The notes under the pieces are model-generated. The model searched no databases. It was not told where the DNA came from and was given only the letters and a program-made list of their open reading frames with translations. This document shows, in pieces, positions 1-64,000 of a DNA stretch of 64,000 nucleotides. The stretch comes from Kribbella sp. NBC_00382 (GTDB lineage: Bacteria > Actinomycetota > Actinomycetes > Propionibacteriales > Kribbellaceae). Made by a program: the position numbers and the translations under genes. Numbering within the stretch: position 1 is the stretch's first letter; each line of letters opens with the position of its first letter. The stretch is taken from the NCBI RefSeq assembly GCF_036067295.1, contig NZ_CP107954.1, positions 7,068,001 to 7,132,000 on the forward strand, given 5' to 3'.

Positions 1-1676
1 ACGCCGAAAGCAGCTGCGGTCGCCGCCGACGAGATCGCGATGTCGGCCAGCTGCTCCGCCGTCGGATCGGGATTGACCGCGCAGTCGCCGTACACGAGGA
101 CCTGATTCTCCAAGCACATGAAGAAGACCGAGGACACGACCGAAACTCCAGGCAGCGTCTTGACGACCTCCAACGCCGGACGGATCGTGTGGGCCGTCGT
201 GTGCACCGACCCCGACACCATCCCGTCCGCCAGGCCGAGCTGCACCATCATGGTGCCGAAGTACGAGACGTCCCTGACGACTTCGCGGGCCTTGTCCAGG
301 TCGACGCCCCGGTGCTGCCGCAGCCGGTGGTACTCCTGCGCGAACCGCTCCCCCAGCTCCTCGTCGTCCGGGCTGAGGATCCGCGCGGCCGAGATGTCCA
401 CCCCCAGCGCGGCCGCCTTCGCGCTGATCACCACTGAATCGCCGAGCAGTGTCAGGTCTGCCACACCCCGGCGCAGTACGACGTCAGCCGCCCGCAGGAT
501 CCGCTCTTCCTCGCCCTCGGGCAACACGACATGCTTGCGGTTGGCAACAGCCTCGTCGATCAGCTGGTGCTCGAACATCAACGGAGTCACCGCACCACTA
601 CGCGCAACCTCGAGCCGATCCAGCAGCGCAGGACCGTCGACATGCTGGTCGAACAACGCGAGCGCCCGGTCCACCTTGCGCGACGAGTTCTTGGTCAGCC
701 GGCCACGCACCGCGGTCAGCGCCGTCGACGCCGCGTGCGTCCCCAGGCCGGTCTCGATCAGCGGCATCGTGCTCCCGATGCCCTCGATCAGCCGCAGGAT
801 CTGCGGGGGCAGCGCGAACCCGCCGTTGAGGAAGATCGCCGACACCTGCGGGAAGTTCTGCGACGCGTGCGCCATCAGCACCCCTACGACCACCTCCGGC
901 CGGTCCGCCGCGGTGATCACCGCCGCCCCCTCGAACAGCCGGTCGAGCACGTTCGGCATCGTCATCGCTGCCACCAGCAAGCCGCTGACCTCGCGGGACA
1001 GCAGCCGCGGATCACCGCTGAGCAGTTGGCCGTCGACAGCGCTCACCAAATCCGCCACAGCGGGCGCACTGAGCAACGGCGCTTCCGGGATCGCGTACGC
1101 CGGTACGCCGGCCCCACCCAACGCCGCAATCGCCTGGTCGAGCTCGTCCTCGCTGACCCGATTGGCGATGACCGCGAACAAGGACCCGTGATTCGCGGTC
1201 AGCTCAGCGGTAGCCATGTCGATCAGCGTGCGCAGGTTCTCGGGGGTGCGCCCCGAGCCGTTCAGCACCAGCAGCACGGGCGCGCCCAGGTTGGCGGCGA
1301 TCCTCGCGTTGTAGGAGAACTCGGTCGGCGTCCCGACGTCGGTGTAGTCGCTGCCGACGATCAGTACGGGATCTCCCCGCTCCGCCACGTGACGGTACCG
1401 CTGCACGATCCGGTCCAGCGCCGCATCGGGATCCGCGTGCACCTCGTCGTAGGTGACCCCGACGCACTCGTCGTACGACAGCGAAACAGCGTCATGCGAG
1501 GTGAGCAGATCCAGCACGTAGTCCCGCCCGCCGTACTGTGCGGTGTCCGGTCGCACGATCGGCCGGAACACCGACACCCGCTCGACCCGCCGGGACAACT
1601 GCTGGAGCACCCCCAGCGCCACGGTCGACTTCCCGGTGTACCCCTCCACCGATGCGATGTACACACTGCTTCCCAT
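1..1676 (-). CDS. pta: Phosphate acetyltransferase Pta (3' end beyond window)
   Basis: Interconverts acetyl-CoA and acetyl phosphate in the cytoplasm. About 558 codons are visible and the C-terminus lies off the left edge; long-form Pta is usually near 700 residues. The N-terminus has the BioD-like P-loop fold (VEGYTGKSTVALG), followed by a DRTGG-like middle region. The catalytic PTA domain begins near residue 370 and carries GDCAVNPDPTAEQLADIA close to the edge. I chose the ATG at 1676 because the P-loop strand follows at once and an upstream TAGGGT lies 6 bases before it, so the message looks leaderless. A near-perfect DevR box is centred 44.5 bp upstream. With the phosphoketolase at 22035 it would handle acetyl phosphate. 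An ackA gene beyond the left edge is expected from pta-ackA operons but is not seen. Confidence 0.95.
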   Translation of the reverse strand, partial: MGSSVYIASVEGYTGKSTVALGVLQQLSRRVERVSVFRPIVRPDTAQYGGRDYVLDLLTSHDAVSLSYDECVGVTYDEVHADPDAALDRIVQRYRHVAERGDPVLIVGSDYTDVGTPTEFSYNARIAANLGAPVLLVLNGSGRTPENLRTLIDMATAELTANHGSLFAVIANRVSEDELDQAIAALGGAGVPAYAIPEAPLLSAPAVADLVSAVDGQLLSGDPRLLSREVSGLLVAAMTMPNVLDRLFEGAAVITAADRPEVVVGVLMAHASQNFPQVSAIFLNGGFALPPQILRLIEGIGSTMPLIETGLGTHAASTALTAVRGRLTKNSSRKVDRALALFDQHVDGPALLDRLEVARSGAVTPLMFEHQLIDEAVANRKHVVLPEGEEERILRAADVVLRRGVADLTLLGDSVVISAKAAALGVDISAARILSPDDEELGERFAQEYHRLRQHRGVDLDKAREVVRDVSYFGTMMVQLGLADGMVSGSVHTTAHTIRPALEVVKTLPGVSVVSSVFFMCLENQVLVYGDCAVNPDPTAEQLADIAISSAATAAAFG

Positions 1677-1710
1677 ACCGGAACCCTATGCGGTGGCCTG
1701 ACCGGATCGG

Positions 1711-1752
1711 TTCGGGACGTCGGTCCCGGATTTTGAGGGCCAATGGCACTGA
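1711..1752. promoter_or_regulatory. DevR box pair upstream of pta
   Basis: The core at 1714-1727 is GGGAC-GTCG-GTCCC, inside a 20-bp near palindrome (1711-1730) that fits the published mycobacterial DosR consensus TTSGGGACTWWAGTCCCSAA well. A weaker partner, GGGCC-AATG-GCACT, lies at 1737-1750, 23 bp away centre to centre. The strong box is centred 44.5 bp before the pta start codon. Function is inferred. Confidence 0.75.
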
Positions 1753-1853
1753 GCCACGGGCCCTGCCGGCAGGTTCGATGAGAAGCAGCGGTACCCACGG
1801 GCCGGACGGAGCGGGCGATGAGCGGCACCAACCGGCAAGTCCGCCGTGGCGAG

Positions 1854-2510
1854 TCACTTCGGTGGGCGCTGCTTGGTCCGCTCGACGGCGTAGACGGCGG
1901 CCTCGGTGCGGCGTTCCATGTCCAGCTTGCGGAGCAGGCCGGAGACGTAGTTCTTCACCGTCTTCTCCGCCAGGAACATGTCCTGCGCGATCTGCCGGTT
2001 CGTCTTGCCCTCGGCGATCAGATCGAGGATCTTGCGCTCCTGCTCGGTCAGCGACTTGTACCTCGGGTCCTCGTCCTCCTCGGCCGGGTGCCGCAGCCGT
2101 TCCAGCACCGCCGTCGTCATCGCCGGATCGAGCAACGACTCCCCCGCCGCCAGCCGGCGAACCGCACCGATCAGGTCGGTACCGCTGACCTGCTTGAGCA
2201 GGTACCCCGCCGCACCGGCCATGATCGCGGTGAAGAGCGCCTCGTCATCGGAGTACGACGTCAGCATCAGGCACGCGGGCGGCTCGTCTATCGCCGAGCG
2301 GACCTCCCGGCAGACCGAGATGCCGTCCCCGTCGGGCAGCCGCACATCCAGGACCGCGACATCCGGCCGCAACGCCGGGATCCGCGCGACCGCCTGAGCC
2401 GCCGTGCCGGCCTCACCGATCACCTCGATGTCGTCCTCGGCCTCCAGCAGTTGCCGCAGCCCGAGCCGGACCACCTCATGGTCGTCGAGCAGGAACACCT
2501 TGATCGTCAT
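1854..2510 (-). CDS. devR: DevR/DosR-type response regulator (NarL/LuxR family)
   Basis: Two-component response regulator of 218 residues, probably activated by phosphorylation from the kinase at 5836. The receiver domain (1-120) has the acidic pair D9/D10, phospho-acceptor D55 in VLDVRLPD, T84 and K106. The LuxR-type helix-turn-helix occupies about 148-212. The recognition segment MFLAEKTVKNYVSGLLRKL and the following MERRTEAAVYA are, as I recall it, nearly identical to mycobacterial DevR, including the Lys and Asn that contact DNA. The match to GGGAC/GTCCC boxes around the island supports DevR rather than a generic NarL protein. A Shine-Dalgarno sequence (GGGAGAG) precedes the ATG at 2510. 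The gene is divergent from 2585 and is not in an operon with its likely kinase. I see no convincing DevR box at its own promoter. Confidence 0.92.
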   Translation of the reverse strand: MTIKVFLLDDHEVVRLGLRQLLEAEDDIEVIGEAGTAAQAVARIPALRPDVAVLDVRLPDGDGISVCREVRSAIDEPPACLMLTSYSDDEALFTAIMAGAAGYLLKQVSGTDLIGAVRRLAAGESLLDPAMTTAVLERLRHPAEEDEDPRYKSLTEQERKILDLIAEGKTNRQIAQDMFLAEKTVKNYVSGLLRKLDMERRTEAAVYAVERTKQRPPK

Positions 2511-2584
2511 ATTGCTTCTCTCCCGCTCTCGCCTTCGATCCTCCTGGCCAGACTAGACCGCCCTCTCCCCGGAAAGGGGCCACG

Positions 2585-3034
2585 ATGAGTGCCCCACCGC
2601 GCCGGTTCGACCACTCCGGCCTGCAGATCCTCGACGAGACCGACTGCCTGAAACTGCTCGGCTCGGTCCCGGTCGGCCGGCTCGTCTTCACCCAGGGCGG
2701 CCTCCCCGTCATCCGGCTGGTCAACTTCGCCATCGACGACCGGGCGGTCGTCTTCGCCACTGCGGACGGGGACATGTACCGGGCCGCGGAGCGTGGCGAC
2801 GTGGTCGCCTTCGAGGTCGACGACGTCGACCGGGACCGGCACCTGGGCTGGTCCGTCACTGCGACCGGCCATCTGTCGGTCGTCGACCCCGACGAGGCAG
2901 AGGCCGTCCGGAGCACCTTGCCGATCCACCCCTGGGCGCCGAATCGCGACCAGCACCTGATCCGGCTGGCCATCGAGGTCCTCGACGGCCGCCGCCTCGT
3001 CGCCTGGGGTGAACGTCCGAAAGACCTCCGATGA
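2585..3034 (+). CDS. Flavin split-barrel (pyridoxamine 5'-phosphate oxidase-like) protein
   Basis: A 149-residue protein of the PNPOx-like split-barrel fold, which typically binds FMN or F420. The order of segments is typical: an N-terminal helix (LDETDCLKLLGSVPVGRLVF), paired strands GLPVIRLVNFAIDD and AVVFATADGDMYRAAERG, and VAFEVDDVD before the C-terminal strands. This short form resembles Rv0080, a DosR-regulon member of M. tuberculosis, which fits the neighbourhood. The start has AAGGGG upstream and lies 74 bp from the divergent devR start. Substrate and cofactor cannot be read from sequence. It is convergent with the SulP gene, ending 9 bases from it. Confidence 0.82.
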   Translation: MSAPPRRFDHSGLQILDETDCLKLLGSVPVGRLVFTQGGLPVIRLVNFAIDDRAVVFATADGDMYRAAERGDVVAFEVDDVDRDRHLGWSVTATGHLSVVDPDEAEAVRSTLPIHPWAPNRDQHLIRLAIEVLDGRRLVAWGERPKDLR

Positions 3035-3043
3035 CAGCAGTCG

Positions 3044-4705
3044 CTACTCCTTGTCGGTAGCGGCGTGGAAGGCCTCGACCGCGGTCGGGAGGGTGAAGAA
3101 GACGCGGTCCGGGCCGAGCCGGTCCAGGAAGCCGGCCGCTTCGAGGTCGTCGCGGAGCTCCTGTTTGACCCGCGCCAGGGCGAGTACGACGCCGCGCTGC
3201 TCCAGCTCCTCGCGCAGGGCGTCGAGCGCATCGATCGCGGTGATGTCGATCTCGATGTTCGCCTCGGCGTTGAGCAGCAGCCACCGGACCGGCACGGGCG
3301 AGGCGTCGACCGCCGCCAGCGCCCGGCGATGGAAGTTCTCCGCATTGGCGAAGAACAGTGGCGAGTCGTACCGATAGACGACCAGCCCAGGAACGGGCTC
3401 CGCCGTCGGGTAGTCGTCGATGTCGTGCATACCAGGGACTCCCGGAACGATTCCGAGAATGCCGTCGTGCGGCCGGGCCACCCGACGGAACAGGTCGAGC
3501 ACGGACAACGCGACCGCCACCAGTACGCCGTACAGGACATCGAGCGCGACGACGCCGACACAGGTCGCCACCGCCAGGATCAACTCGCTGCGACGGAACC
3601 GGGCGATCCGGCGGAACTCACCGACCTCGACGAGACGCACCGCGGCGTAGACGACCAGGGCGCCGAGCGCGCCGATCGGGAAGGTGGACAGGAGTGGACC
3701 GGCGAACAGCAGCGTCGCCACGACACATGCCAGCGCGACCAGGGAGTACAGCTGACTCTTGGCGCCTGCGGCCACCGCTACCGCCGTACGGCTGCCACTA
3801 CTACTCACCGGGAAACCGTGCAGAGTCCCTGCAGTCAGGTTGGCGACACCCAGGGCGAGCAGCTCCTGGTCGGCATCGATCCGCTCATGGCGATCAGTGG
3901 CGAAAGCCCGGCCGGTCAGCACGGTGTCGGTGTAGCCGACCAGCGCGACGCCCACTGCCGGAAAGACCAGGAGCTTCAGATCGTCGACGTTCAGAGCGGG
4001 CAAGCCCGGAACAGGTAGGCCCGCCGGCACAGTGCCGATCACGGCAACTCCGTGGTCACGTAGGCCGGCGATTGCCGTGACTGCGGCCGCCAGAGCCATC
4101 ACCATGAGCGGCGCCGGCCATCGTGGCAACCACTTGGCGGCCGCGAGGAGCAGGGTGAGGGCGACCACGGAGACCACCACGGTCGCCGGATGCCAGGAGC
4201 CGAAGTGCCGTACCGCCGAGATCAGCTCCGCGACCGGCGACTCCCCCGAAACGCTCGCGCCGGTCATCCGGCCGAGCTGACCGGCGACCATGATCACCGC
4301 GATCCCCGCCAGGTAGCCGATCAGCACCGGCTTCGACAGCAGATCGGCGAGAAAGCCGAGCCGGAGCAACCAGGCGATCAGGCAGATGGCCCCCACCAGC
4401 AGAGCGAGTGTGGCCGCCAGGATCGCGTACCGCGCAGGGTCCCCAGCGGCCAGCGATCCGAGACTTGCCGCGGTGATGAGCGCCGTCGTCGACTCAGGAC
4501 CGACCGAGAGCAACCGCGACGTACCGAGGACCGCGTAGACCGCAAGCGGAGCCAGTACTGCCCACAGGCCGGCCACCGGCGGCAGACCGGCCAGCTGGGC
4601 GTAGGCCATTGCTTGCGGCACCAGGTATGCGGCCACTGTCACGCCGGCGATGACGTCCGCGCGCAGCCCACCCCACAAGCCGGTCAGGCCGGCGGCGATC
4701 TTCAC
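3044..4705 (-). CDS. SulP family anion transporter with STAS domain
   Basis: Inner-membrane anion transporter (sulfate, bicarbonate or another anion; not resolvable here) of 553 residues. The N-terminal SulP signature reads AGVTVAAYLVPQAMAYAQLAGLPP, in two parts AGVTVAAYLVPQ and AMAYAQLAGLPP, followed by about ten to twelve hydrophobic segments to roughly residue 400. A cytoplasmic STAS domain covers about 430-545, containing LVVYRYDSPLFFANAENF and DITAIDALDALREEL. Rv1739c, a SulP protein, belongs to the mycobacterial DosR regulon, so its presence here is telling. It starts 4 bases after the USP gene at 4710 ends and is almost certainly co-transcribed with it. Confidence 0.93.
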   Translation of the reverse strand: MKIAAGLTGLWGGLRADVIAGVTVAAYLVPQAMAYAQLAGLPPVAGLWAVLAPLAVYAVLGTSRLLSVGPESTTALITAASLGSLAAGDPARYAILAATLALLVGAICLIAWLLRLGFLADLLSKPVLIGYLAGIAVIMVAGQLGRMTGASVSGESPVAELISAVRHFGSWHPATVVVSVVALTLLLAAAKWLPRWPAPLMVMALAAAVTAIAGLRDHGVAVIGTVPAGLPVPGLPALNVDDLKLLVFPAVGVALVGYTDTVLTGRAFATDRHERIDADQELLALGVANLTAGTLHGFPVSSSGSRTAVAVAAGAKSQLYSLVALACVVATLLFAGPLLSTFPIGALGALVVYAAVRLVEVGEFRRIARFRRSELILAVATCVGVVALDVLYGVLVAVALSVLDLFRRVARPHDGILGIVPGVPGMHDIDDYPTAEPVPGLVVYRYDSPLFFANAENFHRRALAAVDASPVPVRWLLLNAEANIEIDITAIDALDALREELEQRGVVLALARVKQELRDDLEAAGFLDRLGPDRVFFTLPTAVEAFHAATDKE

Positions 4706-4709
4706 CAGC

Positions 4710-5642
4710 TCAGTATGTCGGCACCACTACGTCGGTACCCCTGCGCACCACGCGGGCTTGCCGTCCGCGCTCCCCAGCGATCACGTGATGCGGAACGATC
4801 GCGACCGGGCAGGCCATCGCAGCCACTGCCCGGCGGGCGATCGGATCGCCGACGGGCAGCCGGCCGGCCCGGGCGCCCAGCACGACGAGCCCGGCTTGCG
4901 CTCCTTCGCGGACCAGCGCTTCGACGACCGGCTTGGCCGTCAGGAAGCGGGTCACCTTGACCTCGGGGTACTCGTCGGCCCAGCCGGCCAGCGTCTCCGA
5001 CACGGTCAGGTCGCCCCGGCGTACCCAGGAGCTGTCGACATCACCGTCGACCGGGTCGTGCCGCGGCGCGTGCTGGGCGTGCACCACCGTCAGCTCGCCC
5101 TCGCGCTCGGCAGTCTCCCGGAAGGCGAACTCGACCGCCTCGACCGACAACGGCGTCCCATCGATGCCCACGGCAACTTTCCGGTCGAGCAGACCGGGAC
5201 GCCAGCTCAGCGGCACGACGATCACCGGGCAGCCGGTCCGGGCGGTCAGGAAGATGTTGCTTTGGGCCGCGACCAGCCGGTGCGGGCCGCGGGCACGACT
5301 GCGGCCGACGACCAGCAACCGGGCATGCCTGGCCACCTGTGGCAGCACCTTCAGCCGGGCGCCCTCCTCGGAGACCGCGGTGACCTGCAGTTCGTAACCG
5401 TAGTGATGGCGGACATGCGCGACTGCCTGCCGCAACGCGGCATCGGCGATCTCCGCGGGTGGCTTCGGCTGATAGCCCGCTGTCATCGGGTTGTACGAGC
5501 TGTGCGCCGGGTACGGCGCAACCAGCACCAGCCCGGCTCCGGACCGCAAAGCCTCCAGTGCCGCGTAGTCGACGACATGCAGGCCTTCGGCGCTGCCGTC
5601 GACCTCGACGACCACCGGTCCCGTCCGTGCCCAGGTACGCAT
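4710..5642 (-). CDS. Universal stress protein, tandem USP domains (1 of 4)
   Basis: Cytoplasmic 310-residue protein with two UspA-like Rossmann domains, about 8-150 and 158-300. The first begins VVVEVDGSAEGL and the second KVAVGIDGTPLSVEAV. Both nucleotide-binding loops are off consensus: the ends read VVGRSRARGPHRLVAAQS and VLGARAGRLPVGDP, without the usual G-x2-G-x9-G-S/T, so ATP binding is doubtful. The start has GAGGAGGA just upstream. It is first in an operon with SulP, and divergent from the sensor kinase across a region with paired DevR boxes. Tandem USPs such as Rv2623 and Rv2005c are DosR-regulated in mycobacteria. Confidence 0.9.
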   Translation of the reverse strand: MRTWARTGPVVVEVDGSAEGLHVVDYAALEALRSGAGLVLVAPYPAHSSYNPMTAGYQPKPPAEIADAALRQAVAHVRHHYGYELQVTAVSEEGARLKVLPQVARHARLLVVGRSRARGPHRLVAAQSNIFLTARTGCPVIVVPLSWRPGLLDRKVAVGIDGTPLSVEAVEFAFRETAEREGELTVVHAQHAPRHDPVDGDVDSSWVRRGDLTVSETLAGWADEYPEVKVTRFLTAKPVVEALVREGAQAGLVVLGARAGRLPVGDPIARRAVAAMACPVAIVPHHVIAGERGRQARVVRRGTDVVVPTY

Positions 5643-5720
5643 TTCGTCCTCCTCGTTCTGTTACCGCCAGCGTCTCGCTCGCGACGGCCTCCGATGCAGT
5701 GCCGCCGGGCACCGATCGAC

Positions 5721-5756
5721 GGGACCCAAGGCGGCTCTTCGGGGGACCTTCGACCT
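5721..5756. promoter_or_regulatory. Tandem DevR boxes, USP/SulP versus sensor kinase
   Basis: GGGAC-CCAA-GGCGG at 5721-5734 and GGGAC-CTTC-GACCT at 5743-5756, centres exactly 22 bp apart. They lie 79 bp before the USP start (minus strand) and about 80-115 bp before the kinase start (plus strand). The spacing favours control of the USP/SulP operon, possibly of both. Confidence 0.62.
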
Positions 5757-5822
5757 GCCCACCCGAGTGATCCCTGGTTACGGCCCGTGGTCGGGCCTGT
5801 TCCCTATCCGGCAAGGGTTCCG

Positions 5823-5836
5823 TACGGTGGGCCGCA
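5823..5836 (+). promoter_or_regulatory. Probable leaderless promoter -10 of the sensor kinase
   Basis: TACGGT at 5823-5828 is followed by 7 bases and then the ATG at 5836. This TANNNT-7-ATG arrangement recurs at other genes here and suggests that transcription begins at the start codon. Confidence 0.5.
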
Positions 5837-7590
5837 TGGGTGGGAACGAACGCGAACCTCGAAGTGCCTGGGACGAGGGCACGCTCGAGTTCTCCAGCCT
5901 GTCCCGCGTCCGGCTCGATGCGCTGCTGCAGGAGTTGCTGGGCCGCGTGGACGAGATCATGGACTCCCAGGAGCGCCTTCGAGCCCTCCTCGACGCGGTC
6001 GTCGGCATCGGCGCGGATCTCGACCTCGACAGCACCCTGGACCGGATCGTCACGGCCGCCTGTGAACTGGCCGGCGCCCGGTACGGCGCCCTGGGCGTCG
6101 TCGGGCCCGACGGCAAGCGGCTGATCCGCTTCATCACCCGCGGCGTCACCGCCGAAGAGATCGCCGCGATCGGCCCGTACCCCGAGGGCCACGGCATCCT
6201 GGGCCTGCTGATCGACCATCCCACCCCGATCCGGCTCACCGATCTGGCCGAGCACCCGCGCTCGTTCGGGTTTCCGGCCAACCATCCCCCGATGAGCAGC
6301 TTCCTCGGGGTGCCGATCCGGACCCGCGAGCACGCGTTCGGCAACCTGTACCTGACCGAGAAGGCGGACAACGCCGACTTCACCGAGGACGACGAGCGCG
6401 CCGTGACCGCACTGGCCGCCGCGGCCGGCGTGGTGATCGACAACGCCCGCCTGTACGCCGACACCGAGCGCCGCCGTCGCTGGCACGAGGTCACCGCCGA
6501 GATCACCCAGCTGATGCTCGGCGACTTCGACCCCCAGCAAGCCCTCCAACTGATCGCCTCCCGGGCTCGCGAGGTGTCTGAGTCGGTGTTCGGAGCGGTG
6601 TTCCTGCACGACGACGGCGACCTCGTGGTCCAGGCCGTAGACGGGCCGCCGGCGTTCGCGAAGTACGTCGGCCGGCGGTTGGCCGCCGACCGGCCGATCC
6701 TGCGCGACGTACTCGGCAGCGACGAGCAGGTCGTGGTCGAAGACCTCGCCACCCTCGCCAAGGAGACCGGGCAGCTCGCGGACTTCCCTGAGCTGGGCGA
6801 CCTCGGCCGGACCATCTTCGCGCCGCTGCCGGCCGGCACCGGGACCTCCGGCGGGATCCTGATGGTCGCCGCCGAGCACGGCGCGGTCCTCGGCGTGACC
6901 GTCGGCACCGACCTGGTCCGGATGTTCGCCAACCAGGCCACGCTGGCGCTCGACCGCGCTCAGGCTCAGCAGAACCGATCGATCCTCGCCGTCCTGGAGG
7001 ACCGCGACCGGATCGCCAAGGACCTGCACGATCTGGTCATCCAGCGACTGTTCGCTACCGGGCTGCAGCTACAGGGCATGCACCGGATGGTGCGGCCCGA
7101 GGTCCAGGAGCGGATCACCCGGGCGGTCGAGGATATCGATGCCACCATCCGCGACCTGCGCGGCGCGATCTTCGAGCTGCAGAGCCAGCCGGGGAGACCG
7201 TCGCTGCGCTCCGACCTCCAGGCTCTGGTCGCCGAGTACGCCGAGCCGCTGGGGTTCCGCCCCGAGTTGATCATCACCGGACCGCTCGATACCGCCGTAC
7301 CGGCGTCCGTGCGGCCGCAGATCATCGCCGCGGTCCGGGAGTCGCTGTCGAACGTGGTCCGGCATGCTCAGGCCAGTGCCGTTCAGGTGGAGATCACGGT
7401 GACCGGTGTGGACGTCACGGCCCGGATCTCCGACGACGGTGTCGGCATCAGCCCCTCCGATCGGCGCAGCGGTCTGCGCAACCTGGAAGAAAGGGCCGCC
7501 GCATTGGGTGGTGCCGTACGGCTGCAGTCCAATCAGCCGCACGGCACCGTGCTGGAGTTGCGCGCGCCCCTCAACGCCCACCCCAGCTGA
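5836..7590 (+). CDS. devS: DevS/DosT-type GAF-GAF sensor histidine kinase
   Basis: Soluble kinase of 584 residues (DosS and DosT are of very similar length), predicted to sense oxygen, CO, NO or redox state through a GAF-bound haem and phosphorylate DevR. GAF-A spans about 55-205, with ARYGALGVVGPDGKRLIRFI and FGFPANHPPMSSFLGVP; H150 sits where DosS H149 and DosT H147 ligate haem. GAF-B spans about 225-370. The HisKA_3 region has DRIAKDLHDLVIQRLF with phospho-acceptor H398, and the HATPase domain follows (VRESLSNVVRHA, ISDDGVGISP). I start at the ATG at 5836, not the in-frame upstream codon at 5767, because TACGGT lies 7 bases before it and family similarity begins just after. Haem binding is inferred from one aligned histidine. 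Confidence 0.9.
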   Translation: MGGNEREPRSAWDEGTLEFSSLSRVRLDALLQELLGRVDEIMDSQERLRALLDAVVGIGADLDLDSTLDRIVTAACELAGARYGALGVVGPDGKRLIRFITRGVTAEEIAAIGPYPEGHGILGLLIDHPTPIRLTDLAEHPRSFGFPANHPPMSSFLGVPIRTREHAFGNLYLTEKADNADFTEDDERAVTALAAAAGVVIDNARLYADTERRRRWHEVTAEITQLMLGDFDPQQALQLIASRAREVSESVFGAVFLHDDGDLVVQAVDGPPAFAKYVGRRLAADRPILRDVLGSDEQVVVEDLATLAKETGQLADFPELGDLGRTIFAPLPAGTGTSGGILMVAAEHGAVLGVTVGTDLVRMFANQATLALDRAQAQQNRSILAVLEDRDRIAKDLHDLVIQRLFATGLQLQGMHRMVRPEVQERITRAVEDIDATIRDLRGAIFELQSQPGRPSLRSDLQALVAEYAEPLGFRPELIITGPLDTAVPASVRPQIIAAVRESLSNVVRHAQASAVQVEITVTGVDVTARISDDGVGISPSDRRSGLRNLEERAAALGGAVRLQSNQPHGTVLELRAPLNAHPS

Positions 7591-8469
7591 TCAGGCATCG
7601 TCCTTGGTGAGACGGATGACGGCGACCGGGCAGGTCGCGTGCTGCAGGACGCCTCTGGCGACGGATCCGAGCAGGACCGAGATCACCTTGCTGTGGTGGC
7701 GTCCGCCGATGACGAGCAACTGCGCGTCGCCGGCTTCGGCTGCCGCGATCAGGCCGTCGACGGCGTGCCCGCGACGGACGTCGACCTCGATGGCAAGGTC
7801 CGGGTACTTCTGCCGCCACTGCCGGGCAACGGCCTCGAAGTGCAGCTCGGCCGTTCGCGACCATGAGTCGAGGGCACCTTCGACCTCCATCGACTCCCAG
7901 CTGTAGATGGGCGGCAGATCCCATACATGCACCATCCGCAGGGCAATTCCTCGTTCGATCGCAGCCTCGGCCGCGAATTCGACCGCGGCCTCGGATTCAC
8001 CCGAGTCGTCCAGCCCGACCACGACCGGGCCGGCGTGACCGGATGGCGTCCAGCCGTCCGGTACGACGATCACCGGGACGGTGGCCAGGTTCGCCACGGC
8101 CTCGGAGGTCGATCCGACCAGCAGGCGCTTGACCGTACTCATCCCCCGGCGTCCGACCACCAGCATCACGCTGCCGGCGGCCAGCTCGGCCAGCGTTGTC
8201 GCCGGCGGACCCAGCACGACCTCGGTGGAGTGATCCACGGCCGGGTCCCGTTCTTTCATCTTCTGCTGGACCTCTTCGACCAGGTCGATGGCCGCGTCGT
8301 CGACCACTTTCGGTTCCCAGTACGGCGCGTACCGCAGCTTCTCGTCGATGACGTGGATCGCCCGGAGCGGGGCCTTGCGGATGAGAGATTCCTGCAAGGC
8401 CCACTCCAGTGCACCCGTGTCTCGCCAGGAGCCGTCGACGCCCACGTGGATCACAGGTTGCTTGGTCAT
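7591..8469 (-). CDS. Universal stress protein, tandem USP domains (2 of 4)
   Basis: A 292-residue protein with two USP domains. The first starts VIHVGVDGSWRDTGALEWAL and the second PVVVGLDDSGESEAAVEFA. Domain 1 keeps a complete ATP loop (GRRGMSTVKRLLVGS), while domain 2 is altered (GGRHHSKVISVLLGS), so nucleotide binding by at least one domain is plausible. The ATG at 8469 is chosen because the hydrophobic first strand follows within a few residues. It lies 5 bases downstream of the DoxX gene and is convergent with, and abuts, the kinase gene. Expression probably comes from the paired DevR boxes upstream of doxX. Confidence 0.92.
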   Translation of the reverse strand: MTKQPVIHVGVDGSWRDTGALEWALQESLIRKAPLRAIHVIDEKLRYAPYWEPKVVDDAAIDLVEEVQQKMKERDPAVDHSTEVVLGPPATTLAELAAGSVMLVVGRRGMSTVKRLLVGSTSEAVANLATVPVIVVPDGWTPSGHAGPVVVGLDDSGESEAAVEFAAEAAIERGIALRMVHVWDLPPIYSWESMEVEGALDSWSRTAELHFEAVARQWRQKYPDLAIEVDVRRGHAVDGLIAAAEAGDAQLLVIGGRHHSKVISVLLGSVARGVLQHATCPVAVIRLTKDDA

Positions 8470-8474
8470 GGTGC

Positions 8475-9026
8475 TCACCGCAGCCAGGGGTAGTGCTTGA
8501 CGATCGACATGCTGGACCACATCTTGCCGAGACCCCACACGTTGCCAGCAGCAACCAGTGCAAGCGCGATCAGGGTGATGGCGCCGATGATGTGGTCGTC
8601 GATCACGGGGTTCGTCTCGAGCGGCAGGCTCGCGCTCCACATCAGCACATAGAGCAGCGTGCCGGCCACCGCGGCGATCCGCATCCCGATCCCGAACGTC
8701 AGCGCGAGACCGATGCCGAGCAGGCCGATCATGAACAGCGGAGTGACCCAGAAGTCACCGACCAGCGAGTGGTAGAAGCTCGCGAACGGACCGGTCGCGC
8801 CCTTGCCGAGGAACCCGGCCGTCGGGTCGCCACCATCGATCCAGCCCTTGCCCGACTTGGTGGCAAAGCCAAGACCGAACACCTTGTCGACGAACGCCCA
8901 CAAGAAGGTGAAGCCGTAGGCGATCCGCAAGACGGCGAGTGCTCGCCCAGCCGCCACCCGGGTGGTGCTTGCCGGTACATCCTCGGTAACTGCCGGGATG
9001 TGCTGCCGGTGCGATGTGGTGCTCAT
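8475..9026 (-). CDS. DoxX family membrane protein
   Basis: A 183-residue integral membrane protein with a polar N-terminus of about 25 residues and four hydrophobic helices, at about 27-45, 88-108, 112-130 and 145-163. The DoxX pattern is visible in LAVLRIAYGFTFLWAFVDKV, GPFASFYHSLVGDFW and GLALTFGIGMRIAA. DoxX proteins have been tied to redox and thiosulfate/quinone functions in several bacteria; the exact role is unknown. It is the first gene of a two-gene operon with the USP at 7591, and divergent from the Acg-type gene at 9224. The region between them carries paired DevR boxes. Confidence 0.87.
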   Translation of the reverse strand: MSTTSHRQHIPAVTEDVPASTTRVAAGRALAVLRIAYGFTFLWAFVDKVFGLGFATKSGKGWIDGGDPTAGFLGKGATGPFASFYHSLVGDFWVTPLFMIGLLGIGLALTFGIGMRIAAVAGTLLYVLMWSASLPLETNPVIDDHIIGAITLIALALVAAGNVWGLGKMWSSMSIVKHYPWLR

Positions 9027-9110
9027 GGTGTTTCCTTCCGATTCGTAGGGACACCCTGATCGTCGCGGCCAAGACGGCGGTCCTGGCAGAGCACGTAGTC
9101 ATGGACGTTG

Positions 9111-9146
9111 GTGCCGAAGGGCCCGACCAGTAGGGACCCATGCCTG
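9111..9146. promoter_or_regulatory. Tandem DevR boxes, doxX/USP versus Acg-type operon
   Basis: GTGCC-GAAG-GGCCC at 9111-9124 and GGGAC-CCAT-GCCTG at 9133-9146, centres exactly 22 bp apart. They lie near the middle of the divergent region, about 85 bp from each start codon, so they could serve both operons. Confidence 0.62.
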
Positions 9147-9223
9147 CTGCGCGCCCGCGTACTACGGGCCGAGGCTGGGAAGGCGGCAGGAGTTGCCGCG
9201 CGAGCAGGTCGAGGAGGCCCCTC

Positions 9224-10204
9224 ATGTCCGAACAGCAACTGTCCATGGAACAGATCGACGTACTGCTCAGCGCCGCCGTCGCAGCACCCAGCATGCACAA
9301 CACCCAACCCTGGCGCTTCGAAGTCAACGGCCCCGCCATCGACATCTACCTGGACGGCTCCCGGGCACTGCCCGCCGAAGACCCCACCGGCCGGGCCATG
9401 CGAATCGCCGCCGGCGCCGCGACCTTCAACCTGCGCTGCGCCGCCGCCTCACTCGGCTACAACAGCTGGTTCGGACTCGTACCCGACCCGGCGGAACCTG
9501 AGCTGGTCGCCCGGATCGTCCTCGAACCCACCGGCACACCCGACCACCAACTCACCGAACTCTTCCACGAGATCCCCCGCCGCCACACCAGCCGCGAACC
9601 CGTCCGGCCCGTCAAAATACCCACCGACGCACTCATCGCCCTGACCCAAGCCGCCAGGACCGAAAACGCCGACCTCACCTGGCTCCCCGCAGACGAGGTC
9701 CACGAAGTACTCCGGCTGCTCATCGACACCGACCTCCGCGAGATCGGCGACTGGCACCGCCGCGCCGAACGCGCCCACTGGGTCGGCGGCATCCGCGCCA
9801 CCGACGGCGTCCCCAGCACCGTCCTCGGTCCGCAGTCGGCCGCCTATCCGGCACCGGTCCGCGACCTCGGCACCCGCCCGACCGACCAAACCAGGGCACG
9901 TGCGACCTTCGAGGCCGAACCCGCACTAGCTGTTCTGTTCACCACCGGCGATTCCAAGACCGACCAGCTCGCTGCCGGCCTCGCCCTCCAACGCACCCTG
10001 TTGGTCGCCACCCGTGAAGGCTTGAAAGCGGCGTTCCTCAACCAGCCACTGGAGTTCGACGACCTGCGCCGCAAGGTTCAGCGCATCACCGGCAAGCCCG
10101 GCTTCGCGCACATGGTCATCCGGTTCGGCCACAGCACCGTCCAAGACACCACCCCACGCCGCCCCGTCTCCGCCTTCGTCCACACCGGCGCCGAGGAGTC
10201 CTGA
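9224..10204 (+). CDS. Acg family nitroreductase-like protein (1 of 2)
   Basis: A 326-residue member of the Acg group (Rv2032, Rv3127 and Rv3131 in M. tuberculosis, all DosR-regulated), related to FMN nitroreductases. The N-terminal signature is LLSAAVAAPSMHNTQPWRFEV, here read as AAVAAPSMHNTQPWRF. The two halves look like an internally duplicated nitroreductase fold, with RRHTSREPV and GLALQRTLLVATREGLKAAF in conserved places. Work on mycobacterial Acg suggests it binds or sequesters flavin rather than acting as a classical reductase. The ATG at 9224 is preceded by GAGGAGG; an upstream in-frame start at 9140 would overlap the DevR box. The stop overlaps the next ATG by one base. Confidence 0.9.
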   Translation: MSEQQLSMEQIDVLLSAAVAAPSMHNTQPWRFEVNGPAIDIYLDGSRALPAEDPTGRAMRIAAGAATFNLRCAAASLGYNSWFGLVPDPAEPELVARIVLEPTGTPDHQLTELFHEIPRRHTSREPVRPVKIPTDALIALTQAARTENADLTWLPADEVHEVLRLLIDTDLREIGDWHRRAERAHWVGGIRATDGVPSTVLGPQSAAYPAPVRDLGTRPTDQTRARATFEAEPALAVLFTTGDSKTDQLAAGLALQRTLLVATREGLKAAFLNQPLEFDDLRRKVQRITGKPGFAHMVIRFGHSTVQDTTPRRPVSAFVHTGAEES

Positions 10205-10635
10205 TGACCAACCTGACCGCCCTGCGCGCCGAGATCAGCCGTTGGGAGCACGACCTGGCCGAGCTCGAAGCCGAATGCACGGCCGAGGGCTGGACCGAGC
10301 CGGAGAAGCTGATGATGATCCTGCAGCGGACGTCCGGTACGTACCGGCACAAGGTTCTGGCGCGGCTTGAGGACGACGAACTTCCGCTCCTTCCGGCCAC
10401 CCCGGACAGTGAGGCACCGCACGCGCTGGCGGTGTTGAACCTGATCATCGTCGACGAACTCAGGGATTTGGTCAGCCAGCTGGACGACCTGCGGCTCGAG
10501 CTCATCCGGTTCGGTCAGACCGCCCAGCTCCGGCTGCGGGCCACCGAGATCCTGGCCGGCCTGCGTGCCCTGGGCCGGCTCCTTCTGCGCTTCAGCCAGG
10601 AGGTCGACAATCCGGACCTCGACCACTGGACGTAG
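10204..10635 (+). CDS. Hypothetical protein coupled to Acg-type gene
   Basis: Not recognised. A 143-residue soluble, acidic protein, largely helical, with heptad-like N-terminal stretches (LRAEISRWEHDLAELEAE) and a C-terminal leucine-rich helix (LRALGRLLLRFSQEV). It has no signal peptide or membrane segment. Its ATG shares one base with the stop of the Acg-type gene (TGATG), so it is translationally coupled and very likely a partner or co-regulated product. A coiled-coil adaptor is possible but unsupported. It is convergent with the Rv1733c-like gene. Confidence 0.72.
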   Translation: MTNLTALRAEISRWEHDLAELEAECTAEGWTEPEKLMMILQRTSGTYRHKVLARLEDDELPLLPATPDSEAPHALAVLNLIIVDELRDLVSQLDDLRLELIRFGQTAQLRLRATEILAGLRALGRLLLRFSQEVDNPDLDHWT

Positions 10636-10648
10636 GAGCCAAGGGGTC

Positions 10649-11260
10649 TCAGGTGTCGCGGCGGGTCCAGCGGGGAGCCACCTGTTGCCATTCGGTCGCC
10701 CAGGCCGACGCGCGTCGCCGGTTCAGCGGCCGGCGGGCCGCGAGGAGCAGGATCCAAAGGACCAGCCATGCGCCCGCGATCGAGCCCATGCCGACCGCGA
10801 AACCGAGCGCTTCACTGTCACCGCTGGGTCGTGGGGCTTCGGCCAGAGCGCCGTCCCGGTCGATCCACACGGACAGCTCGGTACCGGCCTTGGTGCCCAG
10901 CACGGACTCGGCGGTGCCTCGATGGTCGAAACCGTACTCGTCCTGCCAGACAACAACGACCGGCCAGGTGATCCGCCCGATCTCCTGGCCGGTCAGAGCG
11001 GGGGCGTCCGCGGTGGTCCGGGCCTGTACCTGACGCAGGAGCACGCGCTGCGCGGCCGCCCGCGATTCGCTCGCGTCGCGTACCGAAGTACCGGCGGCAG
11101 CGCCGGCCGGCACCATCAACAGCGCGGTCAGCAGCACCAGTAGCGTGAGGCCGGCCTCGAATCGATCGGACGGGCGGCGCATCGGGTTCCGGCCGAAGCC
11201 CAGCCGGCGGGCCTGCATCGCGACCCACAACTCACCTCGTCGCGGATTACCGGTGCTCAT
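10649..11260 (-). CDS. Rv1733c-like two-helix membrane protein
   Basis: A 203-residue membrane protein. The basic N-terminus (RRLGFGRNPMRRPSDRFE) leads into a hydrophobic helix at about 36-57, an extracytoplasmic loop of about 90 residues, and a second helix near 152-176 followed by a basic tail. The RNPxRRxxDR motif, two-helix layout and length match Rv1733c, a DosR-regulon antigen of unknown function. The loop contains ITWPVVVVWQDEYGFDHRG, also typical of that group. The start at 11260 has GAGGGGG upstream; later in-frame ATGs at codons 15 and 27 are less well placed. It is divergent from the USP gene over paired DevR boxes. Confidence 0.82.
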   Translation of the reverse strand: MSTGNPRRGELWVAMQARRLGFGRNPMRRPSDRFEAGLTLLVLLTALLMVPAGAAAGTSVRDASESRAAAQRVLLRQVQARTTADAPALTGQEIGRITWPVVVVWQDEYGFDHRGTAESVLGTKAGTELSVWIDRDGALAEAPRPSGDSEALGFAVGMGSIAGAWLVLWILLLAARRPLNRRRASAWATEWQQVAPRWTRRDT

Positions 11261-11590
11261 CGATACCCCCTCGGCTCGTGGACGCAAGGGGAACCGCCGA
11301 CCCACCGGACCGGCGACCGTCCTGATGACGGCGGATCTCGTGGCGCTTCGGCCACCTCCGTGGTGTGCCGGATCCGGCGGGTCGACTGCCTCCCCTGAGT
11401 CTTCAGAATCGGCGATCCGGGCCAGCCACGGCAGGGTCCAAGGTCCCTAGCTGTTGGGCCGGTCGACCGAGATTCGCCGGCCCGAGTGGCGGAGGCCCGA
11501 GGACTCCCCATGACAGGACCAACAGCCCTGCCCGGACGGCAGGCAGACGACGAGAGTCGAAGCAGAGAGATCCAGCTTCGAGGAGGAACC
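11261..11590. other. 330-bp divergent intergenic region
   Basis: No gene is seen. It contains the tandem DevR boxes at 11434-11469 and the Shine-Dalgarno sequences of both flanking genes. The rest holds no clear repeat or RNA element. Confidence 0.5.
11434..11469. promoter_or_regulatory. Tandem DevR boxes, Rv1733c-like versus USP 3
   Basis: GGGTC-CAAG-GTCCC at 11434-11447 (reverse complement GGGAC-CTTG-GACCC) and GGGCC-GGTC-GACCG at 11456-11469, centres exactly 22 bp apart. They lie about 120 bp before the USP start and 175 bp before the Rv1733c-like start. Confidence 0.62.
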
Positions 11591-12466
11591 ATGTCGTCAC
11601 AGACCGCCCCGATCGTCGTCGGCTACGACGGCTCACCAGCCGGCACCGCGGCACTCGACTGGGCTACGGCCGAAGCAGTGCGGGAGAACGCGCCGCTACG
11701 GATCGCCGAAGTCTTCGAGATCGTCGTCATCGACCGCCCGTCACCCGGCAAGGTGGTGCCGCTGGCAGCGCTTCGGACCGTGCGCGAGCGCGGCCTCGAG
11801 GCCCTCGCGGCCGCCCTGCAGCTCAAGTATCCCGGGCTCCACGTGGACACCGTGCTCCTCGAGGGAGCTGCCGCCTCGAGCCTCATCGACGAGAGCGCCA
11901 ACGCCCGGATGCTGGTGCTCGGCACCCGCGGAATGGGCGGCTTCACCGGCATGATCGTCGGCTCGGTCGCCGTCCAGGCCGGCGCCCACGCCCACTGCCC
12001 GGTCGTCGTCGTACCACCGGACACGATCCGGAGCCTGCACCAGCCACGTCGCGTCGTCGTCGGAGTCGACGGATCGAAACTGTCCGCGAAGGCGATCGAC
12101 TTCGCGTTCGGACAGGCCGAGACGATCGGTGCTCGCGTCGTCGCGGTCCACGCGTGGAACAGCCCGTTCTCGACGTACCAGGGCACCGCCGGCGATGTGC
12201 TGTTCAACTACGCCCAGCTCGAGAAGGTCGCAGAAGTCCTCGTGGCCGAATCCCTCGCCGGACCACGCCAGGACCACCCGGACACCGAGGTCGACGTCGA
12301 ACTCGTGCTCGGCCAGCCCGCCCGTGTACTTCTGCACGCAGCCGAAGCTGCCGACCTCCTCGTTGTCGGATCACGCGGCCACGGCGGCTTCACCGGCCTG
12401 CTGCTCGGTTCAACCAGCCAGCAGGTCCTGCACCACGCGCACTGCCCGGTCGCGATCGTCCGCTGA
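11591..12466 (+). CDS. Universal stress protein, tandem USP domains (3 of 4)
   Basis: A 291-residue protein with two USP domains starting PIVVGYDGSPAGTAALDWA and RVVVGVDGSKLSAKAIDFA. Both carry intact ATP-binding loops (GTRGMGGFTGMIVGS and GSRGHGGFTGLLLGS), making this the most canonical nucleotide-binding USP of the four. The ATG at 11591 has GAGGAGGAA upstream; the longer in-frame version from 11486 would start without a ribosome site. It is followed 24 bases later by the GyrI-like gene and is probably co-transcribed with it. Confidence 0.93.
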   Translation: MSSQTAPIVVGYDGSPAGTAALDWATAEAVRENAPLRIAEVFEIVVIDRPSPGKVVPLAALRTVRERGLEALAAALQLKYPGLHVDTVLLEGAAASSLIDESANARMLVLGTRGMGGFTGMIVGSVAVQAGAHAHCPVVVVPPDTIRSLHQPRRVVVGVDGSKLSAKAIDFAFGQAETIGARVVAVHAWNSPFSTYQGTAGDVLFNYAQLEKVAEVLVAESLAGPRQDHPDTEVDVELVLGQPARVLLHAAEAADLLVVGSRGHGGFTGLLLGSTSQQVLHHAHCPVAIVR

Positions 12467-12490
12467 GCGTTCGAGCGAGGAGGAAAGAGC

Positions 12491-12970
12491 ATGCGTACCG
12501 CAGTAGTGGAGGCACGAACGTTCGCGGCGCAGTCCACGGTTGTCCGGCGGACTGTGCTGCAGCCTGCGCAGGTGCACAGATGGGTGTCGGCCACCCTCGG
12601 CGAACTCGCCGAGTTGCTGCGCCGGCGCCGGGTCGTGCCGAGCGGTTTCCCGTTCAGCCGCCAGTACCCGATGCCCAGTGGACAGGTGATCGTCGAGGCG
12701 GGTTTCCCGCTGGCCATACCGGTGATGAGGAACAGTACGAGCCAGCCGTCGCTGTTGCCTGCCGGGCCGGTCGCGGTCACGGCCTACGACGGACCGTACG
12801 ACGAGATCGGCACGGCGTACGACCTGGTCGACGACTGGCTGCGCCGGCACGACGCCAAGGCGGCCGGCGCAGCGTGGGAGGTCTACCACTCACCGCCGCT
12901 CGGGAGTCCCGACGGCTGGCACCCCGAGATCGTCCAGCCCTATGCGGATGCCTGCGATTCAGGTGCCTAA
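12491..12970 (+). CDS. GyrI-like effector-binding domain protein
   Basis: A 159-residue stand-alone protein of the AraC effector-binding/GyrI-like (SOUL-type) fold. Diagnostic parts are the central strand AVTAYDGPYDEIGTAYDLV and the C-terminal AWEVYHSPP plus GWHPEIVQPY. These domains bind small hydrophobic or cationic ligands; there is no DNA-binding domain here, so it may be a ligand sponge, an enzyme or a partner protein. GAGGAGGAAAG precedes the ATG. It follows the USP at 11591 and overlaps the convergent Acg-type gene by 4 bases at its 3' end. Confidence 0.8.
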   Translation: MRTAVVEARTFAAQSTVVRRTVLQPAQVHRWVSATLGELAELLRRRRVVPSGFPFSRQYPMPSGQVIVEAGFPLAIPVMRNSTSQPSLLPAGPVAVTAYDGPYDEIGTAYDLVDDWLRRHDAKAAGAAWEVYHSPPLGSPDGWHPEIVQPYADACDSGA

Positions 12971-13929
12971 GGCAACACAACGTCGTCGATCGACCGCCGC
13001 GGGGTGGCCGGTACGGTGGGGCCGTACCCGAACCTGATCACCGCCTGCGGCCTGGACCACGCGCCCAACGGGTCGTGCAGCAGCCACCGCAGCCGGTCGT
13101 GTTCGATCGCCTGGTTGAGCAACGAGGTGGACACCCCGGAAGCCGTTGCCTCTAGCAACACTCGTTCCATCGCCTGGCCGGCCCGCAGCCACTCGGCCGG
13201 GCCGTCCCGCCGGGTGGCCAGGATCGCCAGCTGCGGATGGCGCTCGAAGACCGCCATCGGCCGGCTCGCCTCGACGGGCGTGGCAGCCATGTCCCGCACC
13301 GATGCGTCCAGCCGGGTCGGGCGCGGGCCGAGCGCACTCGTGGGGACTCCGTCGACCTTCCGTTCACCGCCGACCCAGAGCCGGCGTTCGGTCGTACGGG
13401 CCAGACTCCGGTCGTCTTCCATGCCGGCGTCGGCGGTTGCCAGGTGGAGCCAGTTGCGCCGCGCGTCCTCGTCCAGCCATTGCAGCTCGGCGCCTTCCAA
13501 TCGGGCCGACATGTCCAGCAGCCGCCGGACGTCGGCCGGCAAGCGCTGTTCGGAGTACGGCTGACGGTTCGTCCGCCTGCCCCAGATCGCCGGCGCCAGC
13601 AGGTGCAGTTGTTCTGCCTCCACGCCACCGGCCGTGAGCTCGACCTCGGCGACCAGGTCAGGCCGGCCGCGGTCGAGCACAGTGCGCACGACGGCGCCGT
13701 ACGCCAGGCGGGCCGCCTCGACCCTGAGGTTGAAGACGGCCGCGCCGAGCGACAGGTGGAGCATCCGGCGGTCCGGGTCCTCGGCCGGAAGCTCCCGGGA
13801 CCGGTCGCGATACACCTCGATCACCGCGCCGTCGACGCGGAACCGCCACGGCTGCGTGTTGTGCATCGAGGGTGCCGCGACGGCTGCCCGGAGCAGCTCG
13901 TCGCGATCGCGATCGGTCGGCTCGAGCAT
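12967..13929 (-). CDS. Acg family nitroreductase-like protein (2 of 2)
   Basis: A 320-residue paralogue of the protein at 9224. It shares AAVAAPSMHNTQPWRF almost exactly, then RSRELPAEDPDRR and RRTNRQPYSEQRLP. It is divergent enough elsewhere (for example GGERKVDGVPTSALGP) that the duplication is not recent. It follows the alcohol dehydrogenase gene by 4 bases and ends overlapping the convergent GyrI-like gene. Two Acg paralogues under DevR-type boxes parallels the several Acg copies of the mycobacterial regulon. Flavin binding is inferred from family. Confidence 0.9.
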   Translation of the reverse strand: MLEPTDRDRDELLRAAVAAPSMHNTQPWRFRVDGAVIEVYRDRSRELPAEDPDRRMLHLSLGAAVFNLRVEAARLAYGAVVRTVLDRGRPDLVAEVELTAGGVEAEQLHLLAPAIWGRRTNRQPYSEQRLPADVRRLLDMSARLEGAELQWLDEDARRNWLHLATADAGMEDDRSLARTTERRLWVGGERKVDGVPTSALGPRPTRLDASVRDMAATPVEASRPMAVFERHPQLAILATRRDGPAEWLRAGQAMERVLLEATASGVSTSLLNQAIEHDRLRWLLHDPLGAWSRPQAVIRFGYGPTVPATPRRSIDDVVLP

Positions 13930-13933
13930 CAGT

Positions 13934-14995
13934 TCAGCCCTCGAGTTCCTTGGACTCGTCGCTGAACAGCGCCACCTTCAGCGCGCCGGTCTCGCCGGCC
14001 CGGGAGAAGATGTCGTACGCGTCCTGCATCTCGTCGAGGCCGAAGCGGTGCGTGATCAGGCCCGGCATCGACAGCCGGCCGGCAGCCACCATCGAGAGCA
14101 GCCGGGGCGTGGTCCAGGTGTCGACCAGACCGGTGGTGATCGTCACGTCCTTGATCCACAGCTCTTCCAGATGCAGCGTCACCGGAGCACCGTGGACACC
14201 GACGTTGGCCACCCGGCCACCCGGCCGGATCACCTTGGTGCACAACTCGAACGTCTCCGGTACGCCGACCGCCTCGATCGCCACATCGGCGCCCATCCCA
14301 CCGGTCAGCTCCTTGATCGTCTCGACCAAGTCGTCGGCAGGTCCGAACGCCATATCGGCTCCGTGGTCCAGGGCCGCCTTCTGCCGGGCCACCGCGGAGT
14401 CGACGACGATCACGCTCGACGGACTGTAGAGCTTGCTGGTCGTGACGGCCGCCAGGCCGATCGGGCCGGCCCCGACGATGACGACGGTGTCGCCCGGCGT
14501 GACCTGTCCGGCCAGCGTGCCGACCTCGTACGAGGTGGGGAGGATGTCGGCCAGCAGCAGGGCCGTCTCGTTGCTGACGTTGGCGGGCAGCTTGTAGACC
14601 GACCGGTCCGCGAACGGCACCCGGACCAGCTCAGCCTGCGTGCCATCGATCAGGTGGCCGAGGATCCAGCCACCACCGCCGAGGCACTGACCGTACCGGC
14701 CCTTGCGGCAGTATTCGCACCGGCCGCAGGAGCTGATGCACGAGATCAGCACCCGGTCACCGGCCTGAACGCCACGAACCCCGTCGCCGACACTGAGGAT
14801 CGTCCCGACCGCCTCGTGGCCGAGGATCCGGCCGGGCGTGACGGTGGGGACGTCGCCCTTGAGGATGTGCAGGTCCGTGCCACAGATCGTGACTGCGTCC
14901 ACCCGCACGATCGCGTCTTCAGGATCCTGGAGCACCGGGTCCGGCACCTCGTGCCAGCTCCGTTGGCCAGGTCCGTTGTAAACAAGCGCTTTCAT
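13934..14995 (-). CDS. Zinc-dependent alcohol dehydrogenase (MDR family)
   Basis: A 353-residue medium-chain dehydrogenase. Catalytic zinc ligands are C38 (TICGTDLH) and H60-E61 (LGHEAVG), with a likely Asp near 152. The structural zinc is held by C90, C93, C96 and C104 (CGRCEYCRKGRYGQC). The Rossmann motif is VVIVGAGPIGLAAV. The organisation resembles secondary-alcohol and threonine-type dehydrogenases; substrate is not deducible. In this island it could reoxidise NAD(P)H under low oxygen. It is first in an operon with the second Acg-type gene, divergent from USP 4 across paired DevR boxes. Confidence 0.92.
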   Translation of the reverse strand: MKALVYNGPGQRSWHEVPDPVLQDPEDAIVRVDAVTICGTDLHILKGDVPTVTPGRILGHEAVGTILSVGDGVRGVQAGDRVLISCISSCGRCEYCRKGRYGQCLGGGGWILGHLIDGTQAELVRVPFADRSVYKLPANVSNETALLLADILPTSYEVGTLAGQVTPGDTVVIVGAGPIGLAAVTTSKLYSPSSVIVVDSAVARQKAALDHGADMAFGPADDLVETIKELTGGMGADVAIEAVGVPETFELCTKVIRPGGRVANVGVHGAPVTLHLEELWIKDVTITTGLVDTWTTPRLLSMVAAGRLSMPGLITHRFGLDEMQDAYDIFSRAGETGALKVALFSDESKELEG

Positions 14996-15089
14996 GGTCG
15001 GTCGACCTCCAGGTCTCGGGATGTTCTCCTCACCTCGACCCTCCCGCGCGCGCGGATGCCCAGGCAGAGCAAAAACACACCAATAAGAC

Positions 15090-15125
15090 GGGACCTAAGT
15101 CGTCCCCGGTCAGGCCATTGCTCCC
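15090..15125. promoter_or_regulatory. Tandem DevR boxes, adh/Acg versus USP 4
   Basis: GGGAC-CTAA-GTCGT at 15090-15103 and AGGCC-ATTG-CTCCC at 15112-15125 (reverse complement GGGAG-CAAT-GGCCT), centres exactly 22 bp apart. They lie 65 to 100 bp from the two divergent start codons. The first box is half-perfect and continues into an extra GTCCCC. Confidence 0.58.
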
Positions 15126-15190
15126 TGTACGGAGCGCCGGCCGGCGGGTGGACTGGGACTGGAGTACTGCCCGAGCGAGAGGTGCCTCTG

Positions 15191-16099
15191 ATGTCCGCGA
15201 ACGCACACCAGCCGTCTGCCACCGGAGCGCACGGCACCGGCCGGCCATCCGTCGTCGTCGGTCTCGACGGCTCAGCGGACGGACTACTCGCCCTCGACTG
15301 GGCCGCCGACCTGGCCGCCCAGCGGGGCTGGATCGTGCGCGCTCTGCATATCGTGGACGACGAGCGGACGGCTCAACCGCCGACCACCTCCCCCGGACGC
15401 GATGACGGAAGCGAGGTCCTCGACGACGCTGCCGACGAACTCACCCGCCTCGGCTCCGACGACGCCGTCTTCGAGATCGGCTACGGAAACCCGGCCCAGG
15501 AGCTGCTCAAGGCTTCCCGCGACGCCGCGGCACTGGTCATCGGCCGCCGTGGCGCGGGGGGATTCGCCGAGCTCATGATGGGCTCCACGTCCCAGGTCTG
15601 CGCGGCACTGGCCCGCACGACCCTGATCGTCATACCGGACACCTGGCGCCCCACAGAGCCCACCCAGCATCAGATCGTCGTCGGCGTCGACGGCTCACAA
15701 GCAGGTCAGGCTGCGCTCGGATTCGCCTTCGAACTCGCTGACGAGCGCCGCGCCGAACTGACGCTCGTGCACGTACCGGACGTGCCCGAGTCCTTCCCAC
15801 GACCCGACCTCTGGCTCGACCCTGATCACGCTCCCTGGCACCACACCGCCGAGGCCCTCGTGGCCGGAGCAGTGTCCGGCTGGCCCGACAAGTACCCGGA
15901 CGTCGTCTTCCATCTCCACTACGAACCGGGTCACCCCGTTCAGGTGCTCGCCAAGGAGTCGCAGCACGCGGACCTGATCGTCGTCGGCGGCCTCGGCCGC
16001 ACCGAATTCACCGAGCTCCGCCTCGGCTCGGTCTCCCGCGGCCTCCTCCACCACGCGCGCTGCCCAGTGGCGATCGTGCACAACGGCGGACGGACCTGA
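15191..16099 (+). CDS. Universal stress protein, tandem USP domains (4 of 4)
   Basis: A 302-residue protein with two USP domains starting SVVVGLDGSADGLLALDWA and QIVVGVDGSQAGQAALGFA. Domain 1 keeps the ATP loop GRRGAGGFAELMMGS and domain 2 has a near-complete one, GGLGRTEFTELRLGS. The ATG at 15191 has GAGAGG upstream. A far longer in-frame reading from 13634 runs antisense through the dehydrogenase and Acg-type genes and is rejected. It is the gene immediately upstream of cydA, with 79 bases between. Confidence 0.92.
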   Translation: MSANAHQPSATGAHGTGRPSVVVGLDGSADGLLALDWAADLAAQRGWIVRALHIVDDERTAQPPTTSPGRDDGSEVLDDAADELTRLGSDDAVFEIGYGNPAQELLKASRDAAALVIGRRGAGGFAELMMGSTSQVCAALARTTLIVIPDTWRPTEPTQHQIVVGVDGSQAGQAALGFAFELADERRAELTLVHVPDVPESFPRPDLWLDPDHAPWHHTAEALVAGAVSGWPDKYPDVVFHLHYEPGHPVQVLAKESQHADLIVVGGLGRTEFTELRLGSVSRGLLHHARCPVAIVHNGGRT

Positions 16100-16125
16100 C
16101 GGCAGGGTCGGAGGGACCGGGCCAT

Positions 16126-16144
16126 CCGGGACCTTCGGCTCTGG
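16126..16144. promoter_or_regulatory. DevR box upstream of cydA
   Basis: GGGAC-CTTC-GGCTC at 16128-16141, followed by TG, is centred 44.5 bp before the cydA ATG. A degenerate partner, GGGTC-GGAG-GGACC at 16105-16118, lies 23 bp upstream. Confidence 0.65.
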
Positions 16145-16160
16145 GCACGGGTACCTGCTG

Positions 16161-16179
16161 GTTGGGACTGTCACAACCA
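16161..16179 (+). promoter_or_regulatory. Probable leaderless cydA promoter with GGTTG/CAACC repeat
   Basis: GACTGT at 16166-16171 is followed by 7 bases and the cydA ATG, with no ribosome site nearby. An inverted repeat GGTTG...CAACC brackets this -10. The TCACAA half resembles part of a Rex site, but the second half does not match. Confidence 0.42.
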
Positions 16180-17570
16180 TGGATGCCATAGACCTTGCCC
16201 GCTGGCAGTTCGGGATCATCACCGTCTACCACTTCCTGTTCGTGCCGATCACGATCGGGCTGTCCGCGCTGGTCGCCGGGCTGCACACCGCGTGGTACCG
16301 GACCGGGCAGCAGAAGTACCGGCGGATGACGCAGTACTGGGGAAAGCTGTTCCTGATCAACTTCGCCATCGGCGTGGTGACCGGGATCGTGCAGGAGTTC
16401 CAGTTCGGGATGAACTGGAGCGCCTACTCCAAGTTCGTCGGTGACATCTTCGGGGCGCCGCTGGCGATCGAGGGGCTGCTCGCGTTCTTCCTCGAGTCGA
16501 CCTTCCTCGGCCTGTGGATCTTCGGCTGGGACCGGTTGCCGAAGAAGGTGCATCTGGCCTCGATCTGGCTGGTGGCCATCGGCACCCAGTTGTCGGCGTA
16601 CTTCATCCTGGCCGCCAACTCGTGGATGCAGTGGCCGCGTGGTTACACCTACAACGCCGCCTCCGGCCGGGCCGAGCTGCACGACTTCGGGGCCGTACTG
16701 ACCAACAAGGTCGCCCTGGCCACCTTCCCGCACACCATCGCCGCGAGCTTCCTCACCGCCGGGGCCTTCATGCTGGGCATCGCGTTGTGGCACCTGCTCC
16801 GCCGGCCCGGTCAGCACGGCAGCATCTTCCGGCCGGCCGTCAAACTGGGCGCGATCACGACCCTGCTCGCGGCCGTCGCGCTGATCGTCACCGGCGACAT
16901 CCAGGCCAAGATCATGACCGACACCCAGCCGATGAAGATGGCCGCCGCCGAGGCGCTCTACGACACCTCGTCGCCCGCGCCCTTCTCGATCCTGACGATC
17001 GGTTCGCTCGACGGCAGCAAAGAGGTCTGGTCGCTCAAGGTCCCGCACGGTCTGTCGTTCCTGGCGACCAGCACCTGGAGCGGCAAGGTCGAGGGGATCA
17101 ACGACCTGCAGAAGGCGTACGAGCAGCGCTTCGGCCCGGGAACGTACAAGCCGAACGTCCCGCTGACCTACTGGACCTTCCGCTTCATGATCCTGTCCGG
17201 GGTGCTGGCCGCGGCCATCGCGCTGCTTGCCCTGTGGCTGCTGCGGCGGCAGCGGATGACGCCGTCCAAGTGGCTCATCCGCGCGGCGCTGGCCGTGCCG
17301 CTCCTGCCGCTGCTCGGCAACAGTCTCGGCTGGATCTTCACCGAGATGGGCCGCCAGCCCTGGATCGTGTTCGGCCTGATGAAGACGAGTGACGGCGTCT
17401 CCCCCAGCGTCGGCGCCGGCAGCGTCCTGACCTCCCTGATCGTCCTCACCCTGCTGTACGGCGTACTGGCGGTGGTCGAGGTGTTCCTCCTGCTCCGCTT
17501 CGCCCGTGAGGTGCCCGCGGAGACCACGCCGTCCGACCCGGAGGCCGCTGAGCCGGCCTTCCTGTACTGA
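16179..17570 (+). CDS. cydA: Cytochrome bd oxidase subunit I CydA
   Basis: Haem-bearing subunit of cytochrome bd quinol oxidase in the cytoplasmic membrane, giving high-affinity oxygen reduction without proton pumping. The 463 residues make it shorter than E. coli CydA (about 520), consistent with the short Q-loop type of Gram-positive bacteria. H18 (VYHFLFVP) is the expected haem ligand, with QEFQFGMNW, GAPLAIEGLLAFFLEST and FPHTIAASF in the conserved helices. A GRQPW segment near residue 390 matches the family's GRxPW. It is first of a tightly linked cydABCD operon. A DevR box at -44.5 suggests hypoxic activation. Confidence 0.97.
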   Translation: MDAIDLARWQFGIITVYHFLFVPITIGLSALVAGLHTAWYRTGQQKYRRMTQYWGKLFLINFAIGVVTGIVQEFQFGMNWSAYSKFVGDIFGAPLAIEGLLAFFLESTFLGLWIFGWDRLPKKVHLASIWLVAIGTQLSAYFILAANSWMQWPRGYTYNAASGRAELHDFGAVLTNKVALATFPHTIAASFLTAGAFMLGIALWHLLRRPGQHGSIFRPAVKLGAITTLLAAVALIVTGDIQAKIMTDTQPMKMAAAEALYDTSSPAPFSILTIGSLDGSKEVWSLKVPHGLSFLATSTWSGKVEGINDLQKAYEQRFGPGTYKPNVPLTYWTFRFMILSGVLAAAIALLALWLLRRQRMTPSKWLIRAALAVPLLPLLGNSLGWIFTEMGRQPWIVFGLMKTSDGVSPSVGAGSVLTSLIVLTLLYGVLAVVEVFLLLRFAREVPAETTPSDPEAAEPAFLY

Positions 17571-17581
17571 GGAGCACTCCG

Positions 17582-18597
<1,016 letters not shown>

Positions 18598-18598
<1 letters not shown>

Positions 18599-20223
18599 TG
18601 CCAGCCATCGATCCCCGTCTGCTGCGCTATGCGAAGACGACCCGGATCTTCCTCACCCTGTCGGTACTGATCGGCGTCGGCCAGGCTGCGGTGATCCTCG
18701 CCCAGGCCTGGTTGCTGGCGTCGATCATCACCGATGCCTTCCTCCACGGTGCCGGGCTGAACGACCTCGACAGCCGGCTGATCCTGCTCGCCGCCACGTT
18801 GCTCGGGCGAGCAGGTCTGGCGTGGGTCGCCGAGGTGGCGGCCCACCACTCGTCCGCTGCGGTGAAATCCGAGTTGCGGATGCGGCTGCTGCACCAGGTC
18901 GTGCGGTTGGGGCCACGCTGGTTGACCGGCGAACGCAGTAGCGAGCTGACCACCCTGGCGACCCGCGGGATCGATGCCCTCGACGACTACTTCTCCCGGT
19001 ATCTCCCCCAGCTGGTGCTGGTGTGCTTCGTCCCGCTGGTGGTGGCCGGCCGGATGTTCGCGGCCGACTGGCTCAGCGCCACGATCGTCGTCGTCACGCT
19101 GCCGCTGATCCCGATCTTCATGATCCTGGTCGGGCTGACCACCAAGCAGCTGATGAGCAGGCAGTGGGCGTCACTCCAACTCCTCGCCCACCACTTCCTC
19201 GACGTACTGGCGGGGCTCGGCACCTTGAAGGCGTTCGGTCGCTCCCGGGCGCAGGTGGCGACGATCGAGAAGCTCGCCGACAAGCAGCGCAAGGCGACGC
19301 TGGCCTCCTTGCGGATCGCCTTCCTGTCCTCGCTGGTGCTCGAGCTCCTCGCGACGCTGTCTGTTGCTCTGGTCGCCGTCTCCGTGGGGTTGCGCCTCGT
19401 GGACGGCCGGCTCGACCTACAGACCGCGCTGCTCGTACTGATCCTGGCTCCGGAGGCCTACCTGCCGCTGCGACTGCTCGGCGCGCACTATCACGCCAGC
19501 GCCGAGGGCCTCAGTGCTGCCGAGCAGGTCTTCACGGTGCTCGATCATGAGGTCCCCGAGGTCGGCCACGTCTCTGCCGATGCCGGCCAGACCATCGAGA
19601 TCGAGGAGCTCGTGGTCGCTGCCGCTGATCGCGATGGTCCCTCGATCGACGGACTTTCGCTGACGATTCCGGCCGGGCAGGTCACCGGGATCGTCGGGCC
19701 CAGCGGCTGTGGCAAGTCCACGCTGCTCGCCGCACTGCTGGGTTTCGCCGAACTCGAGTCCGGCCGGATCGTTGCTGGCGGCATCGACCTTGCGACGGCC
19801 GACCCTGATCAGTGGCGGTCCCAGGTCGCCTGGCTCAGCCAGGATCCGGTGCTGTTCGCCGGGACGGTCTTCGAGAACATCCGCCTCGGGCGTCCGTACG
19901 CCGACGACCACACCGTCCGGCTCGCTGCCCACTCGGCGCGGGTCGACGTACCGCTGGAGCAGGTGGTCGGTGAACGAGGCAACGGTCTGTCGGCCGGACA
20001 GCGGCGCCGGATCGCGCTGGCCAGGGCGCTGTTGCTCGACGCTCCCCTGCTGTTGCTCGACGAGCCCACCGAAGGCGTCGACCCCGACACCGAGCACGAC
20101 CTGCTCAGTACTCTTCCGGCTGCCTTCGCCGGGCGCACCGTCGTACTGGTGACACATCGCACCGCGCTCCTGAGCCTCTGCGACACCGTGATCGACCTGA
20201 ACCCCGCGGAGGTACTGGCATGA
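18598..20223 (+). CDS. cydD: Thiol reductant ABC exporter subunit CydD
   Basis: A 541-residue half-transporter with an N-terminal six-helix membrane domain (about 15-310) and a C-terminal ATPase. The ATPase has Walker A GPSGCGKSTLLAALLG, signature LSAGQRRRIALARAL and Walker B LLLLDEPTEGVD. With CydC it exports glutathione or cysteine in E. coli and is needed to assemble cytochrome bd; in actinobacteria the exported thiol is uncertain. The ATG overlaps the cydB stop. Longer in-frame readings from 17968 run through cydB in another frame and are rejected. Confidence 0.95.
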
Positions 20224-21905
20224 ACTCGCTGCGCTGGCTACTCCGGATCGCACGTCCCGAAGCTTGGCGACTCGTCGCGGCCGCACTGCTGGGCTCGCTC
20301 GCCCTCGGCTGCTCCATCGGCCTGATGGCGACCTCCGGCTGGCTGATCTCGCGCGCGGCCCAGCAACCGCCAGTGCTCTATCTCAGCGTCGCGATCGTCG
20401 CTGTCCGCGCCTTCGGCATCGGCCGCGGCGCCCTCCGGTACGCCGAACGCCTGGTCGGCCACGACGCCGCCTTCCGTGTCCTCGCCCGGACCCGCCTGCA
20501 GACCTGGCTCGATCTCGACAAGGCAGCACCGGCCGGACTCGGCAAACTCCGTTCGGGTGACCTCCTGGCCCGCGTGGTCGGCGACGTCGAAGCAGTCCAG
20601 GACCTCCTGGTCCGCGCGCTCCTGCCGATCGCCGTCGCCCTGATCACCGGTACTGCGACAGTGGTCCTGCTCGGCGTCCTGCTTCCGGCCGCCGGCCTCG
20701 TACTCCTCTTCGGCCTGCTGCTCGCCGGTGTCGCCGCACCAGCCATCACGCTGTCGGTGGCTGGACTGGCCGAACGTCGACTGGCACCGGCCAGGGCGGC
20801 ATTGGCCGAGCCGGTCCACGATCTGTTGGCCGGCGCTGCCGAGTTGATCGCCTACGGTGCGGCCGGGCCGGCTCTCGAGCGGATCAAGGTGCACGATCGG
20901 AGGCTGACGTCATTGGCCCGCCGGTCCGCTGCGGGTGCGGGCATCGGGGCCTCGGTCGGGGCTGTTGCGTTGGCGCTGACGGTGGTCGGTGAGCTGTTGG
21001 TCGGGATCCAGGCAGTTCGTGAGGGGCGGCTGCCCGGAGTACAGCTGGCTGTTCTTGCGCTGACTCCGCTGGCTGCCTTCGAATTGACCAACTCGCTACC
21101 GGCCGCTGCCAAGCATCTCGTCCGCGGACTCCGCGCCGTCGACCGGTTGCGCGCTCTCGAAGAGCTGCCGCACCCGTCCGTTGCCTGGGGCAACAAGGAC
21201 GTCATCGGCCACACTCTCGCGATCTCGCGCGCCGAGGCCCGCTGGCCCGGCGCCGACCAGCCGACCCTGCAAGACATCAGCCTGAGCCTGACCCCGGGCC
21301 GCCGGATCGCCGTCATCGGTGAGAGCGGCGCCGGCAAGTCCACCCTGATCGCCGCCCTGGCAGGCTTCCTGATCACGGACCGAGGCGGCGTCACGTACGG
21401 CGGCATCCCGCTGACCGACCTCGACGAGAACGCCTTCCGCCGCCACGTCGTCGTCTGCGCCCAGGACGACCACCTCTTCGACACCACCATCCGCAACAAC
21501 CTGCTCGTCGCCAAACCCGGCGCCACCGACGCCCAACTGATGAAGGCCCTTCGCCAGGCTCGCCTCTCCACCTGGGTCAACCGCCAACCGCACGGTCTCG
21601 ACACCACCGTCGGCGACCGGGCCGATCAACTCTCCGGCGGCGAACGCCAACGCCTAGCCCTGGCCCGAGCCCTCCTCGCCGACCCAGCGGTCCTCCTCCT
21701 GGACGAACCCACCGCCCACCTGGACGACCCCACCGCCGCCGACCTCACTCGAGACATCCTCACCGCCACCCGCGGCCGCGCCACCCTGCTGGTCACCCAC
21801 CGCCTCGAAGGCCTGGCCGCCCTCGACGAGGTCATCGTCCTCAGCCACGGAAAGGTCGTCCGCCGCGGCCGCCCGGCCGACGTACTGGGCCCGATCCCCG
21901 CCTGA
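20220..21905 (+). CDS. cydC: Thiol reductant ABC exporter subunit CydC
   Basis: A 561-residue partner of CydD with six membrane helices (about 15-300) and an ATPase with Walker A GESGAGKSTLIAALAG, signature LSGGERQRLALARALL and Walker B LLLDEPTAHLDD. Its ATG overlaps the cydD stop by four bases (ATGA). A hairpin 23 bases after its stop probably ends the operon. The first half of the membrane domain has LVGHDAAFRVLARTRLQTW, typical of CydC. Confidence 0.95.
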   Translation: MNSLRWLLRIARPEAWRLVAAALLGSLALGCSIGLMATSGWLISRAAQQPPVLYLSVAIVAVRAFGIGRGALRYAERLVGHDAAFRVLARTRLQTWLDLDKAAPAGLGKLRSGDLLARVVGDVEAVQDLLVRALLPIAVALITGTATVVLLGVLLPAAGLVLLFGLLLAGVAAPAITLSVAGLAERRLAPARAALAEPVHDLLAGAAELIAYGAAGPALERIKVHDRRLTSLARRSAAGAGIGASVGAVALALTVVGELLVGIQAVREGRLPGVQLAVLALTPLAAFELTNSLPAAAKHLVRGLRAVDRLRALEELPHPSVAWGNKDVIGHTLAISRAEARWPGADQPTLQDISLSLTPGRRIAVIGESGAGKSTLIAALAGFLITDRGGVTYGGIPLTDLDENAFRRHVVVCAQDDHLFDTTIRNNLLVAKPGATDAQLMKALRQARLSTWVNRQPHGLDTTVGDRADQLSGGERQRLALARALLADPAVLLLDEPTAHLDDPTAADLTRDILTATRGRATLLVTHRLEGLAALDEVIVLSHGKVVRRGRPADVLGPIPA

Positions 21906-21927
21906 AGAAGCCAAATCTGCCGGCACA

Positions 21928-21953
21928 GGGGGTTCCGCTGACTTGCGGCCCCC
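21928..21953 (+). terminator. Hairpin after cydC
   Basis: GGGGG-TT-CCGC pairs with GCGG-CCCCC around a TGACTT loop, a nine-base-pair stem with a two-base bulge. No T-run follows. It overlaps the upstream DevR-like box, so its palindromy may serve either role. Confidence 0.45.
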
Positions 21954-21973
21954 GCCGAATGGACCTTCGGCCC
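21938..21973. promoter_or_regulatory. Tandem DevR boxes upstream of phosphoketolase
   Basis: CTGAC-TTGC-GGCCC at 21938-21951 and TGGAC-CTTC-GGCCC at 21960-21973, centres exactly 22 bp apart; both keep the GGCCC half. The downstream box is 68.5 bp before the start codon. An AT-rich TTAAAAC element near 22003 could be the -10, which would put the box near -45. Confidence 0.65.
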
Positions 21974-22034
21974 TGCCCGCGGCACACCCCGGCCGACCAG
22001 GCTTAAAACATCCGACACAGCTGGGAGACACAAG

Positions 22035-24443
22035 ATGGAACAGGTCGCGGACAAGCCGCTGACATCCGACGAGGCCGCCGCGCTGGACGCCTACTGGCGG
22101 GCAGCGAACTACCTGTCCGTCGGGCAGATCTATCTGCTGGACAACGCGTTGCTGACCAGGCCGCTCAAGGCCGAGAACGTCAAGCCGCGGCTGCTCGGGC
22201 ACTGGGGAACCACGCCTGGCCTGAACATGATCTACGTCCACCTGAACCGCCTGATCAGGCTGCGCGACCTGAACATGATGTACATCATCGGCCCCGGCCA
22301 CGGCGGGCCCGCGATCGCGGCGAACACCTGGCTCGAAGGCAGCTACAGCGAGACCTATCCCGACGTATCGCGCGACGAGCACGGGATGAACCACCTGTTC
22401 CGTCAGTTCTCCTTCCCCGGTGGGATCCCGAGCCATGTGGCTCCCGAGCTCCCCGGCTCGATCCACGAGGGCGGTGAGCTCGGCTACTCGCTCAGCCACG
22501 CGTACGGCGCCGTACTGGACAACCCGGAGCTGATCGTCGCCTGTGTCATCGGTGATGGCGAGGCGGAGACCGGTCCACTGGCCGCGTCGTGGCACTCCAA
22601 CAAGTTCATCGACCCGCGTACCGACGGCGCGGTCCTGCCGATCCTGCACCTCAACGGCTACAAGATCGCCAACCCGGCCGTCCTCGCCCGCATCGGCGAC
22701 GACGAGCTCACCAGCCTGCTCACCGGCTACGGCCATCGGCCCTATCTGGTGTCCGGCGACAACCCCGAACTCGTGCACCAGCAGCTCGCCGCCACCCTCG
22801 ACCGGGCGCTCGACGAGATCGCGGACATTCAGCGCGAGGCCAAGGCCGATCCCGACGCGCCGCGCCGGAGCTGGCCGATGATCGTGCTCCGGACGCCGAA
22901 GGGCTGGACCGGACCGCATGAGGTCGACGGAGTCCTGGTCGAGGGCACGTGGCGGGCTCACCAGGTCCCGCTGTCCGGCGTACGGACGTCGCCGGAACAC
23001 CTTGCCATCCTGGAGACCTGGATGCGCAGCTACCGGCCCGAGGAGCTGTTCGACGAGGAAGGCCGGCTGGTACCGCAGCTGCTGGACCTGATTCCCGAGG
23101 GCGACCGGCGGATGGGTTCGAACCCGCACGCCAACGGTGGACTGCTGACACGCGATCTGGAGCTTCCTGACCTGGCGGCGTACGCCGTCGACGTCCCGCA
23201 CCCCGGCAGTGGGCCGCACGAGCCGACCCGGATGCTCGGCCGCTACCTGCGTGACGTGATGCGGGCCAACGAGTCCGAACGCAACTTCCGCGTCGTCGGG
23301 CCGGACGAGACCGCCTCCAACCGCCTCGATGCCCTGTACGAGGTCACCGGCAAGGCGTGGAACGCCGAGGTACTGCCGACCGACGAGCACCTCGCGGTCG
23401 ATGGCCGGGTGATGGAGATCCTCAGCGAGCACACCTGTCAGGGCTGGCTCGAGGGCTATCTGCTCACTGGCCGGCACGGCTGGTTCTCTTGCTACGAAGC
23501 CTTTGTGCACATCGTCGACTCGATGGTCAACCAGCACGCCAAGTGGCTCAAGGTCACCAGCAAGCTGCGCTGGCGCCGGCCGATCCCATCGCTCAACTAC
23601 CTGCTGACCTCACACGTCTGGCGGCAGGACCACAACGGCTTCTCCCACCAGGACCCCGGGTTCATCGATCACGTGGTCAACAAGAAGGCCGAAGTGGTCC
23701 GCGTGTACCTGCCGCCGGACACCAACACCCTGCTCTCGACGGCCAAGCACTGCCTGGCCAGCCGCGACCACATCAACGTGATCGTGGCCGGGAAGAGCCC
23801 GCAGGAGGACTGGCTGGACCTGGACGCGGCCGAGCTGCACTGCGCTCGCGGGCTGGGCGTGTGGAACTGGGCGAGCAACGACGACGGCGATCCCGATGTG
23901 GTGATGGCCTGCGCCGGCGACGTACCGACGCTGGAGACGCTCGCGGCGGTCAGCCTGCTGCGTGAACACTTGCCTGAGCTGCGGATCAGGGTCGTCAACA
24001 TCGTCGACCTGATGCGCCTGCAGCCGGCCGGCGAGCACCCACACGGGCTGCCCGACCCGGAGTACGACGCGCTCTTCACCACCGACAAGCCGGTCATCTT
24101 CGCCTACCACGGCTATCCCTGGCTGATCCACCGCCTGACCTACCGGCGGACCGGGCACGACAACCTGCACGTCCGTGGGTACAAGGAAGAAGGGACGACC
24201 ACCACCCCGTTCGACATGGTGGTCCGCAACGACCTCGACCGCTTCCACCTCGCGATGGACGTGATCGACCGGGTCCCCGGACTCGCACAGCGCGCCGTCG
24301 GATTCCGGCAGTGGCTGATCGACCAGCGGACCCGGCACCACGCCTTCATCCTCGAGCACGGCGACGACCTGCCCGAGATCCGCGACTGGCACTGGCCCAT
24401 CCAGGAAGGAGACCTGACCCCAAGCCCGTACGGTGGGCTGTGA
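22035..24443 (+). CDS. xfp: Phosphoketolase (xylulose-5-P/fructose-6-P)
   Basis: Cytoplasmic thiamine-diphosphate enzyme cleaving xylulose-5-phosphate (and often fructose-6-phosphate) with phosphate to acetyl phosphate plus glyceraldehyde-3-phosphate or erythrose-4-phosphate. The 802 residues match the family length. Diagnostic motifs are [11 protein letters not shown] (54-64), GPGHGGPA (87-94), the ThDP-binding [15 protein letters not shown] (173-187), and [15 protein letters not shown] in the second half. The ATG follows GGGAGA. Paired DevR boxes lie upstream. It is followed 30 bases later by PPK2. With Pta, and presumably AckA, it would yield ATP or acetyl-CoA from sugar phosphates without glycolytic NADH. 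Confidence 0.96.
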
Positions 24444-24472
24444 CAGCGATCCTCGGGGCAGGAGGCCGGCAG

Positions 24473-25294
24473 ATGGCTCATGGCAAGCGCGACAAGGCTC
24501 AGCGGATGCCGAAGAAGGTCTACGAGCGGGAGTTGCTGCGGTTGCAGGCCGAGCTGGTCAAGTTGCAGGAGTGGGTCCGGGTCGAGGGCGCGCGGGTGGT
24601 GGTGATCTTCGAGGGGCGCGACGCGGCCGGCAAGGGCAGCACGATCAAGCGCGTCTCGGAGTACCTGAACCCCCGCGTCGCGCGGATCGCCGCCCTGCCG
24701 GCGCCGACCGAGCGGGAGCGCACGGAGTGGTACTTCCAGCGCTACATCGAGCATCTGCCCGCCGCCGGGGAGCTCGTCCTGTTCGACCGCAGCTGGTACA
24801 ACCGGGCCGGCGTCGAGCGCGTGATGGGTTTCTGCACGAGCCGCGAATACACCCGCTTCCTGCACCAGACCCCGATCTTCGAGCGGCTCCTGGTCGAGGA
24901 CGGCATCCTGCTGCGCAAGTACTGGTTCTCGGTCAGCGACAACGAGCAGGAGAACCGCTTCCGCAGCCGCCTCGAGGATCCGATGCGGCGCTGGAAGCTG
25001 TCCCCGATGGACCTGGAGTCGATCTCCCGCTGGGAGGACTACTCCCGCGCCAAGGACGAGATGTTCGTCCACACCGACGTACCGGAGGCGCCGTGGTACG
25101 TCGTCGAGAGCGAGGACAAGCGGTCCGCGCGGATCAACATGATCGCGCACCTGCTCTCGACCATCCCGTACTACGAAGTGCAACGCCCCCCACTGGAGCT
25201 GCCACCACGGCCGCCCTCCAAGGGATACGAACGGACCCCGCGGGAGATGCAGACCCACGTCCCGGACCACGCCTCGACGGTGGCCGGGCACTGA
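24473..25294 (+). CDS. ppk2: Polyphosphate kinase 2 family protein
   Basis: A 273-residue PPK2-type kinase that transfers phosphate between polyphosphate and nucleoside di- or triphosphates. Walker A is GRDAAGKGSTIK (48-59), the lid and catalytic loop has DRSWYNRAGVERVMG (105-119), and LKYWFSVS-like and EQENRF segments follow. Length and motifs place it with single-domain class I PPK2 enzymes, which usually favour nucleotide synthesis from polyphosphate, but direction cannot be read from sequence. The ATG at 24473 has GGAGG 7 bases upstream; an in-frame extension into the phosphoketolase gene is rejected. It is in an operon with xfp. Confidence 0.93.
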   Translation: MAHGKRDKAQRMPKKVYERELLRLQAELVKLQEWVRVEGARVVVIFEGRDAAGKGSTIKRVSEYLNPRVARIAALPAPTERERTEWYFQRYIEHLPAAGELVLFDRSWYNRAGVERVMGFCTSREYTRFLHQTPIFERLLVEDGILLRKYWFSVSDNEQENRFRSRLEDPMRRWKLSPMDLESISRWEDYSRAKDEMFVHTDVPEAPWYVVESEDKRSARINMIAHLLSTIPYYEVQRPPLELPPRPPSKGYERTPREMQTHVPDHASTVAGH

Positions 25295-25301
25295 GCGTCG
25301 G

Positions 25302-25823
25302 TCAGCTCGCGGACGCGTCGGCGAGGACCGGCCGGGTCGCCGACCAAGCCGTCATCGGCTCGACCTGGACCGCGATATCGGCGGTCAGGTGGTCGATGTC
25401 GCGAACCTCGCGATAGACGATCGCCCGATCGGTGAACAGTGAGCCCCAGCAGCGCTTGACCGCCGCCAGCAGGGCCTGCTCCCCCGTCACGCCGACGAAG
25501 ATCTCGTGCGGTCCGGTCAGGAACTCGTCGAGCTGGTCGTCCGTGGTCACCGCTCCCACCACCAGTTCGGCGCCGGCTCGGCCGAGCTGCCGGTAGGCGC
25601 CCAGGAGCGACTCGGTCAGCTCGGGCGGCAGTTCGGCGTCGAAGTACGCGGTACGGATGAAGGCGCCCACGGCAACCAGATCCGCACCTTCGCGGAGCCG
25701 CCGGAGCTGGGTCGCGATGAGCGGCCGGAGCCGGGCCGCCTGGAGGAACTCCCGGTAGGCGGCGGGCGTGGTCACGAATCCCGGGTGGCCGGCGCAACTG
25801 ACGACGTACAGGTTCTCGGTCAT
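25302..25823 (-). CDS. Stand-alone degenerate PEP-synthase/PPDK N-terminal domain protein
   Basis: A 173-residue protein whose order matches a slice of the PEP synthase ATP-binding domain. It has PGFVTTPAAYREFLQ near the N-terminus, LPPELTESLLGAYRQLG in the middle, and EQALLAAVKRCWGSLFTDRAIVYRE then DHLTADIAVQVEPM at the end. The arginine-rich RSSATAEDLP-type motif that binds nucleotide is replaced by ELVVGAVTTDDQLDEF, and all phosphohistidine and PEP-binding domains are missing. It is therefore unlikely to be catalytic by itself. It starts at ATG 25823 and has a DevR box 60 bp upstream, so it appears to be an expressed protein rather than debris. A regulatory or binding role is inference. 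Confidence 0.78.
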   Translation of the reverse strand: MTENLYVVSCAGHPGFVTTPAAYREFLQAARLRPLIATQLRRLREGADLVAVGAFIRTAYFDAELPPELTESLLGAYRQLGRAGAELVVGAVTTDDQLDEFLTGPHEIFVGVTGEQALLAAVKRCWGSLFTDRAIVYREVRDIDHLTADIAVQVEPMTAWSATRPVLADASAS

Positions 25824-25882
25824 GATGCGTTCTCCTCTGGATCTGATAGTTCCATTCCAGAACAGCCCGCGACTGCTGATCA

Positions 25883-25958
25883 GGGCCGAAGGTCCTCGTT
25901 TGCCCGGGAACCTCCTGGGACCGATCGATCGGCCCACCGCCCTCAGGACCTTCGGCCC
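25883..25958. promoter_or_regulatory. DevR boxes between PEP-synthase-like gene and flavodoxin genes
   Basis: GGGCC-GAAG-GTCCT at 25883-25896 lies 60 bp before the minus-strand gene. AGGAC-CTTC-GGCCC at 25945-25958 lies 63 bp before the plus-strand gene, with a degenerate partner CGATC-GATC-GGCCC at 25922-25935, 23 bp away. Each divergent gene thus seems to have its own box. Between them, GGGAC and GGCCC (25917-25935) flank a self-complementary CGATCGATC-type spacer. Confidence 0.66.
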
Positions 25959-26020
25959 TGCTGACATCGCCCTGACCAGCGTTTGCTGGAGCTATCACCA
26001 GGTGGCGAAGGAGGTTTCGG

Positions 26021-26548
26021 ATGTCCAGCAAGGTTCTGGTGACGTATGCCAGCAAGATGGGGGCGACCGCCGGGATCGCCGAGGCGATCGGCACCGTACT
26101 GCGCGAACGCGGGCACCTTGCCGACGTCCGCGACGTGACCGGGGTCGACTCCATCACGGAGTACGACGCCGTCGTCCTCGGCAGCGCGATCTACATCCGG
26201 CGGTGGCGGCCGGACGCCGTGCACTTCCTCCGCCGGTACGCCGATGAGCTCGGCGACCGGCATGTCTGGCTGTTCCACAGCGGCCCGGTCGGCCCTGACC
26301 GCGAGCAGGCCCAGGAGATGCCGGCCAACATCCACCGCCTCGCCCGCAGAATCGGCGCGGCCCCCGCCACCACCTTCTCGGGCGCCATCCTGCCCGCCAC
26401 GGCCAAAGGCTTCCTCGCCCGCCGCCTCGCCGGCAGCAGCCTGGCAGGCGACTCCCGGGACTGGCCGCGGATCACCGCCTGGGCCGAAACCATCGCCGCT
26501 TCCCTCACCGCCACCGAAGACCCCACGCGGTCTCACCCCCGCGGCTGA
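26021..26548 (+). CDS. Flavodoxin-like (HemG-type) protein A
   Basis: A 175-residue flavodoxin-fold protein. The FMN phosphate loop is TYASKMGATAGIAEAIG (8-24), followed by VVLGSAIYIRRWRPDAV and VWLFHSGPVGP. This resembles menaquinone-dependent protoporphyrinogen oxidase HemG and related actinobacterial flavodoxin-domain proteins; electron partner and substrate are unknown. GAAGGAGG precedes the ATG. It is first of a tandem pair with the gene at 26566 and lies downstream of a DevR box. Expression in low oxygen would fit an oxygen-independent electron transfer or haem-synthesis role, but that is inference. Confidence 0.86.
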   Translation: MSSKVLVTYASKMGATAGIAEAIGTVLRERGHLADVRDVTGVDSITEYDAVVLGSAIYIRRWRPDAVHFLRRYADELGDRHVWLFHSGPVGPDREQAQEMPANIHRLARRIGAAPATTFSGAILPATAKGFLARRLAGSSLAGDSRDWPRITAWAETIAASLTATEDPTRSHPRG

Positions 26549-26565
26549 CCAGATCGGAGAATCAG

Positions 26566-27120
26566 ATGTCCAGAAAGGTACTCGTGGCCTACGCCACCAA
26601 GATGGGCGCGACCGCCGGCATCGCCGAGGCGATCGGCACTGAGCTCCGCAGCCACGGCCACCAGGTCGACGTCCGTGAGGTCGGGCAGATCAGCAGGATC
26701 AGCTGGTACGACGCGGTCGTCCTCGGCAGCGCCGTCTACGCCCACCGCTGGCGCCCGGAAGCCGTCACCTTCCTTCGCCACCACACCAAGGAGCTGCGCG
26801 ACCGGCAGGTCTGGCTCTTCCACAGCGGCCCGGTCGGACCGGCCAGCGACCAGCTCCAGTCGATGCCGCGGAAGGTCCAGCGGCTGGCCCGCCGGATCGG
26901 CGCGACCCCGGCGATGACGTTCGCCGGCAAACTCACCCAGGAAACCGCCGAGGGCTTCCTCGCCACCCGGATGGCCCGCACCCAACTCGCCGGCGACTTC
27001 CGCGACTGGGACCTGATCTCCGCCTGGGCGAAGGACATCGGCGCCGCCATCTCCGCGATCGAGGTCAGCACCTGGCACCGCCCCGGGGATCCGGCCAGCA
27101 CCCAGAAATCACACACCTGA
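26566..27120 (+). CDS. Flavodoxin-like (HemG-type) protein B
   Basis: A 184-residue paralogue of the preceding protein, 17 bases downstream. It shares the loop AYATKMGATAGIAEAIG, then VVLGSAVYAHRWRPEAV and VWLFHSGPVGP. The pair arose by tandem duplication and both copies keep the FMN loop, so both are probably functional. The C-terminus is longer and more polar (STWHRPGDPAS). The start follows GGAGAAT. It is convergent with the LacI-type gene, with 7 bases between. Confidence 0.86.
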   Translation: MSRKVLVAYATKMGATAGIAEAIGTELRSHGHQVDVREVGQISRISWYDAVVLGSAVYAHRWRPEAVTFLRHHTKELRDRQVWLFHSGPVGPASDQLQSMPRKVQRLARRIGATPAMTFAGKLTQETAEGFLATRMARTQLAGDFRDWDLISAWAKDIGAAISAIEVSTWHRPGDPASTQKSHT

Positions 27121-27127
27121 CGCCAGA

Positions 27128-28171
27128 TCAGACGTCCCGCCCACCGACGGCTGACGTGGAGTCGCGGTCGATCAGGGTGGGGCGAATCAGCCGGATCGAC
27201 GGATCGGTCTCCCCGTCCAGCGCTCTGAGCGTCAGGTCGACGGCCCGTCGCCCCAGCAGGGAGAACTCCTGGTCGACCGTCGTCAGGGCCGGCCAGAGGT
27301 ACCGCGCCTCGGGGACGTTGTCGAAACCGACGACGCTGATCTCGCCCGGTATGTCGCGCCCCTTCTCGTGCAGGGCGTACATCAGCCCCATCGCCATCCC
27401 GTCGTTCGCCACGAAGACCGCTGTCACGTCCGGATCCTCGGCGATCCGCAGGCCGGCCTGGTAGCCGCTCTCCGGCGACCAGTCACCGGCGAGCTCCGGC
27501 CCCGGCAGCACATGGCGATCCTCATGCGCTCGTTGCCAGCCGGTCCGCCGCTGGCCGGCCTCTACCCATTCCAGCGGGCCGGTGACATGGGCGACGTGCC
27601 GGTGCCCGAGGTCGAGCAGGTGCTCGACCGCGATCCGGGCCCCCGCTTCCTGGTCGATGCCCACCGCCATCCGCTGTCCTTCGCTCACTCCCTGGACGAC
27701 GATCATCGGGACGGGAACCTCGAGCGACACCACCTGCTCGAGCGCCTCGCGATGGGCGACGGCCACGACGATCGCTTCGACCGCCTCGTCGAGCAGCCGG
27801 TCAAGGGCGTTGCGCAGCGACTCCGGCGTGAAGTCCTCGACGGCGACCAGGGACACGTCGTACCCCGCCTTGTGGCCGGCGTCCTGGACCGACACCGCGA
27901 TCATGCTCGGTCCGTGCAGCACCAAGTGGGCGGAGATCATCCCGATCCGGCGCGACCTGTTCGTCACCAGGAGCCGGGCCGCGTTGTTGCGCCGGTACCC
28001 CAGCTCGGTGATCGCGGCCAGTACGCGGGTCCGGGTCTCGGCCCGGACCAGCTCCGAGCCGTTCAGCACCCGGGATACGGTCTGGTGCGAGACACCGGCC
28101 GCAGCAGCCACATCCGCCATGCTCGGCGCCCGGCCCTGAGCCCCGTACTGTCCCGTGCCCGCTCTCACCAT
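27128..28171 (-). CDS. LacI family regulator of the sugar transporter operon
   Basis: A 347-residue repressor with an N-terminal helix-turn-helix (MADVAAAAGVSHQTVSRVLNG, about 18-38, read in two parts) and a periplasmic-binding-protein-like ligand domain (SRRIGMISAHLV to the C-terminus, with TAVFVANDGMAMGL and ISVVGFDNVPEA). It is the last gene of the chvE-mmsA-mmsB operon, 15 bases after the permease, so it would be autoregulated with its targets. Two near-perfect LacI-type palindromes at 32193-32206 and 32318-32331 are its likely operators. The effector is probably the transported sugar. Confidence 0.92.
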   Translation of the reverse strand: MVRAGTGQYGAQGRAPSMADVAAAAGVSHQTVSRVLNGSELVRAETRTRVLAAITELGYRRNNAARLLVTNRSRRIGMISAHLVLHGPSMIAVSVQDAGHKAGYDVSLVAVEDFTPESLRNALDRLLDEAVEAIVVAVAHREALEQVVSLEVPVPMIVVQGVSEGQRMAVGIDQEAGARIAVEHLLDLGHRHVAHVTGPLEWVEAGQRRTGWQRAHEDRHVLPGPELAGDWSPESGYQAGLRIAEDPDVTAVFVANDGMAMGLMYALHEKGRDIPGEISVVGFDNVPEARYLWPALTTVDQEFSLLGRRAVDLTLRALDGETDPSIRLIRPTLIDRDSTSAVGGRDV

Positions 28172-28186
28172 GGGGAAATAGTAAAG

Positions 28187-29437
28187 TCAGCGACCCGCAC
28201 CGGCACGGCGCTTGTTGTAGATGTCGAAGGCAACGGCCAGCAGCAGCACCAGGCCCTTGACGACGGACTGGGTCGACTGATCGATCCCCATCAGCTGCAT
28301 CCCGTTGCTCATCACGGCCATGATCAGGCCACCGACCATCGCCCCGACGACCGTACCGACGCCGCCCGCGACCGCCGCGCCGCCGATGAACGCCGCCGCG
28401 ATCGCGTCCAGCTCGAACATGTTGCCGGCCGCGGGCTGGGCGCCGTTGGACCGCGACGAGTAGATGACGCCGGCGACGCCGGCCAGGAAGCCCATGTTGA
28501 CGAAGATCCAGAAGTTGACCTTGCGGACCTTGACCCCGGACAGCATCGCGGCGGACAGATTGCCGCCGATCGCGTACACCTGCCGGCCGAGCACGGTGTT
28601 CTTCGTCATCAGTCCATAGATGATCACCAGGACCGCCAGCACGATCAGCACGATCGGCAGCCCACGGGCATGAGCGAGCTGCCAGGCGAAGTACATGACG
28701 ACCGCCGCGACCGCCAGCACCCGGGTGACGAACAACGGGAACGACTCCACCGGCTGCTCGTACCGGATCCGCGCCAACCGGGTACGGAACACACCGACCG
28801 TGTACCCCGCGACGGCGATCGCCGCGACGAGCAGCGTAAAGGCGTCGTAGCCATGACCGCCGAGCAGACCGTTCAGGAAGCCGCTGGCGACCTTCTGGTA
28901 CTCGGCCGGGAACGGGGACAGCGAGACGTTGTCCAGCACCTGCAGGGTCAGCCCGCGGAACAGCAACATGCCGGCCAGCGTCACGATGAACGCGGGCATC
29001 CCGACGTACGCCACCCAGAAACCGTGCCAGGCGCCGACCGCCGTACCGACGGCCACGGCCGCCACCACACCCACCCACCACGGCTGGCCGTGCTGGATCA
29101 CCAGGACGGCCGACACCCCACCGGTCAGCGCGACGATCGAGCCCACCGACAGGTCGATGTGGCCGGCGATGATCAGGATCACCATGCCGATCGCGAGCAC
29201 CAGGATGTAGGAGTACTGCAGCACGATGTTCGTGATGTTGCCGGGGCTGAGCAGCACGCCGTCGGTCAGGAACGCGAACAGCGCCACGATCACGACGAAG
29301 GCGATGTAGATCCCGCTCTGCCGCAGGTTGCGGGTGATCAGCGTGCGCGGATCACTGGTACCGACGTGCAGCGCGGCGCTCGGAGCGCTCTCCGCCGCGA
29401 CCGGCTCCGTCGGTGCGGATGGTTTCGTACTTGTCAT
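28187..29437 (-). CDS. mmsB: Sugar ABC transporter permease (MmsB/GguB type)
   Basis: A 416-residue membrane protein of the BPD_transp_2 (ribose/xylose/galactose) permease family. Hydrophobic segments run from about residue 40 to 410, and the family loop near the C-terminus is AIAAAFIGGAAVAGGVGTV. Its length and pairing with a two-NBD ATPase and a ChvE-like binding protein fit the multiple-monosaccharide (GguAB/MmsAB) type rather than the shorter RbsC. The start shares a base with the ATPase stop (TGATG). Confidence 0.92.
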   Translation of the reverse strand: MTSTKPSAPTEPVAAESAPSAALHVGTSDPRTLITRNLRQSGIYIAFVVIVALFAFLTDGVLLSPGNITNIVLQYSYILVLAIGMVILIIAGHIDLSVGSIVALTGGVSAVLVIQHGQPWWVGVVAAVAVGTAVGAWHGFWVAYVGMPAFIVTLAGMLLFRGLTLQVLDNVSLSPFPAEYQKVASGFLNGLLGGHGYDAFTLLVAAIAVAGYTVGVFRTRLARIRYEQPVESFPLFVTRVLAVAAVVMYFAWQLAHARGLPIVLIVLAVLVIIYGLMTKNTVLGRQVYAIGGNLSAAMLSGVKVRKVNFWIFVNMGFLAGVAGVIYSSRSNGAQPAAGNMFELDAIAAAFIGGAAVAGGVGTVVGAMVGGLIMAVMSNGMQLMGIDQSTQSVVKGLVLLLAVAFDIYNKRRAGAGR

Positions 29438-30972
29438 CAGGCGAGCTCCTTCTCCCTCGTCATCAGCGCCATGAGCCCTTCCTGGGTCGCTTCGCCGGCC
29501 GGCATCTCACCGGTGATCCGGCCGGCCGACAGCGTGTAGATCCGGTCGCACATCCCCAGCAGTTCCGGCAGTTCGGAGGAGATGACGACGACGGCCTTGC
29601 CGGCCGCCACCAGCCGGTTGACGATCGTGTAGATCTCGAACTTGGCCCCGACGTCGATCCCGCGGGTCGGCTCGTCGAGGATCAGCACGTCCGGATCCGT
29701 GAGCAGCCACTTCGACAGCACGACCTTCTGCTGGTTCCCGCCGGACAGCGTGCCGACCGCGTCCATCACGGTGCGGGTCTTGATGTTCATCTCCCGCCGG
29801 CCGTCCTCGGCGACCTTGATCTCCTCGTTGCCGTTGACCCAGCCGGCCCGGGACAGCTTGCCCAGTGCCGCCGCCGAGACGTTGGTCCGGACGTCGGCGA
29901 TCAGATTCAGCCCGTACCGCTTGCGATCCTCGGTGGCGTAGGCGATCCCGTTGCTGATCGCTTCGGCCACGGTGCGCGCCCGCACTTGTTTGCCGTGCAT
30001 GTACAGGCGTCCGCTGATGTTGCGTCCGTACGAGCGACCGAAGATGCTCATCGCGAGCTCGGTACGTCCGGCGCCCATCAGCCCCGCGATCCCGACGACC
30101 TCACCGGCCCGCACGCTGAAAGCGGCATCGTCGACGACCTTGCGCGACTGGACCGGGTGCCACACCGTCCAGTCCTCCACCCGGAGCACCTCCGGACCGG
30201 GCTCGGAAACCCGTTCGGGATAGAACGTCGCGATGTCGCGCCCGACCATGCCGCGGATGATGCGTTCCTGAGTCGCCTCAGGCGAACGCATGTCGAGAGT
30301 CTCGACGGTACGGCCGTCGCGGATCACCGTGGTGGCGTCCGCGACGGCCGTGATCTCGCTCAGTTTGTGCGAGATCATGACGCAGGTGATCCCGCGGTCC
30401 CGCAGCCCGCGGAGCAACTCGAGCAGGTGCGCCGAGTCGACGTCGTTGAGTGCGGCGGTCGGCTCGTCGAGGATCAGCAGCCGGACCTCCTTCGACAGCG
30501 CCTTGGCGATCTCGACCAGCTGCTGCTTGCCGACGCCGAGCTCGATCACCGGTGAGACCGGGTTCTCGTCCAGCCCGACGGAGGCAAGCAGTTTGCGGGC
30601 CTCGGCATTGGTCTTGTTCCAGTCGATCAGGCCGCCGCGGCCGCGGCGCTCGTTGCCGAGGAAGATGTTCTCGGCGATCGACAGGTAGGGCACCAGAGCC
30701 AGCTCCTGATGGATGATGACGACCCCGACGGCTTCGCTGTCCCGGATCCCGCCGAAGTGCACGGGCGTGCCATCGAAGATGATCTCCCCGTCGTAGCTGC
30801 CGGCCGGGTAGACACCGGACAGCACCTTCATCAGGGTCGACTTGCCGGCTCCGTTCTCCCCGCAGATCGCGTGGATCTCGCCCCGCCGCACGGTCAGCGA
30901 GACGTCTTCGAGCGCCTTGACGCCGGGAAAACTCTTGCTGATGCCGCGCATCTCCAACAGCACGTCGCTCAT
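29437..30972 (-). CDS. mmsA: Sugar ABC transporter ATP-binding protein (MmsA/GguA type)
   Basis: A 511-residue ATPase with two fused nucleotide-binding domains. NBD1 has Walker [17 protein letters not shown] and [14 protein letters not shown]2 has a weakened P-loop, [16 protein letters not shown], with signature [15 protein letters not shown] and [11 protein letters not shown]. This asymmetry is normal for the RbsA/XylG/GguA family. It is located between the binding protein (28 bases upstream) and the permease (overlapping by one base). Confidence 0.95.
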
Positions 30973-31000
30973 CGACTCTCCTTCGCGCGTCAGCCGGCTG

Positions 31001-32140
31001 TCACTTGGCCTGACCGGCCGCCACCTCGGCAGCGGTGTAGTACTCGGTGTCGACGAGGTCCTTCTTGATGTCGTCCTTGAAGACGGTCTGGATCGGCAGC
31101 AGGTAGGCCGGCACGACCTTGACCCCGTTGTCGTACGACTTGGTGTCGTTGGCCTCCGGCGTCTTCTTCTGCAGGAACGCCTCCGCCGCGTTGACGGCCT
31201 GATCGGCCAGCAGCCGGGTGTCCTTGAAGATGGTGGAGCTTTGGACGCCGTCGTTGATCAGCTTGACCGAGGCGATCTCGGCATCCTGCCCGGTGATCGG
31301 CGGTACCGGACCGGCCGTCTTGCCGTAGCCCGCGTTCTGCAGTGCGGTGATGATGCCGCGCGAGATGCCGTCGTACGGCGAGAGCACGCCGCCGACCTTG
31401 CTGCCGTCGTTGTAGCTCGAGGTCAGCAGGTTCTCCATCCGCTTCTGCGCTGCCTCCTGCTGCCAGCGCAGGATCGCGACCTGCTCGAGCTTGGTCTGCT
31501 TCGACTTGACCACCAGCGCCCCGCTGTCGAAGTACGGCTTCAGGGTGTCCATCGCGCCCTGGAAGAAGAAGTGGGTGTTGTTGTCGTCCAAGGAGCCGGC
31601 GAAGAGCTCGATGTTGAACGGGCCGGTCTTGGTCCCCTTCGCGCCGTCCGCGGTCTCCAGCCCGAGCCCGCGCAGCAGCGCCTTGGCCTGAGCGACTCCG
31701 ACCTTGTAGTTGTCGAAGCTGACGTAGAAGTCGACATTCGCGCTGCCGCGGATCAAGCGGTCGTACGCGATCACCGGGATCTTCTTGTCCGCGGCGGCCT
31801 GCAACTGGCTGCTGAGCGCGGTGCCGTCGATCGCCGCGACGATCAGGACGTCGGCGCCGCGGGTGATCATCTGATCCACCTGCTGCGACTGGGTCGGGAT
31901 GTCGTCGTTCGCATACTGCAGATCGACCTTGTACCCCTTGGCCTCGAGCTTCTCCTTCACCGCCTTGCCGTCAGCGATCCAACGCTCCGACGTCTGCGTC
32001 GGCATCGAGACACCGATGGTCAGATCCGCGGGCTTCTGACTCGCGGTGTCTGAGGTCGCCCCCGCTCCCTCCCCGCCGCACGCAGCGAGACCGAGCACCA
32101 GCAGTGCACCACTGAGAGTGGCCACCAACTTCTTCTTCAC
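31001..32140 (-). CDS. chvE: Sugar ABC transporter substrate-binding lipoprotein (ChvE type)
   Basis: A 379-residue secreted lipoprotein. After the GTG start at 32140 ([21 protein letters not shown]) there is a lipobox LGLAAC with the acylated Cys near residue 20. A type-1 periplasmic binding fold follows: [48 protein letters not shown]. The close match to ChvE signatures suggests aldopentoses or hexoses such as xylose, arabinose or galactose. An upstream in-frame GTG at 32167 lacks a ribosome site, whereas AAGGGGAGAG precedes 32140. It is the first gene of the operon. Confidence 0.93.
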
Positions 32141-32192
32141 GAACTCTCCCCTTCCCGGACAGGTCACTCCGCAGCACTCGGCTTCCCTTGAG

Positions 32193-32234
32193 TGTTAGCG
32201 CTCACATGTTGGCCCTGATGACCCGATCGGTCAA
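32193..32234 (-). promoter_or_regulatory. Promoter and LacI operator of the sugar operon
   Basis: Read on the minus strand, TTGACC (32229-32234) and CAACAT (32206-32211) are separated by 17 bases. The -10 runs straight into the palindrome TGTGAGCGCTAACA (32193-32206), which would cover the transcription start. This is a textbook repression layout. Confidence 0.75.
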
Positions 32235-32317
32235 GACATCGACCTCGATCTCAGGCGTCACGGTCCAGTAACGCCCGTCGGCAAAGCCGCGACCCCGGCG
32301 CTATATCAGAGTGGACC

Positions 32318-32331
32318 TGTGAGCGTTCACA
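32318..32331. promoter_or_regulatory. Second LacI-type operator
   Basis: TGTGAGCGTTCACA is a 14-bp palindrome with one mismatch, 125 bp from the first operator centre to centre. It could support DNA looping at the sugar promoter. It also lies 56 bp before the GAF-ANTAR start and just after a CTATAT element, so it may control that gene. Confidence 0.65.
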
Positions 32332-32386
32332 TCGATGCCGTCGAAGGCCGGGGCGTGCGGGGAGAGTGGCTGGGTACCGGAGGAAG

Positions 32387-33073
32387 ATGAGTGATGACGA
32401 ACGATTGGTCGACACCGCACGACGACTCTCGTCGGCGCTGACGCCGGGTGATCTGGACCATACGCTGAGCCAGATCACGGCCGCCGCTGTCGAAGTCCTG
32501 CCAGGTGTCACTCATGCCAGCATCACGATCTCGCACGCCGACGGCACCCTCGACACCGCGGCACCCACCGACAAGCTGATCGAGATTCTCGACGCCGCGC
32601 AGTACCGGCTGCACCAGGGTCCTTGCTACGAAGCGGCCACCGAGACCCTTCACATCGCGTCTCCGAACCTGGCGGCCGACGAACGCTTCCCCGACTACGC
32701 GGCGATCGCCGTCGCGGCCGGCATCCGCGCCCAAGCAGCCGTCCGGCTGTTCGACACCGGCAAGTCCAAGGGCGCGCTCAACCTGTACTCCCCCAACGTC
32801 GGCTCTTTCGAGGACCTCGCCATCCTCAGCCGGCTCTTCGCCCACCAGGCCGCCGCCGTGATCGGCTACGCCAACGAGATCCAGACCCTCCGCGAGGCGG
32901 TCAACACCCGCTCCAGCATCGGCCAGGCGGTCGGCATCCTGATGGAGCGGTACAAACTCAACGACCACCGCGCCTTCGCCTTCCTCACCCGCCTTTCCCA
33001 GCAACGCAACGTCAAACTCCGCCTGATCGCGGACCAGATCAACGACACCGTCGAACTCCAGGACGGCGGCTAG
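32387..33073 (+). CDS. GAF and ANTAR domain protein
   Basis: A 228-residue cytoplasmic regulator with a GAF sensor domain at about 10-150 (LHQGPCYEAATETLHIASPN is the conserved core, read as QGPCYEAATET) and a C-terminal ANTAR RNA-binding domain (SIGQAVGILMERYKLN, then AFAFLTRLSQQRNVKLRLIA). ANTAR proteins bind tandem hairpins in mRNA leaders and prevent termination; the target is unknown. The ATG at 32387 follows GGAGGAAG; a GTG at 32366 is possible but has no ribosome site. A LacI-type operator lies upstream. Confidence 0.9.
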   Translation: MSDDERLVDTARRLSSALTPGDLDHTLSQITAAAVEVLPGVTHASITISHADGTLDTAAPTDKLIEILDAAQYRLHQGPCYEAATETLHIASPNLAADERFPDYAAIAVAAGIRAQAAVRLFDTGKSKGALNLYSPNVGSFEDLAILSRLFAHQAAAVIGYANEIQTLREAVNTRSSIGQAVGILMERYKLNDHRAFAFLTRLSQQRNVKLRLIADQINDTVELQDGG

Positions 33074-33098
33074 CCCGCGGACCACGGAGGTCCACGGG
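33074..33098. terminator. Bidirectional hairpin between GAF-ANTAR and sigma genes
   Basis: CCCGCGGACC (33074-33083) and GGTCCACGGG (33089-33098) pair with one mismatch around a five-base loop. It lies between two convergent genes, so it probably ends both. Confidence 0.6.
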
Positions 33099-33110
33099 CC
33101 GGCCGGTGCG

Positions 33111-33926
33111 TCAGGCAGCCGACGCCAACGGGGCGAGCCTGTCCTTGAGGTGGTCCAGGATCTTGCGGAGCAGGCGCGAGACCTGCATCTGGCTGACGCC
33201 GATCTCGGTGCCGATATCGGTCTGCGACAACCCGTCGACGAACCGCAACTCCAGGATCCGCCGGTCATCGGCGGACAGATCCGAAAGTACCGGCTGAAGC
33301 ATGTCGATCGTTTCCAGCTGGTGCAGCGTCGGGTCGTCCTCGTCAGCCACCATCTCGCCCAGCGTGAGCCCAGCCTCAGCCTCCGGACGGTCCAGCGACA
33401 GCACGCTGAAACACCCGTGCGCGGCAACCGCCTGATCGATCTCGGCGGGTTCGGCACCCAGCCGTTCGGCGATCTCGGCCGTGCTCGGTTCCCGGCCGAG
33501 CTCCTGCTCCAGCTCCGGCAGCTTCGCGGCGATCAGCCCCTGCAACTCCTGCAGCCGGCGCGGAATCCGCACCGTCCAGGCGCAGTCACGGAAGTACCGC
33601 TTCACCTCACCGCGGATGGTCGGAATCGCGTACCCGATGAACGGCGTATCCGCAGCCAGCCGATAACCGTGCACCGCCTTCACCAAGCCCAGATACGCGA
33701 CCTGCTCCAGATCCTCCGTATCCGGGCCCTTGTGCCGGAACCGCTGCGCGATCCCGCGGGCGATCTCGATATTGAGCTCGACGATCGCCTCGAGCAGCTC
33801 CTGCCGCTCGGTTTCGCCGGTACTACGCTCCCGGCGCTCGAACAACTCCCGGGTCGCCGCTTCGCGCGCCGCGCGATCCTTGGCCGAGTAACACTGGGTG
33901 GGCACTGCACTGACAAAAGAAATCAT
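33111..33926 (-). CDS. SigB/SigF-type alternative sigma factor
   Basis: A 271-residue group 3 sigma factor. Region 2 includes GPDTEDLEQVAYLGLVKAV and FIGYAIPTIRGEVKRYFRD; region 3 includes TAEIAERLGAEPAEIDQA; region 4 includes FVDGLSQTDIGTEIGVSQMQVSRLLRKIL, here noted in parts. This is the stress/sporulation sigma family usually held by an anti-sigma factor, but no RsbW or RsbV gene is adjacent. The start at 33926 has GAGGTCGAAG upstream. Confidence 0.93.
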   Translation of the reverse strand: MISFVSAVPTQCYSAKDRAAREAATRELFERRERSTGETERQELLEAIVELNIEIARGIAQRFRHKGPDTEDLEQVAYLGLVKAVHGYRLAADTPFIGYAIPTIRGEVKRYFRDCAWTVRIPRRLQELQGLIAAKLPELEQELGREPSTAEIAERLGAEPAEIDQAVAAHGCFSVLSLDRPEAEAGLTLGEMVADEDDPTLHQLETIDMLQPVLSDLSADDRRILELRFVDGLSQTDIGTEIGVSQMQVSRLLRKILDHLKDRLAPLASAA

Positions 33927-34137
33927 CTTCGACCTCGCGACATCTCACGTCACGTCATGGCCTACTTCCAGACCACGGTCAGCAGTACAAAGCCCGTACC
34001 CAACTTTTCACCGCTGATGCACCGATCCAGGCCAACCCGCCCCGCCGAAGAAACCCGAACTTGTGCGCCCGAAGGCCGCTGGACCGGCGTGAGGCGCGTT
34101 TCGTGGTGGTGGGGGTGGGACGTGGCATGCTGCGGCG

Positions 34138-37100
34138 GTGACTCTGTACTTGCACCGCGCCGAGCGCACCGATGTGCTGGCTGATGGGCTGGGGCGGCTG
34201 CTCGCTGTGCCGCTGGCTGACCCGTTTGCCGAGGAGCTCGTGGTGGTGCCGGCCAAGGGGGTCGAGCGCTGGCTTTCTCAGCGGCTGGCGCATCGACTGG
34301 GAGCCGCCGCGGGGCGGGGTGACGGGGTGTGTGCCGGGGTCCGGTTCACGACGCCGCGCTCACTGGTGGCGGCGCTGCTTGATCTCAACCAGGACGATCC
34401 GTGGGCCGCGGACGCGATGGCTTGGCCGTTGCTGGCTGTGCTCGACGAGTCTCTTGACGACGCCTGGTGCGTGCCCGTTGCCCGGCACCTCGGCCATTTC
34501 GACACGGGCGCCGAGGCAGAGCTGCGTCAGGGCCGCCGGTACGCCGTTGCAGCGCGACTCGCGCGCCTCTTTGCCTCGTACGCCGTACAGCGGCCGGCCC
34601 TCCTCACGGACTGGACCCAAGGTCGCGACACCGATGGCCGGGGCGAGACGATCGACGACGACCTCTCCTGGCAGCCGGAACTCTGGCGGCGATTGGTCGA
34701 CCGCATCGACGCGCCGACGCCGAACGCCCGCCACGCCGACACAATCGACCAGCTTCGCAATCGGCCGGAGTCACTCGACCTCCCGGCCCGACTCTCGTTG
34801 TTCGGACACACCCGTCTCCCGGCCACCGAGGTCGAGTTGCTCTCCGCGCTGGCCGAGCATCGCGACGTACACCTCTGGCTCCCCCACCCCAGCAACGCGC
34901 TCTGGGAACGCTTGACGGCAGCCCGTACTACGACCGGCGACCGAGCCGACGACACCAGCCACCAAGAGGCCGACCACCCGCTCCTGGCAACGCTCGGACG
35001 GGACAGCCGCGAACTGCAGTCGACGCTCGCCAGCGTACCGACCGTCGACGACCACCTTCCCTCATCGGCAGGACCCGACACGCTTCTCGGCTGGCTACAG
35101 GACGACCTGCGCGGCAACGTTCTCGCCCCCGATGGCCGCCGCGTGGCCACCGGCGATCGCAGCGTTCAGGTCCACGCCTGCCACGGCACGGCTCGGCAGG
35201 TCGACGTACTGCGCGAGATCCTGCTGGGGATGCTGCAAGCCGACCCCACGCTGGAACCTCGCGACATTCTCGTCATGTGCCCCGACATCGAGACGTACGC
35301 GCCGTTGATCAGTGCACGCTTCGGCCTCGGCGACCTCCGCAACGACGGCCACCCGGCACATCGGCTGCGGGTGCAACTCGCCGACCGGTCGCTGACCCAG
35401 ACCAATCCCCTGCTCGGCGTCGCCTCCCAGTTGCTCGGGATCGCCGGCAGCAGAGCGACCGCCAGCCAGCTGCTCGACCTGGCCGAGACCGAGCCGGTAC
35501 GCCGCCGTTTCCGGTTCACCGACGACGACCTGGACACGATCACCGCCTGGGTCCGCGAGTCGGGCGTCCGGTGGGCGTTCGACCAGGAGCACCGGGCACC
35601 GTACGGTCTGGCCGAGTACCCGCAGAACACCTGGCGCTTCGGGCTCGACCGGATCCTCGCCGGCGTGACGATGTCGGCCGACGCACATGCCTGGATCAAC
35701 ACGACCCTGCCGCTCGACGACGTCGGCAGCACCCGGATCGAGCTGGCCGGCCGGTTCGCGGAGTACGTCGATCGGTTGCAGGCGGCAACTGAACGGCTCG
35801 ACGGCAGACGGCCGCTCGCGGACTGGCTGGACGCGTTGCGTGCGGGCATCGATCAGCTGACCCGCGTGGTCCCCGATGACAACTGGCAGCTCAGCCAGGT
35901 CCATCGCGAGTTCGCTGAGGTGGCGGCCGACGCCGGCCAGCTGGCCCAGACCTCGCTGCGGCTCCCCGACGTACGGGCCCTCCTGTCCAGTCATCTGGCC
36001 GGCCGGCCGAGCCGCGCCGGCTTCCGGACCGGCACGCTGACGGTCTGCACGATGGTGCCGATGCGATCGGTCCCCCACCGGGTGGTTTGCCTGCTCGGAC
36101 TCGACGACGGCGTCTTCCCGCGATTCGGGCTGTCCGACGGTGACGACGTACTGGCCAGGACTCCGCTCACCGGCGAGCGCGATGTCCGCAGCGAGGACCG
36201 CCAGCTCCTGCTGGACGCGATCCTCGCCGCCACCGAGTCACTGGTGATCACCTTCACCGGCGCCAACGAGTACTCCGGACAGCGCCGCCCACCCGCAGTC
36301 CCGCTGGGCGAGCTCCTCGACGTCCTCGACCGCACCACCGAGTCGAACCTCCGGGAAGCCGTCCTGGTCAGGCACCCGCTCCAGCCCTTCGATCGCAAGA
36401 ACCTCGAACCCGGCCGGCTCGGCACGCCAGGACCCTTCACGTTCGACCCGACCGCGCTCGTCGCAGCCCGGGCCGCTGCAGGTACCCGGCCACCACGACC
36501 GGAGTTCCTGGCCGGGCAACTCCCGGTGTCGAGCGACGAGGACATCGCGTTGACCGACCTGCTGACGTTCTTCCGGCACCCCGTCCGGGGGTATTTCCGG
36601 TCGCTCGACCTGACCCTGCCGTGGGAGGTCGACGGGCTCTCGGACGAGATGCCCGTCGAGATCGACAGCCTGCAGAAATGGTCCGTCGGCGACCGGCTGC
36701 TCCGCGACATGCTGGCCGGAGTCAATCCGAACGACGCCCTGCATGCAGAGTGGCGACGAGGCACGCTGCCGCCAGGCCGACTCGGCTGGCGAACCGCGAC
36801 CGACGTACGGGAGGAAGCCAAGCAGTTGGCGATCGCTGCCCATCGGCACCGACTGACGAGTCCCCGGGCCTTCGACCTGGACGTCGATCTCGGCGGTGGC
36901 CGACGGCTCACCGGCACCGTGCCGAGTGTCCACGGCCATCGACTGGTCTCGGTCGGCTTCTCCCGGCTCGACGCCAAGCAGTTGCTGGCCTCATGGATCC
37001 AGTTGCTCGCGCTATCCGCTCACGACGAGGACCACAACTGGACCGCCCTGGTCATCGGGCGGGGACGGAACAGCCCGGCGAGCCGGCTCCTCGGTCCGGT

Positions 37101-37446
37101 CGGGCCGGAAGCCCGTACTTTGCTGGCCGACCTGGCCGCCATCTACGACGCCGGTCGACGGGAGCCGCTTCCGCTTCCCCTCAAGACTTCCCTCGCCTGG
37201 CACGAGGCACGCCGCACCGGCGACGACCCGGCGACGGCTGCCGGCCGACGCTGGCGACCGGCCGCCTACGACGGTGAGAACGCCGACCCTGCGCACGTAC
37301 GGGTCTGGGGACCGTACACGCGGCTCGACGTCCTGCTGGATCCGACCCGCGCCGATGAGGAACGCCCCGGCGAGCCGACCCGGCTCGGCGCCTATGCCGC
37401 CCGGCTCTGGGAACCGATGCTTCGCTTCGAGCAGGCGGCGACGTGA
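34138..37446 (+). CDS. recC: Exonuclease V subunit RecC
   Basis: A 1102-residue inactivated-helicase subunit of RecBCD, which holds the complex on DNA ends and recognises Chi. Visible landmarks are the N-terminal RecC signature DPFAEELVVVPAKGVERWLSQRLAHRLG (quoted in part: VVPAKGVERWLSQRLA), VMCPDIETYAPLI near residue 380, and VPHRVVCLLGLDDGVFPR near 645. The GTG start at 34138 has no ribosome site; CATGCT lies 6 bases before it, suggesting a leaderless message. Its stop overlaps the recB start. The order recC-recB-recD with overlaps shows a single operon. Confidence 0.95.
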   Translation: MTLYLHRAERTDVLADGLGRLLAVPLADPFAEELVVVPAKGVERWLSQRLAHRLGAAAGRGDGVCAGVRFTTPRSLVAALLDLNQDDPWAADAMAWPLLAVLDESLDDAWCVPVARHLGHFDTGAEAELRQGRRYAVAARLARLFASYAVQRPALLTDWTQGRDTDGRGETIDDDLSWQPELWRRLVDRIDAPTPNARHADTIDQLRNRPESLDLPARLSLFGHTRLPATEVELLSALAEHRDVHLWLPHPSNALWERLTAARTTTGDRADDTSHQEADHPLLATLGRDSRELQSTLASVPTVDDHLPSSAGPDTLLGWLQDDLRGNVLAPDGRRVATGDRSVQVHACHGTARQVDVLREILLGMLQADPTLEPRDILVMCPDIETYAPLISARFGLGDLRNDGHPAHRLRVQLADRSLTQTNPLLGVASQLLGIAGSRATASQLLDLAETEPVRRRFRFTDDDLDTITAWVRESGVRWAFDQEHRAPYGLAEYPQNTWRFGLDRILAGVTMSADAHAWINTTLPLDDVGSTRIELAGRFAEYVDRLQAATERLDGRRPLADWLDALRAGIDQLTRVVPDDNWQLSQVHREFAEVAADAGQLAQTSLRLPDVRALLSSHLAGRPSRAGFRTGTLTVCTMVPMRSVPHRVVCLLGLDDGVFPRFGLSDGDDVLARTPLTGERDVRSEDRQLLLDAILAATESLVITFTGANEYSGQRRPPAVPLGELLDVLDRTTESNLREAVLVRHPLQPFDRKNLEPGRLGTPGPFTFDPTALVAARAAAGTRPPRPEFLAGQLPVSSDEDIALTDLLTFFRHPVRGYFRSLDLTLPWEVDGLSDEMPVEIDSLQKWSVGDRLLRDMLAGVNPNDALHAEWRRGTLPPGRLGWRTATDVREEAKQLAIAAHRHRLTSPRAFDLDVDLGGGRRLTGTVPSVHGHRLVSVGFSRLDAKQLLASWIQLLALSAHDEDHNWTALVIGRGRNSPASRLLGPVGPEARTLLADLAAIYDAGRREPLPLPLKTSLAWHEARRTGDDPATAAGRRWRPAAYDGENADPAHVRVWGPYTRLDVLLDPTRADEERPGEPTRLGAYAARLWEPMLRFEQAAT

Positions 37447-40400
37447 TGGAACCCTTCGATCTGCTCGGCGAACTACCGACCGGAACCATCGTCCTGGAGG
37501 CGAGTGCCGGCACCGGCAAGACCTATGCGCTGGCCGGGCTCGTCACCCGCTTCGTGGCCGAGGGCCGGGCCAGGCTCGACCAGATGCTGCTGATCACCTT
37601 CGGCCGCGCAGCCAGCCAGGAACTCCGCGAACGCGTCCGCACCCAACTGCTCGACGCCGAACTCGCGCTCGCCAACCCTGACGATTGGCAGGACGACCCG
37701 GGCCTACTCGGCCACCTCGTCCACGGCAGTACCGCCGAGGTCGCCTTGCGCCGCTCGCGTCTTCGCGACGCGCTGGCCAACTTCGACGCGGCCACGATCG
37801 CCACCACTCACCAGTTCTGCCAGCTCGTACTGCGCTCGCTCGGCGTTGCCGGTGACACCGATGCCGGCGTGACTCTGGTGGACGACTTGAGAGACCTCGT
37901 CACCGAGGTGGTCGACGACCTCTATCTCAGCCTCTTCGGAAGTTCCGCGGATCAGCCGCCCATCACCCGCGGGACCGCCCTCGAGATCGCACTCAAGGCG
38001 GTCAGCAACCCGCATACCAAGCTGGTCCCAGACAAGTACGCCGAGGCCTCGCCGGAGGGCGTCCGGGTCTCGTTCGCGCACGAAGTACTGGCCGAGATGG
38101 AGCGCCGCAAACGCCGCCTCGGCATCCTCGGCTACGACGACCTGCTCACCCGTCTTGCCGCTGCGCTCGAGGAACCCGATGCTCCGGCCCGGCAGCAGAT
38201 GCAACGCCGGTGGTCGGTGGTGATGGTCGACGAGTTCCAGGACACCGATCCGGTGCAGTGGAAGGTGATCGACGCCGCGTTCAACGGCAACAGCACCCTG
38301 GTCCTGATCGGCGACCCGAAGCAGGCCATCTACGCGTTCCGCGGCGGCGACATCGCGACGTACCTCGCGGCCGCGGCAACTGCCGGGCAGCGTCGCACCC
38401 TCGACACCAACTGGCGTAGTGACCAGCCGCTGGTCGACTGCCTCCAAGTGGTCCTGGGCGGTGCCCAGCTCGGCGACCCGGGCATCGTTGTTCACCCGGT
38501 TGCCGCTCACCATCAGGGCAGCCGTCTCGCCGGAGCGCCGTCCAACGCGCCGTTCCGGCTCCGGGTCGCGCAACGGGAGCTGTTCGGCTCGGCCAGGCGC
38601 AAGAGCATTCCGATGGATGACCTCCGCGGTTACATCGCTCGCGATCTGGCCGCCGATATCGGTGGACTGCTGGCCTCTGGAGCGACGTACGACGGCCGGC
38701 CACTGCGCGCCGGCGATGTCGCGGTGATCGTCGAGACACATAAGGACGCACGAGTCTGCCGGGAGGAGCTGGCCCGGGTCGGCATCCCTGCCGTGTACTC
38801 CGGTGACCTCGACATCTTCTCGTCGGAAGCGGCCAAGGACTGGCTGTGCCTGCTGGAGGCGTTCGAGCAGCCACACCGCTCCGGCCTGGTCCGGGCCGCG
38901 GCGACGACGATGTTCTTCGGCGAGACGGCGGCCAGCCTGCGAGCCGGTGGCGAGGAGCTCACCGACAGGACCGGCCAGACGCTTCGAGCTTGGGCCGACC
39001 GGCTGCGTACCAGTGGCGTAGCGGCAGTCTTCGAGGCCGCGCAGGTTCACGGGATGACCGAGCGAGTACTGGCCTGGCGCGGCGGCGAGCGCGACATGAC
39101 CGACCTCGCGCACCTGGCCGAATTGCTCCACGAGACCGCACACCGCGAAGGGTTCGGACTGCCTGCCCTGCTCGACTGGTTGCGCGAGGAGTGCAGCGGC
39201 CGCGGCCGTACGACCGAGCGGACTCGTCGGCTCGACAGCGACGCCGCGGCCGTACAGATCATGACGGTCTGGGTCAGCAAGGGCCTGCAGTACCCCGTCG
39301 TCTACCTGCCGTTCGGTTTCACGCGCCACGTTGTCGAGGACACCGAACTGCTGGTCTTCCACCAAGACGGCGAACGGCGACTCGACCTCGGCGGCAAACG
39401 TCATCGCGGCCATCGAGCCAACCAGAAACTCTGGCGGGCCGAGGAAGCCGGCGACGACATCCGCCTCACCTACGTCGCACTGACCCGGGCGCAGTCCCAG
39501 GTCGTTGCCTGGTGGGCGCCGTCCTGGGACGAGGTCAACGGCGGAATCTCGCGGCTGCTGCGCGGCCGCAAACAAGGTGAAGCAATCGTGCCCGACACGC
39601 TGGACCGGCCATCGTCCGACGACGAGGTGCTGATCTGGCTCCGCCGCTGGCAGCAGGCCGGTGGTCCGGTGATCGAGGATTCGGTCATTGCCGAGCAGGT
39701 CGAGCCTGTGTCCGAAGACCTGCCTGGTGGGCTGGCGGTCGGACACTTCTCCCGCGAGGTCGACCTCGCTTGGCGGCGTACGTCGTACTCCGGGCTGATC
39801 CGCGCGGCGGACCAGCAGGTGGGCGGTGTCGCCAGCGAGCACGAAGAGAGCCAGCTCGAGGACGAGTCCGTCGACGCGGCGCCGATGCCAGAGGTCGCGC
39901 CGGCCGATGCGCTCCCGTCGCCGATGGACGGGCTGCCGGCCGGAGCAACTTTCGGATCGCTGGTCCACGCAGTTCTTGAAGAAGCCGATCCACAAGCGCC
40001 GGATCTGCACGCCGAGCTGGCCGGGAAGGTCCGTGAGCAGTTGCGCTTCTGGCGGGTCGATGTGACACCCGACGCACTGGCCACCGCGATGTTGCCGCTG
40101 CACCGGACGCCACTCGGTCCGCTGGTTCCCGGACTGACCCTTGGCGACCTGGGCCGCGCTGACCGGCTGCGCGAACTCGACTTCGAGATCCCGCTGGCCG
40201 GCGGCGACCAGGCGTCAGCGACCGACGTACGGCTGGCCGAGGTGGCGCCACTCTTGCGCATCCATTTGCCGACGGACGATCCGCTGCTCGCGTACGCCGA
40301 GCGGCTAGAGCAGCCGCTGCTTGGCGAGCAGAGTTTGCGGGGCTATCTCTCGGGTTCGATCGACGTAGTACTGCGTGTTCCTCATGGTGAGGGCCAGCGC

Positions 40401-40742
40401 TTCGTGGTGGTTGACTACAAGACCAACCGGCTTGGCGATCCGGAGCAGCCCGCGACCTCTGCGGAGTACGGGCCGGATGAGCTGGCCGCTGCGATGCTGC
40501 ACTCCGACTATCCGCTGCAGGCGATGCTCTACTCGGTGGTACTGCACCGGTATCTCCGTTGGCGGCTGCCGGACTACGACCCCGAAGTACATCTGGGCGG
40601 GGTGATCTACCTCTACTTGCGCGGGATGTGCGGACCGGAGACGCCTCTTGTGGACGGGCATCCGGCAGGGGTATTCAGCTGGCCGATGCCGACTGCGCTC
40701 GTACTGGCGTTGTCGGAACTGCTTGATGGGAGGGTCGCGTGA
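37446..40742 (+). CDS. recB: Exonuclease V subunit RecB (helicase-nuclease)
   Basis: The 1098-residue motor and nuclease of RecBCD. Helicase motifs are Walker A EASAGTGKTYALAGLV (18-33), Walker B VVMVDEFQDTDPVQW, GDPKQAIYAFRGGD, and VWVSKGLQYPVVYLPFG for motif V. The C-terminal RecB nuclease carries the catalytic VVDYKTNR near residue 990. The ATG at 37446 shares its A with the recC stop (TGATG); the GTG three bases earlier is an equal alternative. The stop overlaps recD's GTG. Confidence 0.96.
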   Translation: MEPFDLLGELPTGTIVLEASAGTGKTYALAGLVTRFVAEGRARLDQMLLITFGRAASQELRERVRTQLLDAELALANPDDWQDDPGLLGHLVHGSTAEVALRRSRLRDALANFDAATIATTHQFCQLVLRSLGVAGDTDAGVTLVDDLRDLVTEVVDDLYLSLFGSSADQPPITRGTALEIALKAVSNPHTKLVPDKYAEASPEGVRVSFAHEVLAEMERRKRRLGILGYDDLLTRLAAALEEPDAPARQQMQRRWSVVMVDEFQDTDPVQWKVIDAAFNGNSTLVLIGDPKQAIYAFRGGDIATYLAAAATAGQRRTLDTNWRSDQPLVDCLQVVLGGAQLGDPGIVVHPVAAHHQGSRLAGAPSNAPFRLRVAQRELFGSARRKSIPMDDLRGYIARDLAADIGGLLASGATYDGRPLRAGDVAVIVETHKDARVCREELARVGIPAVYSGDLDIFSSEAAKDWLCLLEAFEQPHRSGLVRAAATTMFFGETAASLRAGGEELTDRTGQTLRAWADRLRTSGVAAVFEAAQVHGMTERVLAWRGGERDMTDLAHLAELLHETAHREGFGLPALLDWLREECSGRGRTTERTRRLDSDAAAVQIMTVWVSKGLQYPVVYLPFGFTRHVVEDTELLVFHQDGERRLDLGGKRHRGHRANQKLWRAEEAGDDIRLTYVALTRAQSQVVAWWAPSWDEVNGGISRLLRGRKQGEAIVPDTLDRPSSDDEVLIWLRRWQQAGGPVIEDSVIAEQVEPVSEDLPGGLAVGHFSREVDLAWRRTSYSGLIRAADQQVGGVASEHEESQLEDESVDAAPMPEVAPADALPSPMDGLPAGATFGSLVHAVLEEADPQAPDLHAELAGKVREQLRFWRVDVTPDALATAMLPLHRTPLGPLVPGLTLGDLGRADRLRELDFEIPLAGGDQASATDVRLAEVAPLLRIHLPTDDPLLAYAERLEQPLLGEQSLRGYLSGSIDVVLRVPHGEGQRFVVVDYKTNRLGDPEQPATSAEYGPDELAAAMLHSDYPLQAMLYSVVLHRYLRWRLPDYDPEVHLGGVIYLYLRGMCGPETPLVDGHPAGVFSWPMPTALVLALSELLDGRVA

Positions 40743-42532
40743 CCAGCACCGTCGACGAGTTCGATGCGACCCTCGCCCTCGGCGCGACCGGGATCCTGCG
40801 CGACTTCAACCAGGCCGGTGTGATCCTCGCCGCTGATGTCCACGTGGCTTCTCGGCTCACCAAACTACTTGCTGAGGGCAATGAAACGGTCGCGCTCGCG
40901 TGCGCGCTGATGGCACGGGCCGTCCGGGCCGGGTCCATCTGCCTCGACCTCAACGAAGTACGGGACGAGGTCGGCGAAGAGGGAGCCGAGCTGACCTGGC
41001 CTGCACCGGACGAATGGCTGGCGGCGCTCAGGGCCAGCCCCCTGCTCGCTGCACCGCACCCCCTCCATCTGGAGGACACACGGCTCTACTTCGACCGGTA
41101 CTGGCGAGAGGAGGAGCAAGTCGAGCAGGACCTCCGCCGTCGGGCCGGCTGGCCATCGCCGATGATCGCCAACGAGGCAGCACTGGTCGCTGGGCTTGAC
41201 CGGCTCTTCCCCGGTACGGCGTACGTCGAGCAGCGGACCGCTGCTGAGACGGCGGCTCGGCAGTGGACGACAGTACTGACGGGTGGCCCAGGTACAGGCA
41301 AGACCACCACCGTCGCCGGGCTGCTCGCGCTGCTCGCGGAACAGGCGCAGCTTGCCGGGGATCGCCGCCCGTGGATCGCACTGACCGCGCCGACCGGCAA
41401 GGCTGCAGGGCGCCTCGAGGAAGCCGTACGGCGCGAGATGAAGGAGCGCCTCAGCCCGGACGATCGGGACCGGCTCGGCGAATTCCACGCCGTGACCCTG
41501 CACATGTTGCTCGGCGGGCGCCCCGACTCGTCGACCCGCTTCCGCCATGACCGGGACAACCGGCTGCCGCACGACATCGTCGTCGTCGACGAGACCTCGA
41601 TGGTCTCGCTGACGATGATGGCGCGGCTGCTCGAGGCAGTCCGGCCCGAGGCCCGGCTGATCCTGGTCGGCGACCCCGACCAACTGGCCTCGATCGAAGC
41701 CGGGGCGGTACTCGCCGACCTCGTCGCGGGACTGGTTGCCGGCGGCCACATTTCTGCCGCCGAGCTTCGCACCTCCCACCGCTTCGGAGGCGAGATCGGC
41801 AAGCTCGCCTTGGCGGTCCGCGACGACCAGCCGGAGGTCGTTCTCGACGTACTACGGGCCGGCGGCGACCGGGTCCATTTCGTCGAGGACGACGACCCCC
41901 GCGAAACCCTGCGCTCGACGCTGCTGCCCGACGTACTGGCAATCCGCGAAGCCGCCGAGGCAGGTGACACCGACGCAGCCCTGGCCGCCCTCGACCGCCA
42001 CCGCCTCCTCTGTGCCCACCGCGAAGGCCCCTGGGGCGTCAGCCACTGGAACCGAACCGTAGAACGCTGGATCACCGAGGAAACCGGAGACCCCCTCTGG
42101 GACACCTGGTACGTAGGCCGCCCAGTCCTGGTCACCTCCAACGACTACGCCCTAGGCATCTACAACGGCGACGTAGGCGTAACCATCCGCCGCCCCGACG
42201 GCACCCTCCGAGTCTGCATCGACAGCTCCCGCGGCCGCCTCGACTTCGCCCCCAGCCGCCTGGGCAACATCGAAACCCTCCACGCCATGACCATCCACAA
42301 AGCCCAAGGCAGCCAGGCTACCGAGGTCACCGTCCTACTCCCGGGCGAAGAATCCCGCCTACTCACCCGAGAACTCTTCTACACAGCCATCACCCGAGCC
42401 CAGGACCGAGTCCGAGTAGTAGGCACCGAACCCGCAGTCCGCCAAGCCCTCTCCCACCAAGCCCTCCGAGCCACCGGCCTCCGCCAACGCCTCACCCCCG
42501 GCAACCTCCCCAACCACGTCTGTCAGAAGTAA
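40739..42532 (+). CDS. recD: Exonuclease V subunit RecD
   Basis: The 597-residue 5'-to-3' helicase of RecBCD. Walker A is TGGPGTGKTTTVAGLL near 180, Walker B IVVVDETSMVSLTMM, then LILVGDPDQLASIEAGAVL, and the C-terminal UvrD-like segment AMTIHKAQGSQATEVTVLLP. The GTG start at 40739 overlaps the recB stop. The last 500 bases use many GTA, CTA and CGA codons, unlike the rest of the gene, though the protein remains clearly RecD to the end. Confidence 0.96.
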   Translation: MTSTVDEFDATLALGATGILRDFNQAGVILAADVHVASRLTKLLAEGNETVALACALMARAVRAGSICLDLNEVRDEVGEEGAELTWPAPDEWLAALRASPLLAAPHPLHLEDTRLYFDRYWREEEQVEQDLRRRAGWPSPMIANEAALVAGLDRLFPGTAYVEQRTAAETAARQWTTVLTGGPGTGKTTTVAGLLALLAEQAQLAGDRRPWIALTAPTGKAAGRLEEAVRREMKERLSPDDRDRLGEFHAVTLHMLLGGRPDSSTRFRHDRDNRLPHDIVVVDETSMVSLTMMARLLEAVRPEARLILVGDPDQLASIEAGAVLADLVAGLVAGGHISAAELRTSHRFGGEIGKLALAVRDDQPEVVLDVLRAGGDRVHFVEDDDPRETLRSTLLPDVLAIREAAEAGDTDAALAALDRHRLLCAHREGPWGVSHWNRTVERWITEETGDPLWDTWYVGRPVLVTSNDYALGIYNGDVGVTIRRPDGTLRVCIDSSRGRLDFAPSRLGNIETLHAMTIHKAQGSQATEVTVLLPGEESRLLTRELFYTAITRAQDRVRVVGTEPAVRQALSHQALRATGLRQRLTPGNLPNHVCQK

Positions 42533-42546
42533 CGACCTCTGTTGGC

Positions 42547-42560
42547 TACAGTCCGTGGCA
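42547..42560 (+). promoter_or_regulatory. Probable leaderless promoter -10 of the YcaQ-type gene
   Basis: TACAGT at 42547-42552 is followed by 7 bases and the ATG at 42560, in the 27-base gap after recD. There is no ribosome site. Confidence 0.52.
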
Positions 42561-43654
42561 TGGGAGTGCTCCGACTGACGAGGCAGCAGGCGCGGCGGGT
42601 CGCGGTTCGGGCTCAGTTGCTGACGGCGGATCGGCCGACGGACCTGGCGGCGATGGTTCAGGATTTGACCTTGTTGCAGGTTGATCCGACGGCGGCGATT
42701 GCGCCCAACGCGGATCTGGTGGCGTGGAGCCGGCTGGGGGCGTCGTACCAACCGGCTCATTTGCGGCAGGCGTTGGAGGTGGATCGGACGCTCTTCGAGT
42801 ACAACGCGCTGATCCGGCCGACGAGCGACGTCGGGTTGTACCTGGCCGGCGCGGCGGAGCAGCCGACGTGGGAGCGGGCCCGCGAGTGGATGCGGAAGAA
42901 CGACGGCTTTCGGCGCGACATCCTGCAGCTGCTCGGCGAACGCGGGCCGCTGACCTCGCGCGAGATCCCGGACACCTCGGTCGAGCCGTGGGCGTCGGCC
43001 GGCTGGAGCAACGCACGCAACGTCACCAAGATGCTGGACTGCCTGATCTCACGTGGCGAGGTCGCCATCGCCGGCCGGGCCGGCCGCGAGCGCAAATGGG
43101 ATCTGCCCAAGCGGGTCTATCCGGCTGGCCTGGTCGTCCCGAGCGTCGAGGAGGCCACTCAGCAGAAGAACGAGCGGCGGCTGCGGTCGCTCGGGATCGC
43201 CCGTGCGAAGGGCACCGAGGTACCGGTCGAGCCCTGGATCGTCGGGTACGTCGGCGAGCCGGCCGAGGTCGAGGGCACCAAGGGCGAATGGCGAGTGGAC
43301 CCAGCCGCTCTCGAGACCGACGACTTCGCCGGCCGTACTGCGTTCCTGTCCCCTTTCGACCGGCTGATCCACAATCGGGGCCGGGCGGAGGAGCTATTCG
43401 ACTTCGAGTACACGCTGGAGATGTACAAGCCGGCCGCCAAGCGCCGCTGGGGCTACTTCGCGCTGCCGATCCTGCACGGCGACCAACTCGTCGGCAAGCT
43501 CGATGCGATCGCGGACCGGAAGGCCTCGGTACTGCGGGTGAACGCGATCCACCAGGACGTCCCCTTCAAGCGAGCAACCAGCAAGGCCGTCCAAACCGAA
43601 CTCGAGAACCTCGCCCAGTGGCTCGGCTTGGCCGACATCCAGCACGCCTTATGA
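42560..43654 (+). CDS. YcaQ/AlkX-type winged-helix DNA glycosylase-like protein
   Basis: A 364-residue protein of the HTH_42 winged-helix family that includes E. coli YcaQ (AlkX) and Streptomyces AlkZ, glycosylases that unhook interstrand crosslinks and remove bulky alkyl lesions. The catalytic QxQ/QxD position appears as LTLLQVDPTAAI near residue 40, matching the QxD form described for YcaQ-type enzymes. Other family parts are YNALIRPTSDVGLYL, ERKWDLPKRVYP, and FLSPFDRLIHNRGRAEELFDFEY near 270 (quoted in part). It lies downstream of recBCD, in keeping with a repair cluster, but has its own -10. Its end overlaps the convergent WYL gene by 6 bases. Confidence 0.85.
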   Translation: MGVLRLTRQQARRVAVRAQLLTADRPTDLAAMVQDLTLLQVDPTAAIAPNADLVAWSRLGASYQPAHLRQALEVDRTLFEYNALIRPTSDVGLYLAGAAEQPTWERAREWMRKNDGFRRDILQLLGERGPLTSREIPDTSVEPWASAGWSNARNVTKMLDCLISRGEVAIAGRAGRERKWDLPKRVYPAGLVVPSVEEATQQKNERRLRSLGIARAKGTEVPVEPWIVGYVGEPAEVEGTKGEWRVDPAALETDDFAGRTAFLSPFDRLIHNRGRAEELFDFEYTLEMYKPAAKRRWGYFALPILHGDQLVGKLDAIADRKASVLRVNAIHQDVPFKRATSKAVQTELENLAQWLGLADIQHAL

Positions 43655-44608
43655 ACAAGCGGTTCGGGTGAAGCGCTCGGCCAGGTGGGCGAAGGCGTTG
43701 GTCAGGTCGTCGGGGGTGATGACTTCGATTTCGGTGTCGAAGCGGGCGATGGCTGCGGCGAGGCTGGGCCAGGACCAGGAGCCCAGGGTTAGGCGGCAGC
43801 GGGTGGGGCTGATTGGTTCGACGAGGCCGTCTCGGGTGTAAAGGGCCACGGTGGCAGCGGGTAGGTCGAGGACTACGGTGCCTTGGCAGGGCCAGTTGCC
43901 GGAGGTGTCGGCGGAGCCGCGGAAGACGCTGGTGATGTAGGTGGCGACGTTTCCGCCGGGTACTTCGCGTGCGGTGAAGCGCGGTCCGTTGGGGGTGCGC
44001 AGGCGCATCCGGTCGGCGCGGAAGGTGCGCCAGTCGTCGCGATCCAGGTCCCAGGCGACTAGGTACCAGCGTCCGTCCCAGGTGATGACGTGGTGAGGTT
44101 CAGCGCGGCGTGAAGACAAATCGCCGTAGTCGAAGCGCAGGGTCTCCTGTACTTCGATGGCCGCGCTGATCGCCAGGAGTACGTCTCCGTCAACGGGATC
44201 AGCCGGCCTGGTGGCGGGGCGTTCGACGGCGGTGACTTGAAGCGCGTTGACGCGATGGCGTAGCCGGCTCGGCATGACTTGCCGGAGGGTGTTCAGCGCC
44301 CGCTCGGCATCCTCGGCGAGACCGTTGCCGGGTGTGGTGGCAACTACTTGAAGGGCGACGGTGAGGGCCACGGCCTGTTGGTCGTCGAACAGCAGCGGCG
44401 GCAGGTCCGTACCGGCGCTGAGTCGGTAGCCACCTTCGGGGCCCTTCACAGCGGCAATCGGATAGCCGAGCTCACGGAGTCTGTCGACGTCGCGGCGAAT
44501 TGTGCGCAGGCTGACGTCCATGCGTTCCGCCAGCACCGCGCCGGACCAGTCCCGGCGGGTCTGCAGCAGCGACAGCAGGGTCAGCAGTCGCGAAGAGGTC
44601 TTCGGCAT
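43649..44608 (-). CDS. WYL domain transcriptional regulator
   Basis: A 319-residue YafY-like regulator with an N-terminal winged helix (RLLTLLSLLQTRRDWSGAVLA, MDVSLRTIRRDVDRLRELGY, each noted as seen) and a WYL domain from about 135 (RRAEPHHVITWDGRWYLVAWD carries the W-Y-L core). The start at 44608 has CAGAAT 7 bases upstream, so it is probably leaderless. It is divergent from the VOC gene at 44698, and a long perfect palindrome between them is the probable operator. The ligand is unknown. Confidence 0.9.
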   Translation of the reverse strand: MPKTSSRLLTLLSLLQTRRDWSGAVLAERMDVSLRTIRRDVDRLRELGYPIAAVKGPEGGYRLSAGTDLPPLLFDDQQAVALTVALQVVATTPGNGLAEDAERALNTLRQVMPSRLRHRVNALQVTAVERPATRPADPVDGDVLLAISAAIEVQETLRFDYGDLSSRRAEPHHVITWDGRWYLVAWDLDRDDWRTFRADRMRLRTPNGPRFTAREVPGGNVATYITSVFRGSADTSGNWPCQGTVVLDLPAATVALYTRDGLVEPISPTRCRLTLGSWSWPSLAAAIARFDTEIEVITPDDLTNAFAHLAERFTRTACS

Positions 44609-44624
44609 GCGGCCAATTCTGCCC

Positions 44625-44655
44625 GCAGTAGGTGACACACCCTGTCACCTACTGC
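44625..44655. promoter_or_regulatory. 31-bp palindromic operator, WYL regulator/VOC gene
   Basis: Perfect 13-base inverted repeats, GCAGTAGGTGACA (44625-44637) and TGTCACCTACTGC (44643-44655), flank a CACCC centre. It is located between the divergent starts, so the WYL protein probably represses both genes here. Confidence 0.75.
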
Positions 44656-44697
44656 TGAAAACCTGCTCCTACAACCAACCACCAAGGAGCTCTCAGA

Positions 44698-45147
44698 ATG
44701 GCAATCTCCACCACCACCCACCTCAACTTCCGCGGCGACGCCCGTGCGGCGCTGGAGTTCTACCAGTCCGTGTTCGGCGGCCAACTCACGATCGTGGCGT
44801 ACGGCGACTTCGGTATGCCGAAAGAGCTGCCCGACGCCGACAAGGTCGTCTTCGGCCAGGTCACGGCCGACAACGGGTTCAGCATCATGGCGTACGACGT
44901 ACCGAGGCAGTCCGCTCCCGCCGCCGCACCGGCCGCCACCACCCGCGAGAACGGCATGACCCTGACCGGCGAGCGCTTCTTCGTCTCCGTCCGCGGCGAC
45001 AGCGCCGAGGAGGTCAGCGCCCTCTGGGACAAGCTTGCCGACGGCGCCGACCTGATCGAGAAGTACGCTCCCTCGCAGTGGAGCCCCGGCTTCGGCATGC
45101 TGACCGACCGCTTCGGCACCACCTGGATCCTCGACGTCACCGGGTGA
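44698..45147 (+). CDS. VOC family (PhnB-like) protein
   Basis: A 149-residue glyoxalase/bleomycin-resistance fold protein of the PhnB type (HLNFRGDARAALEFYQSVFG, then FGQVTADNGFSIMAYDV, and WSPGFGMLTDRFGTTWILDV). The family includes metal-dependent isomerases and dioxygenases, but this subgroup mostly has no known function. AAGGAG lies 11 bases before the ATG. It is probably controlled by the divergent WYL regulator. Confidence 0.87.
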   Translation: MAISTTTHLNFRGDARAALEFYQSVFGGQLTIVAYGDFGMPKELPDADKVVFGQVTADNGFSIMAYDVPRQSAPAAAPAATTRENGMTLTGERFFVSVRGDSAEEVSALWDKLADGADLIEKYAPSQWSPGFGMLTDRFGTTWILDVTG

Positions 45148-45191
45148 TAGTCACCTCGGGGGGTGAGCCGCCTTAGCCGACTGGCCTTGGG

Positions 45192-46421
45192 CTACTTGCC
45201 CAGGAGCATCATGGCGATGGCGGGGCTGAAGTCGCCGGCCTCGCTGCCGGCGCCGAGGCCGCAGTCGCCGTCGGATTCGCCCGGCGGCTTGACCCACAGT
45301 TGCGCGTCCAGGCCGGTGGCTCCGCCGAGGCGAGGAGCGGGACCGACTCGTTGGCCGCTGGGGTTGCACCAGTCGTCGCCGTTCAGGGGGTTGCCGTTGC
45401 GGCTCGTGTCGATGACGAAGTGCTTGGTCGAGCCGAGGGCAGCGTTGACCGCGTTGGCATACGTCACGTTGCGCGCGGTGGTCTGGAAGTTCGACACGTT
45501 CAACGCGAAGCCGCGTGCCTTGGCGATCCCGGCAGCCTTGAGTCGCTTGGCCGTCGTGGCGGCGGGATTCCAGTCGTCGTGGCCGGCGTCGATGTAGGTC
45601 CAGGTGTTCGGTGCGGAGGTCCGCAGCCGGTCGACCGCGTAGCTGAGCAGCGACAGCTGGGTGGTCTGCATCGACGAGCTCAGACAGTCCATCCCGGCCA
45701 GCGCGTCCGGCTCCAGGATCACGACGGCGGGATGCTTGCCGATCGATGCGGCCATCGAGTCGATCCAGGACCGGTACGCCGATGCGCTCGCGGCACCTTC
45801 GCCCGCACAACCACGCTCGGTGATGTTGTAGAAGACGAGTACCGGGAGTTTGTGGGCTTTCGCCGCTGCCGCGGTGTAGGCCCGTGCGTCGGACACGTCC
45901 GCGCCGTCGCCGTTGAACCAACGGGCGATCGGGCGGTCGGCGATTCCAGCCTTGATGGCCGCTCGCCGCGAGTCAGTACTGTGCTCGCTCACCCAGTAGA
46001 CCGGCTCGGACTGCGGGTCGACGTACAGGCCGCTGGTCTGCGAGAGCGGATTGCCCTGCACCGGTACCACCGGCGCCGGCTTCGTCGACGGCTTGCTCGT
46101 CGGCTTCGCCGTGGCCTTCTTGGTCGGCTTGGCCGAGGCCTTGGCCGTCGAACGGCTGGTCGGCTTGCGGACCGGCTGGGTCGCCGACCTGGCCGGCTGA
46201 CCGACAGTCGGCCGGTTCAGCGGCGGCTTCGTACTGGTCCCGCTCAGGGTCGGATCCGAGCCACCAAGCCCGCCGTCGACCCCGGTCCCGGCCGTCGTGT
46301 CCGCAGACAGGGCCGGGTCACCACCTCTTGCCAGCGCCACCGTCATTCCGGCAACGGCGATCGCGCAAGTTGCACCCAGCGCGATCACTGCCCTGGACCG
46401 CCGTGTTTGTGGCAGTCGCAT
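45192..46421 (-). CDS. Secreted glycoside hydrolase family 6 (cellulase-like)
   Basis: A 409-residue secreted endoglucanase or cellobiohydrolase-like enzyme. The N-terminal signal (RSRAVIALGATCAIAVAGMTVALA) is followed by a low-complexity Pro/Thr/Lys/Ser/Ala linker to about 140 without a visible carbohydrate-binding module. The GH6 domain has PVLVFYNITERGCAG, the acid-bearing VVILEPDALAGMD, WTYIDAGHDDWN and FALNVSNF, then LWVKPPGESDGDCG, all GH6 landmarks. The ATG at 46421 has GGAGAG upstream. Whether the chain acts endo or exo cannot be told. Confidence 0.93.
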   Translation of the reverse strand: MRLPQTRRSRAVIALGATCAIAVAGMTVALARGGDPALSADTTAGTGVDGGLGGSDPTLSGTSTKPPLNRPTVGQPARSATQPVRKPTSRSTAKASAKPTKKATAKPTSKPSTKPAPVVPVQGNPLSQTSGLYVDPQSEPVYWVSEHSTDSRRAAIKAGIADRPIARWFNGDGADVSDARAYTAAAAKAHKLPVLVFYNITERGCAGEGAASASAYRSWIDSMAASIGKHPAVVILEPDALAGMDCLSSSMQTTQLSLLSYAVDRLRTSAPNTWTYIDAGHDDWNPAATTAKRLKAAGIAKARGFALNVSNFQTTARNVTYANAVNAALGSTKHFVIDTSRNGNPLNGDDWCNPSGQRVGPAPRLGGATGLDAQLWVKPPGESDGDCGLGAGSEAGDFSPAIAMMLLGK

Positions 46422-46592
46422 CTCAACTCTCCAAGCTAGATTCACGCGGCTCTCCCCGCGACAGCGACGAACACTAGTTGATAACAACCAGATAACAAAC
46501 CCTCGAGCCAGTGGCATCCGGAACCCGGACGGAGGTCGCGATTTTGCTTATGAGAGTCGCGTTGCGGGTTGGTGGGGTGGGGCGGAAACTTA

Positions 46593-46622
46593 TTGACGTG
46601 GTCGCCTTCTGGGCCGTGTAGT
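46593..46622 (+). promoter_or_regulatory. Probable promoter of the GH20 gene
   Basis: TTGACG (46593-46598) and TGTAGT (46617-46622) are separated by 18 bases, 27 bases before the GTG start. Further upstream, near 46488-46498, the octamer GATAACAA is repeated directly; its role is unknown. Confidence 0.45.
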
Positions 46623-46648
46623 TCTGCCCTGCACCGGTGAGGAGTGCC

Positions 46649-49516
46649 GTGAGGAAATCTGTCGTTGCGCTTGTGGTTGCGGTTCTGGTTCCAGTGACGG
46701 TGACGGCGGCACAGGCTTCCGCTGATCCGCCGGCCACCCCTGTGGTAGCTCCGGAGAGCGTCAACCTTGCCTTGCTGCCGGGGGCGGTTGCGTCAGCGAA
46801 GTCGCAGCGGATGACGGCGCCGGCGGCCACGTATGCGCCGGCTAACGCGGCGGATGTGTTTGTGCACAACGGGTGGACTTCGAACTACGCCTCGGTGGGG
46901 AACGGGTACGACCCGACGCACGACTGGTTCCAGGTGAAGTTGGCTACGCCTGCTCCGGTGTATGAGGTGTTCAGCCGGTGGACCTCACCGGGCAAGCCGT
47001 CGGAGTACGAGCTGCAGGTCTCGACGGATGCCGACTGTCAGACCTGGTCGACGGTCGCTCACGTGGTGAATCCGGCTGACAAGGATTCCCAGGTGATCGA
47101 TCGCCAGGACCCGGTCTCGTGTATCCGGATGCAGGCACTGGCCACGACATCGACCGTCGGGTACACGCTCAACGAGTTCGAGCTCTGGTCCGGTCCCAAG
47201 CCGCCGCCGGTAGTGGGACAGATCATTCCCGTACCGGTGAAGCAGACGCCCGGTACCGGTGAGCCGTGGGCGCTGACGAACAAGTCCCGGATCGTCGTCT
47301 CCAGCACCTCCCTCACCGCCACGGCGGACCTGCTCGCCGGGTACCTGCGACCGGCCACCGGATTCGTCCTTCCCGTGGTGACAGGTACCGCCACAGCAGC
47401 CGACATCGCGCTGAGCATCGGATCAGTACCTGGTCTCCCGGCGGCCAATGCGGACGAGGGCTACTCCCTCACCATCTCAACAGCCGGCGCGAAGATCACA
47501 GCACCCCAAGCGCACGGACTGTTCAACGGCTTCGAAAGCCTTCGACAGTTGTTGCCCGCAGCAATCAACTCGCAAACCGCCGGCACCGGGCCGTGGACGG
47601 CACAGCCGATCACGGTCCTGGACTACCCGCGGTACGAGCATCGAGGTCTTCAGCTCGACCCGGCCCGCAACTTCCTGACGGTGGCCGAAACGAAGTCCAT
47701 GATCGACCAGCTGGCGGCGCTGAAGGGCAACCGGCTGCACCTGCACCTGAGCGACTCCCAGTCCTGGCGCCTGGAGATCAAGGGCTATCCGGCTCTCGAC
47801 GGCACCGGCTGCAACGGAGCGGCCTGTATCGCCGGCTTCTACACGCAGGAGGACTTCAAGGGCCTGGTCAAGTACGCCGCCGACCGATTCATCGAGATCG
47901 TCCCGGAGCTCGAAGGCCCGGCCCATGCCACCGCAGCGGTCAGGTCCCTCGGCGGTATCGCGGTCATGGGTTGCCAGGGCCAGACCCAGACCGATCGGTT
48001 CTGTACCAACCCCAACGACCCGGCAAGCGCGCGGGCCCTCGCCTTCTGGCGGGACGCGATCGCGCAGCTGGCCGCGATCTCGCCCGCGCCGATCATCCAC
48101 ATCGGCGGCGACGAGGCCATCGGGATGCCCCACGAGGACTACAAGTGGTGGATCGGCCAGATGGAGGCCATCGTCGACGGCGCCGGCAAGCGACTGATGG
48201 GGTGGAACCCAGCACTCGAGGGCTACGCGCCCGGCTCGACCTCCATCAACCACTACTGGTCCGACTACACCGGCGGCGGTCCCCCGCTGATCAAGCCCGA
48301 GTGGTTCAACCAGGGCCGCGACGTGATCACCACACCCGAATGGAACGCGTACCTCGACTTCGGGTACGACGGATCGCCCGGCCGCACGCCACGGACGGAA
48401 CTGGACAAGTCGTACTCGTGGGATCCCGAATGGGTGTGGGAGAAGTACCGGAACGTCTGGGCGCAACCGGCGTACGGCGGGCCGAAGGCGGAGGACATCA
48501 TCGGCATCGAGGCTCCCATCTGGGGTGAGCAGATGCGCGGGCTGGCCACCAACGAGTTCATGGTCTTCCCGCGGCTGGCCGGAATCCTGGAGAAGGCCTG
48601 GTCGCCCAAGGTGCTGACCCAGGACTACGACGCGTACCGCCAACGGCTCAGCGCCGCCGGCCCCCGATGGGCGTTCGCCGGAGTGAACTACGGGTCCATC
48701 GCCCAGGTCGCCTGGAGTCCGGAGTCGATGGGCACGGTCACCCACTTCGGCGTGGACAGGACCGTGACCAACGCACCACTGGGTCGCTTGGCCGCGGGCT
48801 CGACGCCACCCGGTGAGTACACCGCGACGATCGATTGGGGCGACGGATCCCCGGCCGAGACCGCCGCAATCACAGCCCGCGACTACATCACCAGCCAACG
48901 TCAGGGCCGAAGCCTCATGACCGTCAACGGGAGCCACACCTACCCGACAGACGGGATCTACCACGGCATCGTCACCTACACCCGCCAGGGCCAGACCACG
49001 GCCGTCCCCTTCGTCGCGACCGGCGTCCCCGCCTGTACGACGATGCTCAGCGGGACACACAATGGCCCGCTCAAGGTCGCCTCGGGTATCGCCTGTTTCG
49101 ACGGCGCAACCGTCTCCGGCCCCATCACCGTGGCTGCCGGTGCCGGGCTGTATGCATCCGGTACCGAATTCCGCGGACCGGTGACAGCGTCAGGCGACGT
49201 ACTGCTCTGTGGCACGACCGTGTCGGGGCCGGTCACCGTAACCGGTGCGACCCGGGTCTGGATCGGCAACGGTGAATGCACGCCCACGACGGTCAGGGGT
49301 CCGGTCAGCGTCACCGGCACCACAGGTCAAGTGACCGTCGACAGCGCCACCATCGCCGGCCCGCTCGTACTGCGGAACAACACCGGCCCGACGATTGTCT
49401 CCGGCAACCACATCAGCGGCCCGTTGTCCTGCACCGGCAACTCCCCCGCACCCACCAACGCCGGCCGACCCAACTCCGTATCCGGCCCCAAGTCAGGTCA
49501 GTGCGCTGGACTCTGA
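46649..49516 (+). CDS. Secreted GH20 beta-N-acetylhexosaminidase, multidomain
   Basis: A 955-residue secreted enzyme removing terminal GlcNAc/GalNAc, likely in chitin or glycan use. The signal peptide is at 1-26 (KSVVALVVAVLVPVTVTA). A discoidin-like F5/8C domain follows (LALLPGAVASAKSQRM, NGWTSNYASVG, FELWSG) at about 40-185. The GH20 N-terminal domain leads into the catalytic barrel with RGLQLDPARNFLTV and the catalytic pair in IHIGGDEAIG (about D488-E489). A PKD-like module (YTATIDWGDGSPAET, GSHTYPTDGIYHGIVTY) and a C-terminal region of about 150 residues with repeated GPxxV units end the protein. I take the second GTG (46649), with GAGGAG 5 bases upstream, over the GTG at 46637. Confidence 0.92.
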   Translation: MRKSVVALVVAVLVPVTVTAAQASADPPATPVVAPESVNLALLPGAVASAKSQRMTAPAATYAPANAADVFVHNGWTSNYASVGNGYDPTHDWFQVKLATPAPVYEVFSRWTSPGKPSEYELQVSTDADCQTWSTVAHVVNPADKDSQVIDRQDPVSCIRMQALATTSTVGYTLNEFELWSGPKPPPVVGQIIPVPVKQTPGTGEPWALTNKSRIVVSSTSLTATADLLAGYLRPATGFVLPVVTGTATAADIALSIGSVPGLPAANADEGYSLTISTAGAKITAPQAHGLFNGFESLRQLLPAAINSQTAGTGPWTAQPITVLDYPRYEHRGLQLDPARNFLTVAETKSMIDQLAALKGNRLHLHLSDSQSWRLEIKGYPALDGTGCNGAACIAGFYTQEDFKGLVKYAADRFIEIVPELEGPAHATAAVRSLGGIAVMGCQGQTQTDRFCTNPNDPASARALAFWRDAIAQLAAISPAPIIHIGGDEAIGMPHEDYKWWIGQMEAIVDGAGKRLMGWNPALEGYAPGSTSINHYWSDYTGGGPPLIKPEWFNQGRDVITTPEWNAYLDFGYDGSPGRTPRTELDKSYSWDPEWVWEKYRNVWAQPAYGGPKAEDIIGIEAPIWGEQMRGLATNEFMVFPRLAGILEKAWSPKVLTQDYDAYRQRLSAAGPRWAFAGVNYGSIAQVAWSPESMGTVTHFGVDRTVTNAPLGRLAAGSTPPGEYTATIDWGDGSPAETAAITARDYITSQRQGRSLMTVNGSHTYPTDGIYHGIVTYTRQGQTTAVPFVATGVPACTTMLSGTHNGPLKVASGIACFDGATVSGPITVAAGAGLYASGTEFRGPVTASGDVLLCGTTVSGPVTVTGATRVWIGNGECTPTTVRGPVSVTGTTGQVTVDSATIAGPLVLRNNTGPTIVSGNHISGPLSCTGNSPAPTNAGRPNSVSGPKSGQCAGL

Positions 49517-49607
49517 CCCCAAGATCCGCCCGCCGTGAACCGAACGTGTCGGCCGACCATCAAAGCCCTTCGGTACGACACACTGAGGACTCATTCCGGA
49601 GGGCATC

Positions 49608-50801
49608 ATGAATCGCAGTATCAAGCTGGCCGGCCTGGTGGCGAGCGTTTCGGTCGCGGCTGTGGTGGCGGGCATCGTGGTCGCCGCCCAGCAGACGCCG
49701 ACGCTCGCCTCGGCGTCCGGGGACGGCACGCTGAAGCCGATCGACAGCGCCACCAAGCCGGCGCCGAAACCGTCCACGACGCCGAGCCGGCCGCCCGGGA
49801 CCGCGCCGGCCACGACCGGCGGAGTCAGCTCGAGCGGACCGGTCAAGCTCACGCTCGACCTCAGCAAGCTCAAGCAGGGCGCGGCACCGGCCGGGTCGTA
49901 CGTCGACGGCCGGACGGTCCATGTCGGAGGCAACAAGTTCACCCTGCCGGCCACCGACGGCCCGGTCTGGGATGTTGCGCGGACAAGTACCGGCGCACTC
50001 GTTCTGCACCGGCCGACGGAGAACGGCAACGCCGTGCTCACCACCTGGACCAACGGCTCCCGCGGTGAATCCGTCAAGGACGTCTCGACGGTTCTCTCCT
50101 CGGCCGACCGGTCGAGCAGCGCGTACGCCGTTCAGCCGACCAACGCCGACGGCACCGAGCTTCCGCGCTTCACGCTGGTCTGGCGCGACAACCCCAGCGG
50201 CGAGAAGTACACGCTGCAGCGCAATGGCGAGTACGGACCGATCGTGCTCGCCGTCCAGGGCAGCGAGGTCTACTTCAGCGCGTCGAACAAGAGCGAGAAG
50301 CAGACCCTCTACAAGTGGACCGCCGGCGACGACGCGCCGAAACCGATCAGCGCCGTACCGGCCCCGTCCGCGGTCTCGTCGAATCTCGAACTCGCGGCGT
50401 CGATCGTCTCGACCACCGACGACGGCAGCTGCACCGCACTGATCGAGGTCGCCGCGGCCACGAAGCGCTGGAAGACCTGCGACTATGCGGTGGACGAGCT
50501 CTTCGCCGGGAGTGCCTACGCGCTCGGTGGACCGGCCTATCGGGACGGGTACGGCGACGGCCTGTTCGCCGCGCTGGACCTGAAGACCGGCAAGACCGTG
50601 CACGAGTGGTCCGGTGCGAACGCGGTCGCGATCATCTCCACCGCGATGGAGGACGCCGACCACATCCTGGTGCTGGCCGAGCAAGGCGGCAAGACCGCCA
50701 TCGCCCGGTGCGACGCGAAGAGCGGCGCCTGTGAACTGGCCGCGCCCTTGAAGAAGGGCACCGGCGACGAGGACAACCGGCCGTACCAGCTAGGCCACTG
50801 A
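49608..50801 (+). CDS. Secreted or membrane-anchored propeller-like protein
   Basis: A 397-residue protein not assigned to a named family. An N-terminal hydrophobic helix (LVASVSVAAVVAGIVVAA, about 10-27) is followed by a Pro/Thr/Ser/Ala-rich spacer to about 75 and a beta-rich domain. Repeating strand patterns such as GPVWDVARTSTGALVLH and GLFAALDLKTGKTVHEW suggest a TolB/PQQ-like propeller. Cys residues near the end (CTALIEVAAATKRWKTC; CDAKSGAC) could form disulfides outside the cell. It is convergent with the Ser/Thr kinase 13 bases away, and may belong to the same signalling locus. Confidence 0.72.
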   Translation: MNRSIKLAGLVASVSVAAVVAGIVVAAQQTPTLASASGDGTLKPIDSATKPAPKPSTTPSRPPGTAPATTGGVSSSGPVKLTLDLSKLKQGAAPAGSYVDGRTVHVGGNKFTLPATDGPVWDVARTSTGALVLHRPTENGNAVLTTWTNGSRGESVKDVSTVLSSADRSSSAYAVQPTNADGTELPRFTLVWRDNPSGEKYTLQRNGEYGPIVLAVQGSEVYFSASNKSEKQTLYKWTAGDDAPKPISAVPAPSAVSSNLELAASIVSTTDDGSCTALIEVAAATKRWKTCDYAVDELFAGSAYALGGPAYRDGYGDGLFAALDLKTGKTVHEWSGANAVAIISTAMEDADHILVLAEQGGKTAIARCDAKSGACELAAPLKKGTGDEDNRPYQLGH

Positions 50802-50813
50802 CACCGAACCCCC

Positions 50814-52184
50814 TTATTTCTTGGGCGTATAGGCCAGCGAGTCGAGCACTCGCTCGGCCTGTACGCCGTCCTCGGCCCGCACCTGGATCCGGATCAACTG
50901 GCCGTCGATCTGCTGCACCCGTTCGTAGGTCGTCATGCCGGCCGGACAGCCGACGTACTTGGCCGTCGCCGTGAACGGCTTGTCGACCCGCTCGGCCGAC
51001 TCCGCGCAACCCACCGGGCCGGGCAAGGTGGTTGCCGCCGGCAACTCCCCCGCCGGCAGCACGCCCGCGAAGACACCCGGCACCTTCGCATCGGAGTTGC
51101 TCCAGCTGTTGTTGTCCGCACTGACCAGCAGACCGGGAAGCGAGCCCGTCGCGCCCTGTGGTTGCCAACCGTTGCCGGTCCGGGTGCGCGTCCAATCCCG
51201 AGGAAGCTCAACCGAGAGGACCTGCTGTTGATCCACGACCCGCACCCATTGCCGTTGCACGCCGTAGCTCCAGCCCAGATAACCGCCGGCACCACCGAGC
51301 AGGGCGGCCGCGACCGTCGCGGCGACCCACGGGTTCACCGAAGGACGCCAGCGCGCCGGCGCCGGGAGGCTTGCCTGCGCAGCCGTCCGCAACGCTTCGG
51401 CGAACGACCGCACGTCCGGCCAGCGCTCCTCCCGATCCTGGCGCAGCCCACGCTGGATCACCTCGTCGACCTCGACCGGTATGTCGTCGCGAACCGTCCG
51501 CAACGACGCCGGCGGCCCGTCGACGGTGAGGACCGACGCCAGCGTCGTCGCACCGTACGGCGGCTTGCCGGCCAGCGCGGCATACGTGACCGCGGCCAGC
51601 GCGTACAGGTCAGCGCGCGGGTCGAGGACATCGCCGCGCACCTGCTCGGGCGCGACGTACGCCGGGGTCCCACTCGGCATCGTCACTCGGGACACCGCCT
51701 CGAGCGACTTGCCCAGGCCCAGGTCGCCGAGCATGGCTCGCTCGCCGGTCGGCGTACTGCGGAACAGCACGTTCTCCGGCTTGACGTCCCGATGCAGGAC
51801 GCCCCGATCGTGGAGTTCCTGCAGGCCGGCGCTGACGTTGCCGATCACGTCCACCGCGTCGGCCAGCGGCAGGGGGCCGGCTTTGATCCGCTCGGCCAGC
51901 GATCCGCGGTCGGCGTAGGTCAGTACCAGGAACGGGCGGTCGTCGTCGGTGGTACCGATGTCGTGGACGCCGACGACGTACGGCGACTCGACCTTGCGCA
52001 GGAAGCGCCCCTCCTCGACGAAGCGGCGGCGGACGTCGAGATCGTCGACCCAGTGCTCCGCCAGCACCTTGACCGCGACCTCGGCGTCGAGTTCCTCGTC
52101 CCGGACCAGCCAGACGGCGGCGAAACCACCACTGCCCAGGCGCCGAATCACGGCGTACCGGCCGAAATGAGAAGGCTGAACCAT
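50814..52184 (-). CDS. Transmembrane Ser/Thr protein kinase
   Basis: A 456-residue PknB-type kinase. The cytoplasmic catalytic domain (8-265) has glycine loop LGSGGFAAVW, K39 in AVKVL, HRDVKPEN (131-138), DLG at 154-156 in place of DFG, and VAPEQ. A helix at about 285-305 crosses the membrane. The extracytoplasmic domain of about 150 residues has three or more Cys (GCAESAERV; GCPAGMTTYE) and is not a PASTA repeat. The ATG at 52184 has GATAAT 7 bases upstream, so the message looks leaderless; an ATG at 52193 is an alternative. It is divergent from an ECF sigma gene only 22 bases away. Confidence 0.92.
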   Translation of the reverse strand: MVQPSHFGRYAVIRRLGSGGFAAVWLVRDEELDAEVAVKVLAEHWVDDLDVRRRFVEEGRFLRKVESPYVVGVHDIGTTDDDRPFLVLTYADRGSLAERIKAGPLPLADAVDVIGNVSAGLQELHDRGVLHRDVKPENVLFRSTPTGERAMLGDLGLGKSLEAVSRVTMPSGTPAYVAPEQVRGDVLDPRADLYALAAVTYAALAGKPPYGATTLASVLTVDGPPASLRTVRDDIPVEVDEVIQRGLRQDREERWPDVRSFAEALRTAAQASLPAPARWRPSVNPWVAATVAAALLGGAGGYLGWSYGVQRQWVRVVDQQQVLSVELPRDWTRTRTGNGWQPQGATGSLPGLLVSADNNSWSNSDAKVPGVFAGVLPAGELPAATTLPGPVGCAESAERVDKPFTATAKYVGCPAGMTTYERVQQIDGQLIRIQVRAEDGVQAERVLDSLAYTPKK

Positions 52185-52206
52185 GCGAGTCATTATCCTC
52201 ACGCCC
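52185..52206. promoter_or_regulatory. Overlapping divergent leaderless promoters
   Basis: The 22-bp gap holds TATCCT (52194-52199, plus strand) and GATAAT (52192-52197, minus strand). Each lies exactly 7 bases before its start codon, and the two hexamers overlap by four bases. The -35 regions fall inside the opposite gene. Confidence 0.6.
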
Positions 52207-52779
52207 ATGGTCACTGACGCGGATGCGCTCGACGAACTGGCGCGGCGTGCTGCCCAGGACCCCGCGCTGCTCGACGAGTTGATCCGGCAGGTCCAGCCGC
52301 AGGTGATGCGGATCTGCCAGCGGGTGCTGCCGCATCGCGCCGACGCCGAGGACGCCTGCCAGGACGCGTTGCTGTCGATCGCCACGAAGATCGGCACCTT
52401 CTCCGGCCGGAGCCGGTTCAGCACCTGGGTGCACGTGGTCGCGTCGAACGCCGCCCGCGAGACCTACCGACGGCTCAAGCGCCGGGCCGCCGAGAACACT
52501 GATGCCTGGCAGGAGGACGATCGCCCGGCGCGATACGACCGCCCCGACCCGCGAACCACCAGCGTCGTGGCCGGCACCCGGCTCGACCTACTCGACGCGC
52601 TGGAGCAGCTGGAGATCGACCTACCCGAGACGGTCACGTCGGTGGTACTGCGCGATATCTACGAGCTCAGCTACGACGAGATCGCCGACCAGGTCGGTAT
52701 CCCCGTCGGCACTGTGAAGTCCCGCATCAGCCGCGCCCGCGCCTCGCTCAAGGCCCACCTACTCCCCCGCCAGCCCTGA
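52207..52779 (+). CDS. ECF family sigma factor
   Basis: A 190-residue extracytoplasmic-function sigma factor. Region 2 is HRADAEDACQDALLSIATKI and FSGRSRFSTWVHVVASNAARE; region 4 is LRDIYELSYDEIADQVGIPVGTVKSRISRARASLK, quoted here in parts. The ATG at 52207 is preceded by TATCCT and 7 bases, with no ribosome site. The upstream in-frame ATG at 52183 would overlap the kinase start. No anti-sigma gene follows; the divergent kinase may take that regulatory role (inference). The last 21 bases overlap the convergent gene at 52759. Confidence 0.9.
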   Translation: MVTDADALDELARRAAQDPALLDELIRQVQPQVMRICQRVLPHRADAEDACQDALLSIATKIGTFSGRSRFSTWVHVVASNAARETYRRLKRRAAENTDAWQEDDRPARYDRPDPRTTSVVAGTRLDLLDALEQLEIDLPETVTSVVLRDIYELSYDEIADQVGIPVGTVKSRISRARASLKAHLLPRQP

Positions 52780-53202
52780 CCCAGTCAAAAGGTTGACGGG
52801 CTGCCGCCCCATATGGGAGCGGAGGAGCAGGTGCAGGGTGCTGTGGATAGCCAACCCTCCGAGTGCCCCGACGGCACGGAACGTCAGGGTGACGTCCACG
52901 ATCGTCGGTACGTCGAAGCGGACCCGAAAGCCGCCCTCCTGCAGTGGCTCGCCGGTCAGCTCGTGCACGGGAAGGTCCAGCTCGATGCCCGGCACCGGGT
53001 CCGCCTCGATCACCAGCTGACCGGTCACGAAGCCGGTGTTGACGATCGGGAACTCGATCGGGTGCCAGTCCCCCATGGCCAGGCTCGCCACCCGGTGGCC
53101 GGTCCGGGCGGCGTTCACCCGGGCCTCCGGATTGATCGTGACGGAGATCGGCGCCGTGGTGTCGACTGGCGCGCAGCAGCCGGCTGGTTCGCCGTGAGCC
53201 AT
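52759..53202 (-). CDS. Small protein coupled to the CehA-type hydrolase
   Basis: A 147-residue protein not recognised. The N-terminus is Cys-containing (MAHGEPAGCCAPVD), and the rest is beta-rich with alternating hydrophobic strands (ISVTINPEARVN, FPIVNTGFVTGQLVIEA, FDVPTIVDVTLTFRAVG). That pattern resembles an immunoglobulin-like fold and lacks a signal peptide. Its ATG shares a base with the stop of the upstream hydrolase (TGATG), so both are made together and a subunit role is plausible. Confidence 0.7.
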   Translation of the reverse strand: MAHGEPAGCCAPVDTTAPISVTINPEARVNAARTGHRVASLAMGDWHPIEFPIVNTGFVTGQLVIEADPVPGIELDLPVHELTGEPLQEGGFRVRFDVPTIVDVTLTFRAVGALGGLAIHSTLHLLLRSHMGRQPVNLLTGSGLAGE

Positions 53203-55499
53203 CAGTCGACCTCGCATTCCTCGAGCCGGGCCAAGTAGGTGGCTTGGGCCTCGTCGTAGGCTTCCCGCGCCGCTGCTTGTTCGGTATCGCGGATGAACCC
53301 GGACTTTGCCTTCCACAGCGCGTCGACGGAGTCGTGCAGCCATTGCGCGCTGCGCCGCGAGGCCCGGATCGGCAGCCCGGAGATCTCGACGAAGATCGGC
53401 TGGGTGTGCACGCTGCGCAGGATCCGCACGGCGATCCAGGACGAGCGCTCCAGGTCGAGGCCGAACTCGATCGCCTGCTCGTTGCCATCAGCAAGCAATT
53501 CCTGGGTCCCGGCCGGTACGCCGTTCACCAGCACCTCGACGAGCACCTTGCGGGACTGGCCGATGCGCGATCGCTCGAGGTGCCAGCCGACGGGCGCGGA
53601 GTACAGCGGCCGGCCAGCCGCTGGTGGAGCGGGTGGCTGTTCGGGTAGCCAGGCCGCGACCGTCGCTGTCACGCGGACTGGTCCCGGTTCGTCGACGGCG
53701 TGCTCACGAGCGGTGTCGCCGTCGACGGCGAAGTCGTAGATGTGGCTGCGGCCGTCGCCGAAGTACGAGGCGCCTTCCTTCAAGCCGCCGAGCCACGCCT
53801 CCAGAGCCTGCTCACCCTGCGGCGGCTCAGACAACTGGACGTAGGTGCGCCCGACTCCCGGGCCGTCGTCGTAGATGCAGGGGTAGTCGGTCTCGCCGAG
53901 CATCAGTGTGCGGTAGCCGACGTTGAGCAGGTGGTACCAGATGTTCAGCTCAGCGGCCGGTGAGAACTCGGCACCGCATTGGAAGTCGGCGGCACCGAGC
54001 GGGACGTCGACGATGATCTCGTTGGAGCCGATCGACTGGAAGCCCGGGACGATGTAGTTCGGCAGCTCATCGGTGCCGACCGAGAGGCCGAGACCGCAGT
54101 GTGCGTAGCCGACCATCGCGTTCTGCGCATGGCCCCAGCGCATGACCGGCAGGTTCCACGACGGCCAGTCCTCGATCAGCTGAGTGCCCGGATAGTCCTG
54201 GTCGGTGAGCCCGAGCAGGATGACGTGACCGGAGTGGCTGGATGGGAAGCCTGACACCTCGAGGTCGTACCGGAGCAGGCTCTGGCCATCCCGGTCAGTG
54301 TCCTGCGGGTCCCACGTCATGCCTTGGGCCTGCTGCATCGCCGGGTACTCCAGTTCGGCGCGCGGGCTGATCGACACACCGCTGAAGAACTGCTTCTGGT
54401 GGTAGTAGCACGGACCCCAGGTGAGCACGCTGCCCATCCAGAGCCCTTCACCGCGAACGTGCCGGATCATCGTCTCCGGCGTGACGCCCTCTGACGGCAC
54501 GCTGTAGTGCGAGCAACCGCCGGCGTGAATGTGCGGATCACCCGAGTAGTAGCCGTGCGCCGCAGGATCGGCCCAGCGATCGAGCTCGATTGTGACCGCC
54601 TCGCTGTCGGCCGTCAGCTCGACATCGACGCGGACCTCCCGGTACTCCGGCCCGCGGCGGGCAGAGATCTCGTACTGACCCGCCGGCAGCGTGATGACCT
54701 CGCCGGTAGCCCGGTACACGTGTTCATGGAAGAACATGTCCGGAGCCAACCGCATCCCCTTCGACGGGTACGCCCGGCGCTGCGAGTCAAGGACGGTCAG
54801 CGCCGCCACGGTGCTGCTGCCGTCCGGCTCACGGACGTCGAAGCGGATCTCGCGGGCCGGCAGGCAGTCGAAGTCGAACTTCGCGGCGTACTGGCGGCTC
54901 TCGAATCCCATCCGCTTCCAGGCCTGCGCGGACGGCGGCCGCGTGAGGCTCTCCGTCGCCTCCTCCACCGCCAGGAAGAAGGACAGCTCGCCGGCGTGGT
55001 TGCCGCCGTCGCGCGCGTACAGGCTGATCACCTTGTACTCGACGTCCAGGCCGGACACGTCGGTCGGCCCGGCAAGCTTCACCTCCAGCCGGCTGCGCTC
55101 GATCCGCGGTACGACGGTCAACGTGTCGGCCAGCGTGATCCGCGCGGCGTGGCTGTGGTGATCGACCAGCCCGAGCACATGATTCGACGGCGCGAACAGG
55201 TCTCCCAACAAGCGATGCGGGTTCACCACCCGCACCAGGAAGCTGCGCCACCCATGCTGAACCAGCCGCGGCGGTGCGGCACCTGGCGTGGCTGCGATCA
55301 GCCCTTCCTCATCGATCTCCGCGTCGACCAGGACATACGGGCGCAGCAGCTCTTCGACCTTGGCTGCCCTGACGGCATCGGTCTGAGCGTCATCTAGCAG
55401 CTTGCCCAGCTGGTTCGTCAGGTCGTCGGGTAGTGGTTCACCGATGTCACGGAGTTTCTCAACGGCTCGAGTCGCGGACGCATGCAGTGGCTGGAACAC
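53202..55499 (-). CDS. CehA/McbA family PHP-type metallohydrolase
   Basis: A 765-residue protein. A PHP-like metal site appears at GDPHIHAGGCSHYSVPSEGV near residue 320, as in CehA/McbA proteins; carbaryl-hydrolysing members gave the name, but most have unknown substrates. The N-terminal 300 residues look like beta-sandwich modules (FDFDCLPAREIRFDVREPDG), and later parts include HVILLGLTDQDYPG and LGETDYPCIYDDGPG. I start at GTG 55499, which has GAGGAGG 5 bases upstream, not the GTG at 55547. No signal peptide is visible. It is followed by a coupled 147-residue protein and is divergent from a STAND regulator. Confidence 0.82.
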   Translation of the reverse strand: MFQPLHASATRAVEKLRDIGEPLPDDLTNQLGKLLDDAQTDAVRAAKVEELLRPYVLVDAEIDEEGLIAATPGAAPPRLVQHGWRSFLVRVVNPHRLLGDLFAPSNHVLGLVDHHSHAARITLADTLTVVPRIERSRLEVKLAGPTDVSGLDVEYKVISLYARDGGNHAGELSFFLAVEEATESLTRPPSAQAWKRMGFESRQYAAKFDFDCLPAREIRFDVREPDGSSTVAALTVLDSQRRAYPSKGMRLAPDMFFHEHVYRATGEVITLPAGQYEISARRGPEYREVRVDVELTADSEAVTIELDRWADPAAHGYYSGDPHIHAGGCSHYSVPSEGVTPETMIRHVRGEGLWMGSVLTWGPCYYHQKQFFSGVSISPRAELEYPAMQQAQGMTWDPQDTDRDGQSLLRYDLEVSGFPSSHSGHVILLGLTDQDYPGTQLIEDWPSWNLPVMRWGHAQNAMVGYAHCGLGLSVGTDELPNYIVPGFQSIGSNEIIVDVPLGAADFQCGAEFSPAAELNIWYHLLNVGYRTLMLGETDYPCIYDDGPGVGRTYVQLSEPPQGEQALEAWLGGLKEGASYFGDGRSHIYDFAVDGDTAREHAVDEPGPVRVTATVAAWLPEQPPAPPAAGRPLYSAPVGWHLERSRIGQSRKVLVEVLVNGVPAGTQELLADGNEQAIEFGLDLERSSWIAVRILRSVHTQPIFVEISGLPIRASRRSAQWLHDSVDALWKAKSGFIRDTEQAAAREAYDEAQATYLARLEECEVD

Positions 55500-55603
55500 A
55501 GGACCTCCTCGTCGCGGACCAACCTCGACCCTAGTTCGCCCGACCACATCTGGCTCTCGGTTTTTCCACAGCCCTAGAATCGGCGGCTCGGACTGGAGAA
55601 GGG

Positions 55604-57910
55604 TTGGACTGCGTGGGCGACGAGCTGGCCGGGGCCTTGGGGCAGTTGCGGGATCTGACCGGGCGAAGCCTGCGTGAGCTCGGGCGCGACATCAATGCCA
55701 GCAGTTCCTCGTTGTCTCGCTACTTCTCCGGTCAGGCCGTACCTCCGTGGCCGACCGTGGTGGCACTCTGCAAGGCGGCCGGGCGGGACCCGAGGCCGCT
55801 GCGGGAAGTGTGGGAGCGGGCCAAGGACGGGCCGACGCAACAGCCTGCGAGCGCGCCGATACGCAACGATCTGCCGCACGACATCACGGCCTTCACCGGA
55901 CGTCAGGCGGAGCTGGACGTTCTGCTCGCAGCGGCCAGGGACGGATCCGTCGTCGCGATCGACGGCATGGGTGGCGTGGGCAAGTCTGCTGTGGCCGTGC
56001 ACGCGGCGCATCTGCTGACGGCCCACTTCCCCGATGGGCAGCTCTACCTGGACTTGCATGGGTTCACCCCAGGTCGCGAGCGGGTCGACTCCGGGGAGGC
56101 GCTGCGGGTGTTGCTCACGGCTCTCGGCGTACAGCCCGGCAGGATCCCCGACGGTGGTGCCGAGCGGGCCGCGCTGTGGCGGTCGGAGCTGGCGACGCGG
56201 CGCGCGATCGTCCTGCTGGACAACGCGGCGGACGCTAATCAGGTCCGCGACCTGCTGCCGGGAGCCGGCCAGACCTTCGTCATCATCACCAGCCGCCGAC
56301 GGATGGTGGAGCTGGATGGTGTCCAGCCGATCTCGTTGGACGTCCTGCCGGCCGAGGACGCGGCGCGGTTGTTCGTCGAGTCCGTCGGCGGCAGCCGCCT
56401 TGGTGATGTTGATGAGGTACTACGCCGCTGCGGGAACCTCCCGCTGGCCATCCGAGTGGCCGCCGCTCGGCTGCGGCACCGGCCCACCTGGACGGTCGAC
56501 ACCTTGGTGGAACGGCTGCGGGACGGCGAGTTGGCGGTGTCGGACGTGTTCGAGATGTCGCTACGGCAGCTCGACCCCGCGCAGCGGCGGATGTTCCGGC
56601 TCCTCGGACTGGTACCGGGCGAGGACATCGACGCGTACGCCACAGCCGCCCTGGCCGGGATCCCGCTGGCCAACGCCCGCTCGCTGCTGGAGGACCTGGT
56701 CGACGTTCACCTGGTCCAGGAGCCGGCGCCCGGCCGATACCGGATGCACGACCTGCTGCGGCAGACCGCTCGCGCCGACGATGCCGAAGCCGACCCGGTG
56801 CCGGCGATCGCCCGGCTTGCCGACTACTACTTGAGCGGCCTCGTCTCCGTCAAAGAGCTCTCCGGCGTCCTCATTCCACTGCCGGTGATCATCACGCAGC
56901 CGCCTCCCGCTCTCCCCGACCTGTCGACCTTCCATCAGGCCGTCGACTGGACGGACGCCGAGTGGGCCAACCTGATGGCGACGTTCACGCTCGCGGTGGA
57001 GCTGCGGATCGACGCGCCGGCGGTCGGGCTCGCCCAGCTCGCCACGATCACCCAGTCGCGTCGGGGTGGCATCGCCCGGCTCGGCCGAGCGCTCGTGGCC
57101 AGCATGCCCGCCGCCGAACGGCTCGGACAGCGTCGCCTGCTCGCCTCCCACCGGTACCTCCGGGGCGCGGTGTTGTTGCGAACCGGCCACCTTGCCGAGG
57201 CAGTACCGGAACTCGAAGCCGCCCGGACGCTGATGGCTGCGGAGGCCGACCTCATCGGTGAGGCGCTCGCGCTCCTGCAGCTGGCCGACATCCGCCTGTT
57301 CACCGGCGACGCCGCCGGTGCGGCCGAACTGTTGCGTGAGGCAACCGAGTTGCTCCCGGCGAGCGAGGCTGCCACGCGCGTCCAGGTGTGGGGCGGACTC
57401 GGCCAGGCGCTGGTGGAGCTCGGCAAGTATGAGGACGCGCGGGCAGTCGTCGCCGAGGTGCGCGACGTCCGGCGCGGGGCGGCAACAGCTGCCCCGGTCG
57501 ATCAGCAGTCGGAGCGGGTCTGCCTCGAAGTACTGGGCCGGGCGGCACTCGGCCAAGGTGATGCCCAGACCGCGCTCGACCTCGCCGAGCAGGCGGTCGC
57601 ACTCAACCAGGCGACCCGCCAGCAGGTCTTCGAGGCGGCCAGCCTCACGGACACCGCCATCGCCTTGCGGCACCTCGGTCGCGTCGAGGAGGCGTCGGCC
57701 CGGTACGCCGAAGCCGCGCGGATCCTCGAACGGGCTGGTGAGCCGCATCGACTGGCCCGCATCTGTCTGCCGTACGCGGAGGCATGCCTGCTGACCGGGG
57801 ACGCGGAGACAGCGGCAGTGCATTTCGCGACAGTGCTCGAGCTCTCCACCACCCACGGCATCGACTACCTCATACCGATCTCCAAAGATGGGCTCGCCCG
57901 GGCGTTCTGA
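55604..57910 (+). CDS. STAND regulator: HTH, NB-ARC ATPase, TPR
   Basis: A 768-residue signal-transduction ATPase. The N-terminal XRE-like helix-turn-helix (RSLRELGRDINASSSSLSRYF, about 20-40) leads to NB-ARC: Walker A DGMGGVGKSAVAVHAA near 122-134, Walker B RAIVLLDNAADANQV, and GNLPLAIRVAAARL. A winged-helix part (FEMSLRQLDPAQRRMFRLLGL) and C-terminal TPR-like helices from about 480 follow. Such proteins act as ATP-switched transcription activators in actinobacteria. The TTG at 55604 is 5 bases after GGAG; a GTG at 55613 is an equal candidate. The target may be the neighbouring hydrolase or the genes downstream. Confidence 0.87.
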   Translation: MDCVGDELAGALGQLRDLTGRSLRELGRDINASSSSLSRYFSGQAVPPWPTVVALCKAAGRDPRPLREVWERAKDGPTQQPASAPIRNDLPHDITAFTGRQAELDVLLAAARDGSVVAIDGMGGVGKSAVAVHAAHLLTAHFPDGQLYLDLHGFTPGRERVDSGEALRVLLTALGVQPGRIPDGGAERAALWRSELATRRAIVLLDNAADANQVRDLLPGAGQTFVIITSRRRMVELDGVQPISLDVLPAEDAARLFVESVGGSRLGDVDEVLRRCGNLPLAIRVAAARLRHRPTWTVDTLVERLRDGELAVSDVFEMSLRQLDPAQRRMFRLLGLVPGEDIDAYATAALAGIPLANARSLLEDLVDVHLVQEPAPGRYRMHDLLRQTARADDAEADPVPAIARLADYYLSGLVSVKELSGVLIPLPVIITQPPPALPDLSTFHQAVDWTDAEWANLMATFTLAVELRIDAPAVGLAQLATITQSRRGGIARLGRALVASMPAAERLGQRRLLASHRYLRGAVLLRTGHLAEAVPELEAARTLMAAEADLIGEALALLQLADIRLFTGDAAGAAELLREATELLPASEAATRVQVWGGLGQALVELGKYEDARAVVAEVRDVRRGAATAAPVDQQSERVCLEVLGRAALGQGDAQTALDLAEQAVALNQATRQQVFEAASLTDTAIALRHLGRVEEASARYAEAARILERAGEPHRLARICLPYAEACLLTGDAETAAVHFATVLELSTTHGIDYLIPISKDGLARAF

Positions 57911-58026
57911 GACTGTCCCAGGTGCTCCGCGAGCTGTCCCGTCCCGTCCCGGGACAGCAGTCCGACAGCCGTCCGCTTCCGTAAACGCGCAGGTCAGTCC
58001 CCTGGCGGCGGACTGTCCCGTGTCCC
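57909..58026. promoter_or_regulatory. Cluster of TGTCCC inverted repeats
   Basis: GACTGTCCC occurs at 57911 and again at 58011. GCTGTCCCG (57933-57941) pairs with CGGGACAGC (57950-57958), and CAGTCC (57995-58000) pairs with GGACTG (58010-58015). The cluster fills the gap between the STAND gene and the SRPBCC-like gene. It may be a terminator plus an operator. Confidence 0.5.
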
Positions 58027-58078
58027 GGCAAGGCCCAAGCCGATTGTGGGCAACCGCTGCCTTGGCGAGGCTTCTGCC

Positions 58079-58555
58079 ATGCACACGACCTCTTCCCTCC
58101 TCGCAGAACTCGATGCGCTGCCCACCCGGTGGGAGGTGCAAGGAACGGTTCCCGCACCGGTCGCGGCGGTCGCCGAGCTACTCCTCGCCGTCGAGGCGGG
58201 CCGGGTCGGCGACCACAACCTGCTGGTACTGGCCAGGGCTTCGGCCGCACGGAAAGGCGCGATGACGGTAGTTGCCGGCGTCGACGCCTACAGCGTTGAC
58301 CTCGCCGGGCCGATCGAGCCGGTCGAGATCGAGGTCGATGCAGTCCGGTCGACTCTCGCAGTACAGACCTGGTACGCCGGTACGCTCACCGCCACCGATT
58401 GCCCCGACGGCACCCTGGTGACCCATCGCGTGCACCGGGTGCTGCCCGACCACCCCGGCTTCGCGGCCGGGATCGCCGAGCTCGGCCTTCGAGCGCGGAT
58501 GGAGCGCGATCTCGGTCAGGTACTGGCTGTGATCACCGACCGGCTCGGCTGCTGA
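58079..58555 (+). CDS. SRPBCC-like small protein
   Basis: A 158-residue protein, tentatively of the SRPBCC/polyketide-cyclase fold. It opens with a strand and VPAPVAAVAELL-type first helix, then alternating strands (VVAGVDAYSVDL, VEIEVDAVRSTLAVQT, GTLVTHRVHRVLPD) and a long C-terminal helix (ARMERDLGQVLAVITDRL). No catalytic residues are recognised. The ATG at 58079 is preceded by GCGAGG. It is followed 50 bases later by the serine hydrolase and is probably co-transcribed with it. Confidence 0.62.
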   Translation: MHTTSSLLAELDALPTRWEVQGTVPAPVAAVAELLLAVEAGRVGDHNLLVLARASAARKGAMTVVAGVDAYSVDLAGPIEPVEIEVDAVRSTLAVQTWYAGTLTATDCPDGTLVTHRVHRVLPDHPGFAAGIAELGLRARMERDLGQVLAVITDRLGC

Positions 58556-58605
58556 CCACCCCTGCTATCCCCTGCTTGCCCGTTCGAATCAAGGAGAACA
58601 CCACG

Positions 58606-59844
58606 ATGTCTACTACCACCGTCCAGCACCGCGGCTTCACCGAGGCCGGACTGCGCAAGCTGCGCGAGGTGCTCACCCGCCACGTCGACTCCGGGCGGAT
58701 CCCCGGCCTGGTTGCGCTGGTCAGCCGGGGCGACGAGACCCACGTCGAGGCGATCGGGACGCTGCGTCACGACGGCGGCGGACCGATGCAGCGGGACACG
58801 ATCTTCCGGATGGCGTCGACCTCCAAGCCGGTCGCGGTGTCGGCCGCGATGGTGCTGCTCGACGAGTGCCGCCTGCGGCTGGACGACACCGTCGACCAGT
58901 GGCTGCCCGAGCTTGCCGACCGCAAGGTGCTGAAGCGGCTCGACGGGCCGCTCGACGACGTCGTACCGGCCAAGCGGCCGATCACCGTCCGGGACGTGCT
59001 GACCTCCACCTTCGGTCTCGGGATGGACATGACCGTGCTCGGTACGCCGATCATGGGCGCCGTCTTCGAGCAGGGCATCACGCCCAACATGCCGACACCG
59101 ATGCCGGAACAGGACGAGTGGATGCGGCGGCTCGGCACGCTGCCGCTGATGCACCAGCCGGGTGAGCGTTGGCAGTACCAGATCAGCAGCGATCTGCTCG
59201 GAGTACTCGTCTCCAGGGTCTCGGGGCAGTCGTACGACGCGTTCCTGCAGGAACGCGTCTTCGGCCCGCTGGGCATGAAGGACACCGGGTTCTACGTGCC
59301 GACGGACCAGCTGCACCGGCTGCCTCCGCTGTACGCGCCCGACCCCGCGACCGGTGAGTTCCACATCTGGGATGAGGCCGACGGCGGCCGGCACAGCAAG
59401 CCGCCGGCGTTCCAGGGCGGCGGTGGCGGGCTGAACTCCACCGTTGACGACTACCACGCGTACTTCCGGATGCTGCTCAACAACGGTCTGCACGGGACCG
59501 AGCGGATCCTGTCCCGGCCGGCCGTCGAGTTGATGACGACGAACCGGCTCACGCCTGAGCAACTCGCTGCCCGGGAGACCATGGCCCGCGACAACGTCCA
59601 CATCTCGTTCGGGCAGGGACAGCACGGCGGCTGGGGCTTCGGGATGGCGGTACGGACGTACCGCGGCGACTACGCGCCGGTCGGCCAGTTCGGCTGGGAC
59701 GGCGGGAGCGGTACGTCGTCGTACGCCGACCCGAGCAACCAACTCGTCGGGCTCCTGCTCACCCAGGTCGGGGCGTCCACGCCGGACTCGACGCGGCTCC
59801 TGCACGACTTCTGGACCACCGTCTACCAGGCACTCGCCGACTGA
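58606..59844 (+). CDS. Serine hydrolase, beta-lactamase class C/EstB-like
   Basis: A 412-residue cytoplasmic-looking member of the beta-lactamase-related family (esterases and D-aminopeptidases). The nucleophile motif SxxK is STSK in RMASTSKPVAVSAAM near residue 68. The second motif is a YxS-type YQIS in RWQYQISSDLLGVL, and a C-terminal GWDGGSGTSSY lies in place of KTG. There is no signal peptide, so antibiotic resistance is unlikely and an esterase or peptidase role is more probable. AAGGAGAA precedes the ATG. Confidence 0.9.
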   Translation: MSTTTVQHRGFTEAGLRKLREVLTRHVDSGRIPGLVALVSRGDETHVEAIGTLRHDGGGPMQRDTIFRMASTSKPVAVSAAMVLLDECRLRLDDTVDQWLPELADRKVLKRLDGPLDDVVPAKRPITVRDVLTSTFGLGMDMTVLGTPIMGAVFEQGITPNMPTPMPEQDEWMRRLGTLPLMHQPGERWQYQISSDLLGVLVSRVSGQSYDAFLQERVFGPLGMKDTGFYVPTDQLHRLPPLYAPDPATGEFHIWDEADGGRHSKPPAFQGGGGGLNSTVDDYHAYFRMLLNNGLHGTERILSRPAVELMTTNRLTPEQLAARETMARDNVHISFGQGQHGGWGFGMAVRTYRGDYAPVGQFGWDGGSGTSSYADPSNQLVGLLLTQVGASTPDSTRLLHDFWTTVYQALAD

Positions 59845-59876
59845 TCACCCGTCGAGCGCTATGGCAGAGTAGTGCG

Positions 59877-60173
59877 GTGACTGATCTGGATGTGTCTACT
59901 GAACTCGGCCGGCTGCGGGGCACCATCGACAACATCGATGCCGCGTTGGTGCACCTGCTGGCCGAGCGGTTCAAGTGCACCCAGCAGGTGGGTGCACTCA
60001 AGGCTCGCAGCGGTCTCCCGCCGGCCGACAAGGGCCGGGAGGAACGGCAGATCACCCGGCTCCGGTCGCTGGCGACCGACGCGGGCCTGGACCCGGTCTT
60101 CGCGGAGAAGTTCCTCAACTTCGTGATCGCCGAGGTGATCATGCACCACGAGCGAATCGCCGAGGCCAACTGA
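59877..60173 (+). CDS. Chorismate mutase, AroQ type
   Basis: A 98-residue all-helical AroQ enzyme converting chorismate to prephenate for Phe and Tyr synthesis. Landmarks are LRGTIDNIDAALVHLLAERF, CTQQVGALKA, and RSGLPPADKGREERQ, matching the conserved Arg/Lys sites. It starts at GTG 59877 with CAGAGT 6 bases upstream and no ribosome site, so it is probably leaderless. It is not linked to other aromatic amino acid genes here. A strong hairpin follows. Confidence 0.93.
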   Translation: MTDLDVSTELGRLRGTIDNIDAALVHLLAERFKCTQQVGALKARSGLPPADKGREERQITRLRSLATDAGLDPVFAEKFLNFVIAEVIMHHERIAEAN

Positions 60174-60180
60174 CCAACGC

Positions 60181-60210
60181 CGGCCCGCAAGCCCTCGGGC
60201 CTGCGGGCCG
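60181..60210 (+). terminator. Hairpin after chorismate mutase gene
   Basis: CGGCCCGCAAGCC pairs with GGCCTGCGGGCCG with a single A-C mismatch, making a stem of about 13 base pairs, with no T-run. Confidence 0.6.
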
Positions 60211-60230
60211 GGATCGCCCGATCAGGCATC

Positions 60231-61187
60231 ATGACCTCCGTGATGCACCTCCGGCTCATCGTCCCCAGCGACCGTACCGACCTGGTCGTGAGCACCCTCG
60301 TCGCCGACGATCGGGTGACCAACGTCGTCGTACTGTCCGGCGCCGCGAAGCGGCCTGCGGGTGATGTCGTGCAGTGCGACGTCACTCGGGAGGCGACCTC
60401 CGACATCCTTGGCTGGCTGAAAGAACAGCGGCTGTACGACGACGGCGCGGTCGCGATCAGCACCGTTGACGCCGCGCCGTCCCGCAACGCGTGGCACACC
60501 GAGCAAGCAGCTCCCGGAGCACCGGACGACGCCGTCGTGTGGGACGCGGTAGTCGACCAAGGCTATGCCGAAGCCCGAGGATCCTGGGCCTTCTACGCCT
60601 TCCTCACGCTCGCCACGATGATCGCGGCCATCGCCGTCATCACCGACTCGTCGATCCTCGTCGTCGGCGCCATGGTGGTCGGCCCCGAGTTCGGCGTCGT
60701 GGCCGCGCTGGCTCTCGGCCTCGCGCTGGGCCGGCGAGGGCTCGCCACGCAATCGCTGGCACTGCTCGCCAAAGGATTCCTGGTGGCGATCCTGGTGACC
60801 ATTCTGGTCGCCCTGCTGGCCCGGGCCGGTGGCTGGATCGACGTCGGCGATGTGACGGCGGACCGTCCACTCACCGGTTTCATCTGGCGTCCCGACCGGT
60901 GGTCCGTCGTCGTCGCCGTCCTGGCAGGCTGCGCCGGCGTCCTCTCGCAGACGGCCGGCCGGTCCAATGCGCTGGTCGGCGTCTTCATCTCGGTCACGAC
61001 CGTACCGGCCGCCGGCGACCTCGCCCTGTCGATCGCCGTCTGGGCACCAGCGCAGATCGGCGGCTCAGCCGCCCAGCTCGGCATCAACCTGGTCGGCATG
61101 ACCTGCGCCGGTGTAGCAACCCTGCTCCTCCAACGCCTCCTCTGGCGCTTCACCGCCCGCTCGCATCGCGAACACGAGCTCAAGTAG
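60231..61187 (+). CDS. DUF389 family membrane protein
   Basis: A 318-residue protein with a soluble N-terminal ACT-like region (LRLIVPSDRTDLVVSTLVAD) and a DUF389 membrane domain from about 115. Hydrophobic helices include FYAFLTLATMIAAIAVITDSSILVVGAMVVGPEFG, quoted in part, whose GAMVVGP is the family hallmark. The function is unknown. Starts at ATG 60231, GTG 60240 or ATG 60243 are all possible; CATCAT lies 7 bases before 60240. Its last 8 bases overlap the convergent DUF2461 gene. Confidence 0.85.
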   Translation: MTSVMHLRLIVPSDRTDLVVSTLVADDRVTNVVVLSGAAKRPAGDVVQCDVTREATSDILGWLKEQRLYDDGAVAISTVDAAPSRNAWHTEQAAPGAPDDAVVWDAVVDQGYAEARGSWAFYAFLTLATMIAAIAVITDSSILVVGAMVVGPEFGVVAALALGLALGRRGLATQSLALLAKGFLVAILVTILVALLARAGGWIDVGDVTADRPLTGFIWRPDRWSVVVAVLAGCAGVLSQTAGRSNALVGVFISVTTVPAAGDLALSIAVWAPAQIGGSAAQLGINLVGMTCAGVATLLLQRLLWRFTARSHREHELK

Positions 61188-61806
61188 CAACGTGCTCAAC
61201 CAGCCAGCGGGCCAGTGGGCGTAGCTGAGTGAAGGTGAAGCGGACCTGGTCGGCCGCAGCCGGCGTGTGAATCCAGTCGTCACCGCCGAGCGGCCGCGTC
61301 GCGATGACGGACCTGTGCCGCAGCAACTCTGCCCTCGGATGGTCAGCTGGATATCCCCGCAACGGGCGCTTCAGCAGGTCGCCGGAGATCTCGAAGCCCT
61401 CGCGCTCCAGCTTCCGAATGACGGCGACCAGCCGTGGCCCCGACCCGGAGTCCGCGACCGCCGCCCGGTACCGCTCGATCTGCACCGGCGGCGCGTACCA
61501 CCACGCCAGGCTGACCTGCAGCCCGTCCAGATCGAACCGCAGCGACAGCTCGACGTTCGGCCCCAACCGGACAATCGCGCCCTGCCGCTGCCACGCCTCC
61601 AGCAAGACCCCTCCGTACCTCCAGACGGCGAAGTCCTCGTAGGCAGCGTCTTCGTAAGCCATCGCGTCGAGCAACTCGACCATCGGCTGCCGGACCAGCT
61701 CCTCCCGCTCCCGCCGGCACTCCCGCCGAACCTCGACCGAAGGCTCCCCCTCCAGCCGAAGCAACACGTCGAAGGCCTCCGGCGGCCACCCCGCGAAACC
61801 GTTCAC
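61180..61806 (-). CDS. DUF2461 (TIGR02453) family protein
   Basis: A 208-residue protein of unknown function. The family opening is FAGWPPEAFDVLLRLEGEPS (GF..W..EA..FL...), and the end is FTFTQLRPLARWLVEH. In the middle lie EDFAVWRYGG and LAWWYAPPVQIERYRAAVAD. I start at GTG 61806 because TAGGCT lies 7 bases upstream, the leaderless pattern seen elsewhere in the window. A hairpin from the MMPL gene's terminator lies just upstream. Confidence 0.78.
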   Translation of the reverse strand: MNGFAGWPPEAFDVLLRLEGEPSVEVRRECRREREELVRQPMVELLDAMAYEDAAYEDFAVWRYGGVLLEAWQRQGAIVRLGPNVELSLRFDLDGLQVSLAWWYAPPVQIERYRAAVADSGSGPRLVAVIRKLEREGFEISGDLLKRPLRGYPADHPRAELLRHRSVIATRPLGGDDWIHTPAAADQVRFTFTQLRPLARWLVEHVAT

Positions 61807-61831
61807 GCTTCGCAGCCTAGCCACACCGCAG

Positions 61832-61878
61832 CCCACCCTGCCGGGCCTCGGTGGTTGCCGAAGGCCCGACAGGGTGGG
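61832..61878 (-). terminator. Hairpin after the MMPL gene
   Basis: CCCACCCTGCCGGGCCT (61832-61848) pairs with AGGCCCGACAGGGTGGG (61862-61878) with one mismatch around a 13-base loop. It begins 4 bases after the MMPL stop. Confidence 0.72.
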
Positions 61879-61882
61879 GTCG

Positions 61883-64000
61883 TCAGTGCTTTGCCGAGAG
61901 GTCGAGCGGGCGCGGTTCGGCGGGTGCCGACTGCGGGGTGACGGTCTTCTTCTGGTCCTGGCGGCCGGGCCACCAGGCGGTGTGGCCGATCAGGGCTGTC
62001 AGGGCCGGGGTGAAGAACATGGCCATCACGAAGGCGGCTACGACGATGCCGAAGGAGACGGCGAAGCCCATTTCGGTGAGGAGGGAGTTGCCGCCCAGCA
62101 TCAGGGTGGCGAAGGTCGCGGCGAGGATGAAGCCGGCCGCGGCGACGGTGGGACCGGCGTGGCGGATGGCCATACTGGCTGCTTCGCGAGGATCGCGGCC
62201 TTCTCGGGCCTCTTCGCGGAGCCTGGAGATCATCAGGATGTTGTAGTCGGTGCCGATGGCAACGACGAACAGGTACATGATCACCGGCAACATGAACATC
62301 AGGCCCGAGTGGCCCTGGCCCTTCTGGAAGATCAGGACCGTGGCGCCGAGGGTCGCTGCGAAGCCGAGCCCGACCGAGGCCATCAGGTACCAGGGCGCGA
62401 CCACGCTCCGCAGCAGCAGGCCGAGGATGACCATGATCAGCAGCGCGGCGAGCGGGAAGACCGTGCGGTAGTCGTGGTTCACCGCCGCGTTGATGTCCTT
62501 GAAGATCGACGTCATCCCACCGACGAGCGCCTTCGAGCCGGCCGGTGCCTCAGCATGCGCGACCTCGCGGACGTCAGTGATCACGTCCAAAGCCGCGTCG
62601 GTCGCTGACCCGTACTTCAGGGTGACCGTGATGTTGGCGGTCTTACCGTCCTTGCTCATCGCGGCAGGCGCGACGTCCGCAACACCGGACACCGCCGCAA
62701 GCTTCTTCTCGTACGCCGGAAGCGCCGACTGATCGATAGCGCTGCTCGACGTGACGAGCACCGACGTTGGCTCCGCGGCGCCGGCCGAGTACGAGTTCTG
62801 CATCTCGGTCTGGACGACCATCGACTCCTTGGTCTCCGGCATCGACCCGGCCGCCAGGTCGAAGGTGGCCTTGAATCCGAGCGTACCGAGCGCCAGCGCG
62901 ACCATGATCACGCCGGACACAGCGGCGTACAGGCCAGGGCGGCGTTGCACTCCACGTCCGAGGGCCGCGAAGCGCGCGTTGGCCGGCTCCTTGCGCCACG
63001 CCTTCGACGGCCAGAAGAGCGCCCGCGGCGGGATCAACGAGCAGATCGCCGGGAACAGCGTCAGCGCGGCGATCAGGGTCACCGCGACGCTGATGGCGAG
63101 CGCGGGGCCCATCTGCTTGAGGAAGCCGAGCGTCGACAGCAGCAGCGCGAGGAACGAGATCATCACTGCGCCGGCAGCGGACGCGATCGCCTCGCCGACC
63201 CGGTCGACCGCGTTGATCATGGCCTGCTTGGGCTCATCGCCGGCCCGCAGCCGTTCGCGGTACCGGAACATCAGGAACAGGTAGTAGTCGGTGCCGACTC
63301 CGAGCAGTACGACGATCAACAGCGCCGAGATCGAACTGTTCGCCTCCAGCCCGAAGAGCTTGGAGGCATCGGCGATCAGCGCGTTGGCCGTGGTGGACAC
63401 CAGCGCGAGCAGGACGACCAGCGGCAGCACCGCGAGGATCGGCGAGCGGAAGATGATCAGCAGGGTCAGCAGGATGATGACGAAGGTACCGACGAACGTC
63501 AGCACGTTGGCGCGGTTGGACGACTCCTGCTGGTCCAGCCCCTGCGCCGCCGACCCACCGAGCTTGGCCTCCAGCTGGGTGCCCTTCGTGAGGTCCTTGG
63601 CATCGTTGCGTAACGCCTTGGCGGCGTCCATCTGGGCGGGCTGGCCCGCGGTTTCGTCGTTCATCGAGACCAGGCCCATGACGTACTTGCCGTCCTTCGA
63701 CGGCGGGCCGGGCACGACCTGCTTCACCTGGTCGATCTTCTTGGCGCCGAGCTGGCTGGTGATCCCGGCCGCCGCCTTCAGGTCCTCCGGGGTCAGCTTG
63801 CCGCCGTCGGCACGCTGGTAGAGGACGATCGCGGACGGGGTGAAGCTGCTGGGGAAGGCGCTCTGCTGGAGCTCCGCAGCCTGGATCGACTCGTAGCTCT
63901 TGGGCAGGAAGCTGCTCTCGTCGCTACTCGACGGCAGGCTCGGCGCGGTGGCGACGACCGCCGCCGCGACGAAGACCCAGGCGAGGATCGTCCAGATGGG
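61883..64000 (-). CDS. MMPL family RND-type transporter (5' end beyond window)
   Basis: A membrane transporter of the MMPL/RND superfamily; about 705 residues are visible and only the first few before the first helix are missing (IWTILAWVFVAAAVVATAP is at the right edge). Two repeats each carry the proton-relay signature: GTDYYLFLMFRYRERL and GTDYNILMISRLREEA. Periplasmic loops are in between (SFLPKSYESIQAAELQQ and AAGSMPETKESMVVQTEMQ, quoted as seen). Actinobacterial relatives export lipids or drugs; the substrate is unknown. A hairpin follows the stop. Confidence 0.93.
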   Translation of the reverse strand, partial: PIWTILAWVFVAAAVVATAPSLPSSSDESSFLPKSYESIQAAELQQSAFPSSFTPSAIVLYQRADGGKLTPEDLKAAAGITSQLGAKKIDQVKQVVPGPPSKDGKYVMGLVSMNDETAGQPAQMDAAKALRNDAKDLTKGTQLEAKLGGSAAQGLDQQESSNRANVLTFVGTFVIILLTLLIIFRSPILAVLPLVVLLALVSTTANALIADASKLFGLEANSSISALLIVVLLGVGTDYYLFLMFRYRERLRAGDEPKQAMINAVDRVGEAIASAAGAVMISFLALLLSTLGFLKQMGPALAISVAVTLIAALTLFPAICSLIPPRALFWPSKAWRKEPANARFAALGRGVQRRPGLYAAVSGVIMVALALGTLGFKATFDLAAGSMPETKESMVVQTEMQNSYSAGAAEPTSVLVTSSSAIDQSALPAYEKKLAAVSGVADVAPAAMSKDGKTANITVTLKYGSATDAALDVITDVREVAHAEAPAGSKALVGGMTSIFKDINAAVNHDYRTVFPLAALLIMVILGLLLRSVVAPWYLMASVGLGFAATLGATVLIFQKGQGHSGLMFMLPVIMYLFVVAIGTDYNILMISRLREEAREGRDPREAASMAIRHAGPTVAAAGFILAATFATLMLGGNSLLTEMGFAVSFGIVVAAFVMAMFFTPALTALIGHTAWWPGRQDQKKTVTPQSAPAEPRPLDLSAKH

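Follow-up and report, generated by a model that had tools for sequence, protein, structure and literature searches.

The arrangement described in this work finds its closest relatives among the bidirectional promoters characterized by Warman, Grainger and co-workers, where divergent transcription starts located 7-25 bp from each other arise from a shared, pseudo-symmetric -10 region, and no -35 element is needed. Symmetry of the -10 element is the principle behind these promoters (PMC10268837), and in their commonest form, which is usual and not obligatory, the two starts are 18 bp apart and positions -7 and -11 are reciprocally paired, spacings of 10 and 23 bp being also common (PMC12825309). 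In both reports, mapped transcript ends serve to catalogue such promoters, and the tests were made in E. coli.

Two other bodies of knowledge are relevant to this locus. The first is that of leaderless genes in Actinobacteria, whose mark is a TANNNT motif some 12 bp ahead of the start codon (PMC3160421); in S. coelicolor, where the -10 element is likewise TANNNT, leaderless transcripts make up 21% of the primary starts (PMC4895711). The second concerns ECF sigma factors encoded beside a Ser/Thr kinase gene. This is the case of ECF43, a group lacking the DAED motif in region 2.2 and exemplified by the pairs EcfP/PknT and EcfK/PknS, with linker sites T104, T106, S108 and S110 reported for EcfK (PMC13147305), and also of the kinase-linked group ECF283, represented by WP_056749340.1 from Nocardioides sp. 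Root190 (PMC8999054). In the consulted portion of the latter source, phosphorylation of ECF factors outside ECF43 is predicted from gene neighbourhood alone (PMC8999054).

In Kribbella sp. NBC_00382 (GCF_036067295.1), whose genome is a single contig of 8.49 Mb, we have analysed a window of 64,000 nt (NZ_CP107954.1, positions 7,068,001-7,132,000 of the forward strand), where a Ser/Thr kinase gene and an ECF sigma factor gene diverge from a very short gap (Table 1). A first-pass annotation of this DNA had read the gap as two interlocked -10 elements, and its geometry proved exact: 22 bp (52185-52206) separate the ATG at 52184 on the minus strand from the ATG at 52207 on the plus strand, the hexamers GATAAT and TATCCT have the four bases 52194-52197 in common, and each of them lies 7 nt from its own start codon. 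The predicted divergent starts, which are sequence predictions, would be 21 bp apart if canonical and 23 bp apart if located at the start codons, within the 7-25 bp of the definition given above. In contrast to the commonest bidirectional form, the hexamers overlap here by 4 bp in another register, and positions -7 and -11 do not coincide (52199 and 52195 for the sigma factor, 52192 and 52196 for the kinase).

Table 1. Features of the kinase-sigma locus, in window coordinates.
Feature	Position	Strand	Details
Gap between kinase and sigma start codons	52185..52206	.	22 bp
Putative kinase -10, GATAAT	52192..52197	-	7 nt from kinase ATG
Putative sigma -10, TATCCT	52194..52199	+	7 nt from sigma ATG; first T 13 nt upstream
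Ser/Thr kinase gene	50814..52184	-	456 aa, ATG at 52184; Pkinase 10-255
ECF sigma factor gene	52207..52779	+	190 aa, ATG at 52207; region 2.2 DAED motif intact
T117-T118-S119 codons (DPRTTSV, sigma2-sigma4 linker)	52555..52563	+	Position counted from start codon; candidate phosphoacceptors
Hypothetical protein gene	49608..50801	+	397 aa; convergent with kinase; third gene of conserved unit
ECF-promoter-like conserved block, GTGAACCGA...CATCAAA	49535..49564	+	Ends 43 nt 5′ of hypothetical gene

The kinase domain is recognised (Pkinase, E 4.7e-39) and is followed near residues 282-305 by a moderately hydrophobic span, whose best 19-residue mean of 1.35 falls under the usual cut-off of 1.6, and then by about 150 residues, presumed to form a domain outside the cell. 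A model of this C-terminal domain, built from 8 sequences, reached a pLDDT of 80.8 and gave weak PsbP/LpqN-like fold matches; its comparison with the PDB returned zero matches at E <= 0.001, and a Pfam search of the ectodomain gave no match. With this order of kinase domain, hydrophobic span and C-terminal residues, the earlier description of the protein as a receptor kinase is plausible.

Both messages had also been proposed to be leaderless. We examined the window and 20 further stretches of this genome, 464 kb in all, with 296 coding-like ORFs and 438 in-frame ATGs, and found that a TANNNT motif ends 6 nt before the ATG in 13 cases and 7 nt before it in 11, the sigma/kinase site itself being absent from these 24. 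The background was 46 matches over the 31 offsets from 9 to 39, or about 1.5 per offset, which makes the motif some 8 times commoner at 6-7 nt; among 655 in-frame GTGs there were 7 matches at each of the two positions. Leaderless promoters are probably in use in this genome, and the hexamer of the sigma gene, a TANNNT at close to the published distance of 12 bp, is very likely one of them even before any comparison between genomes, simple arithmetic on the enrichment giving a probability near 0.88. At the equivalent position of the kinase gene, GATAAT keeps the A and the last T, the first T being replaced; hexamers with 5 of 6 matches were scarce in the sample (1 at 6 nt and 0 at 7 nt for the 438 ATGs), too few for a test. 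Taken together, the spacing, the TANNNT peak at 6-7 nt and the conservation described below indicate that both messages are probably leaderless.

The first-pass annotation placed the -35 elements in the opposite coding regions. The location is right, yet nothing recognisable as a -35 is found there: with TTGACA at spacings of 15-19 in nine homologous loci (group A, see below), the best matches were 2/6 on the sigma side and 1-3/6 on the kinase side, no better than background, and a scan for sigma-70 promoters and terminators around the gap found neither. Among three Nocardioides loci scanned in the same search for a -35, one showed 4/6 on the kinase side at a 19-bp spacing.

As in typical leaderless genes of Actinobacteria (PMC3160421, PMC4895711), a TANNNT or, for the kinase, a TANNNT-like box stands 6-7 nt before the start, so that no leader would be expected; unlike them, the two genes share a single -10 region, and the kinase box is devoid of the first T. 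Compared with the bidirectional promoters already described, both products are protein-coding and both apparently leaderless, and one gene pair has kept the layout in two genera. Among the matches listed in a literature search that covered few subscription papers, none dealt with an interlocked promoter leaderless in both directions, or with this kinase-sigma pair in Kribbella or Nocardioides. On sequence grounds, the layout would be a variant of the known bidirectional promoters.

Across 38 Kribbella genomes the sigma factor falls into three paralogous groups, A, B and C, and the locus under study belongs to group A, which is present in 9 of them. We examined the 9 A loci together with samples of 29 B and 12 C loci, and an adjacent divergent kinase gene was found in every one. 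In all nine A loci the two hexamers are present and overlap in one and the same register, by 4 bp. Their sigma -10 reads TATSST at 7 nt from the start, varying only at positions 4 and 5 (C or G), and their kinase -10 reads (G/C)ATAAT, at 6 nt from the start in five loci and 7 nt in four. The layout is thus conserved in 9/9, and the exact length of 22 bp holds in 4 loci, the other 5 having 21 bp. Alternative upstream ATGs at 52193 and 52208 for the kinase and at 52183 for the sigma factor, in frame in the window, were discarded, since the 21-bp gap puts them out of frame in those 5 loci. A Shine-Dalgarno-like GAGGA 5′ of the kinase gene was likewise discarded, as it occurs in just 3 of the 9 loci (L001, L008 and L009) and at a long spacing.

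Within the gap, ATTAT..T is invariant in all A loci, compared with 43 of 216 fourfold-degenerate sites in both genes (15/80 in the sigma gene and 28/136 in the kinase gene). At 0.2 per site, and with sites simplified as independent, six invariant bases would be expected by chance with a probability of about 6e-5.

Group B has the kinase box in 29/29 loci, but none is interlocked by our fixed rule, and a plus-strand TANNNT in register occurs in 1/29; interlocking is therefore unnecessary for a working kinase-sigma pair. Some group B gaps (e.g., L010, L020-L023 and L025) carry a direct-repeat-like GGAGTACTGGAGTGTC beside the kinase -10, which is possibly an operator or another type of promoter. 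In group C the kinase box is found by rule in 11 of 12 loci, and 11 of 12 (L032-L043) have a plus-strand TANNNT over the kinase -10 with a 5-bp overlap, at a sigma start that is not leaderless.

Beyond this genus, a search of the order found a sigma match at E <= 1e-35 in 130 of 293 genomes, 38 of them Kribbella, and from among the matches listed we examined 80 non-Kribbella loci. A fixed rule for an adjacent divergent kinase was satisfied by 67 of these and by 117 of the 130 loci examined in and outside Kribbella, again among the matches listed, the kinase motif being scored by alignment positions. Longer stretches revealed a kinase within 2.2 kb in all 13 loci outside the rule, adjacent in L223 and L224 and in the orientation of the sigma gene in L229. 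In eight loci, mostly from Nocardioides (L222, L226, L227, L228, L230, L232, L233 and L234), the two divergent genes stand about 2 kb apart, which looks like an insertion of genes into the shared gap or a loss of genes from it.

Among the matches listed, the interlocked and doubly leaderless layout occurs in 22 of the 67 adjacent pairs outside Kribbella, all of them from Nocardioides, and 45 pairs are not interlocked. The 22 loci have gaps of 20 bp (21 loci) or 21 bp (one locus), with GTG as both starts, and their core is invariant compared with 17 of 166 fourfold sites. Together with group A this makes 31 interlocked loci, with a gap of 20-22 bp, an overlap that is always 4 bp, and a kinase hexamer whose first position is G or C, never T. 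In another 22 pairs from outside Kribbella, a TANNNT on the plus strand lies across the kinase -10 (14 in the 4-bp register and 8 in the 5-bp register) at a sigma start that is not leaderless; the 5-bp overlap of these 8 loci and of group C is a second register of the same idea. The kinase -10 is more widespread: it stands at 6-7 nt in 105 of the 117 pairs and, among the matches listed, in 56 of the 67 outside the genus, 11 being without it by rule.

In a tree of the sigma factors, group A (SH-aLRT 99) is one clade and the interlocked loci of Nocardioides (95) are another, and the interlocked label needs two changes by parsimony. This was a quick tree with SH-aLRT support only, where 49 of 110 inner branches remain open and some branches are long. 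From these sequences the kinase box is probably old, and two gains are the simplest account of the interlocking with both sides leaderless.

The wider distribution of the kinase box suggests an alternative with a single real promoter, that of the kinase; TATNNT would follow from the symmetry of its box, and transcription of the sigma gene would begin at some other place. A single instance of the interlock would indeed not be rare, because the complement of ATAAT, ATTAT, followed by one T gives TATNNT. An example of such another source, which we rank low, would be an ECF-type autoregulated sigma promoter with TGAACC inside the kinase gene: this motif extends over the kinase start in seven of the nine A loci, and the trinucleotide TCA, which begins with the last T of TATNNT, is the same in all nine and resembles the TGAACC...TCAAA of the neighbouring gene. 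However, the motif reads TGGACC in the other 2 loci, the motif and TCA stand 2-3 nt closer together than at the neighbouring gene (as counted by eye), transcription from an ECF-type promoter at this place would be expected to begin on or within the sigma start codon, and the 22 Nocardioides loci read GCAG, not CA, after the T. Moreover, all 9 A and all 22 Nocardioides loci end the sigma box with a T, even though its positions 4 and 5 vary, and we consider this alternative improbable.

A somewhat better candidate is plain compaction, with two real promoters whose overlap has no regulatory meaning, since the symmetry of the -10 alone makes bidirectional promoters common (19% of the E. coli RNAs detected; PMC12825309). 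Against it stands the 4-bp register, which by parsimony this gene pair gained on two separate occasions and then kept in each clade, and we regard compaction as possible though rather doubtful. As the layout is conserved and apparently arose twice, the shared promoter of the kinase-sigma pair is probably real.

Our preferred reading, which we consider probable, is that the gap works as a housekeeping-type bidirectional promoter in compact form, with TANNNT-like -10 elements and without a recognisable -35, from which two leaderless mRNAs are produced in alternation and kinase and sigma factor are supplied together. The complement of the kinase ATAAT would supply the TAT of the sigma box, and one T three bases further on would complete TATNNT. 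We infer that both promoters fire, and that each transcript starts at its own start codon or about one base before it. One polymerase would open the site at a time, the directions would alternate under ordinary activity, and the shared site would yield the two proteins in a more or less constant ratio, a strong induction of one direction damping the other.

The first-pass annotation went further, proposing that the two promoters cannot be open at once and that expression of the kinase and the sigma factor is mutually exclusive. A polymerase is normally gone from the promoter before the next one arrives, and a momentary occlusion thus leaves both products possible in the same cell. The first half of the claim agrees with the E. 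coli promoters, where steric constraints prevent simultaneous polymerase binding, but the second is unsupported by what is described there, since the two directions compete only under strong one-way activation (PMC12825309). A strictly exclusive switch, in which the overlap works as a built-in toggle and a cell expresses either the kinase or the sigma factor, could draw on the four -10 bases common to both genes in 31 loci, on the inability of opposing polymerases to bind together, and on the finding that a substantial activation of one direction can repress its partner. Nevertheless, according to the same source, basal transcription was insufficient for competition at all five bidirectional promoters examined there, and interference lowered the variation from cell to cell (PMC12825309). 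In an unsystematic look, we also saw no feedback element that could lock either state, and we hold the switch to be very unlikely. Co-supply is likelier than exclusion by analogy with E. coli, the organism from which the expression effects cited here come, and a kinase would be more useful together with the sigma factor that is its probable target.

A conserved motif in the sigma factor gives further weight to co-supply. The sequence DPRTTSV, in the linker between sigma2 and sigma4, is invariant in the 117 sigma factors with an adjacent divergent kinase, from among the matches listed, and in the 13 loci outside the adjacency rule. A class-level search yielded a sigma match at E <= 1e-38 in 71 of 394 genomes, and we examined 17 loci outside the order. 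Seven of them, with a divergent kinase, carry PRTTSV, and one more with a kinase carries RRTSV; in the other 9 no kinase was found within the locus, about 1.5 kb on each side. Eight of these nine read -RVS-, the ninth (L213) being unreadable, and a search of about 4 kb upstream in 7 of the 9 genomes found no kinase. Among these 7 genomes both threonines are absent from all six readable sigma factors (L241 is unreadable). Five loci from Actinoplanes/Micromonospora combine RRTSV with an opposed kinase that starts 2.4-2.6 kb downstream. In the loci examined, Thr118 appears to go with the kinase, while the kinase-less relatives may form one clade and the loss of Thr118 may be one evolutionary event. 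As judged from the aligned sequences, the pattern suggests a kinase-to-sigma pathway, where the kinase would act on the sigma factor, probably at T117/T118. Co-supply is favoured because TTS is present in 117/117 kinase-paired sigma factors and changed in 6/6 readable kinase-less ones.

This locus resembles ECF43 and ECF283 in having the ECF gene beside a Ser/Thr kinase gene (adjacent and divergent in 117 of 130 loci, from among the matches listed), and its candidate acceptors lie in the linker as do the sites reported for EcfK (PMC13147305). Unlike ECF43, the two genes are divergent on a probable shared promoter, and region 2.2 has its DAED: from among the matches listed, D46 is found in 117/117 sigma factors, E48 in 116/117 (D in the remaining one) and D or E at position 49 in 117/117. 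Since this motif is intact, the mechanism of EcfP, which restores a missing charge, is inapplicable as such.

A third gene, encoding a hypothetical protein (49608-50801), adjoins the pair in the nine group A genomes, with 68-82% identity in the other eight. Genome G028, without group A, has an 82% identical fragment of this gene at another place, and distant relatives of the protein (29-40% identity) are found across Kribbella. Six such relatives (32-37% identity) are arranged in tandem elsewhere in the same genome (G000:C1:3089117-3096104). A Pfam search with the protein gave a best E of 0.21. Upstream of the gene, GTGAACCGA is conserved in 7/7 aligned loci and CATCAAA in 5/7 (altered in L134 and L136), and the sequence further upstream is dissimilar among the seven. 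We read the block they form as a putative ECF promoter by its likeness to that of E. coli sigma-E. It is the sole exact match in the 8.49-Mb genome and the sole one below 3 mismatches, with one other place at 3 mismatches, and a backward control of the search over the whole genome gave one match too. The third gene may be a dedicated target of the sigma factor.

More tentatively still, the three genes might constitute a self-contained unit. The interlocked, doubly leaderless promoter would set the ratio of the membrane kinase to its own sigma factor, the kinase would switch the sigma factor through phosphorylation at T117/T118 of the linker, and not in region 2.2, and the sigma factor would drive one dedicated promoter, that of 49608-50801. 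Interlocking would then have arisen twice because a fixed ratio of kinase to substrate was selected.

The promoter reported here is kept by evolution for one regulatory gene pair and, by parsimony, was gained twice. Each of its directions could be silenced by changing a base outside the opposite -10, 52199 for the sigma factor and 52192 for the kinase, so the purpose of bidirectional promoters would become directly testable. For the sigma factors themselves, an invariant TTS and a promoter-like site unique in the genome would offer a concrete and testable kinase-to-sigma pathway in ECF factors beyond ECF43.
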